Positions 1 through 64,000 of a stretch of DNA of 64,000 bases are shown here, in pieces. Under the pieces are notes generated by a model, which saw only the letters and a list, made by a program, of their open reading frames with translations, was not told where the DNA came from and ran no database searches. Numbering within the stretch: the stretch's first letter is position 1; each line of letters begins with the position of its first letter. The translations under genes were made by a program, and so were the position numbers. Where the stretch lies: NCBI RefSeq assembly GCF_963556105.2, contig NZ_OY829944.1:2267501-2331500 (forward strand), read 5' to 3'. Origin of the DNA: an uncultured Tolumonas sp. GTDB lineage: Bacteria; Pseudomonadota; Gammaproteobacteria; Enterobacterales; Aeromonadaceae.

Positions 1-684
1 TGCCTGTTGCAAAACCAGTGCTTCATTCGCACTAAAATTTCCTTGAACCGGAACAGAGATAGGATGCCCGGCATGCTCAAACTGCCACAAACTCTGGCCA
101 AAATAGGCATAGGTTAAACAGTTGTGTTGCGTGAGATCTTGAGGGGAAAGCGGCACACCCCGTTTATGTAAATAATCCGGTGAGGCGCAGATAACAGAAC
201 GACACATACCAATCTTGCGGGCAATAAGATTGGGGTCAAGATTGTTGGTGATCCGAATAGCGAGATCGATACGTTCCTCAATGAGGTTCACGGTGCGATC
301 GACCACCTGCAAATCTACGCTCGTCGCCAGATATCGCGCCAGATAAGCCATCACAGCGTCCGTCATGTGGGGATGCGCAAACACCGCACTGGTAGTAATG
401 CGCAACTGCCCACGAGGTTCCCCTTCCCGCTCAGCAACTGTGGCTTCCATATTTTCAGCCAGTTTCAGCATTTCACGACAAAGTGGCAGCATCTGCGTAC
501 CCGCCGTAGTGAGGGTGAGTTTGCGCGTAGTTCGGTGCAATAACCGCGCGCCGGCCCACTCCTCCATATACGCCACATAACGCGACGCCATCGCCCGCGA
601 CATATCCAGATGTTCTGATGCCGCAGACACACTGCCGCGCGCTACCGTTTCAAGAAATACCTTAATGGCAGTGAACTTATCCAT
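1..684 (-). CDS. LysR-family transcriptional regulator (3' end outside window)
   Basis: The reverse strand reads 228 codons from an ATG at 682-684 and runs off the left edge. The N-terminus has the LysR winged helix-turn-helix (residues about 1-60, with MDKFTAIKVFLETVARGS and SAASEHLDMSRAMASRY), followed by the linker helix and the start of the periplasmic-binding-like effector domain. LysR regulators usually activate or repress a divergently transcribed neighbour. Here the neighbour is the DsbA-fold/NmrA pair starting at 793, so that pair is the likely target (inference). About 70 residues of a normal 300-residue protein are missing because of the window edge, not because of a mutation. Confidence 0.93.
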   Translation of the reverse strand, partial: MDKFTAIKVFLETVARGSVSAASEHLDMSRAMASRYVAYMEEWAGARLLHRTTRKLTLTTAGTQMLPLCREMLKLAENMEATVAEREGEPRGQLRITTSAVFAHPHMTDAVMAYLARYLATSVDLQVVDRTVNLIEERIDLAIRITNNLDPNLIARKIGMCRSVICASPDYLHKRGVPLSPQDLTQHNCLTYAYFGQSLWQFEHAGHPISVPVQGNFSANEALVLQQA

Positions 685-792
685 ATATGCTCAATTAATG
701 CAACAAACTGTCAACTATACCCCTCTATTTGCTCATTTCAATATCCAATAGACTTCATTCCATCAGGTCAGGCTGCTGTCAGGAAAACCAAT

Positions 793-1470
793 ATGAACGC
801 ATTAAAACTTTATTACTTCTTCGACCCGCTATGTGGCTGGTGCTACGCAAGTGCACCGGCACTAACCGGGTTAGCAGAAGCATTCCCAGACACATTAACG
901 TTAATGCCTTCCGGTCTATTTGCGGAAGAAAATTCACGCGACATCTCGCCGGAATGGGCGGCGTATGCCTGGCGTAATGACCAGCGCATTGAACAGATAA
1001 CCGGTCAGCAATTCAGTACGGCTTATTACAACCACGTATTGCACGGTGACCATTTGCGTTTTGATTCCGGCCCGGCAACACGCGCAATGACGCTGATCAG
1101 AACGATTGCTCCGGCTTTGGAACATGCGTTTTTGAATGCAGCGCAACAGGCGCGTTATATCCAAGGGTTAGATACCGCAAATCCGCAGGTGTTAGGTCTA
1201 GTTGCAGAAACGATTGCCGCAAAAAAAGGTATTGAGATCGCAGCCGGTCAATTTTCTGCGCAAATTGTAAATGATCAGCAACTAGCAAAAACGACCAAAG
1301 AAAGAATAACGCTGACGCAGCAACTGATGCAGCGCCTGAATATCTCAGGTGTTCCGTTATTGCTGGTCAGCATCAATGGACAAGAGTTCATTTTACACGG
1401 CGCAGATCTTTATAGCGGCCCAAACAAATTGATTAACTCGATTCAACAGATCGTTAGTTCCCAAAAATAG
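793..1470 (+). CDS. DsbA-family (FrnE-like) thioredoxin-fold oxidoreductase
   Basis: A 225-residue protein without a signal peptide, so probably cytoplasmic. The N-terminus carries a thioredoxin-fold strand followed by a C-G-W-C redox motif at residues 14-17 (FFDPLCGWCYASAP). The cis-proline region is near the C-terminus (SGVPLLLV). This is the layout of the DsbA/FrnE family, in which a helical insertion splits the thioredoxin fold. An AGGA ribosome site precedes the ATG. It is co-directional with the NmrA-type gene 31 bases downstream and divergent from the LysR regulator. Substrate unknown; a thiol-disulfide role is the safe call. Confidence 0.85.
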   Translation: MNALKLYYFFDPLCGWCYASAPALTGLAEAFPDTLTLMPSGLFAEENSRDISPEWAAYAWRNDQRIEQITGQQFSTAYYNHVLHGDHLRFDSGPATRAMTLIRTIAPALEHAFLNAAQQARYIQGLDTANPQVLGLVAETIAAKKGIEIAAGQFSAQIVNDQQLAKTTKERITLTQQLMQRLNISGVPLLLVSINGQEFILHGADLYSGPNKLINSIQQIVSSQK

Positions 1471-1501
1471 TGAATCACTTATTAAATAAACGGAGTTCAT
1501 C

Positions 1502-2338
1502 ATGACAAACAAAATTCTGGTTCTGGGCGCAACAGGCAACATTGGCAAACCACTGACTGAAGCATTAGTAGCAAAAGGTGAAACAGTAAAAGCCGCTTCC
1601 CGTACTGGTAAAGCCGTGGCTGGTGCCGAAAGCGTAGTGTTTGACTTCACTAATCTGTCGACCATTGATAATGCATTTGAAGGGGTAGACCGTGTTTATG
1701 TCATGGTGCCAACCGGTCATATCGATGTAGTTTCTTTAGTAACTCCAGTCTTAGATGCCGCCATTAAAAAAGGCGTAAAAATTGTACTGCAATCGGTGCT
1801 GGGGGTTGATGCAGATGACAGCATTCCTTACCGTCAGCTGGAATTAAAAGTTGAACGTTCAGGTGTGCCGTTTGTGATCCTGCGCCCGAACTGGTTCTCT
1901 GACAATTTCCATACTTTCTGGCTGGCCGGGATCAAACAAGGCGTTATCGCCGTGCCCGCTGCACAAGGTAAATCCAGTTTCATTGATGTACGTGATATTG
2001 CAGAGTCTGCTGCAGCGGCATTAACCAGTGCCGCATTTGATGGCAATGCCTTCAACCTGACTGGCCCGGAAGCCTTGAGTTATGCCGATGCGGCAGAAAA
2101 ATTATCGAAAGCATCAGGCCACGCTATTCAATATCAGGCGATTGATGACGATACATTCGTTGGTATTTTGACCGATGTCGGTGTTCCAAAAGATTACGCC
2201 AGTTTCTTAGCATCGATCTTCTATCCGGTGCGTGAAGGTTGGACGGCATTAACCACCGATGCAGTTGAAACGTTGACCGGACATGCCCCGCGTTCAGTAT
2301 CAACGTATATTGATGATCATATCGAATTGTTTAAATAA
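1502..2338 (+). CDS. NmrA-family NAD(P)-binding protein
   Basis: A 278-residue atypical short-chain dehydrogenase. The N-terminus has the dinucleotide-binding motif GATGNIGKPL (residues about 9-18). The rest follows the NmrA/azoreductase-like pattern, with an LRPNWFSDNF segment in the middle and FNLTGPEALSYADAAEKL near residue 190. These proteins bind NADP(H) and act as quinone or azo reductases or as redox sensors; which one applies here cannot be read from sequence. The GGAG ribosome site lies 8 bases before the ATG. It forms an apparent two-gene operon with the DsbA-fold gene and ends in a strong hairpin terminator. Confidence 0.88.
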   Translation: MTNKILVLGATGNIGKPLTEALVAKGETVKAASRTGKAVAGAESVVFDFTNLSTIDNAFEGVDRVYVMVPTGHIDVVSLVTPVLDAAIKKGVKIVLQSVLGVDADDSIPYRQLELKVERSGVPFVILRPNWFSDNFHTFWLAGIKQGVIAVPAAQGKSSFIDVRDIAESAAAALTSAAFDGNAFNLTGPEALSYADAAEKLSKASGHAIQYQAIDDDTFVGILTDVGVPKDYASFLASIFYPVREGWTALTTDAVETLTGHAPRSVSTYIDDHIELFK

Positions 2339-2355
2339 ACGTTCAGCAAACCAGA

Positions 2356-2382
2356 TAAAGCCATCCCTCGCGGATGGCTTTA
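2356..2382. terminator. Bidirectional intrinsic terminator
   Basis: An 11-bp perfect stem (TAAAGCCATCC / GGATGGCTTTA) with a CTCGC loop, T-rich on the plus side and A-rich on the other. It sits between the convergent NmrA-type gene and the HD-GYP gene and can serve both. Confidence 0.9.
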
Positions 2383-3654
2383 TTATTCACCACCTACTGC
2401 ATCAAAAAAATAACTGGTGCACGTGCGTGGGCTCAAATAATTAAATATCTCTTTTGGCAAACGTGATGGTTGCAACGCCCGTTTTATACTCAAAGAAACA
2501 TGTTCTAAATCAATGATGGCAGCTTTATCACGAGGTACATGCGGGTCATAGATCATTAATTTTGGATACAACAACCGCTCGCTATTAACTGACATGATGA
2601 GACCAACATGACCATTAGATAACTCAACAACACATCCAGGCGGATAAATACCTAATTGTTTAATTAATAATTGAATATAACGTTTATTTAGTTTTTGGCT
2701 GCGGTGTTTGAATAAAAAAGACAATGCAGTATAAGGTGGAACAGGTTGTTTGGCTCTCAAAAGAGGATTACAAATATAATCATATTCATCAATGACAGAT
2801 AATAATTGTGTGAGGTCGTCTATTTGATCTCCTGCAACACCCTTCGGATAACCAGAACCATCAAGCCGTTCATGATGTTTTAAAATTATCTCTTTAGCCC
2901 TAGAGGGAAATTTATTCATGAGATCTAATAATTTCAACCCATAAATAGGGTGCATTTGATACAGATTTTCTTCCGGTTTAGTCAAGGGCTCGGTCTTACG
3001 CAAGATCTGTGTGGGCAGCTTAATTTTTCCGATATCATGGAAAATGGCGGCCATACCAATCAGTTTGATTTCATCTTGACTCTTATCGCACTGTTTAGCC
3101 ATCAACATAGATAATGTGGCAACATTCAGAGAATGATAATAAAGTCCTTCTTCTCTGGTCGAATCATCCATCAAGTGTAATGTTATTTGATCGGCTTGCT
3201 TTAATTGCTCTGAAATGTAATCAACAAGCTCCTGAGCTTCACGAATTGCACTCAATGGTCTGGTTTGCAGCTTATTAATAAGACCTCGCATTTGAGCGAA
3301 AGAGTGTTTAAATGCTTCTTCCGCTCTTTTTTGACTGCGCTTATATTTTTGTAATTGCTCAATACGACTGAGTTTTTCAGAATGCATCTTGCCATGAAGA
3401 TCATTTATATCATCATGACTACTCTCTTCACTAAGTTGTATTATTTGCTCTGGCTCTTTTTGCTTCAGTAGCGTTTCTGATTTTTCGACAACAAGAAAAA
3501 CATAGTCTAATTCTAACTGCTGAATTATTTGAATTTGTTCTTCATTTTTTATCATGAAGTTTGACAATAAGAATGGATGTTTATGCCAAGTTAATGGCAA
3601 TCGTATGTAATTACCTATTTGCAGATTTTTTACTGACACTTTTATTTCGTTCAA
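2383..3654 (-). CDS. HD-GYP domain cyclic-di-GMP phosphodiesterase
   Basis: A 423-residue protein. Residues 1-60 match the N-terminal domain common to this class (DUF3391, with NLQIGNYIRL and the hydrophobic HPFLLSNF). Residues 90-150 are a charged, probably coiled helix. The HD-GYP domain has H174, the HD pair at 206-207 (FHDIGKIKLP) and the HHERLDGSGYP signature at 260-270, so the metal site looks complete. The predicted role is hydrolysis of c-di-GMP in the cytoplasm, opposing diguanylate cyclases such as the one at 8752. The only start that keeps the conserved N-terminus is a TTG at 3652-3654 without a good ribosome site, suggesting low translation. A stop codon lies seven codons upstream in frame. 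Confidence 0.92.
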   Translation of the reverse strand: MNEIKVSVKNLQIGNYIRLPLTWHKHPFLLSNFMIKNEEQIQIIQQLELDYVFLVVEKSETLLKQKEPEQIIQLSEESSHDDINDLHGKMHSEKLSRIEQLQKYKRSQKRAEEAFKHSFAQMRGLINKLQTRPLSAIREAQELVDYISEQLKQADQITLHLMDDSTREEGLYYHSLNVATLSMLMAKQCDKSQDEIKLIGMAAIFHDIGKIKLPTQILRKTEPLTKPEENLYQMHPIYGLKLLDLMNKFPSRAKEIILKHHERLDGSGYPKGVAGDQIDDLTQLLSVIDEYDYICNPLLRAKQPVPPYTALSFLFKHRSQKLNKRYIQLLIKQLGIYPPGCVVELSNGHVGLIMSVNSERLLYPKLMIYDPHVPRDKAAIIDLEHVSLSIKRALQPSRLPKEIFNYLSPRTCTSYFFDAVGGE

Positions 3655-3687
3655 AATATCTACAACCCATCCCTAGTTAGACTACTT

Positions 3688-3719
3688 TATATTTAAAATA
3701 ATTTTTTATTTTAAATATA
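3688..3719. repeat. AT-rich 12-bp perfect inverted repeat upstream of the HD-GYP gene
   Basis: Arms TATATTTAAAAT (3688-3699) and ATTTTAAATATA (3708-3719) with an 8-base spacer, 34 bases upstream of the TTG start. It may be a promoter/operator element. The stretch 3655-3983 otherwise has no open frame I would support. Confidence 0.5.
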
Positions 3720-3941
3720 ATCCAAACACTGCATAGTTCAGGTCTTTTAAACCAATCCAAATAAAATATAGATTGTTTTTTATCCATTTCTAACTACTAT
3801 TATTATGCTTACCCCAATAAATGTCCAGATCATTTGAGTCTTTAGGTATTATTTGTAACCCGAACGAAAAACATTCATTAACAGTTATGAAACAACTAAG
3901 AATAACTTGTAGCCAGTAATGTATATCCGTAGATTTTTGAT

Positions 3942-3972
3942 GAACAGGAACCCATTAGGTTCCTGTTCTTTT
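3942..3972 (+). terminator. Hairpin with plus-strand T-tract, no matching gene
   Basis: Perfect 11-bp stem GAACAGGAACC / GGTTCCTGTTC followed by TTTTAT on the plus strand. Both flanking genes are on the minus strand. It may simply end the minus-strand glutathione peroxidase transcript by structure, but the T-tract orientation fits a plus-strand transcript. Confidence 0.6.
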
Positions 3973-3983
3973 ATATGCAATAT

Positions 3984-4532
3984 TTATTGCAATGCCAATT
4001 CAATCGCAGCAACCAATTCCGGGCTGTCTGGTGTGATATCTGGGGCATAACGGCCAATTACATGACCATCACGTCCAATCAAGAATTTCTCAAAATTCCA
4101 CATGATATCAGTTTCATTAGCTGGCAATAATTGACGATCAGCCAATCGAGAACGCAGAGTTCCATCAACTTTTGCTAACGCTTGTGGCTGTTCAGCAATC
4201 AACCATTGATACAATGGATGCCGTGATTCCCCATTTACACAAATTTTACTGAATAATGGAAAAGTAACTCCATAATTCAGGCTGCAAAAATCACTGATTT
4301 CGGCATCTGTTCCCGGTTCTTGTGCAGCAAATTCATTTGAAGGAAACGCTAATATTTCAAACCCTTGTGATTTATATTTGTAGTAAATAGCTTGAAGTGC
4401 AGTGTATTGCGGTGTCAGACCACATTTTGATGCCACATTCACGATCAGTAATACGGATCCGGCAAAATCAGATAGGCGAGCCGATGAACCATCAATCTGA
4501 GTTAAGGGTAATTCGTTAATATTCTGAACCAT
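3984..4532 (-). CDS. Glutathione peroxidase family protein (Cys type)
   Basis: A 182-residue thioredoxin-fold peroxidase, the length of E. coli BtuE. The peroxidatic cysteine is C37 in VASKCGLTPQY, the position of selenocysteine in animal enzymes. The catalytic glutamine is in SNEFAAQEPGT (Q71), and the Trp/Asn pair is in MWNFEKFL. It has no signal peptide, so it should reduce hydrogen peroxide or lipid peroxides in the cytoplasm using thioredoxin or glutathione. An AGGAG ribosome site lies 7 bases before the ATG. It is transcribed alone. Confidence 0.94.
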   Translation of the reverse strand: MVQNINELPLTQIDGSSARLSDFAGSVLLIVNVASKCGLTPQYTALQAIYYKYKSQGFEILAFPSNEFAAQEPGTDAEISDFCSLNYGVTFPLFSKICVNGESRHPLYQWLIAEQPQALAKVDGTLRSRLADRQLLPANETDIMWNFEKFLIGRDGHVIGRYAPDITPDSPELVAAIELALQ

Positions 4533-4692
4533 ATCTCGCTCCTCTTTTATTTCTCATTCACCATTTCAATTGTTCACAACTTAATTGCCAACAACTTATA
4601 TGCGCCTAATAGGTGTAGAATGCAAGAGGCATGTGTTGATCATCGGATAAACAACCAAGACTGATGATAAGTAAAGAATAGACAGGAAATTC

Positions 4693-5169
4693 ATGGATAG
4701 CGTCGTTGTACTGGTTGATGTGCAAAATATCTACTACACCACCAAACAAGCTCACAATTGTAATTTTGACTATAACGAATTTTGGCGACAGGTAACCGCC
4801 AATCGGCGCGTTGTAAAAGCGATTGCCTATGCAATCGATCGCGGTGATGAAAAACAGCGGCAATTTCAAAATATCCTTCGCGCCATCGGTTTTGAGGTAA
4901 AACTGAAACCCTTTATTCAACGAGCAGATGGCACCGCCAAAGGCGATTGGGATGTCGGCATTACACTCGATGCCATGGAATACGCAAAAGTGTCGGATAT
5001 CGTGGTGCTGGCATCTGGTGACGGCGATTTTGATTTGTTAGTAAATAAAATTCACCGTGATTTCGATGCATTAGTGGAAGTATATGGTGTAACTAAATTT
5101 ACCTCATTAGCATTAGTAAATGCGGCGGCAAAATTTATTCCTATTGAAGGTGATTTGTTATTAAAGTAA
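4693..5169 (+). CDS. NYN-domain (LabA-like) protein, putative RNase
   Basis: A 158-residue NYN/PIN-like domain protein. The acidic metal-binding positions are visible: D9 in VLVDVQNIYY, a middle DWDVGITLDAM, and SGDGDFDLLV near residue 115. Members of the LabA/DUF88 group are thought to be metal-dependent ribonucleases. The N-terminal VQN in place of the usual GxN is a variant also seen in bacterial members. An AGGA ribosome site precedes the ATG. It is the first gene of a tight run with a DUF1272 protein and an AlkC-like DNA glycosylase. Confidence 0.85.
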   Translation: MDSVVVLVDVQNIYYTTKQAHNCNFDYNEFWRQVTANRRVVKAIAYAIDRGDEKQRQFQNILRAIGFEVKLKPFIQRADGTAKGDWDVGITLDAMEYAKVSDIVVLASGDGDFDLLVNKIHRDFDALVEVYGVTKFTSLALVNAAAKFIPIEGDLLLK

Positions 5170-5199
5170 TTCAACCACGCTCAAACTGCGGAGTCGACC

Positions 5200-5439
5200 A
5201 TGCTTGAATTAAGACCTAATTGTGAATGCTGCGATAAAGACTTACCACCAGAGTCAACAGAGGCTCTGATTTGCTCATTTGAATGCACATTTTGTGTCAC
5301 TTGTGCAGATAACATACTTGCTGGTGTTTGCCCAAATTGTGGTGGTGAACTGGTTCGTCGCCCTCGCCGTCCGGCGAATAAACTGGTTAACAATCCTGCA
5401 TCGATAACACGTATCTTTAAACCACAGGTTTCAGCATGA
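5200..5439 (+). CDS. DUF1272 small zinc-ribbon-like protein
   Basis: A 79-residue protein with paired cysteines (CECC, CTFCVTC, CPNCGG), the pattern of DUF1272. It almost certainly binds zinc in a ring- or ribbon-like fold. No function is established for the family. The GGAG site is 7 bases before the ATG. Its stop overlaps the start of the next gene (ATGA), so the two are translationally coupled. The basic tail RRPRRPANK could contact nucleic acid (inference). Confidence 0.88.
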   Translation: MLELRPNCECCDKDLPPESTEALICSFECTFCVTCADNILAGVCPNCGGELVRRPRRPANKLVNNPASITRIFKPQVSA

Positions 5440-6545
5440 CCAGCTATGAAGACGATTCAGCGACCGCGCTTAAACACATGTTTAATGCGGACCGTTTTGC
5501 CCATATAGTAAAAGCGGCTTGTTCGATTAACTCAGCGTTTGATGGTGCGCGTTTTTTACAACTTGCCACAACATCACTGGATGAACGCTCAATTATGCAG
5601 CGTTTGCGGCAGACAGCAGTGAGTTTAGAAACATGTCTTCCAGGCCATTTTACGCAGCAACTTGGAACGTTGTACGCTTTGGCGCCGAAAATAAATCATG
5701 GTTTTGTTTCGATGATCCTGCCTGAATTTGTTGCCCTTTACGGACAAGATCACTTTACTGAATCAATGGATGCCCTGAAATATTTTACGCAATTTGGTTC
5801 GTCCGAATTTGCCGTACGCCATTTTTTACTAAAAGACATGGGCCGTACACTAACGACCATGCAGCAATGGGCAGAAGATGAAAATGATCATGTCCGACGT
5901 CTGGCCAGTGAAGGATGCCGCCCGCGATTACCCTGGTCATTTCAGATAAAAGCACTGATAGAAGATCCAACGCCAGTTGCACCTATCTTACAAGCGCTCA
6001 AAAGTGACCCGGCATTATATGTCCGAAAATCGGTAGCCAATCATCTGAATGACATTACCAAAGACCATCCGGAATGGGTTATCTCGTTATTTTCAACATG
6101 GCCGGAAGATAATCCGCATAGCCAGTGGATCATTCGCCATGCATTACGTTCGTTAATAAAACAAGGCGATCAAAAAGCATTAACTCTGATTGGTGTGGCA
6201 GGTAAACCTGATATCGACATTATTCGTTTTGATGTTTCACCCAATCAGATTGCATTAGGCGATGTCATTACTCTGCAAGTTGATATCCAATCACGATCAG
6301 ATAACACGCAGAAATTAGTCATTGATTACGCCATTCACTATGTAAAACAGAACGGTAAAACATCCAGAAAAGTGTTTAAACTCCGTACAACAGAACTAGC
6401 AGCATTGGGAAGACTGGACCTCTCTAGCCGTCAAACCATCAAAGATTTTACAACACGAAAACATTACGCCGGAAAGCATATCGTAGAACTGATCATTAAT
6501 GGCGAAATGGTTGCTCAACAAGCGTTTTCTTTAATTACTAACTGA
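5436..6545 (+). CDS. AlkC-like DNA alkylation repair glycosylase with Ig-like C-terminal domain
   Basis: A 369-residue protein. Residues about 1-250 are helical HEAT-like repeats of the AlkC/AlkD superfamily, including the segment SDPALYVRKSVANHLNDI and the motif SQWIIRHALRSLIKQGD typical of AlkC. Residues about 260-369 form a beta-rich Ig-like domain (VSPNQIALGDVITLQVDIQS), found in AlkC proteins and absent from AlkD. These enzymes remove N3-methyladenine from DNA by base excision. It overlaps the DUF1272 gene by 4 bases (ATGA) and ends the operon. Family membership is clear; substrate range is by analogy. Confidence 0.88.
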   Translation: MTSYEDDSATALKHMFNADRFAHIVKAACSINSAFDGARFLQLATTSLDERSIMQRLRQTAVSLETCLPGHFTQQLGTLYALAPKINHGFVSMILPEFVALYGQDHFTESMDALKYFTQFGSSEFAVRHFLLKDMGRTLTTMQQWAEDENDHVRRLASEGCRPRLPWSFQIKALIEDPTPVAPILQALKSDPALYVRKSVANHLNDITKDHPEWVISLFSTWPEDNPHSQWIIRHALRSLIKQGDQKALTLIGVAGKPDIDIIRFDVSPNQIALGDVITLQVDIQSRSDNTQKLVIDYAIHYVKQNGKTSRKVFKLRTTELAALGRLDLSSRQTIKDFTTRKHYAGKHIVELIINGEMVAQQAFSLITN

Positions 6546-6561
6546 TGAGTGACCGAGTTTT

Positions 6562-6587
6562 ACCCCCTAACGGAATGATTAGGGGGT
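6562..6587 (+). terminator. Hairpin after the AlkC-like gene
   Basis: 9-bp perfect stem ACCCCCTAA / TTAGGGGGT with an 8-base loop, between convergent genes. The T-tract on either side is poor, so termination efficiency is uncertain. Confidence 0.55.
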
Positions 6588-6597
6588 GATCTATAAT

Positions 6598-7842
6598 TTA
6601 GGGTTGTGATTCAACGGGTTGAATAGCCTGCGTTCCACCCCACGCTATGTTATCAAAGCGCTCAGAGGGATTACCGTTTTTGGTGGCAATGATGGGCGAT
6701 AAACTGGCCATTTTCCATTCCGTATGCGGCCACCATTTTTCTACCGTGGTGTGATGTATTGGCTCAATACTTTCCCCTGGTTTTGGCATATTAACGATGA
6801 CACCAGCCGATTTAGCTGCCGCTAATACGCGTTCTGCTGGCTCGGTCCAGCTGTGTGGCGCAAGTTCGAACAATCCCCAATGCACTGGGATCATGACTTC
6901 ACCACGAACTTCTTGATGCGCACGCACCGCTTGCTCTGGCCCAAGGTGCCAGTCAGGCCAAAATGGATTGTATTGCCCGGTTTCAATCAATGTCACATCA
7001 AACGGGCCTAACCATGAACCAATGTCTTTAAAACCGGGGAAATAGCCGGTGTCTCCAGAATAATAAACCCGATGAGCAGGGCCAATTAGCGCAAAGCCTG
7101 ACCATAATGTTTTATTCGATTGCGGGATCAAGCGACCAGAAGCATGTCGGGCCGGTGTTGCCACCACATCAATATCATTCACTTGTGTGGAATCCCACCA
7201 ATCCATTTCAGTGATTTTACTGGCTGGAACGCCCCAATATTCGAGATGAGCCCCGACGCCCAGCGGTACCAGAAATTGTGTATCCCAATCTTTCATCGCT
7301 TCAATGGTAGCGCGATCCAGATGGTCGTAGTGGTCATGGGAAATCAAAACCGCATCGATATGCGGCAGATCGGCCAACTGAATTAAAGGCTTATACCAAC
7401 GTTTGGGCCCTAACCAAGAAACCGGCGAGGTTCGCTCGCTCCACACAGGATCAATCAGAATACGCGTGCCATCGACCTCAATTAATGAAGTGGAATGACC
7501 GAGCCAAGTAACTCGAAGATCGCGATGTAATGGTTGTGCTAAAGCTGCTTTTACATTCGTGATGACAGGAATGGCTTGTTGCGGCGTCGCATCAGGGCTG
7601 GCACGAAATGTCTGCATCATAGCGCTTTTCATGTCACTCCAGATCGGCTGCGGATTTTCAAATTTCCCGTCATGCCATTGAGGTGATTGTTTAATTTTAG
7701 ACAAACGTTCACCGTTGGGTGATTTACCAAATGAGCTATACCCAGTGATCAAAAATGCACTGGTAACAAGACCGGCAAACAGCCCTGAAATAGCTAATAA
7801 CCATTTGACCGCGCGTCGGAAACGAATCGTTAATTGTGCCAT
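6598..7842 (-). CDS. Metallo-beta-lactamase-fold hydrolase (NAPE-PLD/UlaG-like)
   Basis: A 414-residue protein with an N-terminal hydrophobic helix (about residues 13-32) that probably anchors it to the inner membrane with the enzyme outside. The binuclear metal motif HDHYDHLD is clear, preceded by VTWLGHSTSLIEVDG and followed by YYSGDTGYF and IPVHWGLFELAPHSW. This arrangement matches the family of N-acyl-phosphatidylethanolamine phospholipase D and related outer-membrane-associated proteins. The likely substrate is a phosphodiester or lipid, but this is not proven by sequence. Its GGAG site is 12 bases from the ATG, further than usual. A dehydrogenase remnant lies directly upstream. Confidence 0.86.
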   Translation of the reverse strand: MAQLTIRFRRAVKWLLAISGLFAGLVTSAFLITGYSSFGKSPNGERLSKIKQSPQWHDGKFENPQPIWSDMKSAMMQTFRASPDATPQQAIPVITNVKAALAQPLHRDLRVTWLGHSTSLIEVDGTRILIDPVWSERTSPVSWLGPKRWYKPLIQLADLPHIDAVLISHDHYDHLDRATIEAMKDWDTQFLVPLGVGAHLEYWGVPASKITEMDWWDSTQVNDIDVVATPARHASGRLIPQSNKTLWSGFALIGPAHRVYYSGDTGYFPGFKDIGSWLGPFDVTLIETGQYNPFWPDWHLGPEQAVRAHQEVRGEVMIPVHWGLFELAPHSWTEPAERVLAAAKSAGVIVNMPKPGESIEPIHHTTVEKWWPHTEWKMASLSPIIATKNGNPSERFDNIAWGGTQAIQPVESQP

Positions 7843-7861
7843 GACTTATTTTCTCCTTCAG

Positions 7862-7996
7862 TTACTGAACATCAGCACCCAGGTGATTGATATCTTTGGA
7901 ATTAGCAACAAACCTACCCGCATTTTTACGGGCGGCATTGAGCATGGCTAGCCCTACTACTTTGGTTGTTAAAACTGAATCTGGAAATAAACGCCG
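7862..7996 (-). pseudogene. C-terminal remnant of an NAD(P)-binding epimerase/dehydrogenase
   Basis: On the minus strand, 44 sense codons followed by TAA (7862-7864) translate to a peptide containing LFPDSVLTTKVVGLAMLN and ending KDINHLGADVQ. This strongly resembles the C-terminal tail of atypical SDR epimerases, which end with a Phe-Pro-x-x-Val-Thr-Thr segment, a Gly-x-Ala-Met helix and a final D-I-N motif. An in-frame TAA (7997-7999) lies just before it and the rest of the gene is gone. It sits between the TetR regulator and the hydrolase, where an SDR regulated by that TetR would be expected. Confidence 0.62.
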
Positions 7997-8074
7997 TTAA
8001 TTGCGATTCAATAGCCTATTAATGGAATATCGATCTTTATGAGTGATTAATCAATCAATTAAAGACTAAATTTT

Positions 8075-8647
8075 TTACTCGTTTGCCAGCACACGCCAGA
8101 ATGCATCAAAACCAGCATTACAATAATGTTCCACTTCCTCTGGTTCACGAATGATAAAGTCAATCGTGGTGTCAGCCATAGCCACCATCATGGCAGAGAC
8201 AAAAGCGCACGAACTATTCTGGATCTTACTGTTTTTAAGGCATTCATTCAGAAGCACCCCAGCTTCAGAAAAAATAACCATAGCTGCTGCTCTGCTTTCT
8301 GTTGTTATGCGGTCTGAAACACTGAGTTGCCCCATAACCTTACGTTTTTCCGGATTATGTGCGCCCCAATTAATATATTTCGACCAGACAAAATACATTC
8401 TTTCACGAAGCGTCAACGTTCGGGGATAGTTAGCTAACATCTCCCGCCCCATCTCTTTTTTGAGTTCCAGATAGAGTTGGTTGAGCAATTCATCTTTGGT
8501 TTTGAAATAGGTGAACAGTGTTCCCTCTGCCACCCCTGCCGTGCGTGCAATTTTTGACGTTGGCGCTTCAAGACCCAACACAGAACAAACAGCAATAGTG
8601 GCTGTTAATAATGCATTGTATTTATCTTCACTTTTAGGCCTAGCCAT
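8075..8647 (-). CDS. TetR-family transcriptional regulator
   Basis: 190 residues from the ATG at 8645-8647. The helix-turn-helix spans residues about 25-50 (TSKIARTAGVAEGTLFTYF), with a ligand-binding domain after it. A GTG at 8678-8680 would add 11 residues, but the family start MARPKSEDKYNALL favours the ATG. A palindrome overlaps that upstream GTG region and would be a natural autoregulatory site if translation starts at the ATG. Its original target may have been the decayed dehydrogenase just downstream; the surviving downstream gene is the metallo-hydrolase (inference). Confidence 0.88.
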   Translation of the reverse strand: MARPKSEDKYNALLTATIAVCSVLGLEAPTSKIARTAGVAEGTLFTYFKTKDELLNQLYLELKKEMGREMLANYPRTLTLRERMYFVWSKYINWGAHNPEKRKVMGQLSVSDRITTESRAAAMVIFSEAGVLLNECLKNSKIQNSSCAFVSAMMVAMADTTIDFIIREPEEVEHYCNAGFDAFWRVLANE

Positions 8648-8669
8648 CAGAACATTCACACACAATAAA

Positions 8670-8683
8670 TGAGTAACCACTCA
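8670..8683. promoter_or_regulatory. Candidate TetR operator
   Basis: TGAGTAACCACTCA: 5-bp arms TGAGT / ACTCA with a 4-base centre, a typical compact TetR-family operator size, located 23 bases upstream of the regulator's ATG. The link to this regulator is by position only. Confidence 0.5.
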
Positions 8684-8751
8684 ACTATAGCAATACAACC
8701 CCATGAACACAAGTAGTCCACTTATTAGAACAACAATGATCTCAAAGGAGG

Positions 8752-11004
8752 CTATTTGTATTTCGAATACCGGCAACAACTCCCTCGCCCACTGGCTTTT
8801 ACATGATACATCGCTTGATCTGCTCGGTTTAATAACTGTTTAGTATCTGTTGCATCATCAGGATACACACTAATACCAATGCTGGCAGAGAGTGCAATTG
8901 TCGAAATATTGCCCTCAAAAGAGAATGGTTCATGTAACAAATTTTTTATTTTTTCTTCGACAGCAATAAAACCAGCTTCATCAGTCACGTTTTCCATTAA
9001 TACAACGAACTCATCACCCGATAATCTGACGGCTAAATCACACGTTCTAATTGAATTTTTTAAACGATTTGCAAAGGCTTTCAATAAAAAATCACCAGCC
9101 TCATGACCTAATGAGTCATTAATGTTTTTGAAATAATCAATATCAATAAAAACAAGCGCTAATTTCTGTTGTTGTCGTTTCATTCGCTCTAATGCGAGAG
9201 GTAAATATTCAAACAACATCCGACGATTGGCCAAGCCAGTTAAAGTGTCAGTACGAGCCGTTGAATAAGCTTGTATCTCTCTTTGTCTCAACATTTCATC
9301 CGCGATGCATTTTTCAATAACAATACCCGCAAGCTGAGCAGAAACATCAATTGCATTTAATTCATCTGCACTAGGTAGCCAATTGTTAGGGCCATTAATG
9401 GACAATATCCCAAGAACCTTATCATGACTATTTATTATCAACCTTGACCAGCTGGATTTAACATTAGAACTAGTATTTATATTTGGCTGTTCACGCAAAT
9501 CTCTCGCATTGCTTTCTGGTGTAGAATTTATGTCATTTTCAATATCCGGTATATTATTATCATCTAAAATATCAATGGTCGCGCTACAGCCTGATAACCA
9601 AGCTTCTAATCCACTTACAATTCTATTCAAAATAACAGCTTGCGTGTGGCCTTTTGCTAACAATGAAAGAGCTTCATTACGAAGTGATTCTCGATGTTCC
9701 TGATGTACTCGTGCGGTAATGTCACGCGCAATTCCAACTACTAAATGTTTTTGGTTAAAACATACTCGTCTTGCGCTTATTTCTACAGGATAGGTCGTCC
9801 GATCTTTTCTTCTGTGAACATCACGGAAAATATAAGAAGTATCACATATTACTTCGGCAACATGTTCTTTCCATTGAACTAAATTGGTCAATGTTGTGTT
9901 GATATCATAGACATATAAACTCATTAGTTCGTCTACGCTGTAACCGAGATCTAAGCAAGCACGCTGACTTACGTCGACAATTTTTGCTGTTTCAACATCG
10001 ATGATTAAAATAGCGTCATCCGCGTTATCGATCACGAATCGAAATAGATTTAATTTATCATCCTGTTGTTTTCTTTTTGTAATATCCCGTGCACTGATAC
10101 GAACACCGTAAACTTGGCCTTGTTCATTAAACAACGATTGCCAGTTTGATTCTATCCAGCAGAGAGTACCATCTCGACGAGTAAGAGATAATTGTTCATC
10201 GGTATGTTCAATACCATTTAATGCATCATTCAGCAGTTTTTCTCGATAATTATAGTTTTTTTGATCATATAAAGCATGCTGAACTTCATTTTTATTATTT
10301 CGGTATTCCGCAAATGAATAACCAATAATCCGTTCACCTGCTTTATTGCACCAAATTATCTCGCCAGTAGAATCTACCCATATTTCAGCATCATATGAAT
10401 ATTCAGCAACCATTTTGAATCGAGCTTCACTTAACTCAGCCTGTTGTTTATAAAACTTAACTAACTGGGCTTGTTGTTCCGCCAATAAGTCGTATAACTT
10501 ATCAACTGCGCCAAGCAACACTCGATTACTGCGCTTTAATGGTGGAATTAACACTGGCTTTTTCAGTAACGACGCGACTAACTGCATATCTTCTGCCAAT
10601 ATATGCATGCACAGCCATTTAACGAGAAATGACAATAATTTATCTATTCCTTTATTAAAATCTGTTGAAATAGTATTTGTCAAAATCATCGCTTGCTCAT
10701 GAAATTTTCCATGGCTATCTATGTGATGGGATTTATCTTCTTCATCAAGAAACGAATCAACTAATAATTGTTCTTCAAATGAAAAATGATATTGTGCGTA
10801 GTCAACCAATTCCCTACATGCAAGAGTCAGTTTCTCGACCGATGCATCATTAATACGATACCACCCCAACTTATTAATGAGATTGACCAGATTAACATGC
10901 TGATCATCAATTTCTGGGTGGCCCGTTTCATAGATTGAACTCCAAACCAGAATTGGCGTAGGTTCAATCAGTTCCTTCTGACTATTATTCGTCATCGTAT
11001 CCAT
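8752..11004 (-). CDS. Hemerythrin-PAS-PAS-GGDEF diguanylate cyclase
   Basis: 750 residues from the ATG at 11002-11004, chosen because AAAAGG lies 7 bases upstream; a TTG 21 bases further up is also open. Residues about 20-150 are a bacteriohemerythrin domain with the iron ligands visible in HPEIDDQH, HFSFEEQ, HGKFHEQ and MHILAED, so it should hold a di-iron, oxygen-binding site. Two PAS domains follow (each ending in an ARDIT segment), then a degenerate GAF-like region and a GGDEF domain. The active site reads SGDEF at 662-666, an accepted active variant, with an intact inhibitory RxxD (RTCD) five residues before it. Predicted to make c-di-GMP in response to oxygen or redox state. It has no membrane segment. 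Confidence 0.92.
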   Translation of the reverse strand: MDTMTNNSQKELIEPTPILVWSSIYETGHPEIDDQHVNLVNLINKLGWYRINDASVEKLTLACRELVDYAQYHFSFEEQLLVDSFLDEEDKSHHIDSHGKFHEQAMILTNTISTDFNKGIDKLLSFLVKWLCMHILAEDMQLVASLLKKPVLIPPLKRSNRVLLGAVDKLYDLLAEQQAQLVKFYKQQAELSEARFKMVAEYSYDAEIWVDSTGEIIWCNKAGERIIGYSFAEYRNNKNEVQHALYDQKNYNYREKLLNDALNGIEHTDEQLSLTRRDGTLCWIESNWQSLFNEQGQVYGVRISARDITKRKQQDDKLNLFRFVIDNADDAILIIDVETAKIVDVSQRACLDLGYSVDELMSLYVYDINTTLTNLVQWKEHVAEVICDTSYIFRDVHRRKDRTTYPVEISARRVCFNQKHLVVGIARDITARVHQEHRESLRNEALSLLAKGHTQAVILNRIVSGLEAWLSGCSATIDILDDNNIPDIENDINSTPESNARDLREQPNINTSSNVKSSWSRLIINSHDKVLGILSINGPNNWLPSADELNAIDVSAQLAGIVIEKCIADEMLRQREIQAYSTARTDTLTGLANRRMLFEYLPLALERMKRQQQKLALVFIDIDYFKNINDSLGHEAGDFLLKAFANRLKNSIRTCDLAVRLSGDEFVVLMENVTDEAGFIAVEEKIKNLLHEPFSFEGNISTIALSASIGISVYPDDATDTKQLLNRADQAMYHVKASGRGSCCRYSKYK

Positions 11005-11141
11005 ACAACAACCTTTTAAGTGCAAACTCTTTAAAATCTGAGAACAACATGCATTGATAAGGCTGGCAGATCATTATGCTGATGTATCGATTCAGCTACT
11101 AGGAATATATCTCACTAATTATGGAATTGAAATTCGGTTTG

Positions 11142-11157
11142 GGTGAGAAATCTCACA
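11142..11157. promoter_or_regulatory. CRP-like site upstream of the GGDEF gene
   Basis: GGTGA-N6-TCACA matches the CRP consensus TGTGA-N6-TCACA at 9 of 10 positions, with inner symmetry GTGAGA/TCTCAC. It lies about 140 bases upstream of the gene start. The 339 bases 11005-11343 otherwise hold no gene I can support. Confidence 0.5.
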
Positions 11158-11343
11158 TAAATTTAAGGGGCTTTAATTGAAGAAAAGTTTTCTAGTGAAT
11201 TTGTGTCATAGATCAGTTTTTAGCGTTAAATAGAATGCTCAATCTAAATTAAATATTTGCCGATAAATTAACCTAAGCGGATTCATTTGGCGGTTATTTT
11301 TATACAAATATATATCTTTAATAAATTCAAATGAGCCAATTGT

Positions 11344-12036
11344 TTATATTTCAACCACTGAACCTAACAACAAATGCTCTAACTCTAACAACGAAGAAAC
11401 CTCATAATGAGGCGTGATACCTTCAGGCACAGGCTTGTTTTCAGCATTGACCCAGCAGGTATGTAAACCTGCATTCAGACCGCCTAAAATATCTGAATCA
11501 GGGTTATCGCCTACCATCAAAACTTGTTCCCGCGCTGGGTTACCCATAAGAGATAACGCATGATCAAAGATATCCCGATGTGGTTTTGCCGAGCCGACCT
11601 GTTCAGATATAACCAACAACTCAAAATGAGATCTTAACCCCGTACGCTCAAGACGAACCTGTTGTAACTCGGTAAAACCATTGGTAATGATCCCCAGGCG
11701 GGCCTTTCCTTTCAAAGCATTCAGTAAATTAACCGCCCCTTCCAATGGAGCACAAATATCTGCCATCGCAGCTAAAAAAGCACTGTTCAGCTCTTTAGTT
11801 GATGTACCTAATTTTTCAGCCCAGTGACTAAACCGTTGATGCTGTAATTGTTGCGCGGTGATTTTACCGTCTTGATATTCAACCCACAGCGGCTTATTTA
11901 CAGTTTGGTATTCTTGAAAATCCTGCTGTGTAAAAGTCACCCCAAGGCCAGAAAACATCCGTTGCAAACCGCCAAATGCATCAAATCGAAAAAGTGTGTC
12001 GTCGGCATCAAACAAGACCCAGTTATACATTGCCAT
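11344..12036 (-). CDS. yjjG: YjjG-type HAD pyrimidine 5'-nucleotidase
   Basis: 230 residues from an ATG at 12034-12036 with AGAG upstream; an alternative ATG at 12057 overlaps the ribE stop. The HAD motif I is [11 protein letters not shown], followed by the YjjG-specific stretch [16 protein letters not shown]. Motif II is ITNGF, and motif III/IV is AKPHRDIF followed by [13 protein letters not shown]. YjjG removes phosphate from dUMP, dTMP and non-canonical nucleotides, a house-cleaning role. It sits directly behind ribE, with 13 bases between them, and is probably co-transcribed. Confidence 0.93.
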
Positions 12037-12049
12037 TTTGTTTATCTCT

Positions 12050-12766
12050 TTATTCATGCCGAGTTCCATTTTCAGATGCAGGTGCTGCTAATAAATTAAC
12101 ATCAATACCATTTTTTATTAGCAATGCTTCTAAGGCAGGTAACAGAATGCCTAATTTTTCTTCCAACGTCGCACGAACAGTATCTACCACTACTTGTGTG
12201 CCGCGTTCAATTTCAACATTAATGGCACTACCAGCATTTTTTAATTCAAACGTAGTCATCCGGCGTGTTTCTGGGATCAGCCAAACCTCAAACCAACCGA
12301 CCTCTTTATTGACTTCAGAGATCGTGAGGCTGGTGCCATTAAGTGCAATATATCCTTTGGGAAAGATGTAACGCATCCAATGCAAAGGAGCACCCATTCT
12401 GATGCAGTAGTTGTCTTCAAATTGTCGAATTTCTAAAACAGAGGCACAAAAATCTACATGCCCTGAGAGCGGATGCCCGCCAATTTCAGCGCCATCTTTC
12501 GCGGCCCGCTCAGCATTAACACGATCGCCGGCTACACAACTACCGAGAGTGGTGATCAGCATGCTCTGCAGCATGACATCGAATTTAACGCGAGTTTCGC
12601 TCAACATTTCAGTCACGGTCAGACAAACACCGTCTATCGCGATACTGGCACCGATTTGTAGATCCGCACAAAACCCTGCTGGAAACTCAATTTCAAATGT
12701 ACGGATGCCATTCACATCAGTGATAGTTTGAATGGTAGCAACACCTTGAACGATACCCGTAAACAT
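12050..12766 (-). CDS. ribE: Riboflavin synthase alpha chain
   Basis: 238 residues from MFTGIVQG, the invariant start of the family, with an AGAGG site 9 bases before. The two lumazine-binding barrels are seen as internal repeats (GIVQGVATI...[12 protein letters not shown] and [13 protein letters not shown]...[12 protein letters not shown]). It converts two 6,7-dimethyl-8-ribityllumazine molecules to riboflavin in the cytoplasm as a trimer. The C-terminus is about 20 residues longer than in E. coli. No FMN riboswitch is visible upstream. Confidence 0.96.
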
Positions 12767-12993
12767 ACTCTTTTCCTCTTTGGTATTCTGACTCGATTTA
12801 TACAATTCAGAGCTTAACTTAAACAACTGCTGAGGCGCCTACATCCCAGGTTGATTGTGCAATAGCGTTGTCAGCGCAATGTCATGGAGCATTATAACCT
12901 ACCATGCCAACGACATATTTCTCTTATTCAGGCTTGATTTATATACTGACAAACCAAACTATATGCGCGTAAGTGTTAATTCAGGGGCGGTAT

Positions 12994-13455
12994 ATGTTTA
13001 GTGTGTTGCGTTCTTTATTTCGTCAAATGCTGCAGGACGGTGGCGATAGCGGCACTGTTGATACACCAAGCATACAGCTGGCTATGGCATGTTTATTATG
13101 TGAAGTGGCTAATGCGGATTATCAGGAAGATCCGCGTGAAGAAACAGCCAAAATACATTTGCTTTCGCACTTATTAGATTTGGATGAACAATCAGCCACG
13201 GCGTTATTGCAACAAGCACATCAGAAATGTAAAGCGTCAGTATCATTATATGAATTTACTAGTCAGCTACGTGCACTAAGCCCTAATGAGCGGTTCCAGC
13301 TGATTGAAGCCATGTGGCAAGTTGCGTATGCCGATGGTGTCATAAACCCAATGGAAGAAGCTGTTATTCGCCAAGTGGCTGATTTAATTTACGTTGAACA
13401 CGCCGAATTTATTCGAGCTAAACTATCAGCGCAAAAAGCTAGTAGTGCATCATGA
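12994..13455 (+). CDS. TerB-family protein
   Basis: 153 residues starting at MFSVLRSL with GGGGCGG upstream; a GTG seven codons earlier is less likely. The protein is all-helical with two TerB-like halves: ACLLCEVANADYQEDPRE and AMWQVAYADGVINPMEE. The acidic loops in each (NADYQEDPREE and YADGVINPMEE) are the conserved putative metal-binding positions of the TerB/DjlA-N fold. Such proteins are common near membranes and stress genes. Despite the family name, no tellurite resistance genes accompany it, so the role is unknown. Confidence 0.82.
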   Translation: MFSVLRSLFRQMLQDGGDSGTVDTPSIQLAMACLLCEVANADYQEDPREETAKIHLLSHLLDLDEQSATALLQQAHQKCKASVSLYEFTSQLRALSPNERFQLIEAMWQVAYADGVINPMEEAVIRQVADLIYVEHAEFIRAKLSAQKASSAS

Positions 13456-13510
13456 GTTATAGCTCACAGGTTGCCTTCTTCTCTCTACAGGAGAAGGAGC
13501 TTTAATTCTT

Positions 13511-14128
13511 ATGGTAGCGCCTTACAACATCCCCGCGACCCAGCACCAATTTGAATTTGAGATCAAACGTAGTCAGTTTATCTGTTATGCCGCGCATGCA
13601 GATCACAGAGAAGCTGCTGAGAATTTCATTCAAACTATTCGTGAATTACATCCTCAGGCACGCCATGTTTGCTGGGCTTATATTGCCGGAGTACCCAATA
13701 CCACCATCATGTCGATGAGTGATGATGGCGAACCCAGTGGTACAGCCGGACGCCCAATGTTGAAAATTTTACAATACAGTGGATTAGGCGAAATCGCTGT
13801 TGCGGTAGTACGTTATTTTGGTGGCATTAAACTAGGCACCGGTGGTTTACAACGCGCTTATTCCGATGCTGTTAGCGGTGTGCTCGAAGAGTTGCCATTA
13901 AAGCTAAAAGTCCCTCGGGAACAAATAGAATTTTGTTATGACTACGCGTTGGAATCAATCGTGCGTCATGTGCTAAGCCGCTACGATATTGACGGCGAAC
14001 AGCTAAACTATAATGAACAAGTTTCTATTTCTTTGCAGATTGCCAGCACACAATTAGACGCATTTCAAACTGAGCTCATCAATCACTGCTCTGGCGCAAT
14101 AGAAATACATGTAAAAGATAAAGTATGA
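13511..14128 (+). CDS. yigZ: YigZ/IMPACT-family protein
   Basis: A 205-residue protein with the UPF0029 N-terminal domain: SQFICYAAHADHREAAENF, HVCWAYIAG, the signature DDGEPSGTAGRPML and FGGIKLGTGGLQRAYSDA. A smaller C-terminal domain (DUF1949, residues about 140-205) has a ferredoxin-like layout. The eukaryotic relative IMPACT acts on the GCN2 stress pathway; the bacterial function is uncertain. A GGAG site precedes the ATG. It is followed within 20 bases by a Nudix gene. Confidence 0.94.
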   Translation: MVAPYNIPATQHQFEFEIKRSQFICYAAHADHREAAENFIQTIRELHPQARHVCWAYIAGVPNTTIMSMSDDGEPSGTAGRPMLKILQYSGLGEIAVAVVRYFGGIKLGTGGLQRAYSDAVSGVLEELPLKLKVPREQIEFCYDYALESIVRHVLSRYDIDGEQLNYNEQVSISLQIASTQLDAFQTELINHCSGAIEIHVKDKV

Positions 14129-14143
14129 AAAGGACCCTTTTTT

Positions 14144-14542
14144 ATGTCTGAAATAGACAAGTTAGCCTGGCTATACATACAAAATAAACAACTGCTCGGT
14201 GCGCGTTCGAAAGGCAAAAACACCTATTACATTCCTGGTGGAAAACGAGAAGCAGGGGAAAGTGATGAACAAGCACTCATTCGCGAGATCAAAGAAGAAC
14301 TCTCCGTAGACCTTATCCCTGCCACGATTGAATATGCCGGAACGTTTAAAGCACAAGCAGATGGGAAGCCTGAGGGCGTCATGGTAAAAATGACATGCTA
14401 TCTAGCTGAATTTACTGGTAAAATAAAAGAAGATGCTGAGATTGAAGAAATCACTTGGTTAAATCACCACGATTTAGCGAAATGTTCTCAAGTAACCAAA
14501 ATAATCATGGCCTGGCTAAAATCAGAAGGCAAAATTGAATAA
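14144..14542 (+). CDS. Nudix hydrolase
   Basis: A 132-residue Nudix protein. The box at residues 32-54 is GGKREAGES then REIKEEL, matching GX5EX7REUXEE. It hydrolyses some nucleoside diphosphate linked to another group; the substrate cannot be predicted. An AAAGGA site precedes the ATG. It lies close behind yigZ and just before a hypothetical gene, so the three may share a transcript. Confidence 0.92.
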   Translation: MSEIDKLAWLYIQNKQLLGARSKGKNTYYIPGGKREAGESDEQALIREIKEELSVDLIPATIEYAGTFKAQADGKPEGVMVKMTCYLAEFTGKIKEDAEIEEITWLNHHDLAKCSQVTKIIMAWLKSEGKIE

Positions 14543-14586
14543 CGGTGAGAAAAAATGCTCATACAAACGCAACGAGGCATTGGCTG

Positions 14587-14928
14587 ATGGAGAATAATTT
14601 ACCGCCGTTGCCAGAAAGCAAATTAACGGTTTTATGCCGCGTAGAGCCCGGATGTCTAGGCCCGGATGGTAAAGAATATATTGAAGGATTTTGTCGTTTT
14701 GCATTTAAAGAAATGAAGTTGGTTCTTCCCTCTTTTGTGCAGTGGCTCATCATTCCTCGCTACGATAAAACGTTGCCCGAAATTCAATACAAACTACGTG
14801 ATCGTAATTTAACCACCGCGCAGGCAACAAAATTTCTGGAAATGTTCAATAAAGACACCAATGAAATTGAAAGTGATTTGGATGAGATATTGGCAGATTT
14901 GATCGAGCAATATCTTGATAAGCACTAA
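14587..14928 (+). CDS. Conserved-looking hypothetical protein
   Basis: 113 residues from the ATG at 14587, chosen because GAGG lies about 10 bases before it; a GTG at 14545 would add 14 residues that look unrelated. The protein has an N-terminal part with two cysteines (LCRVEPGCLGPDGKEYIEGFC) and an acidic helical C-terminus (NEIESDLDEILADLIEQYL). The first part resembles a short beta-hairpin domain. I do not recognise the family. Codon use is like the neighbours. Confidence 0.7.
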   Translation: MENNLPPLPESKLTVLCRVEPGCLGPDGKEYIEGFCRFAFKEMKLVLPSFVQWLIIPRYDKTLPEIQYKLRDRNLTTAQATKFLEMFNKDTNEIESDLDEILADLIEQYLDKH

Positions 14929-15029
14929 CTAATTCCCTCAGGAATAGCATTTAACTGAAGACACTCTCATCTGCAGCCGCATGAAATGCGAACTATAATC
15001 ATTATGCGTTGCTGCAAAAGGAGATCTCT

Positions 15030-15413
15030 ATGAAAAGCGCCCTGTTTGCACTATCACTCGTGATAGCAACAAGCATGTTCTCGTCAGGTTGCTACAGTAA
15101 AGAAACAATGGATTCCCCGCCTCAAAAAGCAAATACCTCTCCTGCGACCATGAACACGACCAGTATGATGAATGTGTCGATCATGGGGTTTGCGTTTAAT
15201 CCTGAAAATGTCACTGTGAAAATGGGTTCGTCTATTACCTGGACGAATCAAGATCGCGCACCACATACCATCACCAGTGACGACGGGAGTTGGGATTCAG
15301 GAAAGATCATGCAAAATGGGAAATATACTCACAAATTCGATAAAGCAGGAACTTTCACTTACTACTGTGCCGTTCACCCATCAATGAAAGGCACTATCAT
15401 TGTCACACCATAA
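15030..15413 (+). CDS. Cupredoxin (plastocyanin/amicyanin-like) lipoprotein
   Basis: 127 residues from MKSALFAL with AAAAGGAG upstream. A lipoprotein signal ends at SSGC (cysteine about residue 20), so it is probably tethered to a membrane facing the periplasm. The blue-copper ligands are present: His in RAPHTITS, then Cys, His and Met in YYCAVHPSMKG. It would bind copper and shuttle electrons or buffer the metal. The gene stands alone; no copper exporter is next to it. Confidence 0.9.
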   Translation: MKSALFALSLVIATSMFSSGCYSKETMDSPPQKANTSPATMNTTSMMNVSIMGFAFNPENVTVKMGSSITWTNQDRAPHTITSDDGSWDSGKIMQNGKYTHKFDKAGTFTYYCAVHPSMKGTIIVTP

Positions 15414-15451
15414 ATGCCTTCGGATAACGCCGTCTTCTCTTGATTAGCCCC

Positions 15452-15479
15452 CTGCGACACTGGTAAAACAGTGTCGCAG
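15452..15479. repeat. Strong hairpin between cupredoxin and exonuclease pseudogene
   Basis: 11-bp perfect stem CTGCGACACTG / CAGTGTCGCAG with a GTAAAA loop, no T-tract on either side. It ends 20 bases before the exonuclease ATG. Confidence 0.6.
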
Positions 15480-15499
15480 CCCAAAAACAGTACACATTC

Positions 15500-16126
15500 A
15501 TGCCTGAAAAAATTGAAGCCCCCTCAAAAGAAGAAATTGCACTTCTGGAACCATTCAGGGGGATATCATCAAACAATATTATCGTTCCAACCACTAAAGA
15601 GCAGTTTACTAAAGCCGTGGCAGATCTTTTCCGTCATCGTTTTGTTGGTTTTGATACTGAGTCCAAACCAGTATTTGTCTAGGGGCAAAAGTCTGATGGC
15701 CCACATGTCATTCAGCTAGCTACGTTAGAAAATACGTATATTTTCCAGTTACATTACCCTGAAAGCATAAAATGCATCGCACAGCTTCTCGAAACCACAC
15801 AAATCATAAAAGTCGGCTTTGGGCTGAAATCTGATCGTGCACAACTGCATCGAAAATTAGGTATTACACCGAAAGCCATTCTCGATCTGGATTCGTTCTT
15901 TCGAAGCGAAGGCTATCGGAAAGATTTAGGCGTAAAAACAGCCATTGCGGTTGTGTTACACCAACGCTTTCGTAAATCTAAAAAGATCTCAACATCCAAT
16001 TGGGCTCGGGAACAACTGACCCCCGAACAACTAAGTTATGCCGCAAATGACGCTTATGCTGCCATTAAGGTATTTCATGCGTTGAACAAACCCGAATCAG
16101 CATTTCCTATTGTCGATTTGACCTAG
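15500..16126 (+). pseudogene. 3'-5' exonuclease (DnaQ/RNase D-like) interrupted by an amber codon
   Basis: The reading frame from ATG 15500 to the TAG at 16124-16126 is open except for one TAG at 15680-15682. Before it comes exonuclease motif I (FVGFDTESKP); after it come GQKSDGPHVIQLAT, motif II (IKVGFGLKSDRAQL), and motif III (LSYAANDAYAA). The amber replaces a residue that in relatives is usually lysine, so a single AAG-to-TAG change explains it. No other frame damage is seen in 208 codons. This is either a very young pseudogene, a sequencing error, or a gene that needs amber suppression. Confidence 0.88.
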
Positions 16127-16296
16127 TCAGTAGATATCCACTGGCATCTATTGGTGCCAGAAAAATTTATTGCGCATTCCGGTCAATGAAGTTTGCCAGA
16201 ATGTGACAGAATTGATATTTTTACCTGTAATTCACATTCAAATGTGCCTTGTCTGGACAGCGTCTGGCCATCCAGGCGCACGCTCCCGGATTAGTA

Positions 16297-18780
16297 ATGA
16301 AATTACTGGCAAACGTTCTTCTGGCGATAATCTGTTTCTTTGTTTCTCCGTTATATGCCGCAAACCCCTTCCCTGATCCAAATACCGTGCAATGGTGGCA
16401 ATCGGCATATCGTTATTCGCAAAAAGGCTGGATCAACCTGCATATTGAAGGTGCACCCTACGAACGGGGGCTCCAGCATGGCCGACTACTTGCCCCTGAA
16501 ATTGCTGATTATGCACAAGCACTGGCTAAATTTACTGATCCGGAAGCACCAGTTAAAACATGGGAAAAAACTCGACGCGTAGTCAATATCTTGTTTCTGA
16601 ATGGCTTTACGCAAGAGCAGCAAACAGAGATGAAAGGTATCGCTGATGGGGCTTCCGCCGCTGGAGCCCGATTTAATAACCGCCCATTAGATGTTACCGA
16701 TATCGCGATTCTCAATTTATCTAATGAACTGGATGAACTGGAAGATGCATTAGCTATCACACCTGTCAGCGAACAAAACAAACCTTCTGCAAAAGTATCC
16801 CAATCGGCATCCGTACGTAAATTTGGTGGCCCGATTCGTTGCAATGCTTTTGCTGCTGTGGGGCCAGCCACTAAAGATGGCAAGATCGTGTTTGGCCACA
16901 TCACCATGTTCTCTCTTTATCCGGCTACGTTTTATAACGTATGGGTGGATGTAAAACCCAGCAAAGGCCATCATTTCGTTATGCAAACTACCCCAGGCGG
17001 CATCCAAAGTGGTATGGATTATTCAATTAATGATGCCGGCATTATGCTCAGTGAAACATCAGTCAATCAGACAAAATTTGATTCTAAAGGTATTCCTCTT
17101 GCAGCAAGAATCAGACAAGCACAGCAATATGCCAGTAGTATTGAAGAAGCTACCGCAATATTAACAAATAAAAATAATGGGTTAGCGACTGCCGAATGGA
17201 TTTTGGCTGATGTTAAACGCAATGAAATCGCTTTGCTTACGCTGGGAACACATAAAAGCAAACTCTACCGCAGCAGTAAAAAGGAATGGATTGCCGGTGC
17301 CGAAGGATTTTACTGGAGCAACAACAATACAAAAGATCTGGATATACGATTAGAAACGATATCCAGCGTTAATGATCGCCCCTCTCCAGTTGCAGCCTTT
17401 AAGCCTGAGCAGCGCGATGGTGTTTGGCTGAAAATGTATGATCAGTACAAAGGCAAGATTGATGCTGACTTTGCGCATAAGCTTTTGACCACACCAGAAA
17501 TCGTAGTATCAGTTGCTGTCGATGCCAAATACACCACCAGTGATATGGCGAATCAATTAACAACCTGGGCAACCTTTGGACCGCCTTTAGGTGCCGTGCG
17601 TTATCCATCCACTGATGATCAGCATGATTTTCCGAATATAAAACCATTGATCAGTAATCCGTGGACCATATTGCATTCCGATACACCACCTAAGACTGCA
17701 ACGACATTAACTAACGCCATCGACCTGCATAACCCGAAAAATCCAGTGTTGCCACCTCCGGCACCGGAAATGTCTGAACCTGATACTAAACCTGCATGGC
17801 ACGGTACATTACTGCCTAAAACAGATGCCGATATCTGGTTAACCACCGCGTTTGCTAACTACGAACGGATCGTTGCTCTTGAAAAAACCTGGCGGCATCA
17901 GAAACAAGATCAACAACTGACGAAAAATGAGCAAAATCATTTAGATGTGAAATTATTCTATTATCGTTCACTGTATGATTTGAGTGCACGCGCAGGGCTT
18001 GATTTTCCTTTAGCTGAAACAAAAATGAATTTTCGTGACGATAAATGGTATGACATAGTCGCAGGCAAAGGCGTATTACTGCTCGCTAATTTGCGTAACC
18101 AGTTAGGTAAAGACGATTTCGACCGATTGATGGACAAGTTTGGTCGGGCGCAGGCGGGAAAAGAAGTTTCAACCGCACAATTTCAAACCTATTTAGAAAA
18201 CGAGACCCACAAAAATTTATCCTCTTTTTTTGATCTCTGGATAAAAAACAAAGGGTTGCCTAATGCTAGTGGTTCACCGTTTGCTATTTTTACCTTTGAC
18301 TCAGAATTAGATCATTCTTTAATTGTCTATGGCACACAAGATGATCAGGAAGCTAACCAGGAAGCAGCTAAGAATCTGCAGCAAGCGCTGAAACGCCGTA
18401 AACATAATGCGTTTGTTCCAATTAAGGCTGACACTGAAATCAGTGAAGAAGATCTGAAATCGCATCATTTGGTGTTGATTGGTGGCCCTTATAGTAATCG
18501 TGTATTAGCGCGCTTTAACAAAGAATTCCCCGTAACCTTTGGTGCAGCCTCATTTCAAGCGAATGGACATACTTATGCTCACCCAGAAAGTGGCTTAGTC
18601 ATGGCTGGCGACAATCCGCAAAATCGTCGCTTCTCACTGGTTGCTGTTGCCGGTTTAAGTGCATTGGCAACGCTCAGTATTACCCAGGAATTTGCTGAAG
18701 GTACATTACCTAATGCACCTGTCGTGTTATTACCAAACAATCAGGCGACTGTTGAATACGTAGCACCTGCTTCATTGTAA
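16297..18780 (+). CDS. Secreted C45/phospholipase-B-like hydrolase with M1-like C-terminal region
   Basis: 827 residues from MKLLANVL, which begins a signal peptide ending near LYA-ANPF. Residues about 40-480 are an N-terminal-nucleophile hydrolase of the C45 acyltransferase/phospholipase-B-like type: ERGLQHGRLL, then GGPIRCNAF with C182 as the likely nucleophile released by self-cleavage, and YSINDAGIMLSET. Residues about 560-660 (GVLLLANLRNQLGKDDF, FFDLWIKNKGLP) resemble the helical end of M1 aminopeptidases. A final alpha/beta part holds LVLIGGPYSNRVLARFNK. Substrate may be an acyl amide or lipid; it acts in the periplasm or outside. The gene stands alone, with 9 bases to the convergent exporter. 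Confidence 0.78.
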   Translation: MKLLANVLLAIICFFVSPLYAANPFPDPNTVQWWQSAYRYSQKGWINLHIEGAPYERGLQHGRLLAPEIADYAQALAKFTDPEAPVKTWEKTRRVVNILFLNGFTQEQQTEMKGIADGASAAGARFNNRPLDVTDIAILNLSNELDELEDALAITPVSEQNKPSAKVSQSASVRKFGGPIRCNAFAAVGPATKDGKIVFGHITMFSLYPATFYNVWVDVKPSKGHHFVMQTTPGGIQSGMDYSINDAGIMLSETSVNQTKFDSKGIPLAARIRQAQQYASSIEEATAILTNKNNGLATAEWILADVKRNEIALLTLGTHKSKLYRSSKKEWIAGAEGFYWSNNNTKDLDIRLETISSVNDRPSPVAAFKPEQRDGVWLKMYDQYKGKIDADFAHKLLTTPEIVVSVAVDAKYTTSDMANQLTTWATFGPPLGAVRYPSTDDQHDFPNIKPLISNPWTILHSDTPPKTATTLTNAIDLHNPKNPVLPPPAPEMSEPDTKPAWHGTLLPKTDADIWLTTAFANYERIVALEKTWRHQKQDQQLTKNEQNHLDVKLFYYRSLYDLSARAGLDFPLAETKMNFRDDKWYDIVAGKGVLLLANLRNQLGKDDFDRLMDKFGRAQAGKEVSTAQFQTYLENETHKNLSSFFDLWIKNKGLPNASGSPFAIFTFDSELDHSLIVYGTQDDQEANQEAAKNLQQALKRRKHNAFVPIKADTEISEEDLKSHHLVLIGGPYSNRVLARFNKEFPVTFGAASFQANGHTYAHPESGLVMAGDNPQNRRFSLVAVAGLSALATLSITQEFAEGTLPNAPVVLLPNNQATVEYVAPASL

Positions 18781-18789
18781 TAAACCATG

Positions 18790-19569
18790 CTATTCAACTA
18801 ATGTTGGATAGAGTTTGGCGGCAATAAATATAAAAACAATAAACACCGCACTGAGTACAGAAAAATTCAGAAACAAGCTATGCGAGCCTTGTGTACCGTC
18901 GATCATAAGCATACGTAATGCATCAACCAGGTAAGTCAGCGGGTTGATACTCGCGATAGCTCTGAGCCAATCCGGCATCAAAGATAAAGGATAGATCGCA
19001 TTACTCGCAAAAAAGAGCGGCATAGTCAGCACTTGTCCTATCCCCATGAATCGCTCCCGCGTTTTGACGACACAAGCAATAATTAACGAGAATGTTGAAA
19101 AAACAGCTGAGCCAAGTACTACACCTGAGAGCACACCCACTATTGCGATGGGGTCATAGCGAATAGGAATATTCATTATAAACGCAATCAGATAGATGAT
19201 CGCAGCCTGAACCATGCCTCTGACACCTGCTGATATCGCCTTACCAAATACCAGCGCACCTCGCGGACTTGGGCTAACCAGCAGTTTATGAATAACCCCA
19301 AGATCACGCTCCCAAATAACAGCGATGCCATAGAAAATAGCGGCAAATAGTACACTTTGTGCCAATATGCCTGGTGTCATAAAGGCCAGATAACTGACGT
19401 TGCCAATAGTAATACCACGCACCCGACTAAAAACCTGCCCGAATACGGCTAACCATAATGCTGGCTGTATCGCCCGAGAAAACAACTCAGTGGGATCACG
19501 AAACAGTTTTCTCAGCTCCATTTCCGCAATCGCAAAACTAGCAGTGATAAAGTCCATAAATCTGTTCAT
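18790..19569 (-). CDS. ABC-2 type exporter permease (DrrB/NodJ-like)
   Basis: A 259-residue membrane protein with about six hydrophobic segments and the ABC-2 signature near residue 175-205 (SNAIYPLSLMPDWLRAIASINPLTYLVDALR). Its ATG overlaps the stop of the ATPase gene (ATGA), so the two are coupled. Such pairs export drugs or lipids. The substrate is not indicated by any neighbour. Confidence 0.92.
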   Translation of the reverse strand: MNRFMDFITASFAIAEMELRKLFRDPTELFSRAIQPALWLAVFGQVFSRVRGITIGNVSYLAFMTPGILAQSVLFAAIFYGIAVIWERDLGVIHKLLVSPSPRGALVFGKAISAGVRGMVQAAIIYLIAFIMNIPIRYDPIAIVGVLSGVVLGSAVFSTFSLIIACVVKTRERFMGIGQVLTMPLFFASNAIYPLSLMPDWLRAIASINPLTYLVDALRMLMIDGTQGSHSLFLNFSVLSAVFIVFIFIAAKLYPTLVE

Positions 19570-20399
19570 CCCAGTCGTTTCGCTGTCAGACGTGTTTGTT
19601 TGGCGTTACGATATCCACCGCTTTCCTCAATATCCCCCTCACTAAAATGAGCAAATACATCTGTCATGGTCGCTTCCGGGCTCACGGCAGCTTTAAGCTT
19701 TGCGGGTGTATCACAGGCCGCTAATTTTCCCTGATGCAAGATGGCAACAATGTCACAAAGTTCATCCACTTCATCCATAAAATGAGTGGTCATCAAAATT
19801 GTCATGCCATATTCGTGATTTAACGCCTGTAGCCGCTCCCAGACACTCAAACAAGCCATTGGGTCTAAGCCTATCGTTGGCTCATCAAGAAATAATATTT
19901 CTGGACGATGTAGCATGGCTTGTGCAATTTCCAGTCGTCGGATCATGCCGCCGGAGTATTTCTTGACGAGCTGATCAGCATGATCAGTTAACCCCATATA
20001 ATGCAAGGCTTCTGCTATCCGAGGTTTCTGCTCAGTGCGAGGAATACCGTATAATTTGGCAGATAAGGTGAGATTTTCGAACCCAGTCAATGCCCCATCA
20101 GCAGAAAGTAATTGCGGGACATAACCAATCCGTTTTCGGACCTCAGAGGGCGCGTGGACGATATCAAAACCAGCGACACGAGCTGTGCCGTCAGAAGGTT
20201 TAAGTAATGTAGTTAACATTTTGATGAGTGTGCTTTTGCCGGCACCATTCGGCCCTAACAAGCCAAATATCCCACCATACGGCACAGCAAGATCAACCCG
20301 ATCCACTGCCGTGAAAATATTAAATCGGCGTGTTAATTGGCTCGTCTCAATTGCATAAGAACTTGCAATATACTGAGAGGTGTCTGGCTTACTATTCAT
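19566..20399 (-). CDS. ABC exporter ATP-binding protein (DrrA-like)
   Basis: 277 residues from the ATG at 20397-20399; two GTG codons just upstream (20409-20411, 20406-20408) are alternatives because the ribosome site spacing is poor. Walker A is GPNGAGKST, the signature is YSGGMIRRLEIAQ, Walker B is ILFLDEPTIGLD and the switch histidine is in TTHFMDEVDEL. It pairs with the overlapping permease. A 17-bp palindrome lies just upstream. Confidence 0.92.
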   Translation of the reverse strand: MNSKPDTSQYIASSYAIETSQLTRRFNIFTAVDRVDLAVPYGGIFGLLGPNGAGKSTLIKMLTTLLKPSDGTARVAGFDIVHAPSEVRKRIGYVPQLLSADGALTGFENLTLSAKLYGIPRTEQKPRIAEALHYMGLTDHADQLVKKYSGGMIRRLEIAQAMLHRPEILFLDEPTIGLDPMACLSVWERLQALNHEYGMTILMTTHFMDEVDELCDIVAILHQGKLAACDTPAKLKAAVSPEATMTDVFAHFSEGDIEESGGYRNAKQTRLTAKRLG

Positions 20400-20429
20400 C
20401 CGCCCCACCACAGTTCAATTTTATCTAAC

Positions 20430-20446
20430 ACTATAATTATTATAGT
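20430..20446. promoter_or_regulatory. Palindromic promoter/operator of the exporter operon
   Basis: ACTATAAT-T-ATTATAGT, 8-bp arms around one base, 31 bases upstream of the ATPase ATG. It contains TATAAT on both strands, so it may be a -10 box overlapped by an operator. No regulator gene lies next to it. Confidence 0.45.
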
Positions 20447-20520
20447 AGTTCATAAATTTGAACTTTAGGCGGTCTATCTATTCGGACAGCCGGTTTCCAC
20501 TGTCCAAAATCTTCCAATTG

Positions 20521-20811
20521 TTATTCTTGTTCAATATTCTCAGTGTTCTTTTTGCGCGCACGTTTTACCACTGCAGCTCCTTTTACTGCCGGTGCCAATG
20601 CAGCTGTCACGGCTTCGCCATGTTTCACCAGATGAATGGCCAGGTCTTCCGTCTGTTTCTCGGTTAACTCCAGACCTGAAGATTCGATAATAGGCATTAC
20701 CTTTTCCGCTGCGTCCAGCATCAGATCGTAGGCTTTAGCTGCCAGCTCATCAGTGGTGCGCATCTTTTCTTCCCCTTTTGAATTCAGTACGACAAATTCA
20801 ATTTTGATCAT
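20521..20811 (-). CDS. Small hypothetical protein, helical
   Basis: 96 residues from ATG 20809-20811 (GGAG 7 bases upstream), or 80 residues from the ATG at 20763, which also has a good GGGGAAG site. The core is amphipathic helix (AAKAYDLMLDAAEKVMPIIES, TEKQTEDLAIHLVKHGEAV) followed by a basic tail (VKRARKKNTENIEQE). No signal or membrane segment is convincing. I do not recognise it. Two competing starts with good ribosome sites make it probably real. Confidence 0.6.
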   Translation of the reverse strand: MIKIEFVVLNSKGEEKMRTTDELAAKAYDLMLDAAEKVMPIIESSGLELTEKQTEDLAIHLVKHGEAVTAALAPAVKGAAVVKRARKKNTENIEQE

Positions 20812-21018
20812 GATTTTTCTCCAGCATTAAGCCGATGGATTTTAGGTATAAATTTTTAGTCACAAGATATACTGTATATATATACACTATTAATATCAAA
20901 TTTGCATCATTATCTCCTTTTGTGATTTTTCTCATAGATTTCAGCTGTAACAAAGAATGTAACCGGTTTCTTTAGTAGGCTGAGTTATAAATGATTGAGC
21001 GAATGGAGTTCCAAAATA

Positions 21019-21579
21019 ATGTCAAAAACGCAGCGCGAATTAATGGTGGCTGGCGAATATTATAATGCGGCAGATCCTGAACTTTCGGATGCGCGTCATG
21101 CATCAGCAGATCTGCAATTTAAGATCAACAGCACGTTGCCTTCAGATAAAACACAAATGACGCTGCTGTTTCGTCAATTGATTGGTTCTTATGGCGATAG
21201 TTTCTATATCACACCACCATTTCATTGTGATTATGGTTTTAACATCACGCTTGGTGAACGTTTCTATGCCAATTTCGGTTGTACTATTCTGGATGTGGCG
21301 CCGGTAACCATTGGTGATGACGTGATGTTTGGCCCCTCCGTGCAGGTCGTAACAGCCACTCATCCGCTTGACTCCACCGCCCGTATCAGCGGTTTGGAAT
21401 ATGCGAAACCGATCAAAATTGGTTCCAAAACATGGTTGGGGGCTGGTGTCATTGTTTGCCCCGGCGTCACGATTGGCGAAGGCTGCGTGATCGGTGCCGG
21501 CAGCGTGGTTGTTAAAGATATTCCAGACTATTCCATTGCCGTGGGCAATCCATGCAGAGTGATCAAATCGACCACCTAA
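21019..21579 (+). CDS. Sugar O-acetyltransferase (maltose/galactoside type)
   Basis: 186 residues from ATG 21019 with GGAG about 10 bases upstream. The N-terminus has the family helix (MVAGEYYNAADPELSDAR), and the rest is a left-handed beta-helix of hexapeptide repeats (FYANFGCTILDVAPVTIGDDVMF..., VIVCPGVTIGEGCVIGAGS). The catalytic histidine is in TATHPLD. It acetylates maltose, glucose or galactosides with acetyl-CoA. It converges on the LacI regulator with only 5 bases between, so it may not belong to the sucrose operon. Confidence 0.93.
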   Translation: MSKTQRELMVAGEYYNAADPELSDARHASADLQFKINSTLPSDKTQMTLLFRQLIGSYGDSFYITPPFHCDYGFNITLGERFYANFGCTILDVAPVTIGDDVMFGPSVQVVTATHPLDSTARISGLEYAKPIKIGSKTWLGAGVIVCPGVTIGEGCVIGAGSVVVKDIPDYSIAVGNPCRVIKSTT

Positions 21580-21584
21580 TTTCC

Positions 21585-22601
21585 TTACAGTACACGTTTA
21601 ATCAACTTTACAGAGCTATTCCGCAACACTAAGCGCGGAGACAGGATCAGATGATGTGTGTCATTTTCGAGTTCATTATGCTCGATTAAACGCATCATCT
21701 CCTGAAACCCTAAACGGCCAATTTCTTTAATAGGTTGCGCGACACTGCTGATGTTCATAACCTGCGCAATCAGTATGTTATCAAATCCAACCACCAGCAC
21801 ATCTTCCGGCACGCGATAACCTCGTGACTGCAATACCTCAATGACCAACTGAGCCGAAACGTCGTTAAATACGAAAATAGCAGAAAACGGTAATACTGCA
21901 TGCTGATCGAGATATGCGCTAAATCGGGCTGATAATTCTGGAGCGGAGACATCCGGCGTATCAATAATGCGTTCTGCCGGTAATGGGATACGTAAGTCGG
22001 ATAATTTGTTGCGGAAACCGGTGAATTTTTGCTCTGCTTCATCAGCAGGCCCTAAATATCCGATTTGGGTGTGTCCCATGCTGCTTAAATGTTCGGCGAC
22101 TTGCGCACCACCTTCCGCATGATCAACGGCAACACTGGTTAGTTCAGGATGAAGTTGTGTCAATGACACCACGGGGAATGGTTGCTGATTCAGCAATGCA
22201 ATATGTTCAGGTTTGCTTGAGCTGGGCACGATGAACAGGCCATCAATCTTTTGTTGTTTACAGATATTCAAAAGCGAGAGTTCACGCTGCATTTCACCGC
22301 GTGAGTTATAAACCAACAACGAACGACCAAGATATTGCACTTCCTGTTCAACAATATCTAACAGTTCAGAAAAATACGGGTTAGAGAGTGTGGGCAGAAT
22401 GATAGCGAACAGCCCCTGCGGTTTTACTTCCGTCCGGCGAGGTTTTAGCGGTTGTTTCACATAGACATAGTCCAGTTCTTTTACAATTGCCCGAACACGG
22501 TCTGCCGTCTCTTCTGATACTTTGCCTTTGTTATTCAGAACTCTGGAAATGGTGGCAATCGATACCCCTGCCAGCTCTGCAACATCTCTTATTGTCGTCA
22601 T
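21585..22601 (-). CDS. LacI-family regulator of the sucrose genes
   Basis: 338 residues from ATG 22599-22601, which gives the standard start MTTIRDVAELAGVSIATISRVL. The helix-turn-helix is followed by the hinge (residues about 45-60) and a periplasmic-binding-like sugar domain. It is the last gene on the strand carrying the ATPase, invertase, permeases and binding protein, so it very likely represses this operon and the divergent scrK (inference from position). A perfect 14-bp inverted repeat lies 30 bases upstream of its start. Confidence 0.9.
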   Translation of the reverse strand: MTTIRDVAELAGVSIATISRVLNNKGKVSEETADRVRAIVKELDYVYVKQPLKPRRTEVKPQGLFAIILPTLSNPYFSELLDIVEQEVQYLGRSLLVYNSRGEMQRELSLLNICKQQKIDGLFIVPSSSKPEHIALLNQQPFPVVSLTQLHPELTSVAVDHAEGGAQVAEHLSSMGHTQIGYLGPADEAEQKFTGFRNKLSDLRIPLPAERIIDTPDVSAPELSARFSAYLDQHAVLPFSAIFVFNDVSAQLVIEVLQSRGYRVPEDVLVVGFDNILIAQVMNISSVAQPIKEIGRLGFQEMMRLIEHNELENDTHHLILSPRLVLRNSSVKLIKRVL

Positions 22602-22630
22602 AATTCTGTGCCACTGCTGTTTTATCTGAT

Positions 22631-22691
22631 AGTACGTAATATGCCAAAGCAACGTCACTCGTTTCTTCGTTTTATCAGCATATTACGTACT
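22631..22691. repeat. 14-bp perfect inverted repeat, 33-base spacer
   Basis: AGTACGTAATATGC (22631-22644) and GCATATTACGTACT (22678-22691) fill the short gap between the ATPase gene and the LacI gene. It could be paired operator half-elements or an mRNA stem that insulates the regulator from the operon. No T-tract follows. Confidence 0.7.
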
Positions 22692-22697
22692 GTGCGA

Positions 22698-23825
22698 TCA
22701 CATTGTTGCCAGCATTTTCGCTACCTGCGGCGACTTTTTCTGTTGTAATAAACTTAGACCTGTTTTGGTATCAAATAGATGCACATGCTCCAGCTGGAAA
22801 CTGACCGGCATGGTTTTGCCACGTGGAATGATATGCCCACCATCTGTCACAACAACAACCTGATCTTCACCAGCATACTGGGTATAGGCAAAGGTTGTAC
22901 CGCCCAATGCTTCAACCACATCGACTTTCAGTGAAATACCGACATCCCCCGTCATCTCGACCAGCAGGTGTTCAGGTCGAATACCGAGCAGCAACACATC
23001 ACCTGCTGTAACAGGATGATCTGTCTGCAAACTAAACTCTTCACCACCAGATAGTTTGAACCATGCGGTATTTTCCTCGGCCTTCAACACTTCGGCATTC
23101 AGAAAATTCATCCGCGGGGAACCGATAAAGCCAGCCACAAACTGGTTTTGCGGATTATGATAGAGCTCCAGCGGTGCGCCGACCTGCTCAACACGACCAT
23201 CACGTAACACAACAATCTTATCGGCCATAGTCATGGCTTCGACCTGGTCATGCGTTACATAAACCATGGTGTTACCCAGCTGTTCATGTAGTTTGGAAAT
23301 TTCGACTCGCATCTGCACACGCAGCTCTGCATCCAGATTCGACAGCGGTTCATCAAACAGGAACACCTTCGGGTTACGCACGATGGTCCGGCCAATCGCC
23401 ACACGCTGCCGCTGACCACCAGAAAGCTGTTTCGGCAGCCGATCCAGCAGATGATCCAGTTTCAGAATGCGGGAGGCTTCGCTCACGCGCAGTTCAATTT
23501 CAGCTTTGCTTTTCTTCGCCAGACGCAGACCAAAACTCATGTTCTCCCGCACTGTCATGTGCGGATAGAGCGCATAAGACTGGAACACCATGGCAATACC
23601 GCGATCCGAAGGCGACACATCATTTACGGTCTGCTCATCAATGACGACTTCTCCGTCAGAGATGGTTTCCAGACCAGCAATCATGCGTAACAACGTTGAT
23701 TTACCACAACCTGACGGGCCAACGAACACCACAAATTCCCCGTGTTTGATATCCAGATCGACACCATGGATAGTCTGTACCTCGCCAAAACGCTTAACGA
23801 CTTTATTCAGTTTTAAATCAGCCAC
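22698..23825 (-). CDS. Sugar ABC importer ATPase (MsmK/UgpC-like)
   Basis: 375 residues. The start is GTG (GTG GCT GAT) with AAGGA 8 bases upstream. Walker A is GPSGCGKST, the signature LSGGQRQRVAIGR, and Walker B VFLFDEPLSNLDAELR. A C-terminal TOBE/regulatory domain (residues about 235-375) is typical of the CUT1 sugar importers. It energises the two permeases encoded upstream on the same strand. Confidence 0.94.
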   Translation of the reverse strand: MADLKLNKVVKRFGEVQTIHGVDLDIKHGEFVVFVGPSGCGKSTLLRMIAGLETISDGEVVIDEQTVNDVSPSDRGIAMVFQSYALYPHMTVRENMSFGLRLAKKSKAEIELRVSEASRILKLDHLLDRLPKQLSGGQRQRVAIGRTIVRNPKVFLFDEPLSNLDAELRVQMRVEISKLHEQLGNTMVYVTHDQVEAMTMADKIVVLRDGRVEQVGAPLELYHNPQNQFVAGFIGSPRMNFLNAEVLKAEENTAWFKLSGGEEFSLQTDHPVTAGDVLLLGIRPEHLLVEMTGDVGISLKVDVVEALGGTTFAYTQYAGEDQVVVVTDGGHIIPRGKTMPVSFQLEHVHLFDTKTGLSLLQQKKSPQVAKMLATM

Positions 23826-23836
23826 TTATAAATTCC

Positions 23837-25291
23837 TTATGCAGTCACTTTAGCCAGATCATGTCTGTGGAAATCGCGGATAACCACTTCCCCGGCGCGC
23901 AATGATGCGACACATTGCTGCGCTGGGCCTTTATTCGGGAACACCAGATTAGTGATAGCGTAGAGACCACCATCCAGAAGCAATTCCGCAGAACAACGAT
24001 CAAGCAACAAATCGACACTCAAAGGTCGGTTTGCACCTAACTCGACAGAAAAATCGTGCGGGAAGTGTTCATCAAATTCAGCAACACCGATTTGTCCGTG
24101 ACGCTGGCAACGCAGTGTCAGCTGCCCTTTCTGTACCTTGATAGAGAGCTCCAGTTCATTCATTGGCTGTAAAACGAGCGAGCTGTTGTCTTTCAGCGCC
24201 AGCGAGAACTGCAAACGGTGGGCTTCAGACCAGTCAAAACTAAATACCGCCCCCGGAGTTACCTGTGTTTTCTCTGCGGCTGTCTCCTGATGCTGACAAA
24301 GCGCTTCCAGTTCACGGATAAACGCATGGCACAACCGGAGTCCGTCAGGCGTATCTTTCAGGGTTAGTTCCTGCGGTATCGTCATGGCGGAGCGCCAGCT
24401 TTGCGTCGGCACTTGATTGGCGTAAAGCCAGTTGCTCATCCAGCTGATGCCGATCCGGCGACCATCGGCAGCCGGAATATCCGACCAGGTTTGGGTGGCA
24501 TAAAAATCGCGGCCATAATCCAGCCAAAGCACCGTCTCAGGGGTGTTTTCATTGATGAATTGCTCGCCATCAAACTGGCCGACAAAATACTGGGTGCCAG
24601 AGCCTCCTGAGTAGGCACCGCGCTGAACCCCCACAATCAGCACCCAACGGGTTTGCTTGCTTCCCTCAACGCTGATTTCGAACAGATCCGGGCATTCCCA
24701 CGCCCGCTCATCATGTGCACCGTGTTCTTCACCAAAGAACGAACTGAACAACCAGGTTTTCGCGTCCACAGAGCGGTAAATCGCAATCTGCTGACCGACA
24801 GTGGTCAGCATGATCCAAGCTTGCGTTTGCTCGTGCCAGAACACTTTGGGATCACGAAAATCATCAAAGCCCGGATTAGCAATCACCGGATTGCCCGCAT
24901 ATTTCCTCCAGTGACGGCCATTGTCGTTGCTGTAAGCCAGCCCCTGACTTTGATTAAACAAAGTTTTGTCTGCGGTGATGGTGTAATAGGCCAGCAAGCC
25001 ATCTTTACCATCAAACAGCCCGGATTTATCCCCTTTATCCACCATTGCCGTGCCTGAAAAACAAACTCCCAGCGCATCCGGTGCCAGCGCAATTGGCAGG
25101 TGTGTCCACGACAACAGATCACGACTTACCGCATGCCCCCAGTGCATCGGCCCCCAGACGCTATCGGTCGGATGATATTGATAAAACAGGTGATACTCGC
25201 CGTCTTTGTAAACCAGACCATTCGGATCATTCAGCCAGCCAAAAGGTGGAGTAAAGTGAACCAGTGGGCGATAATATTTTTCCGCTAACAT
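23837..25291 (-). CDS. GH32 sucrose hydrolase (invertase)
   Basis: 484 residues with the GH32 catalytic set: nucleophile in WLNDPNGLVY, transition-state Asp in FRDPKVF, and acid/base Glu in WECPDLF. A C-terminal beta-sandwich follows (residues about 340-484). It has no signal peptide, so it acts in the cytoplasm. Because uptake here is by an ABC transporter and not a PTS, the substrate is probably free sucrose rather than sucrose 6-phosphate. An AGGAG site is 6 bases before the ATG. Confidence 0.94.
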   Translation of the reverse strand: MLAEKYYRPLVHFTPPFGWLNDPNGLVYKDGEYHLFYQYHPTDSVWGPMHWGHAVSRDLLSWTHLPIALAPDALGVCFSGTAMVDKGDKSGLFDGKDGLLAYYTITADKTLFNQSQGLAYSNDNGRHWRKYAGNPVIANPGFDDFRDPKVFWHEQTQAWIMLTTVGQQIAIYRSVDAKTWLFSSFFGEEHGAHDERAWECPDLFEISVEGSKQTRWVLIVGVQRGAYSGGSGTQYFVGQFDGEQFINENTPETVLWLDYGRDFYATQTWSDIPAADGRRIGISWMSNWLYANQVPTQSWRSAMTIPQELTLKDTPDGLRLCHAFIRELEALCQHQETAAEKTQVTPGAVFSFDWSEAHRLQFSLALKDNSSLVLQPMNELELSIKVQKGQLTLRCQRHGQIGVAEFDEHFPHDFSVELGANRPLSVDLLLDRCSAELLLDGGLYAITNLVFPNKGPAQQCVASLRAGEVVIRDFHRHDLAKVTA

Positions 25292-25310
25292 AACAACTCC
25301 TGTTAAAGAC

Positions 25311-26222
25311 TTAACCTTTCACCGCACTGCCAGTAATACTCTGGACGAAATGCCGCTGAACAAACAAAAAGAAGATAATGACCGGGATCGCCATCGACAC
25401 CGCAAAGGCCATGATGTTGCCCCAGTACGCCTGATTACTGCTGAAGTAGGCTGACATCGCCACCGATAGCGGACGATATTCCGGTCCACGGGTGACCATG
25501 ACCGGCCACAGATAGCTGTTCCAGAATTCAAGGAACTGCAAAATGGCAACTGTCGCAATGACTGGTTTGGAGAGTGGCAGACCAATATGGAAATAGGTTT
25601 TGAACAGGTTGACACCATCGACCTTGGCTGCATCAATCAGATCTTTTGGGATCTTGGTGAAAAACTGATAGAACAGAAACAGTGACATGGCATTGCCGAT
25701 AAATGGCAGGATCTGCACCTCATAACTGTCAATGATGCCCATCTTGCTCACCATCAACAGTTGTGGCAACGCCAGACTTTCCCCCGGAATAGCCAGCAAC
25801 GCAACTACGATACCAATCACTACTTTGCGATATCTACCCTGCCCCCAGGCCAGCGCAAATGCCGCCGAAGAGTTCACGACAATCGACATAAATACTGTCG
25901 TAAATACAATGAGTAATGTATTAAACAGGTAGCGCGCAAACGGTTGATTCGGGTCACCCCAGATCTCACGGTAATTCTCCAACGAAAACACATGCGGGAT
26001 GAACGCCTTAATGGTCCCCATGGAGATCATGATCTGCTCTTCATCAGGATTAAGGCTGATCGTCACCATCATCATCAGCGGTGCCAGAACACATAACGAC
26101 AGCAGCAACGCACACCACATGCGAATATTTTTTAAGCTTGTCAGGAATTTCATGACCTGATCCCCTTTGCCGGCAACGGTTTCATCAATCGCGGGAACAA
26201 ACTGAACGGATTCTGATTTCAT
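25311..26222 (-). CDS. Sugar ABC importer permease (MalG-like)
   Basis: 303 residues with six predicted membrane helices and the EAA-type loop (PKDLIDAAKVDGVNLFKTYFHIGLP). An N-terminal extension of about 23 residues precedes the first helix, more than usual. An AGGGGG site precedes the ATG. It forms the inner-membrane channel together with the MalF-like partner. Confidence 0.94.
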   Translation of the reverse strand: MKSESVQFVPAIDETVAGKGDQVMKFLTSLKNIRMWCALLLSLCVLAPLMMMVTISLNPDEEQIMISMGTIKAFIPHVFSLENYREIWGDPNQPFARYLFNTLLIVFTTVFMSIVVNSSAAFALAWGQGRYRKVVIGIVVALLAIPGESLALPQLLMVSKMGIIDSYEVQILPFIGNAMSLFLFYQFFTKIPKDLIDAAKVDGVNLFKTYFHIGLPLSKPVIATVAILQFLEFWNSYLWPVMVTRGPEYRPLSVAMSAYFSSNQAYWGNIMAFAVSMAIPVIIFFLFVQRHFVQSITGSAVKG

Positions 26223-26230
26223 GTTGCCCC

Positions 26231-27106
26231 CTATTCGTTTTTCATCAGGATGCGTTGCAGCAATGCAATCGCCGTTACTGTGAAGAAAAACGCCACCGAA
26301 ACCGCAGAGGCGTAGCCGATTTTTTGCGCCACAAAACCGTTTTCATACATGTAATGAATGATGGTATTGGTTGCGCCGTTTGGGCCGCCGTGAGTGAGGA
26401 TGTTTACCTGAGTAAATAGCTTCAATGCACCAATGGTGGTAACGATGATGACGAAAATATTGGTGTTACGCAGACACGGTAAAGTCACATGCAAGAAGCG
26501 TTGGAACGGTTTTGCACCGTCAAGTTCCGCCGCTTCATAGAGATCTTTCGGGATCTCTTGCAAACCAGCCAAATAGATCAACATCTGGAATGGGAACGTT
26601 GCCCAGGCTGACAACAGCACAATAGCTGGCATCGCCATATCTACATTGCCCAGCCAATCGATATATTGCGAAGTGGAAAGTAGCGACTGATAAATATGGT
26701 TAAACAATCCATCCGGAATTTTGTAAAGCACAGCCCAGATCGCCACGATAACAGTGATCGGGGTTAATAATGGCAATAATGCAATGCTGCGAAACAGAGT
26801 GCGCAGCGGCAGTTTACTATTCAGCAGCAACGCTGAACCCAATGAAATAGCCAACTGGAATGGGGTTACCAGCAAAGCAAAATAAAACGTGTTTTTTACG
26901 GCCTGCCAGAAAACCGGATCGGTAAAAAGGCGTTCGTAATTCCGCCATCCAACCCATGTTGTCGCAATCGGGCGAGCAATCAGTTTTTCGTTGGTGAAGG
27001 ATAAATATCCCGACATGAAAAACGGCACTACCACGAAGATTGTTAACAACACGATTGCGGGCATCAGCATAGCCAACTCTGGCATCAGGTTTTTCAACCG
27101 GCGCAT
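26231..27106 (-). CDS. Sugar ABC importer permease (MalF-like)
   Basis: 291 residues from ATG 27104-27106, preceded by CAGGAG. It has six membrane helices and the EAA loop PKDLYEAAELDGAKPFQRFLHVTLP. It is the first permease of the pair, with 8 bases to the next gene. Specificity for sucrose follows from the neighbouring invertase and fructokinase. Confidence 0.94.
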   Translation of the reverse strand: MRRLKNLMPELAMLMPAIVLLTIFVVVPFFMSGYLSFTNEKLIARPIATTWVGWRNYERLFTDPVFWQAVKNTFYFALLVTPFQLAISLGSALLLNSKLPLRTLFRSIALLPLLTPITVIVAIWAVLYKIPDGLFNHIYQSLLSTSQYIDWLGNVDMAMPAIVLLSAWATFPFQMLIYLAGLQEIPKDLYEAAELDGAKPFQRFLHVTLPCLRNTNIFVIIVTTIGALKLFTQVNILTHGGPNGATNTIIHYMYENGFVAQKIGYASAVSVAFFFTVTAIALLQRILMKNE

Positions 27107-27177
27107 AATAACTCCTGCACAAATCTGTTTACGCGAATGAAATACGCGCCTGACGGGCACAGGCGCGATTTGATTTA

Positions 27178-28443
27178 CTACTTATTAAATGGGGGATAGC
27201 CGCTGTTATCTTCGATATCTTCATCAATAGTTGCGGCAGCTTTCTGTAACTCACCTTTTACATCAGCACCTTGCAGAATGTGCTGCACGGCCTTGCCGAA
27301 TGAGTTGGAAATGACCGGATAGGCGGGATGAACCGGACGAACCATCGCCGCACTTTGTGCCTGCTCAACAAATAAAGCGCCTTCACCACCCGGACGATAT
27401 ATTTCAGACAGCGCCACTGAAGATTTACGAGACGGAATATAACCCGTGATATCCGCGTATTTGGCGACCTGCTCGGTCGATAAAGCAAAGTTCAGGAACT
27501 TAGCCACTTCAGCCGTATGTTTGGTTTTAGCTGGTACTGCCCAGCCCCAACCGCCATTCGGGGAAACAGATTTAACACCCAGTTTTGGCGCAGGGATCAG
27601 CACCAGATCATCACCCAGCCCCGTTTTATGCGCACGCCACATCCAGTTACCTACCCAGGCCAGTGCGGCAGTTTTATCGCCGTAAAAACGGTTGTCTCCG
27701 GCGGTTGCGGGTACAATCCAGCCATTTTTTGACCATGTCTGCAATTCAGCCAGCGCATCTACTGCAGCGGGTGAATCAATCGTACCAGCAGCCTTCCATG
27801 CCTTACGATCGATCAGATCAGCACCTCGGGATTGAATGAAAGGAGCAAAACCATAGGTGTACCATTCACCGTCATAGTTCAGTTTCATATCCAGCGGCCA
27901 CTGCACACCTTTTACTTTGGAAAGCTTCGCCAGCGCATCAGCAAACTCTTTCTCACTCCACGCATCTTTAATACCAGCAGGAATACGGACACCTGCGGCT
28001 TTCAAATATTTTTTGTTGCCCCATAACAACACAGACGAGTCATACGGGCTGACCATATAGATTTTTTGATCCGGTCCATAAATAGCCTGTTCTTTTACCG
28101 ATGGCAGTAAATCTGCCACGATGGTTTTGTCCAGCAAACCATCCATCGGTTGCAGCATTTTGGTCCAGACGTAGTTCGCCATATTTGGACCATCAACCAT
28201 GATCACATCCGGCAATTCACCGGAAAGAGCGGCCGCCTGGATCGCATTGTTGTAGCCAGGAATAGGAACAACATCGACAGTGATGTTCTGATCTTTGTAT
28301 TTGGCATTAAACGTTTTTTCCAGTTGCTGGAAATATGGTTTTTCAGAATCACCATCAATAACCCATGCTTTTAATTCCAACGCATAGCTTGTTTGTGCTG
28401 CAAAAACACTAGCAATACATAATCCAAGTAAGGTTTTTTTCAT
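27178..28443 (-). CDS. Sugar ABC importer periplasmic binding protein
   Basis: 421 residues. A cleavable signal (MKKTLLGLCIASVFAAQTSYA) is followed by a CUT1-type solute-binding protein with the typical NAAFALSGELPDVIM-like region (AIQAAALSGELPDVIMVDG) and a conserved GGWGWAVPAK near residue 296. It delivers the sugar, probably sucrose, to the permease pair. It is the first gene of the operon and has a good GGGA site. Its promoter lies in the complex 607-base region upstream. Confidence 0.94.
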   Translation of the reverse strand: MKKTLLGLCIASVFAAQTSYALELKAWVIDGDSEKPYFQQLEKTFNAKYKDQNITVDVVPIPGYNNAIQAAALSGELPDVIMVDGPNMANYVWTKMLQPMDGLLDKTIVADLLPSVKEQAIYGPDQKIYMVSPYDSSVLLWGNKKYLKAAGVRIPAGIKDAWSEKEFADALAKLSKVKGVQWPLDMKLNYDGEWYTYGFAPFIQSRGADLIDRKAWKAAGTIDSPAAVDALAELQTWSKNGWIVPATAGDNRFYGDKTAALAWVGNWMWRAHKTGLGDDLVLIPAPKLGVKSVSPNGGWGWAVPAKTKHTAEVAKFLNFALSTEQVAKYADITGYIPSRKSSVALSEIYRPGGEGALFVEQAQSAAMVRPVHPAYPVISNSFGKAVQHILQGADVKGELQKAAATIDEDIEDNSGYPPFNK

Positions 28444-28668
28444 GTTATTCCCTTTCCTTTGCTGACAAGAATTCGATCACCTGTCGTGACCACAAACAGA
28501 GTATCAATGGTGAACATTTACCTCTTCACCAACGAAACAACACTCCAATTTCAATGTAACAACCTAACACCCATTGAATTGGCGGCAATATACGGGGCAA
28601 TAGAAGTAAAAATAACGATCAAAATCACACTTAATGGTTAACAAAATCCGAAAAACAAAGGAACACAA

Positions 28669-28693
28669 GGGTAACACTCAAAATTTGTTACCC
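28669..28693. promoter_or_regulatory. GGGTAACA/TGTTACCC inverted repeat
   Basis: 8-bp arms GGGTAACA (28669-28676) and TGTTACCC (28686-28693) with 9-base spacer; shares the GTAACA core with the palindrome at 28961. Confidence 0.5.
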
Positions 28694-28710
28694 GCATAAT
28701 CTACAGAGCC

Positions 28711-28731
28711 AAAAAAGGCCTCACTTGAGGC
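28711..28731 (-). terminator. Terminator-like hairpin in the sucrose operon leader
   Basis: Read on the minus strand, GCCTCA-AG-TGAGGC is followed by CTTTTTT. It lies about 270 bases upstream of the binding-protein gene. If the promoter is further upstream, it could act as an attenuator; otherwise it ends an unknown minus-strand transcript. Confidence 0.5.
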
Positions 28732-28960
28732 GCATAAAAGTTAGAAAATATATGAACACTTGTTCTGTATCTGGCAGATCACTGAAGAGCTCCAAATACT
28801 GGCTACAGGAATCGTCTTGCTACGAGGTGCATCAAAAGTGCACTACGTATGTAAAACTTTGCGTACTGCTGCAGAAATCAAAGCTGTTCTGTTAAATATT
28901 TATTGTTTCTCTGCTTTTCTGGCTTATATTTCCAACATTGAAACTTAATCAAGATACATA

Positions 28961-28980
28961 TGTAACAAAGCATTGTTACA
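28961..28980. promoter_or_regulatory. 20-bp TGTAACAA/TTGTTACA palindrome
   Basis: 8-bp perfect arms with a 4-base centre, 71 bases upstream of scrK. Size and position fit an operator for a sugar regulator. Confidence 0.55.
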
Positions 28981-28991
28981 TTAACTTTTAC

Positions 28992-29027
28992 GATACCTTG
29001 GGTGTTCGGAACACCGGATCTGGTATC
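28992..29027. promoter_or_regulatory. Nested palindrome before scrK
   Basis: Inner GGTGTTC-G-GAACACC (29001-29015) lies inside outer arms GATACC (28992-28997) and GGTATC (29022-29027), ending 23 bases before the ATG. It may be an operator or a 5' leader hairpin. Confidence 0.55.
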
Positions 29028-29050
29028 AATAACCAATGGAGTGAATTTAG

Positions 29051-29974
29051 ATGGCAAGAGTCTGGGTAACTGGTGATGCAGTTGTTGATTTGATCCCGAA
29101 TGGCGAAACCAACTATCTAAAATGCCCAGGCGGTGCGCCTGCTAATGTGGCTGTCGCTATTTCCCGTCTTGGCGGAGACAGTGCCTTTTTTGGCCGTGTT
29201 GGTCAGGACCCGTTGGGCCGCTTTATGAAACAAGTATTGCAAGATGAAGGGGTTGATACCCACTACATGCTGCTGGATAAAGATCACCGGACATCAACCG
29301 TAATTGTCGATTTAGATGACCAGGGTGAACGCAGTTTTACCTTTATGGTGAAACCAAGTGCTGATCAGTTCCTGCAACCACAAGATGTACCCGCATTTCA
29401 GAAAGGCGAATGGCTGCATGTCTGTTCTATTGCGCTGGCCAATGAGCCATCACGCTCAACAACTCTGGCGGCAATGAAAGCGATCAAAGCGGCGGGTGGT
29501 TATGTGTCTTTCGACCCCAATCTGCGTGAAGAAGTCTGGCTGAACCCTGCTGATTTAAAACCGGTCGTACTACAGGCTGTTGCACTGGCTGATGTGGTGA
29601 AATTTTCTGACGATGAATTACTGTTCCTGACTGAAAAAGCTGATCTGCAGACAGCACTGAGCTGTCTGAATGAGCAATACAACCTGCCATTGGTTGTGAT
29701 CACGCAAGGGAAAAAAGGCGCGCTAGTCATTCATAACAACGAACAGCAGCTTGTAACAGGAAAACCTGTTAATCCCGTCGATACTACTGGTGCTGGTGAT
29801 GCGTTTGTTGGTGGCTTATTGGCTGGGTTGGTTGCTTCAGACAATTGGCAAAACAGCGAAAATTTATTGTCTATCATCCGTCAGGCTAATGCCTGTGGCG
29901 CATTAGCAACAACGGCGAAAGGTGCCATGACAGCATTACCCACGGCAACCCAATTAGTTGAGTATTTAGCTTAA
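29051..29974 (+). CDS. scrK: Fructokinase (PfkB family)
   Basis: 307 residues. The N-terminal PfkB signature is GGAPANVAVAISRLGG, and the C-terminal ATP-site motif is DTTGAGDAFVGGLLAGL with the catalytic Asp. It phosphorylates the fructose released by the GH32 enzyme to fructose 6-phosphate, which enters glycolysis through PfkA (also in this window). It is transcribed divergently from the import operon, so a shared regulator is likely. Confidence 0.92.
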   Translation: MARVWVTGDAVVDLIPNGETNYLKCPGGAPANVAVAISRLGGDSAFFGRVGQDPLGRFMKQVLQDEGVDTHYMLLDKDHRTSTVIVDLDDQGERSFTFMVKPSADQFLQPQDVPAFQKGEWLHVCSIALANEPSRSTTLAAMKAIKAAGGYVSFDPNLREEVWLNPADLKPVVLQAVALADVVKFSDDELLFLTEKADLQTALSCLNEQYNLPLVVITQGKKGALVIHNNEQQLVTGKPVNPVDTTGAGDAFVGGLLAGLVASDNWQNSENLLSIIRQANACGALATTAKGAMTALPTATQLVEYLA

Positions 29975-29987
29975 TTTAGCAGATTTA

Positions 29988-30033
29988 GCTTCGGTGTCTG
30001 AGAGTGGCAATAAGGCATCATGGACACCGAAGC
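29988..30033 (+). repeat. 11-bp inverted repeat after scrK
   Basis: GCTTCGGTGTC (29988-29998) and GACACCGAAGC (30023-30033) with a 24-base loop. It probably protects or ends the scrK mRNA; the T-tract is weak. Confidence 0.55.
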
Positions 30034-30116
30034 ATTTAGTGCAGATTACAGATTGGAAAAATAAAGAGTCTTCTTTAGTTAATCTATTCAGCTAATCGAT
30101 TCAGTTATTAAATCAG

Positions 30117-30155
30117 CCAAAAATAAAGCGGAGCCTTTTATAAACAAGCCCCGCT
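30117..30155 (-). terminator. Intrinsic terminator on the minus strand
   Basis: Minus-strand stem AGCGGGGC / GCTCCGCT (one mismatch) followed by TTTATTTTT. It is 28 bases beyond the stop of the small gene at 30183, which supports that gene being transcribed. Confidence 0.6.
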
Positions 30156-30182
30156 CACAATCAAACTAAATCATAAAAACTA

Positions 30183-30380
30183 TCATTTCCGCCCTAACAT
30201 AGCCGCACAAATAAAGAATTTTGCAATTCCATTATGGTCTTTTTTAATCCTGGCCACTACACGTTCCTTGTCAACAAGCTCCCAGTTTTCGCTGCGTGAA
30301 CGTGGAGATTTAATACCTGAACACATCAGATATTCCATAAACAAATGTGCATTTTTAATCTCAGTTAAGTGCGAATCCAT
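30183..30380 (-). CDS. Small hypothetical protein
   Basis: 65 residues from the ATG at 30378-30380 (GGAG is present about 12 bases upstream, a little far); an upstream start would give 80. The protein is basic with a central SPRSRSENWELVDKERVVARI and a C-terminal FFICAAMLGRK. I do not recognise it. The terminator directly downstream is the best argument that it is a gene. Confidence 0.5.
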   Translation of the reverse strand: MDSHLTEIKNAHLFMEYLMCSGIKSPRSRSENWELVDKERVVARIKKDHNGIAKFFICAAMLGRK

Positions 30381-30652
30381 AACGATGAAGGCTCCATTTA
30401 ATAGGATAAGGATATTATTTATCAATTCGGTTTAACATGGGTAGCATTTACACCTTCTTGCAATTGATCAGCGATCAACACAAATCAGGCATTTATATTA
30501 TAGTTCAATTTATTAATCTCGGCGGGAAAACAAAAGAAAATACTTACGATTTGACGAATAAGTCACAAATACCGACTTTAATTTATTTATTTTAAATTGA
30601 TGTATTTTGTATGGTTATTTGATTGGCAGCTTCAATATTTTATAAAAAAATC

Positions 30653-30680
30653 ATGAATTAAAAATATATTTTTAATTCAT
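30653..30680. repeat. 28-bp perfect AT-rich palindrome
   Basis: 14-bp arms beginning ATGAATTAAAAATA meet without a spacer. It is directly next to the terminator at 30681, forming two stems in a row. The rest of 30426-30652 is AT-rich with no supported gene. Confidence 0.7.
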
Positions 30681-30720
30681 AAAAAGAATATGCCGAATCG
30701 ATTCAACTCGATCCGGCATA
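30681..30720 (-). terminator. Intrinsic terminator on the minus strand
   Basis: Minus-strand stem TATGCCGGATCGA / TCGATTCGGCATA (one mismatch) followed by TTCTTTTT. It lies about 68 bases beyond the stop of the lysine-rich small gene at 30788. Confidence 0.8.
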
Positions 30721-30787
30721 CTGATGTTCCAACTAATAATTAGTTCGACAATCTCAAAGTAGCGTCTAGCTACACCTGACAGACCTA

Positions 30788-30913
30788 TCACTTAGGCATC
30801 GAAGGGGCAAATGCAGGGGCGTGTTTCTTTTCCCGTTTGGCGGCCTTTTTTTCCTTAGGACTCATTGCAGGTTGTTTTTTTGCTTCTTTGTTGCTTTGCC
30901 ATTCCTTACCCAT
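30788..30913 (-). CDS. Lysine-rich 41-residue protein
   Basis: A 42-codon frame from ATG 30911-30913 to TGA 30788-30790, with GAGG 8 bases before the ATG and an intrinsic terminator downstream. The peptide starts MGKEWQSNKEAKKQP, continues with SPKEKKAAKREKKHAP and ends SMPK; about a third of residues are Lys or Arg. It would be a soluble basic protein, perhaps nucleic-acid or ribosome associated (inference only). Signals on both ends make this a good short gene. Confidence 0.68.
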   Translation of the reverse strand: MGKEWQSNKEAKKQPAMSPKEKKAAKREKKHAPAFAPSMPK

Positions 30914-30989
30914 GATCTTATCCTCGCTAATACCGACGAATGCGGGTGCAGTTTAAGTATAGTCCTGCGGTTGGCTGGTATGTGAAAAA

Positions 30990-31742
30990 TTAGTTTCTGG
31001 CATGACTCATGACAAAGTTCTCCAGCCCTTCGAGCTGAACCAGTTCCCTGCCGAATTCCTCTAATGGAATACCACTATTTTTACTCAGTGCAATAACAAC
31101 AAAGCGCCATTCCATTTGCCCTTCTTTCAAAGCAATAGAGACTGACTCACTGGATATTTCGTAGCCACATCGAATGATTTTGGCTCGTAAGACGTTTTCC
31201 TGCGGAATGTACTCTTTTTTAAACTGTAATGTCAGCGCCAATGCTTTATGCGATGGCAACCAATTTTCCAGTGACGAGACCCACATCATGCATATCACTG
31301 AAAGTAACGCTAACGAAATGGCGGCGCTATAAAAGCCAACCCCCATCATGACTCCGATCGCGGCAGAGGTCCAAATAGAGGCCGAGGTGCTTAATCCACT
31401 AATATTGAAACCTTCTTTCATAATGACACCCGCCCCCAGGAAACCTATCCCAGTCACGATGCCCTGAATGATGCGAGTGGGATCTGGCCCAACACTGGAT
31501 ATGACAGATAATCCGCCATACCAATAACCAGGATAACCTGCGATAACAGTTAGCGCAGCCGATGCCATACAAACCAAACCGTAAGTTCGCATGCCTGCTG
31601 CACGACCATGATAAGAACGCTCATAACCAATAATCAAACCAAGAATTAAAGCACCTAATACGTTGATAAAAATCAGGATATTTATGGTTAATTCCGGTTT
31701 AGACCAGTAAGCAGTTAATGATTCAAGCCCCAGTATGTTCAT
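30990..31742 (-). CDS. MgtC/SapB-family membrane protein
   Basis: 250 residues with about five membrane helices in the first 160 residues and a cytoplasmic ACT-like C-terminal domain. Family landmarks are LIIGYERSYHGRAAGMRTYGLV, GIVTGIGFLGAGVIMKEG and SASIWTSAAIGVMMG. MgtC proteins help cells grow at low magnesium and modulate ATP synthase or phosphate uptake; they are not magnesium pumps. An AGGAAC site precedes the ATG. No magnesium pump gene is adjacent. Confidence 0.93.
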   Translation of the reverse strand: MNILGLESLTAYWSKPELTINILIFINVLGALILGLIIGYERSYHGRAAGMRTYGLVCMASAALTVIAGYPGYWYGGLSVISSVGPDPTRIIQGIVTGIGFLGAGVIMKEGFNISGLSTSASIWTSAAIGVMMGVGFYSAAISLALLSVICMMWVSSLENWLPSHKALALTLQFKKEYIPQENVLRAKIIRCGYEISSESVSIALKEGQMEWRFVVIALSKNSGIPLEEFGRELVQLEGLENFVMSHARN

Positions 31743-31857
31743 GTGTTCCTTTAATTTTTATTGAGCGGGCCATTATGCTAATAATTAGACATTTTATGAA
31801 CCAAATGCTGAAAATACGAATATCCTTTAATAATCAAATTATCGTTGGTAATCAAAA

Positions 31858-32235
31858 ATGACGCAAATTAAGTTCAAAGAAATCAAATGGTTTCCTGAAG
31901 TGGCCGAACATAATTATCCAGCAGCAGAATCTTATCTCAGCCTGATCTATCCTGAGAGTCGGGTTGCAGAAATGATGACCGAGTATAGAAATGCCCCTAT
32001 CGTTCATTTTAAAGCGAAAGATATCTTCCGCGCATCCCGGCTTTCACTATTAGGGGTAAGTAACCTGCATGTTGAGAAAGACAGGAAAAAAATTGATAAA
32101 GGAGAAGCACTTTCCCCCCTCCTGCTATTAAGAGATGAGCGAAATGGCGTCGTTGTTATTGCTGATGGCTATCACCGTTTATGCGCTATTTATGAATTTA
32201 ATGAAGATGCATTAATTAATTGTAAAATTATCTAA
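31858..32235 (+). CDS. Small ParB-N-like (sulfiredoxin-fold) protein
   Basis: A 125-residue protein. The second half, PLLLLRDERNGVVVIADGYHRLCAIYE, resembles the ParB/Srx fold motif in which a D-G-x-H-R segment binds nucleotide. It lacks the helix-turn-helix of plasmid ParB proteins, so a DNA-partition role is unlikely. Function unknown; nucleotide binding is a reasonable guess. The ribosome site is weak. It converges on the CSC-permease gene. Confidence 0.65.
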   Translation: MTQIKFKEIKWFPEVAEHNYPAAESYLSLIYPESRVAEMMTEYRNAPIVHFKAKDIFRASRLSLLGVSNLHVEKDRKKIDKGEALSPLLLLRDERNGVVVIADGYHRLCAIYEFNEDALINCKII

Positions 32236-32251
32236 TCAGCGTTATCACCAT

Positions 32252-33703
32252 CTACATATTATTTCTGGCACGTTTATTAACCAACCATAATGTGCCAGAT
32301 AATATGCTAATAAATATGCACAAATACAGAGTAACCACCATGAGACTTACGCCATCTATCCAAATACCGTAAAGAAATCCGGCTAATGTGCTAAATAAGG
32401 CCACCCAGGCAACATAGGTCCATGTTTTGATATAACCAATAATAGCGGCAGTGATAAGAATACTTTGTAAACTTAATTCAGGATCTGCCATTAGATAAGC
32501 CAATAATGGGCCACGATGCATACCTAAATTTAGGAACATTTGAGCAATAGGCACTTCGACCAGCGTTGGAAAATACATAAACACACCAAAAGTAACGCCG
32601 GCTAAGTTACCGGTAAATGTATTTTGCCCCGCGAGTGCTTCTATCCACTCCGGTTTAATCAACTCTCGGATCACGCCGACAAGAAACACCCCAACAACTA
32701 ACAGCGGAAAAATTTGCTTAACGAACTTCCATGATTCCCATAATAAATCCCGAATTTGATCTTCGGTAAATTTAGTTTTGATAATCCATCCCAATACAAA
32801 TAAAGATATTAAGATACCTAAGCATTTACCTGTGATGAGGATATCTACACCTTCGGAATGAGGTCTCATACCGATGGCAGCCACCAGCAACGTAGCACTG
32901 AGTAAGATCAGCGAAAGCCATGTCCAACGATTAAACCCATCAAAAATAGACTCTATTCCCTTCCATGATGTAATGCCTATCAGCAGCAGTAAAATAATGA
33001 GTAAAACACCTTGTGCGCTCACGCCTTCACCACCACGAGCAGGATCAAACGGGATCAGCCGATACAGATAAGTTTGCAGGGTATCAATATCACTGAGAGG
33101 TAACGTAAAAGAAAAATAGGTATCGGTCAGAATGGCAATTTTTAGCGTGCCAGACAGCAACAACATGACCAGAACCAACAGAAAGGTCAGTGCACTTTGC
33201 TGCATACGGCCAGAGGCGGAAAATAATACATCAGTTGCTTCATCATGCACTTTGTCATCACGTTGAAAAATCAACGCCATGATCAAACCAATGCCGATCC
33301 CGAATGCCAGCGATAAAAATAAACGCGCCAATGCGAGATCAACGCCAATAATGCCACCAGTGTAGATCAGCGCAAGAATATTAGCCGCCGGAGCAAAAAA
33401 CAAAAACGTGATTGCAGGCCCTAACCCAGCACCTTTTTTATAGATACCAGCAAATAAAGGCACGATAGTACAAGAACAAACAGCCAGTACAGAGCCCGCT
33501 AATGCGGCTGCAGGATAAGAGATATATTTGGGACGTTCCCGGCCAAGAAAACGCGTTATGGTTTCTTTAGGGATCAGCGCCGTCATCGCACCTGCAATAT
33601 AAAAAGCAGGCAATAAACAAAGCAATACATGTGCAGCCAGATATGACGCCACATTACCCAGACCGCTGTAAAACAGATGCAGGCCCATCGATAATACGTT
33701 CAT
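32252..33703 (-). CDS. Permease of the ArsP/SO_0444 (COG0701) type
   Basis: A 483-residue protein with two blocks of helices separated by a loop with a charged stretch near residue 150-165. The family motif CSCTIVPLFAGIYKKGAG near residue 76 is the putative soft-metal-binding CSC site; a second half has the repeat-like VGVIRELIKPEW. Members export organoarsenicals or copper/zinc-type cations. It is the last gene of a run with DUF2703 and thioredoxin genes, a frequent partnership in metalloid loci. Confidence 0.86.
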   Translation of the reverse strand: MNVLSMGLHLFYSGLGNVASYLAAHVLLCLLPAFYIAGAMTALIPKETITRFLGRERPKYISYPAAALAGSVLAVCSCTIVPLFAGIYKKGAGLGPAITFLFFAPAANILALIYTGGIIGVDLALARLFLSLAFGIGIGLIMALIFQRDDKVHDEATDVLFSASGRMQQSALTFLLVLVMLLLSGTLKIAILTDTYFSFTLPLSDIDTLQTYLYRLIPFDPARGGEGVSAQGVLLIILLLLIGITSWKGIESIFDGFNRWTWLSLILLSATLLVAAIGMRPHSEGVDILITGKCLGILISLFVLGWIIKTKFTEDQIRDLLWESWKFVKQIFPLLVVGVFLVGVIRELIKPEWIEALAGQNTFTGNLAGVTFGVFMYFPTLVEVPIAQMFLNLGMHRGPLLAYLMADPELSLQSILITAAIIGYIKTWTYVAWVALFSTLAGFLYGIWIDGVSLMVVTLYLCIFISILSGTLWLVNKRARNNM

Positions 33704-33726
33704 ATTTCCCCCTTATTTTGGGGTCA

Positions 33727-34110
33727 CTACAACATTGCAGCAGCCTTTAACGCGGCCTTTAAAATAAGTTGTTGGGGAACAACGTTATATTCGACTGCAT
33801 CCAGTTGTAATGTTCGGCAATTGGCATCCCCGCAAGCGGCACAACACTGACTTTCGCCCGCTTTGGCATCAAGCCACTCTTCCAGTGTCTTATTGCCGAT
33901 CCAGATCCGGTTTGATTCTTCCGGATGAGCTTTAAACTCATTTTCTGACATGGTCTTCGTACGCAAAACCGGCTCAATACCTAATGGACGCAGTTCCTGC
34001 CTTAATACTTCAACTGCCTGTACCATTTCCAAATAGGTATTGCCACAGCGTTCACAAGTTTCACCATCGGCAGTAACCAGTCGCTGCCAGACAATTGGTA
34101 GTATTTTCAT
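33727..34110 (-). CDS. DUF2703 cysteine-rich protein
   Basis: 127 residues from the ATG at 34108-34110 (GTG precedes it directly). It has CERCGNTY near the start and CCAACGDANC in the second half, giving paired cysteines, plus the thioredoxin-like strand pattern WQRLVTADGETC...IEPVLRTKTM. DUF2703 proteins occur with CSC permeases and small thioredoxins; the role is unknown but thiol or metal handling fits. Gaps to both neighbours are under 35 bases. Confidence 0.82.
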   Translation of the reverse strand: MKILPIVWQRLVTADGETCERCGNTYLEMVQAVEVLRQELRPLGIEPVLRTKTMSENEFKAHPEESNRIWIGNKTLEEWLDAKAGESQCCAACGDANCRTLQLDAVEYNVVPQQLILKAALKAAAML

Positions 34111-34140
34111 CACTCGTTTCTTTCCATCAGAAGAGTTCGG

Positions 34141-34380
34141 TTATTTTGCAGTAAACCATTTCTGGATTTTCTCTTTTGATGGAACACCACCCGAATGCAC
34201 CACTTCACCATCAATGACTACGCCAGGTGTTGCCATAACGCCATAACTCATAATGTCACGGATTTCTTCCACCTTTTCTAATTGAATTTCAACACCATTT
34301 TCTTTTGCAATTTCATCAATCAGTTTCACAGTGGTTTTACAGTTGGCGCATCCGGTTCCAAGTACTTTGACATTTTTCAT
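34141..34380 (-). CDS. Small thioredoxin-like protein (redox-active disulfide protein)
   Basis: 79 residues with the redox motif C-A-N-C in LGTGCANCKTTV and the cis-proline in MATPGVVIDG. This is the minimal thioredoxin fold of the redox-active disulfide protein 2 family, commonly linked to CSC permeases. A GGAG site is 8 bases from the ATG. It may reduce or carry a thiol-bound substrate for the permease (inference). Confidence 0.9.
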   Translation of the reverse strand: MKNVKVLGTGCANCKTTVKLIDEIAKENGVEIQLEKVEEIRDIMSYGVMATPGVVIDGEVVHSGGVPSKEKIQKWFTAK

Positions 34381-34444
34381 TACCGTATCTCCATAATCGC
34401 TAATATAAAGATAGACGATAAATGAATATAGCCGGGCAGCTTTC

Positions 34445-35638
34445 TCAGCGTTTATGTAATGAAGGTAACAATGCGGTAATCACACCCATGAGGGGCAACC
34501 AACCGCATATTTGATAAACAAATTCGATGCCATAGTGATCGGCTAATTGCCCCATTAATGCAGCGCCAATACCTGCTACACCAAAGGCAAAACCAAAAAA
34601 CAGGCCCGAAATTGTCCCAATTCTGCTTGGCACCAACTCTTGCGCGTAAACCAATATCGCTGAAAATGCTGACGCCAAAATAAAACCAATCACGAAAGAT
34701 AAGATCGATGTCCAAAGCAAGTCAGCATGTGGTAATGCCAGCGTAAAGGGAGCAACACCGAGGATCGAAAACCAAATCACTCTTTTGCGCCCGACCTTAT
34801 CGCCAATAGGGCCGCCAAGCACCGTGCCGGCAGCGACAGCAAAAAGAAAGATAAACAGATGATATTGCGCAGCCTGCGCATCTAAGCCGAAATGGTGCAT
34901 CAGGTAGAAAGTGTAATAGTTCGTCAGACTAGCCAGATAGAGATATTTCGAGGTGATAAGCAAAAGCAACACACCCAATGCGAGAGCAATTCTGCCGCGG
35001 GATAATGATGATGTTTTAGGCGCAATATGCGTTTTCTGACTGCGATGTTGCTGGCCATACCAGTTGCCCACCTTCCACAAAATGAACATGGCTAGTAATG
35101 CGGCCAGAGAGAACCAAGCCAGACTTCCCTGACCCAATGGGAAAATAACGATTGCCGCTAAAAGTGGGCCGGTAGCTGTGCCTGCGTTGCCACCAACCTG
35201 AAAAATCGATTGTGCCAAGCCATGTCTGCCACCAGAAGCCATACGGGCAACTCGCGACGACTCAGGGTGAAAAATGGAAGAGCCCAGCCCTACCATGGAT
35301 GCGGCCAGAAGCAGCAGCGGAAACGTGTGCGCCTGACTTAGCAATAATAGTCCCGCACATGTTGACCCCATCCCCACCACTAACGAATAAGGTTTAGGGT
35401 GTTTATCGGTATAAAAGCCAACCATGGGTTGCAAAATGGATGCAGTTAATTGATAAGTCAGAGTCAAAAGGCCAATTTGCGTGAAATTCAGATCGTAATT
35501 GCCCTTCAAGAGCGGGTAGATAGCAAAAATCAGCGATTGCAGCATGTCATTCAAAAAATGCGACATGCTGATAGCACCTAATACGCGAAAACGGGTATCA
35601 CTCGATTTACTGCTGGCAATAGTTCGGATCTCTTCCAT
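34445..35638 (-). CDS. fsr: MFS transporter of the fosmidomycin-resistance (Fsr) type
   Basis: A 397-residue transporter with 12 helices. The N-terminus SMSHFLNDMLQSLIFAIYPLL and the loop GLGSSIFHPESSRVARMASGGRHGLAQ are characteristic of Fsr. It exports fosmidomycin and possibly other small phosphonates or toxins by proton antiport. It is on the same strand between the AraC regulator and the thioredoxin gene, with short gaps, so one transcript is plausible. Confidence 0.9.
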   Translation of the reverse strand: MEEIRTIASSKSSDTRFRVLGAISMSHFLNDMLQSLIFAIYPLLKGNYDLNFTQIGLLTLTYQLTASILQPMVGFYTDKHPKPYSLVVGMGSTCAGLLLLSQAHTFPLLLLAASMVGLGSSIFHPESSRVARMASGGRHGLAQSIFQVGGNAGTATGPLLAAIVIFPLGQGSLAWFSLAALLAMFILWKVGNWYGQQHRSQKTHIAPKTSSLSRGRIALALGVLLLLITSKYLYLASLTNYYTFYLMHHFGLDAQAAQYHLFIFLFAVAAGTVLGGPIGDKVGRKRVIWFSILGVAPFTLALPHADLLWTSILSFVIGFILASAFSAILVYAQELVPSRIGTISGLFFGFAFGVAGIGAALMGQLADHYGIEFVYQICGWLPLMGVITALLPSLHKR

Positions 35639-35689
35639 TAGAAATTCTTATCAGATGTGAAAGTCAGAGCAATCATTCTAACGCTATTC

Positions 35690-36499
35690 TCATATCCTTT
35701 TAGATTTTTCTCTTACCATCATGGGTGAAAAACCAAACCGTTTACGAAAACGCATGGCAAATTTTGACTGCGATTCATATCCCACATCCTGAGCTATTTG
35801 GGATACTGGGTAATCCGTTGACTGTAATAAAGTAAGCGCGAAATTCATACGAACATCGCTTATTAATTCCATTAGCGAGCCTTGTTCTGCAACCAGCCGA
35901 CGACGAAGTGTTGCTTCACTCATTGCCATCAGGCTCGCAAAATGAGGAGCCGTCCATTTATATGCAGGGTCACGAGCAACCAGCTGGCGGATTTTGCCAG
36001 AAATCGTCGTAATTTCACGGGGCTGAAAGCAAATACCATAATGTGCCAGCCAGATTAAAATTTCATGCAATTGATGCTTGGCAATATTCACTGGAACACG
36101 GGTTTCATCTGATAAAGCTGTTAATGCTTTTTCCAGAGATTGTTGAAATTCTGGCTCAATATTCCGAATGGGCCAGACGCTGGCTGTATTTTTGTCTGTA
36201 TATTTTAGCTGTCGATTGTGCTCTGACAGCAGATTTGGATCCCATGCCATCCACCAAGCCTCATACGCACCAGACGTTGATGTTTCATTTACAATTTCAA
36301 AGGTTAAACCACCGTCAACTGCTACGCACTCACCCGCCCGGATAATATAAGTTTGATTCTTACTGCGAAGCGTTTTTGTTCCATGCAGAACAAAAATCAA
36401 TGTTGGATATTCGAAGTCCCGAATAAATCCCAGGGAATTACGCTGAATAATGTGGGCAGTAACGCCCACACCGGCACGATTTATAATTGTTCGAACCAT
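35690..36499 (-). CDS. AraC-family transcriptional regulator
   Basis: 269 residues from ATG 36497-36499 (GGA 8 bases upstream); another ATG five codons earlier is possible. The N-terminal half is a cupin-like sensor domain; the C-terminal half has the two helix-turn-helix motifs (ASLMAMSEATLRRRL and SQIAQDVGYESQSKFAMRFRKRFG). It is directly upstream of fsr and the thiol-linked genes, so it probably controls them. The effector is unknown. Confidence 0.92.
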   Translation of the reverse strand: MVRTIINRAGVGVTAHIIQRNSLGFIRDFEYPTLIFVLHGTKTLRSKNQTYIIRAGECVAVDGGLTFEIVNETSTSGAYEAWWMAWDPNLLSEHNRQLKYTDKNTASVWPIRNIEPEFQQSLEKALTALSDETRVPVNIAKHQLHEILIWLAHYGICFQPREITTISGKIRQLVARDPAYKWTAPHFASLMAMSEATLRRRLVAEQGSLMELISDVRMNFALTLLQSTDYPVSQIAQDVGYESQSKFAMRFRKRFGFSPMMVREKSKRI

Positions 36500-36562
36500 C
36501 TGACATCCATGCATGATATTTACAAAGTCAAAGCGAGTCTAAACCCGCTATGGCTTTATACA

Positions 36563-37117
36563 TTAACGACCGTATTTAACTGTTTTAGTCGCCTTCCCCA
36601 GACTATTCATGTTGGTCATAAACCCCACCATCGCACCTGTTGAATCAGCTGTCACATCCAGCTTTTCTACTTTTAGTGCAGTAACTGTAATGGTGTATCG
36701 ATGAGTCTGACCAACAGGCGGGCACGGCCCACCATAACCCGGTTTTCCAAAATCAGTATTGGTCTGCAGTGCACCATTAGGTAATTTACTCGTATCGCTA
36801 CTCGCACCTCGTGGCAATTCATGCATCTTCGCAGGAATATTAGCTACAACCCAATGCCACCAGCCTGAACCACTTGGTGCATCTTGATCATAAATACTAA
36901 CGACAAAACTTTTAGTGCCCGCAGGCTCGCCATGCCAGCTCAGCTGCGGTGAAATATTCTTCCCACTGCAACCAAAGCCGTTTAATACCTGTGATTCAGC
37001 AAATTTACCATTACTCAGGTCTGTACTATCCAGCTGAAATTTAGAGGCCGCATTGGCTGAACTAACATGACAAATCAGTCCGACCGACAATAACAAAGGA
37101 AAAATTGAGGTACGCAT
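36563..37117 (-). CDS. YbhB/YbcL-type (PEBP) protein, exported
   Basis: 184 residues from ATG 37115-37117 with AGGA 10 bases upstream. A signal peptide (MRTSIFPLLLSVGLICHVSSANA) precedes a phosphatidylethanolamine-binding-protein fold: SPQLSWHGEPAGTKSFVVSIYDQDAP, WWHWVVANIP and YGGPCPP. It is periplasmic. Relatives are named Raf-kinase-inhibitor-like, but the bacterial function is unknown. Confidence 0.93.
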   Translation of the reverse strand: MRTSIFPLLLSVGLICHVSSANAASKFQLDSTDLSNGKFAESQVLNGFGCSGKNISPQLSWHGEPAGTKSFVVSIYDQDAPSGSGWWHWVVANIPAKMHELPRGASSDTSKLPNGALQTNTDFGKPGYGGPCPPVGQTHRYTITVTALKVEKLDVTADSTGAMVGFMTNMNSLGKATKTVKYGR

Positions 37118-37230
37118 GATAGAAAATCCTGTAGTGATAAAAACAAGATCAGTATTTCCCATTATCGTTATGAAAAAGACTCTGAAACAATCAACCTTAG
37201 TCCCGTTCCGCTCAAACTCTCATTTGAAAC

Positions 37231-39327
37231 TTATTTTGCAGTAAATTCATCACTACAAACCGGATATTTCTGATTGAGTAATTCAGCAACAAAAGGTGAT
37301 ACCTCCGCTGGATTACAGACTAGATATACCCGATGCCGTGCACGTGTTAATGCCACATAAAATAACCGGCGCTCTTCTGCATCAGGGAAAGACTCTTTTT
37401 CTGGTAACAAAAACTCCAAGATGGGATCGCCCTCTTTTTGACTTGGGAAACCATATTTGCCGTTACACAGACCCAATATGACCACGTAATCAGCTTCTTT
37501 CCCCTTCGAGGCATGCACTGACATAAATTGCAGATCCAATAATGGATATTGCGTTTCCATCTGCAGTTTGAGCTCTTTCGGGCCGCCATCACCGAATAGG
37601 AAATTAAAGCGAGCTAATACCGCGACAGTCGTTTTCTGATCCGGCTGATTCATGAATTGCTGGTGGATGGCATTTAACGCTTGATGAAGCCCTCGCTTAG
37701 CATCCTTTACTTGAATAAGTGACACCGCAGGCTCAGCCACCACAGTCACAGAGTTGATCGTTTTTTTTATCTGAGCAGGGTTTTGCAACACGAACGCTGA
37801 TGCAACTTCGCCGATCTTATTATTGAAGCGGAACGTGGTATCAAGCGCTGTCACACTGGCAGCCCCAAACATGTCACTAAACCGTTGTGTCACACTGAGA
37901 TCACTACCGCTAAAACGATAGATGGCTTGCCAATCATCGCCAACAGCAAACAATACTGCATCGTCTCGCTGCGCCAGTAATGCTTTGATCAGGCGTGCCC
38001 GTGGTTGGCTGATATCCTGAAATTCATCAATCAATATATGCTGATAAGGCGAGTGATAACGCCCGTTTTCAATATATTCGATCGCCTTTTCAATCATGTC
38101 TGCAAAATCAATTTCTTTACGACCCGATAAATGAAGCTGATACGCAGCAAAAACGGGTTCAAAAAGCGCAATTAACAGCGTAAAACGCGATTTATCCTTC
38201 TTAGGTATTCGCTTTTTTAGTGCTGCTAATGTTTGAGATGACTGTTTAAATAACACCAAGAAATCAGCCAGAAATTGCGATGTATCAGACGTGGAATTCA
38301 AAGACGGTGAGCCATCACAAAACTTAACGACCTTCTCTTGATATGCCGCGTCCTGCATTAATTCAGCAACGATGTTATCAATAAAACGTGTGAATAAAGC
38401 ATTATCCTCCGCAAAGGCAGTAAGGGTGGGACGTCGGCCTTCAACGGTAGAGATGATCTCTAATCCCAGAGCATGAAAAGTTCTTATAGTTGGTGTAGCT
38501 TGTGGCAACATCGCGCTGAGACATTTATCCTGGCGATCCTGCATCTCTTCAGCAGCTTTTTTAGCAAACGCCAACATTAAAATTTGTTCTGGTTTTGTTT
38601 GCTCACTCGCCAGCAAATAGCCTGCTCGACCAATCATGGTGCTGGTTTTCCCTGTGCCAGCACCGGCCAATACCAGATTACGATCTTCGTTGATTAAACA
38701 TGCCTGACGCTGAGCCCCGGTCAGTGGATTTTTTTCTATTGTGTCGAAAAATGATTTAAATTTAATACTCTCTTGCTGCAGGAATTTGGCATTCACTTTT
38801 TTCACTTTCTCTTCCGATGCAGCAACAAAAGCAGCCAGATATTTAAATGTCGATTGCTGACGAGACGTAGCAAATTGCGCTTTTAACGCAGCAGATACCG
38901 AAGAAACAGCCTGACAGCGATTAACCAACCACTGACGTTGTGAATCACGCCGATAGGCAGAGCTATCTAAAAAAGCACGTATTTCGTCTTTTATAGCTTT
39001 GGCATTTAAATACTCGGCATTTAATTGTTGCTCGATATGACATTGCCAGCCTTGATTCAACAACAACACCAACTGACGTAAACGAGTTCGAGAAAAACCA
39101 CGATAGAGATAGGTTTTCCTTGCTGTCGTGATATAAAGATCAGACCAAAACAAACAATGCTTTATTTCTGGTTTAGCATTCATTCGGGCAAATGGTAACA
39201 ACTGTTTTTTGGAATCATCTGCAATGCTCAATCCGGTTGTTTGATGCGCTAAAACTGCATCTTGTCGTCCAAAAAACAACTGCGCCAGCCAGCTTCGTTT
39301 TAGTTCTAAGTTACTCATTTGTTCCAT
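37231..39327 (-). CDS. helD: DNA helicase IV
   Basis: 698 residues, close to E. coli HelD (684). The N-terminal domain of about 190 residues is specific to HelD; Walker A is LAGAGTGKTSTM near residue 218, motif II is HILIDEFQDIS, motif III GDDWQAIYRFSGSD, and motif VI FYVALTRARHRVYLV. It unwinds DNA 3' to 5' and helps recombination repair. Starts at 39327 and 39318 are both possible, neither with a good ribosome site. Confidence 0.94.
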   Translation of the reverse strand: MEQMSNLELKRSWLAQLFFGRQDAVLAHQTTGLSIADDSKKQLLPFARMNAKPEIKHCLFWSDLYITTARKTYLYRGFSRTRLRQLVLLLNQGWQCHIEQQLNAEYLNAKAIKDEIRAFLDSSAYRRDSQRQWLVNRCQAVSSVSAALKAQFATSRQQSTFKYLAAFVAASEEKVKKVNAKFLQQESIKFKSFFDTIEKNPLTGAQRQACLINEDRNLVLAGAGTGKTSTMIGRAGYLLASEQTKPEQILMLAFAKKAAEEMQDRQDKCLSAMLPQATPTIRTFHALGLEIISTVEGRRPTLTAFAEDNALFTRFIDNIVAELMQDAAYQEKVVKFCDGSPSLNSTSDTSQFLADFLVLFKQSSQTLAALKKRIPKKDKSRFTLLIALFEPVFAAYQLHLSGRKEIDFADMIEKAIEYIENGRYHSPYQHILIDEFQDISQPRARLIKALLAQRDDAVLFAVGDDWQAIYRFSGSDLSVTQRFSDMFGAASVTALDTTFRFNNKIGEVASAFVLQNPAQIKKTINSVTVVAEPAVSLIQVKDAKRGLHQALNAIHQQFMNQPDQKTTVAVLARFNFLFGDGGPKELKLQMETQYPLLDLQFMSVHASKGKEADYVVILGLCNGKYGFPSQKEGDPILEFLLPEKESFPDAEERRLFYVALTRARHRVYLVCNPAEVSPFVAELLNQKYPVCSDEFTAK

Positions 39328-39645
39328 GCCATAAAAAAGAAAAAACCGAAGAGAAAAATGCTTCCAGCAACATATCTATTATCAACTTCAAAATAATGCG
39401 GGAAAAATATGAGTTATCGGTTATAAAATAATCGGAGCGAATTCAGCGCCACTAAAATACAGTGAGTCCGTATTGAAGCTAGACATAGGCCCGCATTTTA
39501 CATGTCCGCTACATTATTCGGCTGATCGCCCTCTTCACATGGTGATTTTTTCGCTGATCAGTGATTTCACATACAGAAAAAATGGCAAATTGGACGATTT
39601 TTTGCTTAACTCGCACATCAATTTTTTCGGAGTGTCGTAAAGAGG
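39328..39645. promoter_or_regulatory. Divergent region between helD and the nucleoside importer
   Basis: 318 bases without a gene. It has a direct repeat GCTGATC (about 39521 and 39552) and short inverted repeats, but no purine-riboswitch core that I can find and no clear promoter. Nothing firm can be claimed. Confidence 0.3.
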
Positions 39646-41166
39646 ATGACAACACATCATTACCAGCTTGAATTGTGGGATATCAAAAAGCAATATCCTG
39701 GATGTCTTGCCAACGACAAGATCAATTTGAAGCTCGAACGTGGTGAAATCCATGCGCTATTGGGTGAAAATGGTGCAGGAAAGTCAACCTTGGTCAAAAT
39801 CATTTATGGTTTGGTGACCCCGGACAGTGGTTCCATCGTGTGGGATGGTCAGGAGCTGCAAATTCGCTCTCCTTCGCATGCCCGCGAATTAGGTATCGGT
39901 ATGGTGTTCCAGCATTTCTCGCTGTTTGAAACACTCTCCGTCACGGAAAACATCGCTTTGTGTCTAACCCCGTCAATGCGGGAACAAATCGGTGATCTAG
40001 CAGGACGCATCCGTGAGCTGTCGGGAAATTATGGACTGAATATCGATCCAGATCGTTATGTGTTTAGCTTGTCCATGGGCGAACGCCAACGAGTAGAAAT
40101 TCTTCGCTGCCTGATCCAACAGGTCAAACTGCTTATTCTTGATGAACCAACGTCGGTACTGACGCCTCAGGAAGTTGATAGCCTGTTTGTTGTATTACGT
40201 CAGCTTGCCGCTGATGGTTGTACGATCCTGTTCATCAGCCACAAATTGAAAGAAGTGACCGCACTTTGCCATAACGCTACCATCTTGCGTGGTGGACGCG
40301 TAACCGGCGCCTGTATTCCTTCCGATGAAACACCAGAAAGTATTGCTCGGATGATGGTCGGTGACAGCGCAATTGCTGAAACCTATGAACGTCGCTCCAG
40401 CAAAAAAATTAACCTGGAAATTAAAGACCTCACCGCACCGGCGCCCAATCCGTTTGCATGCGCACTGAAAAAACTTAATTTTTCTCTACGCGGCGGCGAA
40501 ATTCTGGGTATTGCTGGTGTAGCAGGTAATGGCCAGGAAGAGTTACTTAGCATTCTGAGTGGTGAGCGCGTCAGCACGCACAGCGATCAGGTCATCATGA
40601 ATGGTAAACCGGTCGGTCGCCTGAATGTTGGCCGCCGTCGCCGTCTGGGTATGGCTTATGTGCCTGCCGAACGTCTCGGTCATGGTGCAGCGCCGAAGAT
40701 GAGTCTCCGCGAAAACTTACTGCTGACAAACGCCGCGTTAGGTTTGAAACGCTTTGGTTGGGTGAAATGGCATAAAGTGTCAGCCCGTACCCGTGATGTG
40801 ATCGAACAACATCAAGTGAAGTGTCACAACGAGCATGCACCTGCCCAATCACTGTCTGGCGGTAATCTTCAGAAATTCATTATCGGTCGTGAACTCGCAC
40901 TTGAGCCAAATGTTTTTGTTTGTGCTCACCCGACCTGGGGTGTTGATATTGGCGCGGCAAATGCTATCTACCGGGAACTGATGGAGTTGCGCGATCGTGG
41001 TGCAGCTATTGTGGTGATCTCTGAAGATCTGGATGAACTGTTCCTGATCAGTGATCGCATCGCAGCACTGTTCGACGGTCATCTCTCGCCTGTAGTGCAA
41101 ACTCAGGACACCAGCACAAATCAGATCGGTCAGTGGATGGCCGGACAATTTCTGGAGCAGGAATAA
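39646..41166 (+). CDS. Nucleoside-type ABC importer ATPase (two ABC domains)
   Basis: 506 residues with two fused ATPase modules. The first has GENGAGKSTLVK, LSMGERQRVEIL and ILDEPTSVLTP; the second has GVAGNGQEELL and LSGGNLQKFIIGREL. In the second half the Walker A and B are degenerate, as is normal in this class. An AGAGG sits immediately before the ATG, so initiation may be weak or use the GGAG further up. It pairs with the two permeases and the BMP protein. Confidence 0.94.
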   Translation: MTTHHYQLELWDIKKQYPGCLANDKINLKLERGEIHALLGENGAGKSTLVKIIYGLVTPDSGSIVWDGQELQIRSPSHARELGIGMVFQHFSLFETLSVTENIALCLTPSMREQIGDLAGRIRELSGNYGLNIDPDRYVFSLSMGERQRVEILRCLIQQVKLLILDEPTSVLTPQEVDSLFVVLRQLAADGCTILFISHKLKEVTALCHNATILRGGRVTGACIPSDETPESIARMMVGDSAIAETYERRSSKKINLEIKDLTAPAPNPFACALKKLNFSLRGGEILGIAGVAGNGQEELLSILSGERVSTHSDQVIMNGKPVGRLNVGRRRRLGMAYVPAERLGHGAAPKMSLRENLLLTNAALGLKRFGWVKWHKVSARTRDVIEQHQVKCHNEHAPAQSLSGGNLQKFIIGRELALEPNVFVCAHPTWGVDIGAANAIYRELMELRDRGAAIVVISEDLDELFLISDRIAALFDGHLSPVVQTQDTSTNQIGQWMAGQFLEQE

Positions 41167-41172
41167 ACCACC

Positions 41173-42243
41173 ATGTGGCAATTTCAACCTCGTACTTTCA
41201 TCCCGTGGTATCTGCAGATAGTTTCACCGTTAATCGCGGTGTTTTTTACTGTTCTGCTGGGAATGGGGCTCTTTAGTTTTCTGGGCAAAGATCCGTTTCA
41301 TGCCATGCATGTGTTCTTTATCAGCCCACTTGCCGATGGTTACAACATAGGTGAGTTATTAGTAAAAACCGCACCGATGCTCCTTTGTGCAATTGGCTTG
41401 GCGCTTTGCTATCAGGCTAATTTGTGGAATATCGGTGCTGAAGGTCAACTTCTGGTAGGTGCTGTTGTTGGTAGTGCAGTTAGTCTGCATTTTGCTGATA
41501 ACTCACTCAGTGTCTGGTTTGCCCTGATTGCTGGCGTTCTGGCTGGTATGGCTTGGTCAGGTATTGCGATTGCCCTGCGTCAATGGTTCAACAGCAATAT
41601 CATCTTATCTACCATCATGTTGAACTATATTGCTCTTTACGCATTGCAATGGGCCGTGCATGGACCACTAAAAGATCCAGAAGGTATGGGCTTTCCTGAA
41701 TCAGCGATGTTTACTGATTCACAGCTGCTACCAATTCTGATTGAAAATACCCGTGTGCATTTGGGTGTGTTATTTGCGTTGCTCGCTGCAGTGTTATGCT
41801 GGGTGTTATTACGTTTTACTTGGTTAGGCTTCCAGATCCGCGTATTGGGGCACGATGAATCATCTGCGCACTATGCTGGTTTTTCTATTCGTCGCCTGCG
41901 CTGGGGCATTATGCTGTTGTCTGGTGCATTGGCCGGTCTGGCTGGTGCGTGTGAAGTATCCGGTCCGATTGGACAGCTGGTCCCATCCGTGTCTCCAGGT
42001 TATGGTTATGCCGCTATTATCGTGGCATGGCTCGGACGCTTACATCCCATCGGGATGCTGTTGTCTGGTATGTTCTTAGGTTTGATTTACATGGGTGGAG
42101 ACATGGCTCAGATCGAGCTAGGTGTGCCAACCGCTATCACTGGTTTATTTCAAGGTTCATTGCTGTTCTTGTTACTCGCTAGTGATTTCCTGCTGAAATA
42201 CCGTTTAGTTAAAGTGACATCTAAGGAAAATCAGAATGGATAA
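41173..42243 (+). CDS. Nucleoside-type ABC importer permease 1
   Basis: 356 residues, about nine membrane helices, with the family landmarks LALCYQANLWNIGAEGQLLVGA and SSAHYAGFSIRRLRWGIMLLSGALAGLAGA. It begins 6 bases after the ATPase gene and overlaps the next permease by 8 bases. It forms the inner-membrane path for nucleosides or similar molecules. Confidence 0.93.
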   Translation: MWQFQPRTFIPWYLQIVSPLIAVFFTVLLGMGLFSFLGKDPFHAMHVFFISPLADGYNIGELLVKTAPMLLCAIGLALCYQANLWNIGAEGQLLVGAVVGSAVSLHFADNSLSVWFALIAGVLAGMAWSGIAIALRQWFNSNIILSTIMLNYIALYALQWAVHGPLKDPEGMGFPESAMFTDSQLLPILIENTRVHLGVLFALLAAVLCWVLLRFTWLGFQIRVLGHDESSAHYAGFSIRRLRWGIMLLSGALAGLAGACEVSGPIGQLVPSVSPGYGYAAIIVAWLGRLHPIGMLLSGMFLGLIYMGGDMAQIELGVPTAITGLFQGSLLFLLLASDFLLKYRLVKVTSKENQNG

Positions 42244-43162
42244 TGTACTGCTCCTGCAAATTCTGACGGCGGCAATTAAGACGGGAACACCGTTGTTGCT
42301 GGTTGCCTTAGGTGAAATGGTCTGTGAAAAATCAGGTGTCCTGAACCTCGGCCAAGAAGGCATGATGCTGATGGGCGCTGTATGTGGTTTTATTGCCGCA
42401 TTCAGCACTGGCTCGCTGTTCTTAGGTGTCTTAGCCGCCATGTTAGCGGGTATGTTAATGTCGATGTTGTTTGCCGTGATCAGCATGCATTTACGCGCTA
42501 ATCAGGTTGCGACTGGCTTAGCTTTGACTATTTTCGGGACTGGGCTCAGTGCGTTTATCGGCGCGGCTTATGTCGGGAAAACAGTGAAAGGTTTTCAAGG
42601 CTTTCATATTCCGCTGCTAAGCGACATCCCTTTTGTAGGTCAATTACTGTTCTCGCATGATGTCATGATCTATGTGAGTTGGTTGCTGGTGTTAATCGTC
42701 GGATGGTTCTGCGTGAAAACGCGCGGTGGCCTGATTTTACGCGCTGTAGGTGAAAATCCACACAACGCCAATGCTATCGGCTTACCCGTATTGACGGTGC
42801 GTTATTTAGCAATCTTGTTTGGTGGTGCTATGGCTGGTCTGGCTGGTTCTTACATGTCGCTGGCTTACACACCAATGTGGATGGAAAACATGACCGGTGG
42901 TCGTGGCTGGATTGCTTTAGCATTGGTCGTGTTTGCGTCATGGAAAACCAAAAATCTGGTTTTGGGTGCCTACTTGTTTGGTATCGCCAGCATTATGCAT
43001 TTGGTGTTACAAGGGTTAGGAATGAAGATTTCCCCTAGCCTGTTAGCTATGCTGCCTTATCTGGCTACATTGATAGTCATGATTTTCATTGGTTCTAACC
43101 GGATGAAAGAAAAACTGTCTGCCCCTATGTCGTTGGGTCAGACGTTTGATTCCAGAGTATAA
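42236..43162 (+). CDS. Nucleoside-type ABC importer permease 2
   Basis: 308 residues with the landmarks GEMVCEKSGVLNLGQEGMMLMGA and the loop GENPHNANAIGLPVLTVRYLAILFGGAMAGLAGS. It overlaps the preceding gene, so both permeases should be made in equal amounts. Two stem-loops follow before the binding-protein gene. Confidence 0.93.
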   Translation: MDNVLLLQILTAAIKTGTPLLLVALGEMVCEKSGVLNLGQEGMMLMGAVCGFIAAFSTGSLFLGVLAAMLAGMLMSMLFAVISMHLRANQVATGLALTIFGTGLSAFIGAAYVGKTVKGFQGFHIPLLSDIPFVGQLLFSHDVMIYVSWLLVLIVGWFCVKTRGGLILRAVGENPHNANAIGLPVLTVRYLAILFGGAMAGLAGSYMSLAYTPMWMENMTGGRGWIALALVVFASWKTKNLVLGAYLFGIASIMHLVLQGLGMKISPSLLAMLPYLATLIVMIFIGSNRMKEKLSAPMSLGQTFDSRV

Positions 43163-43166
43163 CTTT

Positions 43167-43215
43167 TCATCAATTTCTTTAGCTGTGTAATTGATGAGCC
43201 GCAAGCTTTGGCTTG
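43167..43215 (+). repeat. Two stem-loops between permease 2 and binding protein
   Basis: TCATCAATT/AATTGATGA (43167-43175 and 43189-43197), then CAAGC-TTTG-GCTTG (43202-43215). Such stems often stabilise mRNA segments and permit more binding protein than permease. Confidence 0.6.
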
Positions 43216-43245
43216 TGTTTCTTAAAAATGATCGGAGAAATACGA

Positions 43246-44328
43246 ATGAAGACAAGGATTTTTCGTTTACTGGCTGTAGCTGCATTAACTGCTGGCTGCG
43301 CTGTTTCAGCAGCGTCTGCCGCAGAAGAACCAATGAAAGTTGGTTTTGTGTATGTTGGCCCGGTTGGTGATCATGGCTGGAGCTATGAACATGACCGTGC
43401 ACGTAAAGAGTTGGAAAAAGCCCTTCCAGGCCAGATCCAAACCACATTTGTTGAAAATGTGGGAGAAGGAGCTGATGCTGAACGAGTAATTACTCAATTG
43501 GCTAAAGGTGGCAACAAAATCATTTTCACCACCTCTTTTGGTTTCATGAACCCGACTCTGAAAGTAGCGAAAAAATTCCCTAACGTAGTCTTTGAACACG
43601 CAACTGGCTACAAACGTGCTAAAAACGTAGGCACTTACGTTCAGCGCGCTTACGAAGGTCGTTATGTTGCGGGTGTTGCAGCAGGTCTGTTGACTAAATC
43701 TAATACCATTGGTTATATCGCTGCATTCCCTATTCCGGAAGTTCTGCGCGACATCGATGCAACCTACATGGGTGCAAAATCTGTTAATCCAAATGTAAAA
43801 ATCAAAATCGTTTGGGCTAATACATGGTATGACCCAGGTAAAGAAACCGATGCCGCTAACGCTTTGATCGACCAAGGCGTTGACGTGTTAATGCAACACA
43901 CTGACAGCCCTGCGCCAATGATGGTCGCTGAAAAACGCGGTATCCGTGCCGTAGGTCAAGCATCTGACGTAGCACAATATGGTCCTAAAGCCCATATTTT
44001 CTCTATCCAAGACAACTGGGAACCACACTACATCAAAACTGTGCAAGCCGTTAAAGATGGTAGCTGGAAACCACAGGACTACTGGGGTGGTTTTGCTGAA
44101 GACGTAGTTCGTTTGGCATCTATCAACGACAATCTGCCACAGAATGTTAAAGATGCTATCAAAACTAACTTCGACAAGATCAAGTCTGGTGAGCTGAAAC
44201 CATTTACTGGCCCATTAAAAGACAACACTGGTAAAGAAGTTGTTGCGGCTGGTCACTCACTGACTGATGCAGAACTGGCGCAAATCAACTGGTTTGTAGA
44301 CGGTATCGACGCTACTGTTCCAAAATAA
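43246..44328 (+). CDS. BMP-family nucleoside-binding protein
   Basis: 360 residues from ATG 43246 with GGAG upstream. The export signal has LTAGC at residues 14-18, a possible lipobox, and also an ASA-AEE cleavage site, so it may be lipidated or soluble. The mature protein starts VGFVYVGPVGDHGWSYEHDRA, the standard opening of PnrA/Med-type proteins that bind purine nucleosides; the middle has AFPIPEVLRDIDATYMGAKS. Being the last gene after two stem-loops suggests higher expression than the permeases. Confidence 0.93.
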   Translation: MKTRIFRLLAVAALTAGCAVSAASAAEEPMKVGFVYVGPVGDHGWSYEHDRARKELEKALPGQIQTTFVENVGEGADAERVITQLAKGGNKIIFTTSFGFMNPTLKVAKKFPNVVFEHATGYKRAKNVGTYVQRAYEGRYVAGVAAGLLTKSNTIGYIAAFPIPEVLRDIDATYMGAKSVNPNVKIKIVWANTWYDPGKETDAANALIDQGVDVLMQHTDSPAPMMVAEKRGIRAVGQASDVAQYGPKAHIFSIQDNWEPHYIKTVQAVKDGSWKPQDYWGGFAEDVVRLASINDNLPQNVKDAIKTNFDKIKSGELKPFTGPLKDNTGKEVVAAGHSLTDAELAQINWFVDGIDATVPK

Positions 44329-44352
44329 ATCTCTGATTGAGTCAGATGTATT

Positions 44353-44376
44353 AAGGGAGCTTCGGCTCCCTTTTTT
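44353..44376 (+). terminator. Intrinsic terminator of the nucleoside importer
   Basis: AAGGGAGC-TTCG-GCTCCCTT followed by a run of T. A UUCG tetraloop makes this a strong terminator. Confidence 0.93.
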
Positions 44377-44393
44377 ATTTTGTTTTATGTATA

Positions 44394-44420
44394 AAAAAGC
44401 CCTGAAATTCAGGGCTTTTT
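44394..44420. terminator. Bidirectional terminator
   Basis: AAAAAGCCCTGA / TCAGGGCTTTTT stem with A and T runs on either side, between convergent importer and aspC genes. Confidence 0.92.
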
Positions 44421-44439
44421 GTTATTGATGTAATGAAAA

Positions 44440-45630
44440 TCAAAGCACCGCAGCGATACCATCAATCAGTGCATCAATGTTACTTCTGGTAATACCAGCA
44501 ACACTGATTCGGCCAGAACCGACAATATAAATCGCGAATTCTTTGTTCAGACGAGTCACTTGTTCTTTATTCAAACCAGAGAATGAGAACATGCCATTTT
44601 GTTCAGTGATGAAACTGAAATCCTGCTGAATGCCTTTCGCTTTCAGTTTCTGTACGAACAATTCGCGCATTTCCCAAATGCGGTCACGCATGGCTTTGAC
44701 TTCGGCGATCCACTCAGCGCGCAGAGCTGCATCTTTCAGCACTGTCGCGACCACTGCAGCACCGTGCGATGGTGGGTTAGAGTAGTTTGCGCGAATGGTA
44801 GTTTTGATCTGGCTGAAGGCACGCAGTGCAACTTCCGAGTTATCAGTGATCAGCGTAATGGCACCTACACGCTCATTATACAAACCAAAGTTTTTAGAGA
44901 AGGAGCTAGCTACCAGCAACTCTTTGTTATACTTAGCAAAAGTACGCAGACCCGCCGCATCTTCTTCAACGCCACGACCGAAGCCTTGATAAGCAAAGTC
45001 GAAGAATGGCAGCAACTTACGTTCCGCACAGAACTTTGCTAACACTTCCCACTGTTCCAGTGATGGATCAACGCCGGTTGGGTTATGGCAGCAGCCATGC
45101 AACAGCACTACATCACCTTCTACTGCAGCAGACAATGATTCCAGCATGCCGTTAAAATCGAGGTTTTTATTCGCGGCATCGTAGTAACGGTATTCCGCCG
45201 TTTCCATGCCCGCAACACCGAACACTTGGAAATGGTTTACCCAAGTCGGATTAGAGATCCAAACTTTTTTAGAAATGCCCTGGCGAAACAAAAATTCAGC
45301 ACCAATACGCAATGCGCCAGTGCCGCCCGGTGCCTGTGCCGTTTTAGCTCGTTTGCTGGTCACAATTTCATGGTCAGCACCAAACAACAGTTCTTGCACC
45401 AGTTGACCATATTCCAGATTACCCTCGATGCTCAGGTAATTTTTGGTACTTTCTTTTTCCAGCAGAATTTTTTCTGCCTTTTTTACACAGTTGAGAATTG
45501 GCGTGGCACCCGCTTCATCTTTATAAATACCAACACCCAGATTGATTTTGTTAGTGCGCGGGTCATTACGGAATTCTTCGGTTAAACCCAAAATAGGGTC
45601 GGCTGGAGCCTGAGTCACCTTCTCAAACAT
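44440..45630 (-). CDS. aspC: Aspartate aminotransferase
   Basis: 396 residues, the same length as E. coli AspC. The PLP lysine is in [16 protein letters not shown], the substrate-binding segment in [13 protein letters not shown], and the C-terminal arginine in GRISVAGI. It makes aspartate from oxaloacetate and glutamate; TyrB-like aromatic activity cannot be excluded. An AGGA site precedes the ATG. It is transcribed alone between a bidirectional terminator and the JetD-like gene. Confidence 0.93.
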
Positions 45631-45738
45631 GGTTCGTCCTGTTTAGTTTGGCTGGTTGGGGGGATGGCACATCTCAAGTGCCCTGCTGGGTTATGTTATA
45701 CCACTGAGAAAAACGAGCGACCACCGCTTCTTGCAAAA

Positions 45739-46665
45739 CTATGTCAGGTGGATCCAGTTTTTTGCGTAAACCATGACCTGTTGTGGCAGTTTTTGCTGGT
45801 TCTCAAAGAGGAATTGCAAACTTATTTGCTGCTGACGTGTCAGACCCGCGAATGCCCATTTCTCGTTCGCCGCAAGCGGTTCACCCAATAGTCGCAGATA
45901 GTCCGACCAGTTATCCGGTAAAAACAGCGCCAGTGGCCGCTGTAAGCGCTCAGCAAAAGCAGCAGCCAGATGTAAACTTTCCGGTGACAGGTCACCGAAA
46001 TGACGCCAGTGAATACTATCCGTCAAGGAACGCAGTAACTGCTCAGCCATTGTTGTATTGAGAAGCGGCGCATGGAGCAACAACGTGTCAGCAGGTAACG
46101 CCATACTGACAAACGCATCACGGTTATCAATTGTGATCACGTGTTGTGGCGGTTTTTCCTTCCAAAGAATTTTTGTAATCGCACTAATCGCTCTTTCAGG
46201 AATGGCCACCTCGCCCCATGCACTGAATAAGCTGCTGACATCGATCAACTCACCTGATTGCATAAAAATACTGCACGGTAAGTTACACCGTAGTAGCAAA
46301 TAACTATCTCGCAAGACATTAATATCATGCTCACGCATCTGCTCTTGCGTGGTCTTAGGATCTTGTTTGAGTAAATAGGCCAGAATACGGCTGTTGCATT
46401 GCGCTGGTAACTGAATATCGAGTTGCTGTAATAATAGCTCCAGTGAACGCTCATTTTGGTTCAGCAAATAGTGTTGGAAAGTTTGTTCACCTGCATCCGT
46501 TAAAAGAAAGATGCCCTCACCTTGAGCCGTAACCCAGCCTTGCTGTAACCACAGGTTGAGTTGAATAATGGCCCAGCGCTTACGAATGCGGATCTGCCGT
46601 TTATCCAATAACCGGACGATCAATTCTGGCGGTGCTGAACTCAATATTTGCTCTGGGCTCATCAT
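45739..46665 (-). CDS. JetD-like protein downstream of mukB (degenerate TOPRIM)
   Basis: A 308-residue protein, same strand as mukB and 49 bases after it. The N-terminus (about residues 1-65) looks like a winged helix (KRWAIIQLNLWLQQGWV, FLLTDAGEQTF). The C-terminal half follows the pattern of the JetD C-terminal (DUF2220) TOPRIM domain: a strand ending ITIDNRDAFVSMALP where JetD has V-x-E-N, and later HFGDLSPESLHLAAAF where JetD has Y-W-G-D-x-D-x-x-G. Here the Glu is Asp (D180) and the second acidic residue of DxD is Ser (S227), so nuclease activity is doubtful. Gene order F-E-B-(D) equals jetABCD. Homology is judged by eye; a MukBEF-loading or regulatory factor is the guess. Confidence 0.55.
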   Translation of the reverse strand: MMSPEQILSSAPPELIVRLLDKRQIRIRKRWAIIQLNLWLQQGWVTAQGEGIFLLTDAGEQTFQHYLLNQNERSLELLLQQLDIQLPAQCNSRILAYLLKQDPKTTQEQMREHDINVLRDSYLLLRCNLPCSIFMQSGELIDVSSLFSAWGEVAIPERAISAITKILWKEKPPQHVITIDNRDAFVSMALPADTLLLHAPLLNTTMAEQLLRSLTDSIHWRHFGDLSPESLHLAAAFAERLQRPLALFLPDNWSDYLRLLGEPLAANEKWAFAGLTRQQQISLQFLFENQQKLPQQVMVYAKNWIHLT

Positions 46666-46687
46666 TCTTTCTTGTTATCCAAAAGAA

Positions 46688-46707
46688 AAGGCAGCCAAGG
46701 CTGCCTT
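46688..46707 (-). terminator. Terminator between mukB and the JetD-like gene
   Basis: Minus-strand perfect palindrome AAGGCAGCCTTGGCTGCCTT followed by TTCTTTT. It would cut most mukB transcripts before the fourth gene, leaving it to read-through or its own promoter. Confidence 0.85.
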
Positions 46708-46714
46708 CTATTCA

Positions 46715-49700
46715 TTATGCACTCAATGGCATATCACTACTGCCACCAAAGCCACGTAAACCAACCACATGCACATGCTCTTGTTTACCATGTACTTTAC
46801 GGATCAGTTTGTAGGTCGTGCCTTTTTCCGGGCTGATATTTTCTGGTGCAGCAATCAACAACTGCATATCTTGTCGTTCACACAGCTCAAAGAGTGTCGC
46901 AATCGACTTAGCATCCAGACGTGCCGCTTCATCAAGGAACAACAGACGGCAAGGTTCAATATCGCTGCTACGCAGACGGCGATTTTCATCTTCCCAGCTT
47001 TGCAGCACCATCAGCAAAATTGCCTGACCCGTACCAATCGCTTCACCGGTCGACAAAGCACCACTTTCTGCACGTAACCAGCCATCAACGCCACGCAACA
47101 CCTCAATTTCCAACTCAAGGTAATTGCGATAATCAAGCAGCGCTTCACCCAACACTTGGAAGCTGCGCTCACCTTGATCGATGTGCGGATTCAGGCGTTG
47201 GAACAGCTTCGCCATTGCCTCGGAGAAAGTCAGTTCGTTGCTGGCGAACAGATCCTGATGTTGCTGCGCGTGTTCGCCCAGCGTTTGCAATAAACGCGCA
47301 TACGATTCACGCACGTTCACATTCAAGCGCACGCCACGCACCTGACCGAAGGTGATGTTTTGCAGCCCTTGGTTCATCACGCGAATACGATTTTGCTCAC
47401 GACGAATGATGTTAGTGATCTTCGCCGCCACTTCATGTGACGAGAGCGATAGATGCGTTTCACGCTGTTTCAATTCATCGGCCAGACGCGCCAGCTCAAT
47501 TTCCATCTCTTCAATTGCGTCAATTGGGTCATCAGAACGGATAATGTCATGACGAATGCGATCTTTCAGATAGCGATAGACCTGAATATAAAACTGCACT
47601 TTCTGCTCAGTCTGGCGATTGCCTTCTGATAAACGCAGCGTGTCGCGCAGTGAATCATCCTTCACCACCGCTAACCGCAATGCACCCAGCGACTTATCCG
47701 ACATGGAACGCAGCTCTTCTGCATCCAGATAAGCCAGCTCACGGCGATTTAGCTGTTTTTCCACGCCATTTGTGCGCGCCAGCGTTAAGACACGACTCCA
47801 GTTTTTCTTGTGTTCCAATAACAGATGACGCGCGGCACGGTATTCTTTGTTTTCCGCATTGAAGCGCTGGTTCAGGCTATCGATGTCACGGCGACAGATC
47901 TGGTATTGCGTTTCCGCTTGTGTACGGCGACTGCGGGTACGCACCAACTGATCTTCCAGATCGCGCTTTTTATTTCTCGCCTGATCTTCCATATCGGCAG
48001 CAACTTGCAGACCCATTTGCTGCAATTCACGTTCAAATTCCTGCAAGGTTTGCGTTTTAGCCTGCAAGCTGGAATTCAACGCCGTCTGGATTTGTAGCGC
48101 TTCCTGATAACGTTGGGTGATCTGTTTCAGTTGTTCTGCTAATTGACGACGTAGCTGTTCCACATCGGCCACTTTTTGCTTCAACCGTTCACTGATTTCA
48201 GAGGTTTGACCCAACAAACTTTCGGCATCGTGATAGGCAAAATAGGCTCGACGGGCAAATAACTCGTCCAATGCAAACACCTGACGACGAACGGCAGTCA
48301 GTTGCTGTTCGGCAGCAAAACTGGCTTGCTGCAGCTCATCAAATGCAGCTGGGTCTTCGCGCAGCGCATCCAACAAGGTTTCCAGTTTCCGACACGCTTT
48401 ATCATGCTGATCGAGGAACTGCTGTGCACTTTGACACGCAACAAATTCAGCTTCTGCTTGTTGCAGGCGATCATTCAACGAATTATCAAACAGCAGATTA
48501 AATTGCGATTGCAAACGAGCCACCAACTGTTGCTGTTGTTGCAACGCCGTCACACGCTGGCGATATTGATGTTCATTTTGCTGTTGTTGCTGCAGATTGT
48601 TCTCTGCCTGACGGATCTCAGTTTGTAAAACAGCCAGTGCCGCCTCTGGGTCATCTTCAAATGCCACATGCAGATGCTCAGTCATAAACTGGCTGAGATG
48701 GTGATACAGACGATTCTGTTTTTGCTGCTCAAATGCCAGTTTGGCATACGTTTCAACAATTTCATCACGTTGCGCTGACAGCAGTTCAATACGTTGCTCA
48801 CGCGCGGCACGCCCAAATACCGGCACTTCAGGGTAACGTGAGTAACGAATTTCACGCTGGCTGGTGCGCACTAATACGGCTTTATCAAACTCGCTGGCAT
48901 CGTGCAGATTTTCATCAAACGCATCCGGGTTGCCTTGGATCAGATAAATATCTTCCGGTAATTCGGTCAGCGTATTCAGATGATTAATCGCACCTTCCAG
49001 ATCAACCACCACGATGGCACTGCGAGCAGGGCCAAACAACGCGGAATAATACGGCGCATCGTCAAGAGAGATATCGTCATACACATCGGTCAGCAGCACA
49101 CCGCCCAGTTGTTCGCAAATGCGCACTAACTGCGGATTTTCATTCCCAGCAAACTGCTGCAAATTACGCAGTTGTTGTTCTAAGCTCTCTTTTTGCTGCT
49201 GTAGCAGGCGTTTTTCCTGTTCCAACGAGCGCTCTTGTTCCAGCGTCCGTTGCAGCAGTTGACTGATGGCAACCGGCGAATCGAGCGTTTCACCGGTCAT
49301 TTCCTGCAGCTTTTCTAATTTCTCGTGCGCCAACAACCACGCCGGTGCTTTTTTACGTAACTGTTCAATCTGTTGACGTGTAGAATCAAGTTGATGATGC
49401 AACCGAATACGATCTTGCTGATCGTGTTCTAAGCGTTGTTGCAGATCATCTTGCTGTTCAGCTAACGCAGCAGCCAATTCACTCAACTGCTCATTGTCAT
49501 TCAGATCATACTGGTTGCCTTGTGATTCTAATTGGCGCAGCAGTTGTTCCTGAATGGTAATCAGTGCATTTTGCTGCTCCTGATTACGGCGAATATCCTG
49601 TAGCGCACTGTCAACCTGATTGCGACGCGCCACTAACGTGCGGTGTTCACGCGCTTGTTCAATCACTTTCTGCGCCTGCTCCCACGCCTGTTCACGCGAG

Positions 49701-51166
49701 ATCGGGCCAGTGATTTGCTGTAAGGTAGTAAACGCCTGTTCGTATTGATCAGCTGCTGCTTTCGCTAAACGCAGACGCTGTTGCAACGACAACATTTGAT
49801 CGGTCGCTTGTTGTTCTTGGTCGCGTAACGTCTGCTGAAAACCAGCCACGTTATCTGGGGTCAAATCAGCCAGATCGCACAATGTTTGCGCTTGTTCCAA
49901 TGCTTTAACTGCTTGCTGATATTGGATCGCCCGCGTCTGCTGCACATCCAGCGCCTGCTGGTAATCAGCCAGCTGACTTTTCAGACTGTCGGCTTCGTCT
50001 TCACTTTGTGATTTCCGCAGCTCTAGCTCAGCTTTTTCTTCCGACAATTCCAGTGTAATGGCTGACTGCTCTTCCGCTTTAATGCTCAGATCTTCAACAT
50101 CTTCACGATATTGCACAATCTTGTTGGTCAAGCCCGTCGCCGCCATCACTTTCGCCAGATGTTCGGCGGCTAATTCCAGATCTTCGGTCAGATGTTTTTC
50201 ACGAGCCCCCATCTGTTCAGCTTCTTCCGCCAGATAAATCGCTCGCTGTTTTTCCTCACGGATCAGGCGCTGTTTATCCTGCAACTGTTTACGCCCATGC
50301 AGCGCCAATTCGGATAAACGGTTCTTTTCGCTCTGATTACGCACATAATCCGCCGCCACATAATTAGTGGTTTCGGTGATCAAATGACGGAACAGATCGC
50401 GTTGCGACTGTGTTTCTTTGATGGCATCCAGCGTACGGCGGTTTTCATGGATCGCGGCTTCCATATCCTGAAACGCTTTTCGTACACCAGAATTTTCGGG
50501 CAGCAAATATTCACGCAGCGAACGGCTGATGGAAGATGAAATACCGCCATACAAAGATGCTTCGATCAGACGATAGAATCTGGAGCGATCACGTTGATCA
50601 CGGAGTTTCTTCGCCGTCACGCCGTATTCAAACATCACGTTGTGATAATCGGTCACCGAATTGAATTTGACGAAACGAATCGCCCCCAGTTCTGCCGCTT
50701 GCTTACGCAGTTCGTTAAACGGGCGAACTTTTGCTTTGTCGCTGTCTAATTTTTCCAACAAGAAATCAGTCGGTTGCAGCGCTGCAGGCACATCAAGCAG
50801 ACAAAATGGCGTAATATTGACTTTGTTATCGCGATTAGCCACTTGCTCTAAGTGCACACCAAACCACAAACGTTGCCCTTTGGAATTGAGCACATCAATC
50901 AGGGAATAGCAGTGACCACGTTGTAATTTACCGTATAAGCCACGATCACGGCTGGCCGAAGAGCTGCCGGCTTCTGTCGTATTGCGGAAATGCAGCAACG
51001 TCTGATCAGGGATCAGTGCCGTGATTAACGCGGCCATGCTGGTCGATTTACCCGCACCGTTACCGCCGGATAATGTCGTCACCATCTGATCGAGCTCAAA
51101 GGTACGGGCAAAAAAGCCGTTCCAATTGATCATGGTGAAAGAGAGGAATTTACCGCGCGTGATCAT
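46715..51166 (-). CDS. mukB: Chromosome partition protein MukB
   Basis: 1483 residues, nearly the E. coli length (1486). Walker A GGNGAGKSTSMAALI lies near residue 34, long glutamine-rich coiled coils flank a hinge at about residues 650-790, and the C-terminal head has LSTGEAIGTGQAIL and Walker B LLFLDEAARLD. With MukE and MukF it forms the SMC-type condensin that compacts and segregates the chromosome. Its ATG overlaps the mukE stop by 4 bases (ATGA). Confidence 0.99.
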   Translation of the reverse strand: MITRGKFLSFTMINWNGFFARTFELDQMVTTLSGGNGAGKSTSMAALITALIPDQTLLHFRNTTEAGSSSASRDRGLYGKLQRGHCYSLIDVLNSKGQRLWFGVHLEQVANRDNKVNITPFCLLDVPAALQPTDFLLEKLDSDKAKVRPFNELRKQAAELGAIRFVKFNSVTDYHNVMFEYGVTAKKLRDQRDRSRFYRLIEASLYGGISSSISRSLREYLLPENSGVRKAFQDMEAAIHENRRTLDAIKETQSQRDLFRHLITETTNYVAADYVRNQSEKNRLSELALHGRKQLQDKQRLIREEKQRAIYLAEEAEQMGAREKHLTEDLELAAEHLAKVMAATGLTNKIVQYREDVEDLSIKAEEQSAITLELSEEKAELELRKSQSEDEADSLKSQLADYQQALDVQQTRAIQYQQAVKALEQAQTLCDLADLTPDNVAGFQQTLRDQEQQATDQMLSLQQRLRLAKAAADQYEQAFTTLQQITGPISREQAWEQAQKVIEQAREHRTLVARRNQVDSALQDIRRNQEQQNALITIQEQLLRQLESQGNQYDLNDNEQLSELAAALAEQQDDLQQRLEHDQQDRIRLHHQLDSTRQQIEQLRKKAPAWLLAHEKLEKLQEMTGETLDSPVAISQLLQRTLEQERSLEQEKRLLQQQKESLEQQLRNLQQFAGNENPQLVRICEQLGGVLLTDVYDDISLDDAPYYSALFGPARSAIVVVDLEGAINHLNTLTELPEDIYLIQGNPDAFDENLHDASEFDKAVLVRTSQREIRYSRYPEVPVFGRAAREQRIELLSAQRDEIVETYAKLAFEQQKQNRLYHHLSQFMTEHLHVAFEDDPEAALAVLQTEIRQAENNLQQQQQNEHQYRQRVTALQQQQQLVARLQSQFNLLFDNSLNDRLQQAEAEFVACQSAQQFLDQHDKACRKLETLLDALREDPAAFDELQQASFAAEQQLTAVRRQVFALDELFARRAYFAYHDAESLLGQTSEISERLKQKVADVEQLRRQLAEQLKQITQRYQEALQIQTALNSSLQAKTQTLQEFERELQQMGLQVAADMEDQARNKKRDLEDQLVRTRSRRTQAETQYQICRRDIDSLNQRFNAENKEYRAARHLLLEHKKNWSRVLTLARTNGVEKQLNRRELAYLDAEELRSMSDKSLGALRLAVVKDDSLRDTLRLSEGNRQTEQKVQFYIQVYRYLKDRIRHDIIRSDDPIDAIEEMEIELARLADELKQRETHLSLSSHEVAAKITNIIRREQNRIRVMNQGLQNITFGQVRGVRLNVNVRESYARLLQTLGEHAQQHQDLFASNELTFSEAMAKLFQRLNPHIDQGERSFQVLGEALLDYRNYLELEIEVLRGVDGWLRAESGALSTGEAIGTGQAILLMVLQSWEDENRRLRSSDIEPCRLLFLDEAARLDAKSIATLFELCERQDMQLLIAAPENISPEKGTTYKLIRKVHGKQEHVHVVGLRGFGGSSDMPLSA

Positions 51167-51885
51167 ATATCCAGCCCCAATTGCTCTTCATCTTCTTCTG
51201 CTTCATCCAGTGAATCCCATACGGTTTCACGGGTTGGTAATTCATCATCATGTAAAATCGCTTCGCCCTCGCGGATCATGCGTAACTGCACCACACGTGG
51301 GTCTTCGTCAGTGCGAACATCGGCAGCAAAGCGGAACACAGCTTCATTGACGCGAAATTTATCACCCACGCCGAGAGCGGTAACCATGCCTAACCGACGC
51401 AAACGCCGCATGGAGGTACGGATACGTTCCTGTAGCTTTTTCTTATCTAAGTCGGTGCCACCACTGCGCTGGTTGACCATGCGCAGTAATTGCCGTTCAT
51501 CAGCTAACGAAACCACCTCTTCCTGCAAATCGAGCAGTGAAAAGATACCTTCATTCGCCAAACGCTCAGGGCTGAGATAGAGATAACAAAGCACCTTACC
51601 CACCAGCATATCCAACTCAGACAGCACTGACGTGCCAATTTCAGAGGTTGAACGTGGGCGGATGTAGAAAAAACCTTCCGGCGCTTTAATTAATTCCACC
51701 TGATAACGGCTGTAAAAACTTTCCAGCTCATCATGATAATCAAGCAGATAAGAATGCTGATCTAAATCGTCGGCACTGATGTGTTTGCCACTGCGTAGCG
51801 CAGTATCCAATTTCGGAAACAGCGGGTTGGCAATCGCCTGTGCAAGGCGTAATGCGATAGGTAACTCAGTATTGATCAATGACAT
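51163..51885 (-). CDS. mukE: Chromosome partition protein MukE
   Basis: 240 residues from ATG 51883-51885 with AAGG about 9 bases upstream, overlapping the end of mukF by 20 bases. It is a tandem winged-helix protein (PIALRLAQAIANPLFPKLDTALRSGKHIS, YLSPERLANEGIFS). MukE dimers bind MukF and DNA and regulate MukB ATPase. The acidic tail (DEAEEDEEQLGLDI) is typical. Confidence 0.98.
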   Translation of the reverse strand: MSLINTELPIALRLAQAIANPLFPKLDTALRSGKHISADDLDQHSYLLDYHDELESFYSRYQVELIKAPEGFFYIRPRSTSEIGTSVLSELDMLVGKVLCYLYLSPERLANEGIFSLLDLQEEVVSLADERQLLRMVNQRSGGTDLDKKKLQERIRTSMRRLRRLGMVTALGVGDKFRVNEAVFRFAADVRTDEDPRVVQLRMIREGEAILHDDELPTRETVWDSLDEAEEDEEQLGLDI

Positions 51886-53203
51886 GCGCTTGCACCTTAG
51901 CACCTAAATCGTTAATTGGTTTCCACTTCGGATGACGGGCACTGCTGAGTTCGGCACTGGAGTAACCCAGACGAACCGCTTGATCGACCAGCATTCTGGC
52001 GACATCAAAGTGTTGATATTCAGGGAATTGTTGCAGGTAATCTTTCAGCAGATCAGCCATATCGAGCGGCTTACCGTGCACTTGGAAATCGGCCAGATGG
52101 CTGCTGATATGCTCAGCAAGTTTTTCATCCAATGCCTGAATTTCCTGGAACTCCAGCGCAACGGGTAACTCACCGGTGATCTCATCGCTATGCAGCACCA
52201 GCGTTTCATCGCGCAGCTCTAGCAGACGGGCTTCTTGTGCAACCAGTAATAACCAGTTGTGATTATCAAAATCACGGATCGATTCACGCAAGCGCTGGCT
52301 GAACACGCGGTTTTTATCCATATCAATCGCATTACGGATAAATTTATGCACATGGCGGTCATAGCGCGCCCACAGCTCGATACACTGCTGGCCCCAGCTC
52401 AGAATTGCGTCAATACGGCTTTGTAACTCAAAGGTCAGGTGTTCAACCTGCACCGACGTAATCGCCTGCGTACGGGCGGTTTCCTGAATGTTCAGCAAAC
52501 CCGACTGCAATTTATGCCCAGCGGCATCAAGCGTATCTTGCAATTCACGCAGTGTTTGACCGGTTTCACGCAGTAACTTTTCACAGTTATGGATGGCCTG
52601 CGTCCAGTTCTGATTCAAAAGATCAGCAATCTCGGCTTTGACCTGATTTTGTTGATCATCCATCGCCCTTTGAGTCAGGTCGATACGACTTAAGATCTCT
52701 TCCACCGAATATTTCAGGCGCGGGTAAACTTCTTTTTCCCAAGCGGAATCATCATTTGCATGAATTGCTGCGGTATAAGCTTTATCTAACTCACCAGCGA
52801 CCTGCTCTAACAGCAGTGACAGTTTGACACTGTTGACCTGCTGTTGATCAACATAAAACTCGATGATCCCCACCGCTAATCGCGTCAAACGATAGACACT
52901 TTCACCCGCTACAGGGTCGGTGTTAAAACGCGATAGCAGTCGTTGGCGGACAAGTTCATTGATCGCGTTATTGGCACGCACCGACAGCGTTTCGTCCATC
53001 AAACCATATAACTGGCTGACGTAACTAAACGCATCATGCAATGCGGCTTCGCTTAATTCCTGCGTTTGCTCATCCCGTGCCATTGAGGATATCGCGATCA
53101 GAAACGCCAGACGTTCATTACTAAGATGAAGTTCCAGCTGTTCCTGTTTCACCCAACCGACTAATTCCGGCAGGCTGCGCTCAGGCCTAAGTTGTTCGGT
53201 CAT
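51866..53203 (-). CDS. mukF: Chromosome partition kleisin MukF
   Basis: 445 residues (E. coli 440). It has an N-terminal winged-helix dimerisation domain (PELVGWVKQEQLELHLSNERLAFLIAI), a middle helical bundle that touches the MukB neck, and a C-terminal winged helix that touches the MukB head. The gene follows cmoM after 23 bases, giving the order cmoM-mukF-mukE-mukB known from enterobacteria. Confidence 0.98.
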   Translation of the reverse strand: MTEQLRPERSLPELVGWVKQEQLELHLSNERLAFLIAISSMARDEQTQELSEAALHDAFSYVSQLYGLMDETLSVRANNAINELVRQRLLSRFNTDPVAGESVYRLTRLAVGIIEFYVDQQQVNSVKLSLLLEQVAGELDKAYTAAIHANDDSAWEKEVYPRLKYSVEEILSRIDLTQRAMDDQQNQVKAEIADLLNQNWTQAIHNCEKLLRETGQTLRELQDTLDAAGHKLQSGLLNIQETARTQAITSVQVEHLTFELQSRIDAILSWGQQCIELWARYDRHVHKFIRNAIDMDKNRVFSQRLRESIRDFDNHNWLLLVAQEARLLELRDETLVLHSDEITGELPVALEFQEIQALDEKLAEHISSHLADFQVHGKPLDMADLLKDYLQQFPEYQHFDVARMLVDQAVRLGYSSAELSSARHPKWKPINDLGAKVQAHVIDQY

Positions 53204-53226
53204 TATAATCTCTTATCAATCATGAT

Positions 53227-54000
53227 TTACTGACACGGCTTACTGGCCAGCACATGCATATAACGCCCTAAATGGACGAACGGCTCTTGCTGACAATAAC
53301 GTAATTCCATTTCCAATAAATCGGAAAACTTTTTGTACTGATCTTCTTTATGCCGCATGTAGTCGTGGATCACACGCACGCCACTGCGACACAACAGTGG
53401 CATCTGCCATTCTGCCAGCCATTGGTACACATCCGCGGGTGTTTGCGGGTTGGTCGGTGTCAGTTTTTGCTGCCGTTTTTTTACCAGACCAGCACGGATG
53501 TAGTCAAAATTCCCGACTACCAGACTTTGAAACAACAACGCATCACGGTTGTAAAACAGTAATGAAAACAGCCCGCCCGGCTTCAGATAATGCAACAACC
53601 CAACGAGGGTCTGTTTCGGATCAGCCAGCCATTCGACAACCGCATGACACAGCACAAAATCAAATGTGCCATCTACGTGTTCAGGCAGATCCTGAATGGC
53701 GCAATGCACTAAACGGATGCGCTCCGTCAGCCCTTTTTCAGCAATTTGTTCTTTCGCCAGTTCCAGCATATCGGCTGAAAGATCACATAATGTGACATCA
53801 TGCCCCAGAGCAGCCAGTTTTTGCGCAAAAAAACCAAAACCACCACCGGCATCTAAAATGCGTAACTTTTGATTACCAAAGCGCGCCAGCCCTTGTTCCA
53901 GATCTCGCCAGACAACCGCGGTACGGATCTGTCCTTTACTGGTGGCATAGATGTTCTGTGCAAATTTCTCTGACAGCCCATCAAAAGAGTGATCTGACAT
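53227..54000 (-). CDS. cmoM: tRNA 5-carboxymethoxyuridine methyltransferase
   Basis: 257 residues (E. coli CmoM/SmtA 261). The SAM-binding motif is ILDAGGGFGFFAQKLAALGHDVTLCD, then VLCHAVVEWLADP. CmoM methylates cmo5U34 in certain tRNAs to widen decoding. It is the first gene of the muk operon, divergent from elyC, as in E. coli. No ribosome site stands out beyond AAGG-like bases. Confidence 0.95.
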   Translation of the reverse strand: MSDHSFDGLSEKFAQNIYATSKGQIRTAVVWRDLEQGLARFGNQKLRILDAGGGFGFFAQKLAALGHDVTLCDLSADMLELAKEQIAEKGLTERIRLVHCAIQDLPEHVDGTFDFVLCHAVVEWLADPKQTLVGLLHYLKPGGLFSLLFYNRDALLFQSLVVGNFDYIRAGLVKKRQQKLTPTNPQTPADVYQWLAEWQMPLLCRSGVRVIHDYMRHKEDQYKKFSDLLEMELRYCQQEPFVHLGRYMHVLASKPCQ

Positions 54001-54094
54001 AAAGGTTATTCTGCTGTATCTGATGGAAAAGGGCCGCTATTCTGTCATAAGCCGCGAAAACGTGGAATTTCGATCGTCAATTCGGGATGAAGAT

Positions 54095-54850
54095 ATGCTT
54101 TTTATGCTTAAAAAATGGCTGGGTCTGCTGCTGATGCCGCTGCCTTTTTGTGCGCTACTACTTTTTGTCGGCTTATTTTTACTATGGTTAACCCGCTGGC
54201 AGAAAAGTGGCAAGTTACTTATCTCGGTTGCCACTATCGTGTTAATTATGTTTTCAGTTCGCCCAACCAGCGTGATGCTCAATCGGCCATTAGAGCAGAT
54301 GTACCCCGCTTTTCCTGATAATCAGCCCGTCGATTTTATTATTGTTTTAGGTCATGGTCATGTTTCTGATCCGTTGGTGCCTTTGGCAAGTCAGCTCACT
54401 GAAGCCGCCAGTGCACGAATACAAGAAGCCTTACGCATAAAACGCCTGAACCCTAAGGCACATATGATTTTTTCTGGCAGCATTGCTGGCGACCCAATAT
54501 CTGGTGCAGAAATGTACGCCCGTGTCGCGGAAGCTAATGGCGTAGCACGGAATGATATGACATTGATTGAAAATGCTCGCGATACAGAAGAGGAAGTGGC
54601 TCGTGATAGCCAGCTAATTTCCAACCACCCTACGGCACTTGTTACCTCTGCATCGCATATGCCCAGAGCCATGACATTATTCCATCAGGTAGGTATGAAC
54701 CCGATCCCGGCTCCGGCCCAATATGTAGGCCGAGAGCAACAATTGCCGGTTCCGGCCTACGGTTATTTACCATCCGGACGTTATCTTATGTATTCTGAAA
54801 TGGCATTACATGAATGGATTGGTCAATTATGGAACCGTTTTCGTAACTAA
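54095..54850 (+). CDS. elyC: Envelope biogenesis factor ElyC (DUF218)
   Basis: 251 residues from ATG 54095, giving MLFMLKKWLG as in E. coli ElyC; upstream ATG 54023 would add 24 unrelated residues. Two N-terminal helices (about 12-31 and 40-56) anchor a periplasmic DUF218 domain: DFIIVLGHGHVSDP, SGAEMYARVAEANGV, ENARDTEEEVARDS and TSASHMPRAMTLF. It affects peptidoglycan and lipid carrier use. Its place next to cmoM-muk matches enterobacteria. Confidence 0.94.
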   Translation: MLFMLKKWLGLLLMPLPFCALLLFVGLFLLWLTRWQKSGKLLISVATIVLIMFSVRPTSVMLNRPLEQMYPAFPDNQPVDFIIVLGHGHVSDPLVPLASQLTEAASARIQEALRIKRLNPKAHMIFSGSIAGDPISGAEMYARVAEANGVARNDMTLIENARDTEEEVARDSQLISNHPTALVTSASHMPRAMTLFHQVGMNPIPAPAQYVGREQQLPVPAYGYLPSGRYLMYSEMALHEWIGQLWNRFRN

Positions 54851-54983
54851 CTTGTTAACAAATAGAGCTCTTTTTATTTCGTTTTGTTTTTTTTCAAGTG
54901 AAGTTCCTGATATGGATCAGTAATAAGAGAAAAAATTACGAGCAGTAACAAAATGGCGACTATTCGTCAGGCTTCACACCTTC

Positions 54984-54989
54984 TATAAT
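54984..54989 (+). promoter_or_regulatory. tpiA -10 box
   Basis: TATAAT 50 bases upstream of the tpiA ATG. No good -35 hexamer is visible at the expected distance, so activity may depend on an activator or extended contacts. Confidence 0.45.
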
Positions 54990-55038
54990 GCGTTGCAAAT
55001 ACTTATAAACATCACAAACCATCCTGAGGATACAGCAA

Positions 55039-55794
55039 ATGAGACAACACCTGATCATGGGTAACTGGAAACTGAACGGCACTAAAGCGTCTGTTGAAGC
55101 TCTGGTTGAAGGTCTGAAAGCACCTGTAGCTGCAGCAGCAAACGTTGAAGTCGCTGTTTGTGCACCTGTTATTTTCCTGGGTCAAGTTGAACAACTGACT
55201 GCCGGTTCTGCACTGAAATATGGTTCACAAGATGCAGACGTTCATACCTCTGGCGCATTCACTGGTGAAAACTCTCCAGTTATGCTGAAAGAATTCGGCT
55301 GTAAATACGCTCTGGTTGGTCACAGCGAACGTCGTACTCTGCATGCAGAAACTGACGCTGTTGTTGCTGCTAAATACGTTGCTATTCAAGCTGGTGGGCT
55401 GGTTCCTGTTCTGTGTATCGGTGAAACTCTGGAACAGTTCGAAGCTAACGAAACTAACGCTGTTGTTGAAACTCAGCTGAAAGCAGTTATCGACGTAGCG
55501 GGTATCGACTCTTTCGCTAACGCTGTTATCGCTTACGAACCAGTATGGGCAATCGGCACTGGCAAAACTGCTACTCCAGAAATCGCTCAATCAGTACACG
55601 CACACATCCGTGCTTACCTGGCTGGTTTCAACGCTGATGTAGCTGCTAAAGTACAGGTTCTGTACGGTGGTTCTATGAACGCTGCAAATGCGGCTGAACT
55701 GCTGGCTCAAGCTGACATCGATGGCGGTCTGATCGGTGGTGCATCTCTGAAAGTGGCTGACTTCTCTGCCATCATCGAAGCTGCAGCTAAATAA
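55039..55794 (+). CDS. tpiA: Triosephosphate isomerase
   Basis: 251 residues. Active-site parts are GNWKLNG (Lys11/12), VGHSERR (His) and AYEPVWAIGTGKTATPE (Glu and loop 6), and the phosphate loop is YGGSMN. It interconverts dihydroxyacetone phosphate and glyceraldehyde 3-phosphate. Codon use is strongly biased (CTG, GAA, AAA, GGT), consistent with very high expression. Confidence 0.99.
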   Translation: MRQHLIMGNWKLNGTKASVEALVEGLKAPVAAAANVEVAVCAPVIFLGQVEQLTAGSALKYGSQDADVHTSGAFTGENSPVMLKEFGCKYALVGHSERRTLHAETDAVVAAKYVAIQAGGLVPVLCIGETLEQFEANETNAVVETQLKAVIDVAGIDSFANAVIAYEPVWAIGTGKTATPEIAQSVHAHIRAYLAGFNADVAAKVQVLYGGSMNAANAAELLAQADIDGGLIGGASLKVADFSAIIEAAAK

Positions 55795-55803
55795 TTGTTT
55801 TTG

Positions 55804-55834
55804 CAAGGCATCCTCATAGAGGGTGCCTTGTTTT
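55804..55834 (+). terminator. tpiA terminator
   Basis: CAAGGCA ... TGCCTTG stem followed by TTTTG; inner bases pair partly (TCCTC/AGGG). Confidence 0.8.
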
Positions 55835-55958
55835 GTATTACACGGTCCGGATATGAACGGGTGAACTTCCAGACGGCTGATAAAATCATAACGACATGCC
55901 ATGTGTAGTACTCACTCAAAAATCTGTTTGTTTTGTAATTTCTATATAGAGGCACACA

Positions 55959-56921
55959 ATGATCAAGAAAATTGGTGTTTTGACCAGTGGTGGTGATGCA
56001 CAAGGTATGAACGCGGCAATCCGCGCTGTAGTTCGTGCTGCACTGGCTAAAGGTATTGAAGTTTACGGTATTCGCGACGGTTATTTGGGCTTACACCGCG
56101 ACCGTATCGAAAAACTGGATCGCCGCAGCGTGTCAGACATCATTAACCGTGGTGGCACCATGCTAGGCTCTGCTCGCTTCCCTGCTTTCAAAGAAGAAAG
56201 TGTACGTCGTGAAGCGATCGCCAACCTGAATAAACACGGCATCGAAGCACTGGTTGTTATCGGTGGCGACGGCTCTTATATGGGCGCGAAAAAACTGACT
56301 GAAATGGGCTACCCATGTATCGGTCTGCCAGGCACTATCGACAACGATATCGCTGGCACTGATTTCACTATCGGTTTCGATACTGCACTGAACGTAGTAA
56401 TGGAAGCGATTGACCGTCTGCGTGATACCTCTACTTCTCACAAACGTATCTCTGTGGTTGAAGTAATGGGCCGTCACTGTGGCGACTTAGCAATGGCAGC
56501 AGCTGTTGCTGGTGGTGCAGAATTCGTTATCGTTCCTGAAAAAGGCTTCAAAAAAGAAGACCTGCTGGCCAATATCGATGAAGGTATTGCGAACGGTAAA
56601 CGTCATGCAATCATCACCATTTGCGAACACGTTACCGATGTTAACGCGCTGGCCAATTTGATCGAACTGCATACTGGTTTGGAAACTCGTGCAACCATTC
56701 TGGGTCACATTCAGCGTGGTGGTTCACCAACAGCACGTGATCGCGTATTAGCAAGCCGTATGGGCGCTTATGCTGTGGATCTGTTGTTACAAGGTGAAGG
56801 TGGTCGTTGTGTTGGTTTGTTGAAAAATGAACTGGTTCACCACGATATCATCGATTGTATTGAGAACATGAAACGTCCATTTAACGAAGAACTGTATAAT
56901 CTGACTGAAGTTCTGTTCTAA
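55959..56921 (+). CDS. pfkA: 6-phosphofructokinase
   Basis: 320 residues as in E. coli PfkA. ATP site [17 protein letters not shown] and GGDGSYMGA; substrate site [20 protein letters not shown] with the catalytic TIDND; RHCGDLA and [13 protein letters not shown] complete the family set. It phosphorylates fructose 6-phosphate, the product of scrK. A GAGG site lies 8 bases before the ATG. Codon bias is high, like tpiA. Confidence 0.99.
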
Positions 56922-56932
56922 TATTCATCATT

Positions 56933-56964
56933 AAAAAGCCTTCCTTTTTTAAGGAAGGCTTTTT
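56933..56964. terminator. Bidirectional terminator between pfkA and ybjD
   Basis: AAAAAGCCTTCC / GGAAGGCTTTTT stem with an 8-base loop and T runs on both strands. Confidence 0.95.
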
Positions 56965-58590
56965 TTATGCCTGCTCTCGCGCCAAGGCTACGACTCTGTT
57001 AAACATGTTTTGTAGTAAACTTGGTACGCTATCAACACCTTGCTTCATCGCTTCCTCAATCACCGCTAATGCCATACCCGGTTTTGAGCGACGAGAAACT
57101 GCACGTTCAATAATTTTATTGGCCGGTAAATTATGCAGATCTCGGTTACCCGCTTCCCGCCGATAGACATCCTCAAAACCATGTGTAAAAAGAAAATGCT
57201 CAATATCTCGGCTGGGCAACAAGGTCAAATTGCTAGCACTACCATGCTGATGTTCCTCAGCCATTAATCTTCTGGCGCCTTGAACATACCGAACCCCTGC
57301 TTCATCGCCATCAGCCAGCATATGCCATGAAATACCCAGATCATTGGCCAATTTAATCAATGGTGAATACCCACACTGCGCATATTCAATGATACGCACG
57401 CCTTCCCCTGGCAAATGGTAACCACATAACTGAGCCAATTCAGAGAGTAACCACAGCTCCGTTTCCCCTTCCACTAACAGCCAGCAACGGGCAAATAATG
57501 ACATTGGCCGGTTGATACGCACATGAAACGTGATCTTGCGTAAATCATCAGCGGTGAAACGATTTTCATCCATCTGATAACTTTTCGCCGTACCATTAGT
57601 TCTAACTAACCGCCTGATCTGGCTCAACGGCAATGTGGTCAACAAATCACCAGAGTTAGTCGTTAAAATTTTCTGCCCCGGAAGTTGCTGAATCAGCCCC
57701 CACGCAATCGACATCATCGTTGGATGTAAACGACTTTCCGGATCTTCCAAAATATAGATAGGGCGTGCTTCGTGTTCTAACTTACGCCCTGAATGCGATG
57801 ACAATAAAGCATGACCAATCCGGGCCAGCATCTGCTGCATGGTGTCATTATCCATATTCCGTAATAGATCATGCCAGTCAGTTAAACCATGAAGTGAACC
57901 CGGTTGGTTAATAATATCGCGCTGACTGCGCTTCGTTTGATGCGGAACATTCATGAAATAACGATCAAGCAAATATTCTGCGGCATGCACACCATCGGTG
58001 ATGTGTTGCTGCCGATCTGGAGTGCAATCCGGTAATAAGTCGGTAATGTCACCCACAAAATCATCCGGCTCAACGGCTGGTTCAACTAGTGCACTGATTG
58101 AACGGGAATCGCGAAGACGTAAGACTGGGTTCATTGAGCTTAATAAACGAATCAATTCCGTGCTATTTTCATCAGGCACTCGACTGCCATGTGCATCTTC
58201 AAAGAAATGTTCTGAAATAATCTCATCCGTATTCAAAGTGGCTTTGGCCACATAATGAATACGGTGAAACATGTCTAAATGATGACGGGTCCAGATGCTG
58301 GACAATCGGTTGAGGCGGTGAGAATGCTGACTGATACCTGGCCGGTGTTCCCGGAAGGTAAGACGGATAATGAGTTCCTGACCGTTGGCACCATCACAGG
58401 GCGCCCGGTAAAAATCGTCAGCGACAAATTGATAAGGTAATTCATCATGACCAAGCAGACTCCATAATGCTCTTAATAGACTGCTTTTACCCCAGGCATT
58501 CTCCCCGATCAGCGCGGTAATTTGCCCCAGTTTAACTGATAGCCTGGAGATGCCACGAAATCCTGTTATTTCAATTTGTTCCAGAAACAT
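56965..58590 (-). CDS. ybjD: OLD-family ATPase/nuclease YbjD
   Basis: 541 residues. The N-terminus FLEQIEITGFRGISRLSV and Walker A IGENAWGKSSLLRALW match YbjD (DUF2813). The ABC ATPase part is followed by a TOPRIM domain with LLVEGETELWLLSELA and the acidic pair in HMLADGDEAGVRY. OLD-family proteins are DNA-targeting nucleases; some (class 2) pair with a UvrD-like helicase in anti-phage Gabija, but no such partner is next to it here, so it is probably the housekeeping YbjD. Confidence 0.9.
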   Translation of the reverse strand: MFLEQIEITGFRGISRLSVKLGQITALIGENAWGKSSLLRALWSLLGHDELPYQFVADDFYRAPCDGANGQELIIRLTFREHRPGISQHSHRLNRLSSIWTRHHLDMFHRIHYVAKATLNTDEIISEHFFEDAHGSRVPDENSTELIRLLSSMNPVLRLRDSRSISALVEPAVEPDDFVGDITDLLPDCTPDRQQHITDGVHAAEYLLDRYFMNVPHQTKRSQRDIINQPGSLHGLTDWHDLLRNMDNDTMQQMLARIGHALLSSHSGRKLEHEARPIYILEDPESRLHPTMMSIAWGLIQQLPGQKILTTNSGDLLTTLPLSQIRRLVRTNGTAKSYQMDENRFTADDLRKITFHVRINRPMSLFARCWLLVEGETELWLLSELAQLCGYHLPGEGVRIIEYAQCGYSPLIKLANDLGISWHMLADGDEAGVRYVQGARRLMAEEHQHGSASNLTLLPSRDIEHFLFTHGFEDVYRREAGNRDLHNLPANKIIERAVSRRSKPGMALAVIEEAMKQGVDSVPSLLQNMFNRVVALAREQA

Positions 58591-58668
58591 AAGGCATTAC
58601 CAGTTTTTATTTTTAACTATAACAAACTGATAGCAAAGCCGCCGTCTGTTCTGCAAGAACAACCGTAT

Positions 58669-58785
58669 TTATCGTTCGCTGACCTTGACTGGTGTCAAAT
58701 TTGCTTGATTGGCAGGTGAGGATTCATGCTGCCATAAGCTGAACCACATATGGCGCTGTTTAATTTTTTTACGACGTAGTTTCAT
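58669..58785 (-). CDS. Possible small basic protein
   Basis: A 38-codon frame from ATG 58783-58785 with GAGAG just upstream. The peptide starts MKLRRKKIKQRHMWFSLW and ends PVKVSER. It has no other support (no terminator), and chance cannot be excluded. The remaining bases 58591-58862 hold nothing else I can identify. Confidence 0.35.
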   Translation of the reverse strand: MKLRRKKIKQRHMWFSLWQHESSPANQANLTPVKVSER

Positions 58786-58862
58786 CGGCACTCTCTTGGG
58801 TTATTTCGTTCTAATGACCAGTGCAGAGTGCCTGTGGAAAATGACAATATGATGACTAAAAA

Positions 58863-59624
58863 TCAGCCTGCATAATGTTGCCAGAGTAAACGAGCCGACA
58901 TCACCAATGACATTGTCACCAATAATGGGCGGATAATTTTGCTTCCCTTACTTATTACCATTTTTGAACCAAGACGCGCACCGATGAATTGCCCAACGCC
59001 CATCACAATGCCCACTTGCCAGAGAATTTTTCCGCCCAGCATAAAGAAAATAAGGGAAGCCACATTCGATGTGAAATTTAATAATTTGCTATACGCCGTT
59101 GCTTTAGACAGATTAAAACCCGCCAGTGCGACAAAAGCGATAGCAAAGAATGAGCCGGTTCCCGGACCAAAAAAACCGTCATAAAACCCCACACCCAAGC
59201 CAACTAACAGGCAGAACAGTGAAAAATTGATCCGTTGCTGACGGTCTTCTTCGCCAATACGCGGAGAAAACATGAAATACAGAGCAAAACCGATCAGCAT
59301 AAACGGAATGGCTTGTTTTAATGCCGACGGGTCAATTTGCTGAACCAGCAAGGTGCCCAGCGCACTACCAATAAAGGTAAAAAAGATGCCGTTTCTGATC
59401 AGTTTCAGATCAATATAACCGCGGCGTAAAAAATAGAATGTGGCAGAAAAACTGCCAAAGCTACTTTGTAATTTATTGGTGGCCAATGCCTGAGCTGGCG
59501 AGATCCCCACACTCAGTAAGACAGGTACAGTTAATAATCCACCACCACCGGCAATTGAATCGATAAATCCGGCCGCGATGCCACAGAAAGCCAGTAAGAT
59601 CAGGGTTGAAAGCTCTAATTCCAT
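58863..59624 (-). CDS. TSUP (TauE/SafE) transporter, YfcA-like
   Basis: 253 residues with about eight helices and two family repeats: GFIDSIAGGGGLLTVPVLLSVGISPAQALATNKLQ and GFYDGFFGPGTGSFFAIAFVALAGFNLSKATAYSKLLN. The TSUP family exports sulfite, sulfoacetate or similar anions; the substrate here is unknown. Upstream is divergent from the VF530 gene. Confidence 0.92.
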   Translation of the reverse strand: MELELSTLILLAFCGIAAGFIDSIAGGGGLLTVPVLLSVGISPAQALATNKLQSSFGSFSATFYFLRRGYIDLKLIRNGIFFTFIGSALGTLLVQQIDPSALKQAIPFMLIGFALYFMFSPRIGEEDRQQRINFSLFCLLVGLGVGFYDGFFGPGTGSFFAIAFVALAGFNLSKATAYSKLLNFTSNVASLIFFMLGGKILWQVGIVMGVGQFIGARLGSKMVISKGSKIIRPLLVTMSLVMSARLLWQHYAG

Positions 59625-59759
59625 GATAATTAAGATAGATGTGGAAAAGTGATCATAATCACACAGATAACTGTCTATTTCTATCTTTGCTGATTTGCTA
59701 TTTCAGCTTTCATCTCCTACTCTGTCGGCTTATTTTTATATCGCAGAACATGAATCAAT

Positions 59760-60011
59760 ATGTCCCAATTTCAATCCAAAGATCCGCTGCATGGCGTGAC
59801 GCTGGAGCAGATCGTCACAGCACTGGTCGCTCATTATGGCTGGGATGAACTCGGTCAGCGCATCGATATCAACTGCTTTCAAAATGAACCCAGTGTTAAA
59901 TCGAGTCTCAAATTTTTACGTCGCACACCTTGGGCCAGAGCCAAAGTAGAAGATTTGTATGTGTTAACTCAAAATTCACCTTGGGTTAAAAAAGAGCCGA
60001 ATAAAGAGTAA
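59760..60011 (+). CDS. VF530-family DNA-binding protein
   Basis: An 83-residue protein beginning [19 protein letters not shown] with [14 protein letters not shown] and [14 protein letters not shown], the complete VF530 (DUF2132) family profile. A solved member binds DNA through the basic end. The ribosome site is weak. It is followed within 5 bases by the YgjP-like gene. Confidence 0.92.
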
Positions 60012-60016
60012 CAACC

Positions 60017-60532
60017 ATGTCTGATTTAATGTATCTGAATGGTTACCCCGAACAGTTACTACAGCAAGTCCGGCAACTGATCACTAAGCAGCAATTAGGG
60101 GAATGGTTGGCAAAACGCTATCCGGAACGACACGATATCCAGAGTGATACAGCACTGTTTGATTATGTTGCTGAACTCAAGAATCGTTATATGCGTAATG
60201 TTTCCGCCATTAGCAAAGTGCGGTATGACAGTAAATTATCAGTCGTACATCATGCGCTAGGTTTGAATGTACGAAAAGCACAGCTGCAAGGCAGTAAAAT
60301 CAAGCGGAAACATGACATCATTATTGCCAGTGTTTTCCGGGAAGCGCCGCCAGAATTTTTACGCATGATAGCCGTACATGAGCTGGCACACCTGAAAGAA
60401 ACGCAACACGATAAAGCGTTCTACCAGTTTTGCACTTATATGGAACCGGCATATCATCAGTTAGAATTTGATTTCCGTGTGTTTATGACCAATCGCGATT
60501 TGATTAAGAAAACACAAAATACCGAAATCTGA
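60017..60532 (+). CDS. YgjP-like metalloprotein (DUF45)
   Basis: 171 residues with the zincin motif HELAHLKETQHDKAFYQF. This DUF45/YgjP fold includes proteins annotated as M48-type peptidases and a nucleotide pyrophosphatase in E. coli. Which activity applies is not clear from sequence. It is co-directional and close to VF530. Confidence 0.85.
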   Translation: MSDLMYLNGYPEQLLQQVRQLITKQQLGEWLAKRYPERHDIQSDTALFDYVAELKNRYMRNVSAISKVRYDSKLSVVHHALGLNVRKAQLQGSKIKRKHDIIIASVFREAPPEFLRMIAVHELAHLKETQHDKAFYQFCTYMEPAYHQLEFDFRVFMTNRDLIKKTQNTEI

Positions 60533-60588
60533 TTTTTCCGCTACAATACACAAAACTGTATTCATCCACTCAAATTGGACAAATTAAT

Positions 60589-60942
60589 ATGACAGATCAC
60601 ATCGAACAGCACATCCCAGAAAATTTTATCACCGAAGTCAAAGATAATGGTGTTCTTTGGGGGCTGCAGTTTGAAGATGAATGGGTGGTTTGCGACTCAC
60701 AAGACGATGAAGCGGTTGATGTCTTACCTTTGTGGTCATCTGAACGTGCAGCAAAACTTTTGTGCTGTGATGAATGGAAAGAATATCAACCAGCCGCAAT
60801 TCCATTGGACGAGTTCTTCGACGAATGGGTTAATGACCTGCATGCTGATGGCGTATTGATCGGTGTGGAGTGGGATGAAACCCTGAGTGGTGTGGAAATG
60901 GATATTCTGGATTTCGCGCGCGTACTGTCTCATTTCGAGTAA
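60589..60942 (+). CDS. DUF2750 protein
   Basis: A 117-residue acidic protein with LPLWSSERAAKLLCCDEWKEYQP and IPLDEFFDEWVNDLHADGVLIGVEW, the DUF2750 profile. No function is known. It contains no membrane or export signal. It is followed by a hairpin and a convergent transporter gene. Confidence 0.88.
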   Translation: MTDHIEQHIPENFITEVKDNGVLWGLQFEDEWVVCDSQDDEAVDVLPLWSSERAAKLLCCDEWKEYQPAAIPLDEFFDEWVNDLHADGVLIGVEWDETLSGVEMDILDFARVLSHFE

Positions 60943-60952
60943 ACGCCCAAAT

Positions 60953-60982
60953 TTGAAGGGGAAGAACACATTTCCCCTTCAA
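60953..60982. terminator. Hairpin between DUF2750 and DMT transporter genes
   Basis: TTGAAGGGGAA / TTCCCCTTCAA, 11-bp perfect stem with an 8-base loop, between convergent genes. T-tracts are short. Confidence 0.7.
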
Positions 60983-61003
60983 CTGTTGACTCAAACTTAG
61001 CAA

Positions 61004-61900
61004 TTAAACAGATGTTTGTTCTTCTGCTGTTGTCACCTCTTTTTCCGGTAACTGACTAATTACCACGCCAACAAATACTGCCGCACACGCCAGACATTGC
61101 CAAAAATTCAGCCGTTCATTCAATAACCAGAATGCCAATAACAGGGTAAAAACGGGGATCAAATTAATATATGCCGTGGCTAGTGACACCGGAACCCTGC
61201 TGATAGCCCAGTTGTACAACCAATAGGCACCGATCGTAACAATCGTTGCCAAATAAATGAAATTCCCCCACTGAAATAGCGGAATATTAGCTGGCATATC
61301 GTGTTGTAAAGCCAGTGGGCCAAAGAAAATGACGCCGACAAAAGCCTGAAACGAGGTCAGCACCAGTGCTGAATAACGCGTTGATAATTTCCGGATCGAT
61401 GTTGAGTAAACCGCACCACATAACATCGCCATAAACTCCAGCGTATTTCCCAATAGCGGATTGCTGGCTTGTTCGCCATTTTGCGCAGCCATACTTAACC
61501 CTGAACAACCCAGGATCGCAATAATAAAACCGATGATCTGCGGTTTCCCGATACGCTCTTTCAGGATCAAAAATGCCGCCACAGAAGCCAGTAACGGTAA
61601 TGTTGCGGTGATCACACCCGCTTGCCCAGCAGTGGTGTATTGCAACGCCGATGTTTCAAATAGGAAATATAAACAGGGTTCCGCAATACCCATCACCAGC
61701 AGCCAGCGCCAGTCGCCAGCTTTATAACGAAACTGTAAAAGCTTCTTACCAAAAAGCAAAAAACAACCACTGGCAATCAACATACGGATAAATACAATCT
61801 GTGTCGGATGAAAGTAATCCAGCAGATATTTCAATGAGATGAATGCACTGGACCAAAGCAGCATGGCAAGAGTAAGTGCCAGCATCGATAAGCCGCCCAA
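61004..61900 (-). CDS. EamA-family (DMT) transporter
   Basis: 298 residues with ten helices in two EamA repeats (e.g. LLWSSAFISLKYLLDYFHPTQIVFIRM, LNERLNFWQCLACAAVFVGVV). The start is a TTG at 61898-61900: a perfect AGGAGG sits 5 bases before it, while the next ATG (61885) is 20 bases away from that site. It probably exports metabolites or amino acids; the substrate is unknown. It is divergent from rsxA. Confidence 0.92.
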   Translation of the reverse strand: MGGLSMLALTLAMLLWSSAFISLKYLLDYFHPTQIVFIRMLIASGCFLLFGKKLLQFRYKAGDWRWLLVMGIAEPCLYFLFETSALQYTTAGQAGVITATLPLLASVAAFLILKERIGKPQIIGFIIAILGCSGLSMAAQNGEQASNPLLGNTLEFMAMLCGAVYSTSIRKLSTRYSALVLTSFQAFVGVIFFGPLALQHDMPANIPLFQWGNFIYLATIVTIGAYWLYNWAISRVPVSLATAYINLIPVFTLLLAFWLLNERLNFWQCLACAAVFVGVVISQLPEKEVTTAEEQTSV

Positions 61901-62041
61901 AATTACCTCCTGGAAACGGGGCTAAAGAGAGCAAAGTCTAGCCATTCAACGTAGTAATAGCCAGAAACCCTTGTGATTAAGGGTTGTTAAGCATTCGGCA
62001 TACTAAGATAATGTGCGCGCTTGCAAGCTGAGGTATGAATT

Positions 62042-62623
62042 ATGTCTGAATACCTGTTACTTCTGGTCAGTACTGTACTGGTCAATAACTTCGTATTAGT
62101 TAAATTTCTCGGTCTCTGCCCCTTCATGGGCGTATCGAAAAAAATTGAACCTGCCATTGGCATGGGTGTCGCCACTGCGTTTGTATTAACGCTGACATCG
62201 GCTTTCTGTTATCTGGTCGACCACTACATATTGACGCCACTGGGTGCCGCATCACTCAGCACACTGGCATTTATATTAGTCATCGCGGTGGTTGTACAGT
62301 TTACCGAAATGGTCATTCAGAAAAGCGCTCCCGATCTTTATCGCGTGCTGGGTATTTATCTGCCGCTGATCACCACGAACTGTATCGTGCTGGGTTTAGC
62401 TCTGCTGAATATCAATTTGCAGCATAATTTTATGCAAAGCGTGGTGTATGGCTTTGGTGGCGGTATGGGTTTCATGCTGGTGTTGGTTTTGTTCGCCAGT
62501 TTGCGAGAACGCATCGCAGCCGCTGATGTACCAGTTCCGTTTCAAGGTGTGGCAATTGGCATGGTGACCGCAGGGTTAATGTCTCTGGCTTTCCTCGGTT
62601 TCACTGGCTTAATAAAGCTCTAA
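62042..62623 (+). CDS. rsxA: Electron transport complex subunit RsxA
   Basis: 193 residues as in E. coli. Six helices with [22 protein letters not shown] at the start. It belongs to the Rsx/Rnf complex, which uses ion motive force to drive electrons to SoxR or other partners. GAGG lies 9 bases before the ATG. It opens the rsxABCDGE operon, of which three genes are in the window. Confidence 0.98.
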
Positions 62624-62627
62624 TATC

Positions 62628-63185
62628 ATGAATCAGATTTTATTCATCATCATTATTTTTACCGGCTTGGCTTTACTCTTCGGGGTACTGCTGGGTTATG
62701 CCGCTATTCGGTTCAAAGTGGAATCAGACCCCATCGTTGATCAACTGGATGCTATTTTGCCGCAAACACAATGCGGACAATGTGGCTACCCTGGTTGTCG
62801 CCCGTACGCACAAGCGATTGCAAATGGCGATAGTATCAACAAATGTGTGCCTGGCGGTTCGCAGACAATCCAAAAAATTGCCGATTTGATGGGGGTAGAG
62901 CCACCGTCAGATGATAACGAATTACTAATAAGCCCACCGAAACGCGTAGCTTTCATCCATGAAAACCTGTGCATTGGCTGTACTAAGTGCATTCAGGCTT
63001 GTCCGGTAGACGCCATCATTGGTGCGCCTAAACAGATGCATACCATCCTGCGCAGCGAATGTACCGGTTGTGACCTGTGCGTTGACCCGTGCCCAACGGA
63101 CTGTATCGAAATGATCGAATTACCTGCCACGCCGGATCGCTGGAAGTGGGATGTTGAAACAATTCCAGTGAGAATGGTGCAATGA
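62628..63185 (+). CDS. rsxB: Electron transport complex subunit RsxB
   Basis: 185 residues with an N-terminal membrane helix, a 4-Cys cluster domain ([13 protein letters not shown]) and two 4Fe-4S ferredoxin motifs ([24 protein letters not shown]). It carries electrons between RsxC and the rest of the complex. Its stop overlaps the rsxC start (ATGA). Confidence 0.98.
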
Positions 63186-64000
63186 GTATTCTGAATATCA
63201 TCAGTAAAATCCGTAAAGGAAAGATCTGGGACTTCCACGGTGGGTTGCATCCCGATGAGCATAAGCGTGAATCCAGTGAAGTACCGTTAGTTAACGCCGG
63301 TATTCCGCCGTTTCTGGTTATTCCAATCAAACAACACAGTGGTCGCATCGGACGTTTGTTAGTAAAAGTCGGCGATCATGTTCTAACCGGTCAGCAGTTA
63401 ACCGCCAGCGATCACCCGATGGAAGTACCGGTCCATGCCAGCAGTTCAGGTGTCATCACCTCGATTGAATTGCATACCGTGGCACATCCATCCGGTTTAA
63501 GCGAACCTTGTATTCACATCAAACCCGATGGCTTGGATCAATGGCGGGAACGCGACCCTTGGCCAGATTTTCATCGTTATGATGCGGTTCAATTGTTCGA
63601 CCGAATTCGTCAGGCCGGTATTGCTGGTTTGGGCGGTGCAGGCTTTCCGACTTACGCCAAATTGAGCGTAGCGCGTGAGAAAGCAGAGATCGTCATCATC
63701 AATGGGGCCGAATGTGAGCCTTATATTACCGCCGATGACCGACTGATGCGCGAGCATGCGCGAGAGATCCTTGAGGGCGTTGAGATCATTAAACACATCT
63801 TACGCCCTACCATTACGATCATCGCGATTGAAGATAATAAGCCGGAAGCGATCGCCGCCTTTTTATTACACCCGTTGCCTGACGATGTCATCGTGCGTGT
63901 GATACCGACCAAATATCCGTCTGGCAGTGCGCGTCAACTGATAGAGATCCTGACTGGTAAACAGGTGCCAGCCCGCGGACGTTCATTGTCTATGGGTGTT
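63182..64000 (+). CDS. rsxC: Electron transport complex subunit RsxC (5' part)
   Basis: 273 codons from ATG 63182, cut by the right window edge. It shows the N-terminal [13 protein letters not shown], the NADH/FMN-binding motif [15 protein letters not shown] and [20 protein letters not shown]. The later ferredoxin motifs and C-terminal repeats lie outside. It is the NADH-oxidising subunit in Rnf-type complexes. It overlaps rsxB by 4 bases. Confidence 0.97.

Follow-up and report, generated by a model that had tools for sequence, protein, structure and literature searches.

The stretch of DNA examined here (the window; 64,000 nucleotides from an uncultured Tolumonas sp.) carries, on its minus strand, a mukF-mukE-mukB locus followed by a gene, referred to below as X, that encodes a catalytically degenerate homologue of JetD/MksG. 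X lies at 45739..46665 and encodes 308 amino acids, exactly the reading frame put forward in an earlier interpretation made from the letters alone (the sequence-only reading). Its assignment draws on the ORF list, the family matches of its relatives, hhalign, AlphaFold2, structure matches and dN/dS. All other features described in the window are also on the minus strand. Upstream of X lie mukB (46715..51166, 1483 aa), mukE (51163..51903, 246 aa, counted from the listed GTG start), mukF (51866..53203, 445 aa) and, before mukF, a cmoM-like methyltransferase gene (53227..54000) that was named in the sequence-only reading. The stop of mukB and the start of X are 49 bp apart, and downstream of X lies an aspartate aminotransferase gene (44440..45630), which neighbours X in most relatives. 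The genome measures 4.0 Mb in 6 contigs and holds one MukB match, that of the window; with mukF, mukE and mukB codirectional after cmoM and in single copy, this is a housekeeping MukBEF locus. The ORF order and the single MukB match thus bear out the proposal that the gene order is Wadjet-like while the partner is the normal MukBEF with cmoM in front. Genera are labelled by number: g1 is the genus of the window, g4 is Aeromonas and g17 is Motilimonas, the last two recognized by X proteins identical to named records.

Searched alone, X matched no profile of Pfam, NCBIfam or PADLOC, staying below the cut-offs of Pfam and PADLOC; by its own profile membership it belongs to neither Pfam JetD_C nor PADLOC JetD (0 families), and its link to JetD is drawn only via its relatives. 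In the X family alignment, JetD_C was matched by 7 of 17 rows (best 5.3e-12) and PADLOC JetD1 also by 7 of 17 (best 8.8e-14), the matches coming from relatives with intact active-site acids. When an alignment of 5 JetD rows was compared by hhalign with an X family alignment of 30 rows (prob 91.6, E 8e-7), it paired exactly the two segments of X that the sequence-only reading had lined up with the TOPRIM segments of JetD, ITIDNRDAF and HFGDLSPES, and in addition a third, RLEQER with KLPQQV. The AlphaFold2 model of X (pLDDT 90.9) had MksG, topoisomerase VI A and JetD as its leading structural matches; both the model and the matches contain the TOPRIM fold, together with a CAP-like domain, and they bear out the suspected winged-helix-like N-terminus. 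The N-terminal winged-helix domain (MarR/ArsR-like) spans codons 1-78 (46432..46665) and the Toprim domain codons 160-308 (45742..46188, boundary approximate). Family membership of X is based on sequence homology and on conserved positions outside the active site (alignments A1 and A3), and the matches of the family search were 29-88% identical. Neither the profile of alignment A3, searched against PDB sequences, nor the X protein of genome G401, searched by phmmer, gave a match. Pfam DUF7281 was considered as the family of X and rejected: it matched 7 of 17 members weakly (best 1.9e-4) and fell below the cut-off in members shown singly. From the profile matches of its relatives, hhalign and the fold, X is a JetD homologue, as had been claimed.

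Among 75 Aeromonadaceae genomes, MukE was found in 70 and X in 48. X is present in 9 of 11 g1 genomes (the two misses are 63-70% complete), in all 37 Aeromonas genomes and in 2 of 3 g5 genomes (the missing one is 71% complete). It is absent from the sister genus g2 (0/23) and from the one g3 genome, which also has no MukE match. This g3 genome (G012) is a complete Aeromonadaceae genome showing no MukB, MukE or X. Order-wide, X matches occurred in 27 of 394 genomes and 4 of 115 genera, and class-wide in 4 of 369 genomes including that of the window, of which two are short or weak; because both surveys scored only the first few candidates in each genome, X may have been missed in some. Two or more X matches were found in 25 of the 37 Aeromonas genomes, the extra match being partial or broken in at least three (G776, G778, G781). 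Many Aeromonas genomes carry, besides an altered copy linked to the aminotransferase gene (type A), a second, intact copy a few kb past mukB (type I; loci L038, L041, L043, L045, L047 and L119-L138). Type-I copies form a separate clade in the X tree; in 11 Aeromonas genomes, nine of them sit on the strand of mukB, 2.4-10.3 kb downstream of it, one lies 31 kb off on the other side of mukB and one is on another contig.

The X tree (63 rows, careful method, partial rows L129 and L131 left out) has the order (Motilimonas, ((g5, g1), Aeromonas type A)), with joining-branch supports of 98/77 (not starred), 97/88 and 100/99; where it is rooted is uncertain, and a divergent row (L151) is placed on the wrong side. 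For MukB, a tree of 37 rows made by the quick method, without bootstrap or outside root, has the order (Motilimonas, (g2, (Aeromonas, (g5, g1)))). The two agree in order, and X therefore fits vertical descent with MukB, its absence from g2 reading as a loss. The trees of Aeromonadaceae and Motilimonas do not suggest that X is a mobile gene, with the type-I Aeromonas copy as a possible exception. Retention of X by MukBEF since an ancestral defence stage was considered and is the less simple reading: in the tree of housekeeping MukB, which is unrooted, X occurs only in Motilimonas and Aeromonadaceae, and one gain and one loss would be simpler than retention with several losses.

Outside these genera, members of the X family lie in divergent four-gene mukF-mukE-mukB-X clusters, among them L100:4842-12239 (G401), L143, L144, L146 and L148. 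In all 10 divergent loci a MukB-like gene is followed by an intact X; in seven of them genes like each of mukF, mukE and mukB were called, and contig ends cut some of the loci. In G401 and in a Planctomycetota MAG, the Pfam models of MukB, MukE and MukF match well, the PADLOC models of the Wadjet core give weak matches or none, and the JetD model does match X. The G401 cluster adjoins AbiE- and CBASS-like genes, as judged by eye. These clusters may represent a Wadjet type that is not listed and stands close to MukBEF.

Catalytic residues were placed by counting along a JetD-MksG alignment, in which the Glu of 'EN' corresponds to MksG E236, the first Asp of 'GDxD' to D279 and the 'EQE' close to the C-terminus to E349/E351. 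According to excerpts of PMC10123090, the MksG substitutions E236A and D279A each drastically impair cutting, and the two C-terminal glutamates are proposed as alternative nucleophiles. Four of these five acids are replaced in X. The catalytic Glu (MksG E236; E248 in the E248A JetD of 8q72) is Asp at codon 180 (46126..46128); the first Asp of the DxD motif is kept at codon 225 (45991..45993; MksG D279), and the second is Ser at codon 227 (45985..45987), giving D225-L-S227; the C-terminal E-x-E is P294-Q-Q296 (codons 294-296, 45778..45786). The sequence-only reading had reported Glu to Asp and DxD to DxS, which is correct, and more acids are changed than it saw. Among 65 proteins of the X family, all five acids were found in 0 of 9 g1 proteins (all nine carry D, D, S, P, Q), 0 of 2 from g5, 0 of 20 Aeromonas type-A and 19 of 20 type-I copies, 3 of 4 from Motilimonas and 9 of 10 from divergent loci. 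Acids have been lost in four lineages, and different ones in different lineages, as expected once cutting had ceased to matter.

Judged by these residues, X is almost certainly without normal cutting chemistry, while a metal ion could still find ligands in D180 and D225. This last point is what stands of the suggestion that X belongs to a defence branch with altered chemistry. It is improbable that X is still a nuclease, working through D180, D225 and one metal, by which the housekeeping MukBEF would act on plasmids or foreign DNA. D225 is kept and the exchange of Glu for Asp is conservative in all nine g1 proteins, and in three of four Motilimonas an X with all five acids stands alongside a housekeeping MukBEF; but the second Asp and both ExE glutamates are absent from the same nine proteins, the MksG mutants cited above indicate a site that tolerates little, and other lineages have lost different acids.

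Despite the altered active site, the gene is conserved. dN/dS of X was 0.058-0.124 in 15 pairs among six close g1 genomes and 0.143 in one further pair (G007-G005); 20 of the 36 within-genus pairs were left out on account of saturated synonymous sites. For MukB, the values were 0.015-0.028 in the computable pairs. X is thus under purifying selection and evolves faster than MukB. In Aeromonas, median dN/dS was 0.176 for type A (147 pairs) and 0.271 for type I (43 pairs), counted without L012, L091, L129, L131 and L151 and without pairs of dS outside 0.1-1.2. That X plays no important part and is a remnant in decay, in the process of being lost, would fit the acid losses in four lineages, its faster evolution compared with MukBEF and its absence from the sister genus g2. 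We regard this as quite improbable, given the low dN/dS in the 15 g1 pairs, X matches in which no internal stop was found, the presence of X in every Aeromonas genome and replacement residues at the acid positions that are invariant throughout g1.

The linkage of X to mukB varies among relatives. Both genes are adjacent in 7 of 9 g1 genomes; G007 has a 2.3-kb insertion between them and in G005 they lie on different contigs. G005 also contains a 98-aa fragment of the MukB C-terminus near the intact mukB, and a transposase-like ORF (by eye) nearby (L104:4528-4824 and 601-1485), which may mark the route by which mukB and X were separated there. Motilimonas pumila has an altered X adjacent to mukB, and the remaining three Motilimonas have an intact X apart from mukB. 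In Aeromonas the two are apart as well. In the window, a terminator-like hairpin of 10 pairs with a T-rich tail (46686..46709) lies between mukB and X; the two strands of a 1.6-kb stretch together contained 4 terminator-like sites, where shuffled sequences had 1.6 on average. As read by eye, the same hairpin is present in 6 of 6 close g1 genomes, variants of it follow mukB in G002, G007 and G020, and none was seen in M. pumila. From the position of the hairpin, transcription of mukFEB probably ends mostly ahead of X. To call X a fourth gene of the operon, as was done at first, is accurate in that it follows mukB on the same strand and too strong in view of the hairpin and of the linkage lost in some relatives.

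The neighbourhood could be taken to mean that X is a stand-alone winged-helix regulator, for example of the aminotransferase gene or of mukFEB, unrelated to the MukBEF complex. Its N-terminus does resemble MarR/ArsR proteins, and the aminotransferase gene stays beside X even away from mukB, in 19 of 20 Aeromonas type-A loci. Such a role is nevertheless very unlikely, because X has JetD ancestry and stands behind mukB-like genes in all ten divergent clusters, co-occurs with a motif of MukE, and does not adjoin the aminotransferase gene in Motilimonas.

The MukE motif in question is EEQLGLDI, at the C-terminal end of the window protein (residues 239-246, 51166..51189), a candidate docking site for X. 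In X-carrying lineages the form EEQLxL[ED][VI] was found at or near the end of 51 of 52 MukE proteins, and of all 52 if one D is allowed for E, the exception being DEQLDLEV in G784; the set comprises 9 proteins from g1, 2 from g5, 37 from Aeromonas and 4 from Motilimonas. One genome, G008 (70% complete), has the motif and no X match. Lineages without X lack the motif (0/35), that is g2 (0/22) and other families (0/13); the 13 genomes of other families have no X within about 1.5 kb of mukB and none among the X matches listed. In a wider sample, alignments reached the last residue of the window MukE in 20 of 20 X-lineage genomes and in 0 of 100 others. MukE has 17 columns that are conserved in the X clade and not found in g2, 12 of them in residues 218-246; MukF has 5 such columns and MukB 39 (of 749 conserved columns). 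The co-occurrence of motif and X is a strong lead and no proof, since about one gain and one loss lie behind it. The motif is also missing from the divergent mukF-mukE-mukB-X clusters (0/7), where X is intact; judged from these sequences, docking there must differ.

Sliding-clamp binding proteins carry a hexapeptide motif, Q-L-x-L-x-L/F. The tail QLGLDI of the window MukE (51166-51189) resembles it and could link MukBEF to replication. The MukE tail might therefore serve something else, such as the replication sliding clamp, and coincide with X by chance. The variants QLGLDI, QLDLEV, QLELEV and QLGLEV all resemble the clamp motif, and few independent events lie behind the co-occurrence. Against this, g2 lacks both the motif and X, and among the open-licence literature matches listed nothing relevant concerned MukE and the sliding clamp, so that we consider a clamp-binding tail rather unlikely.

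On balance, X is somewhat more probably than otherwise the descendant of a JetD/MksG-type nuclease that has been kept as a non-cutting accessory of the housekeeping MukBEF, docked on the MukE tail. Its ancestor would have been a Toprim nuclease working with a MukBEF-like machine; after the loss of most catalytic acids the protein would have been retained by the condensin. X may dimerise via its Toprim domain, use its winged-helix and CAP-like parts to bind DNA in the manner of JetD, and dock on MukBEF by the conserved tail EEQLGLDI. It would then modulate the motor without cutting DNA, for example where two motors meet or at loading or release. For docking there is a parallel in Wadjet I, where, according to an excerpt of PMC10586767, JetD contacts the N-terminal IFDR motif of JetB, the counterpart of MukE. 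What was computed is the homology, the fold, the acid loss, the purifying selection, the MukB-compatible descent and the co-occurrence with the MukE motif, and the loss of cutting residues in a preserved protein suggests a defence nuclease turned helper of the chromosome machinery. Of the two options left by the sequence-only reading, the repurposed non-cutting cofactor is the better supported, by strong purifying selection despite acid loss, parallel losses, MukB-like trees and a MukE motif that tracks X; the cofactor role itself is one that we infer. The separation of mukB and X in 2 of 9 g1 genomes, in Aeromonas and in 3 of 4 Motilimonas, the hairpin between them and the faster evolution of X count against it.

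A bolder proposal, which we hold to be conceivable and doubtful, is that of a condensin with a domesticated, dead plasmid nuclease as a regular subunit on the MukE tail, an intermediate on the way from Wadjet to the chromosome, in which the dead copy of Aeromonas may restrain the active one. There, dead X would hold back or compete with intact X, and MukBEF would restrict plasmids under control. A JetD homologue accompanying the only MukBEF of its genomes, dead here and intact in close relatives, makes the Wadjet history of MukBEF testable, and the MukE tail offers a concrete candidate docking peptide. If confirmed, the locus would show either how a condensin takes over a disarmed defence nuclease as its cofactor or how a housekeeping condensin can still carry a nuclease.

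Compared with known systems, X resembles JetD/MksG of Wadjet JetABCD/MksBEFG in having a CAP-like part and a Toprim fold with the same order of active-site segments, and in the place of its gene, behind that for the SMC protein in an operon of MukBEF type. It differs in the replaced acids, in its length (X has 308 aa, including a compact winged helix at the N-terminus, and the JetD rows used have about 400) and in its partner genes, which are the only MukBEF of the genome and not a Wadjet core. The window's genome gave no match to JetD_C, and next to its single housekeeping-type MukB no dedicated JetABC core was found besides the chromosomal condensin, the window's MukF, MukE and MukB being outside the PADLOC scan. 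Wadjet sets of the same order (G050, G059, G037) were tried as members of the X family and rejected; their JetD-like genes are not X by BLAST, with weak matches to the G401 protein only (E 8.6e-4 and 5.5e-6). The divergent clusters (G401, Planctomycetota, Endozoicomonas, Vibrio tetraodonis and others) share with the window the family of X and its position after MukB; they differ from it by nearly always full sets of acids, a MukB that is 26-33% identical to that of the window in most rows, and the missing MukE tail motif. Topoisomerase VI A/Spo11 is distant from X (13% identity, catalytic acids changed), and nothing in X points to strand passage or to a partner B subunit. Wadjet is suggested as the origin of MukBEF in the excerpted part of a review (PMC10586767). 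We found no open-licence paper on DUF7281, on Wadjet with MukBEF and Aeromonas, or on Tolumonas mukB. The housekeeping MukBEF of Enterobacterales is like that of the window in its single-copy MukF, MukE and MukB with cmoM in front. In excerpts of PMC7617805 (2025), MukBEF is described as being without MksG/JetD, and for operons that gave no hit the flanking genes were checked there by AlphaFold2; unlike MukBEF as so described, that of the window is accompanied by a degenerate JetD homologue.
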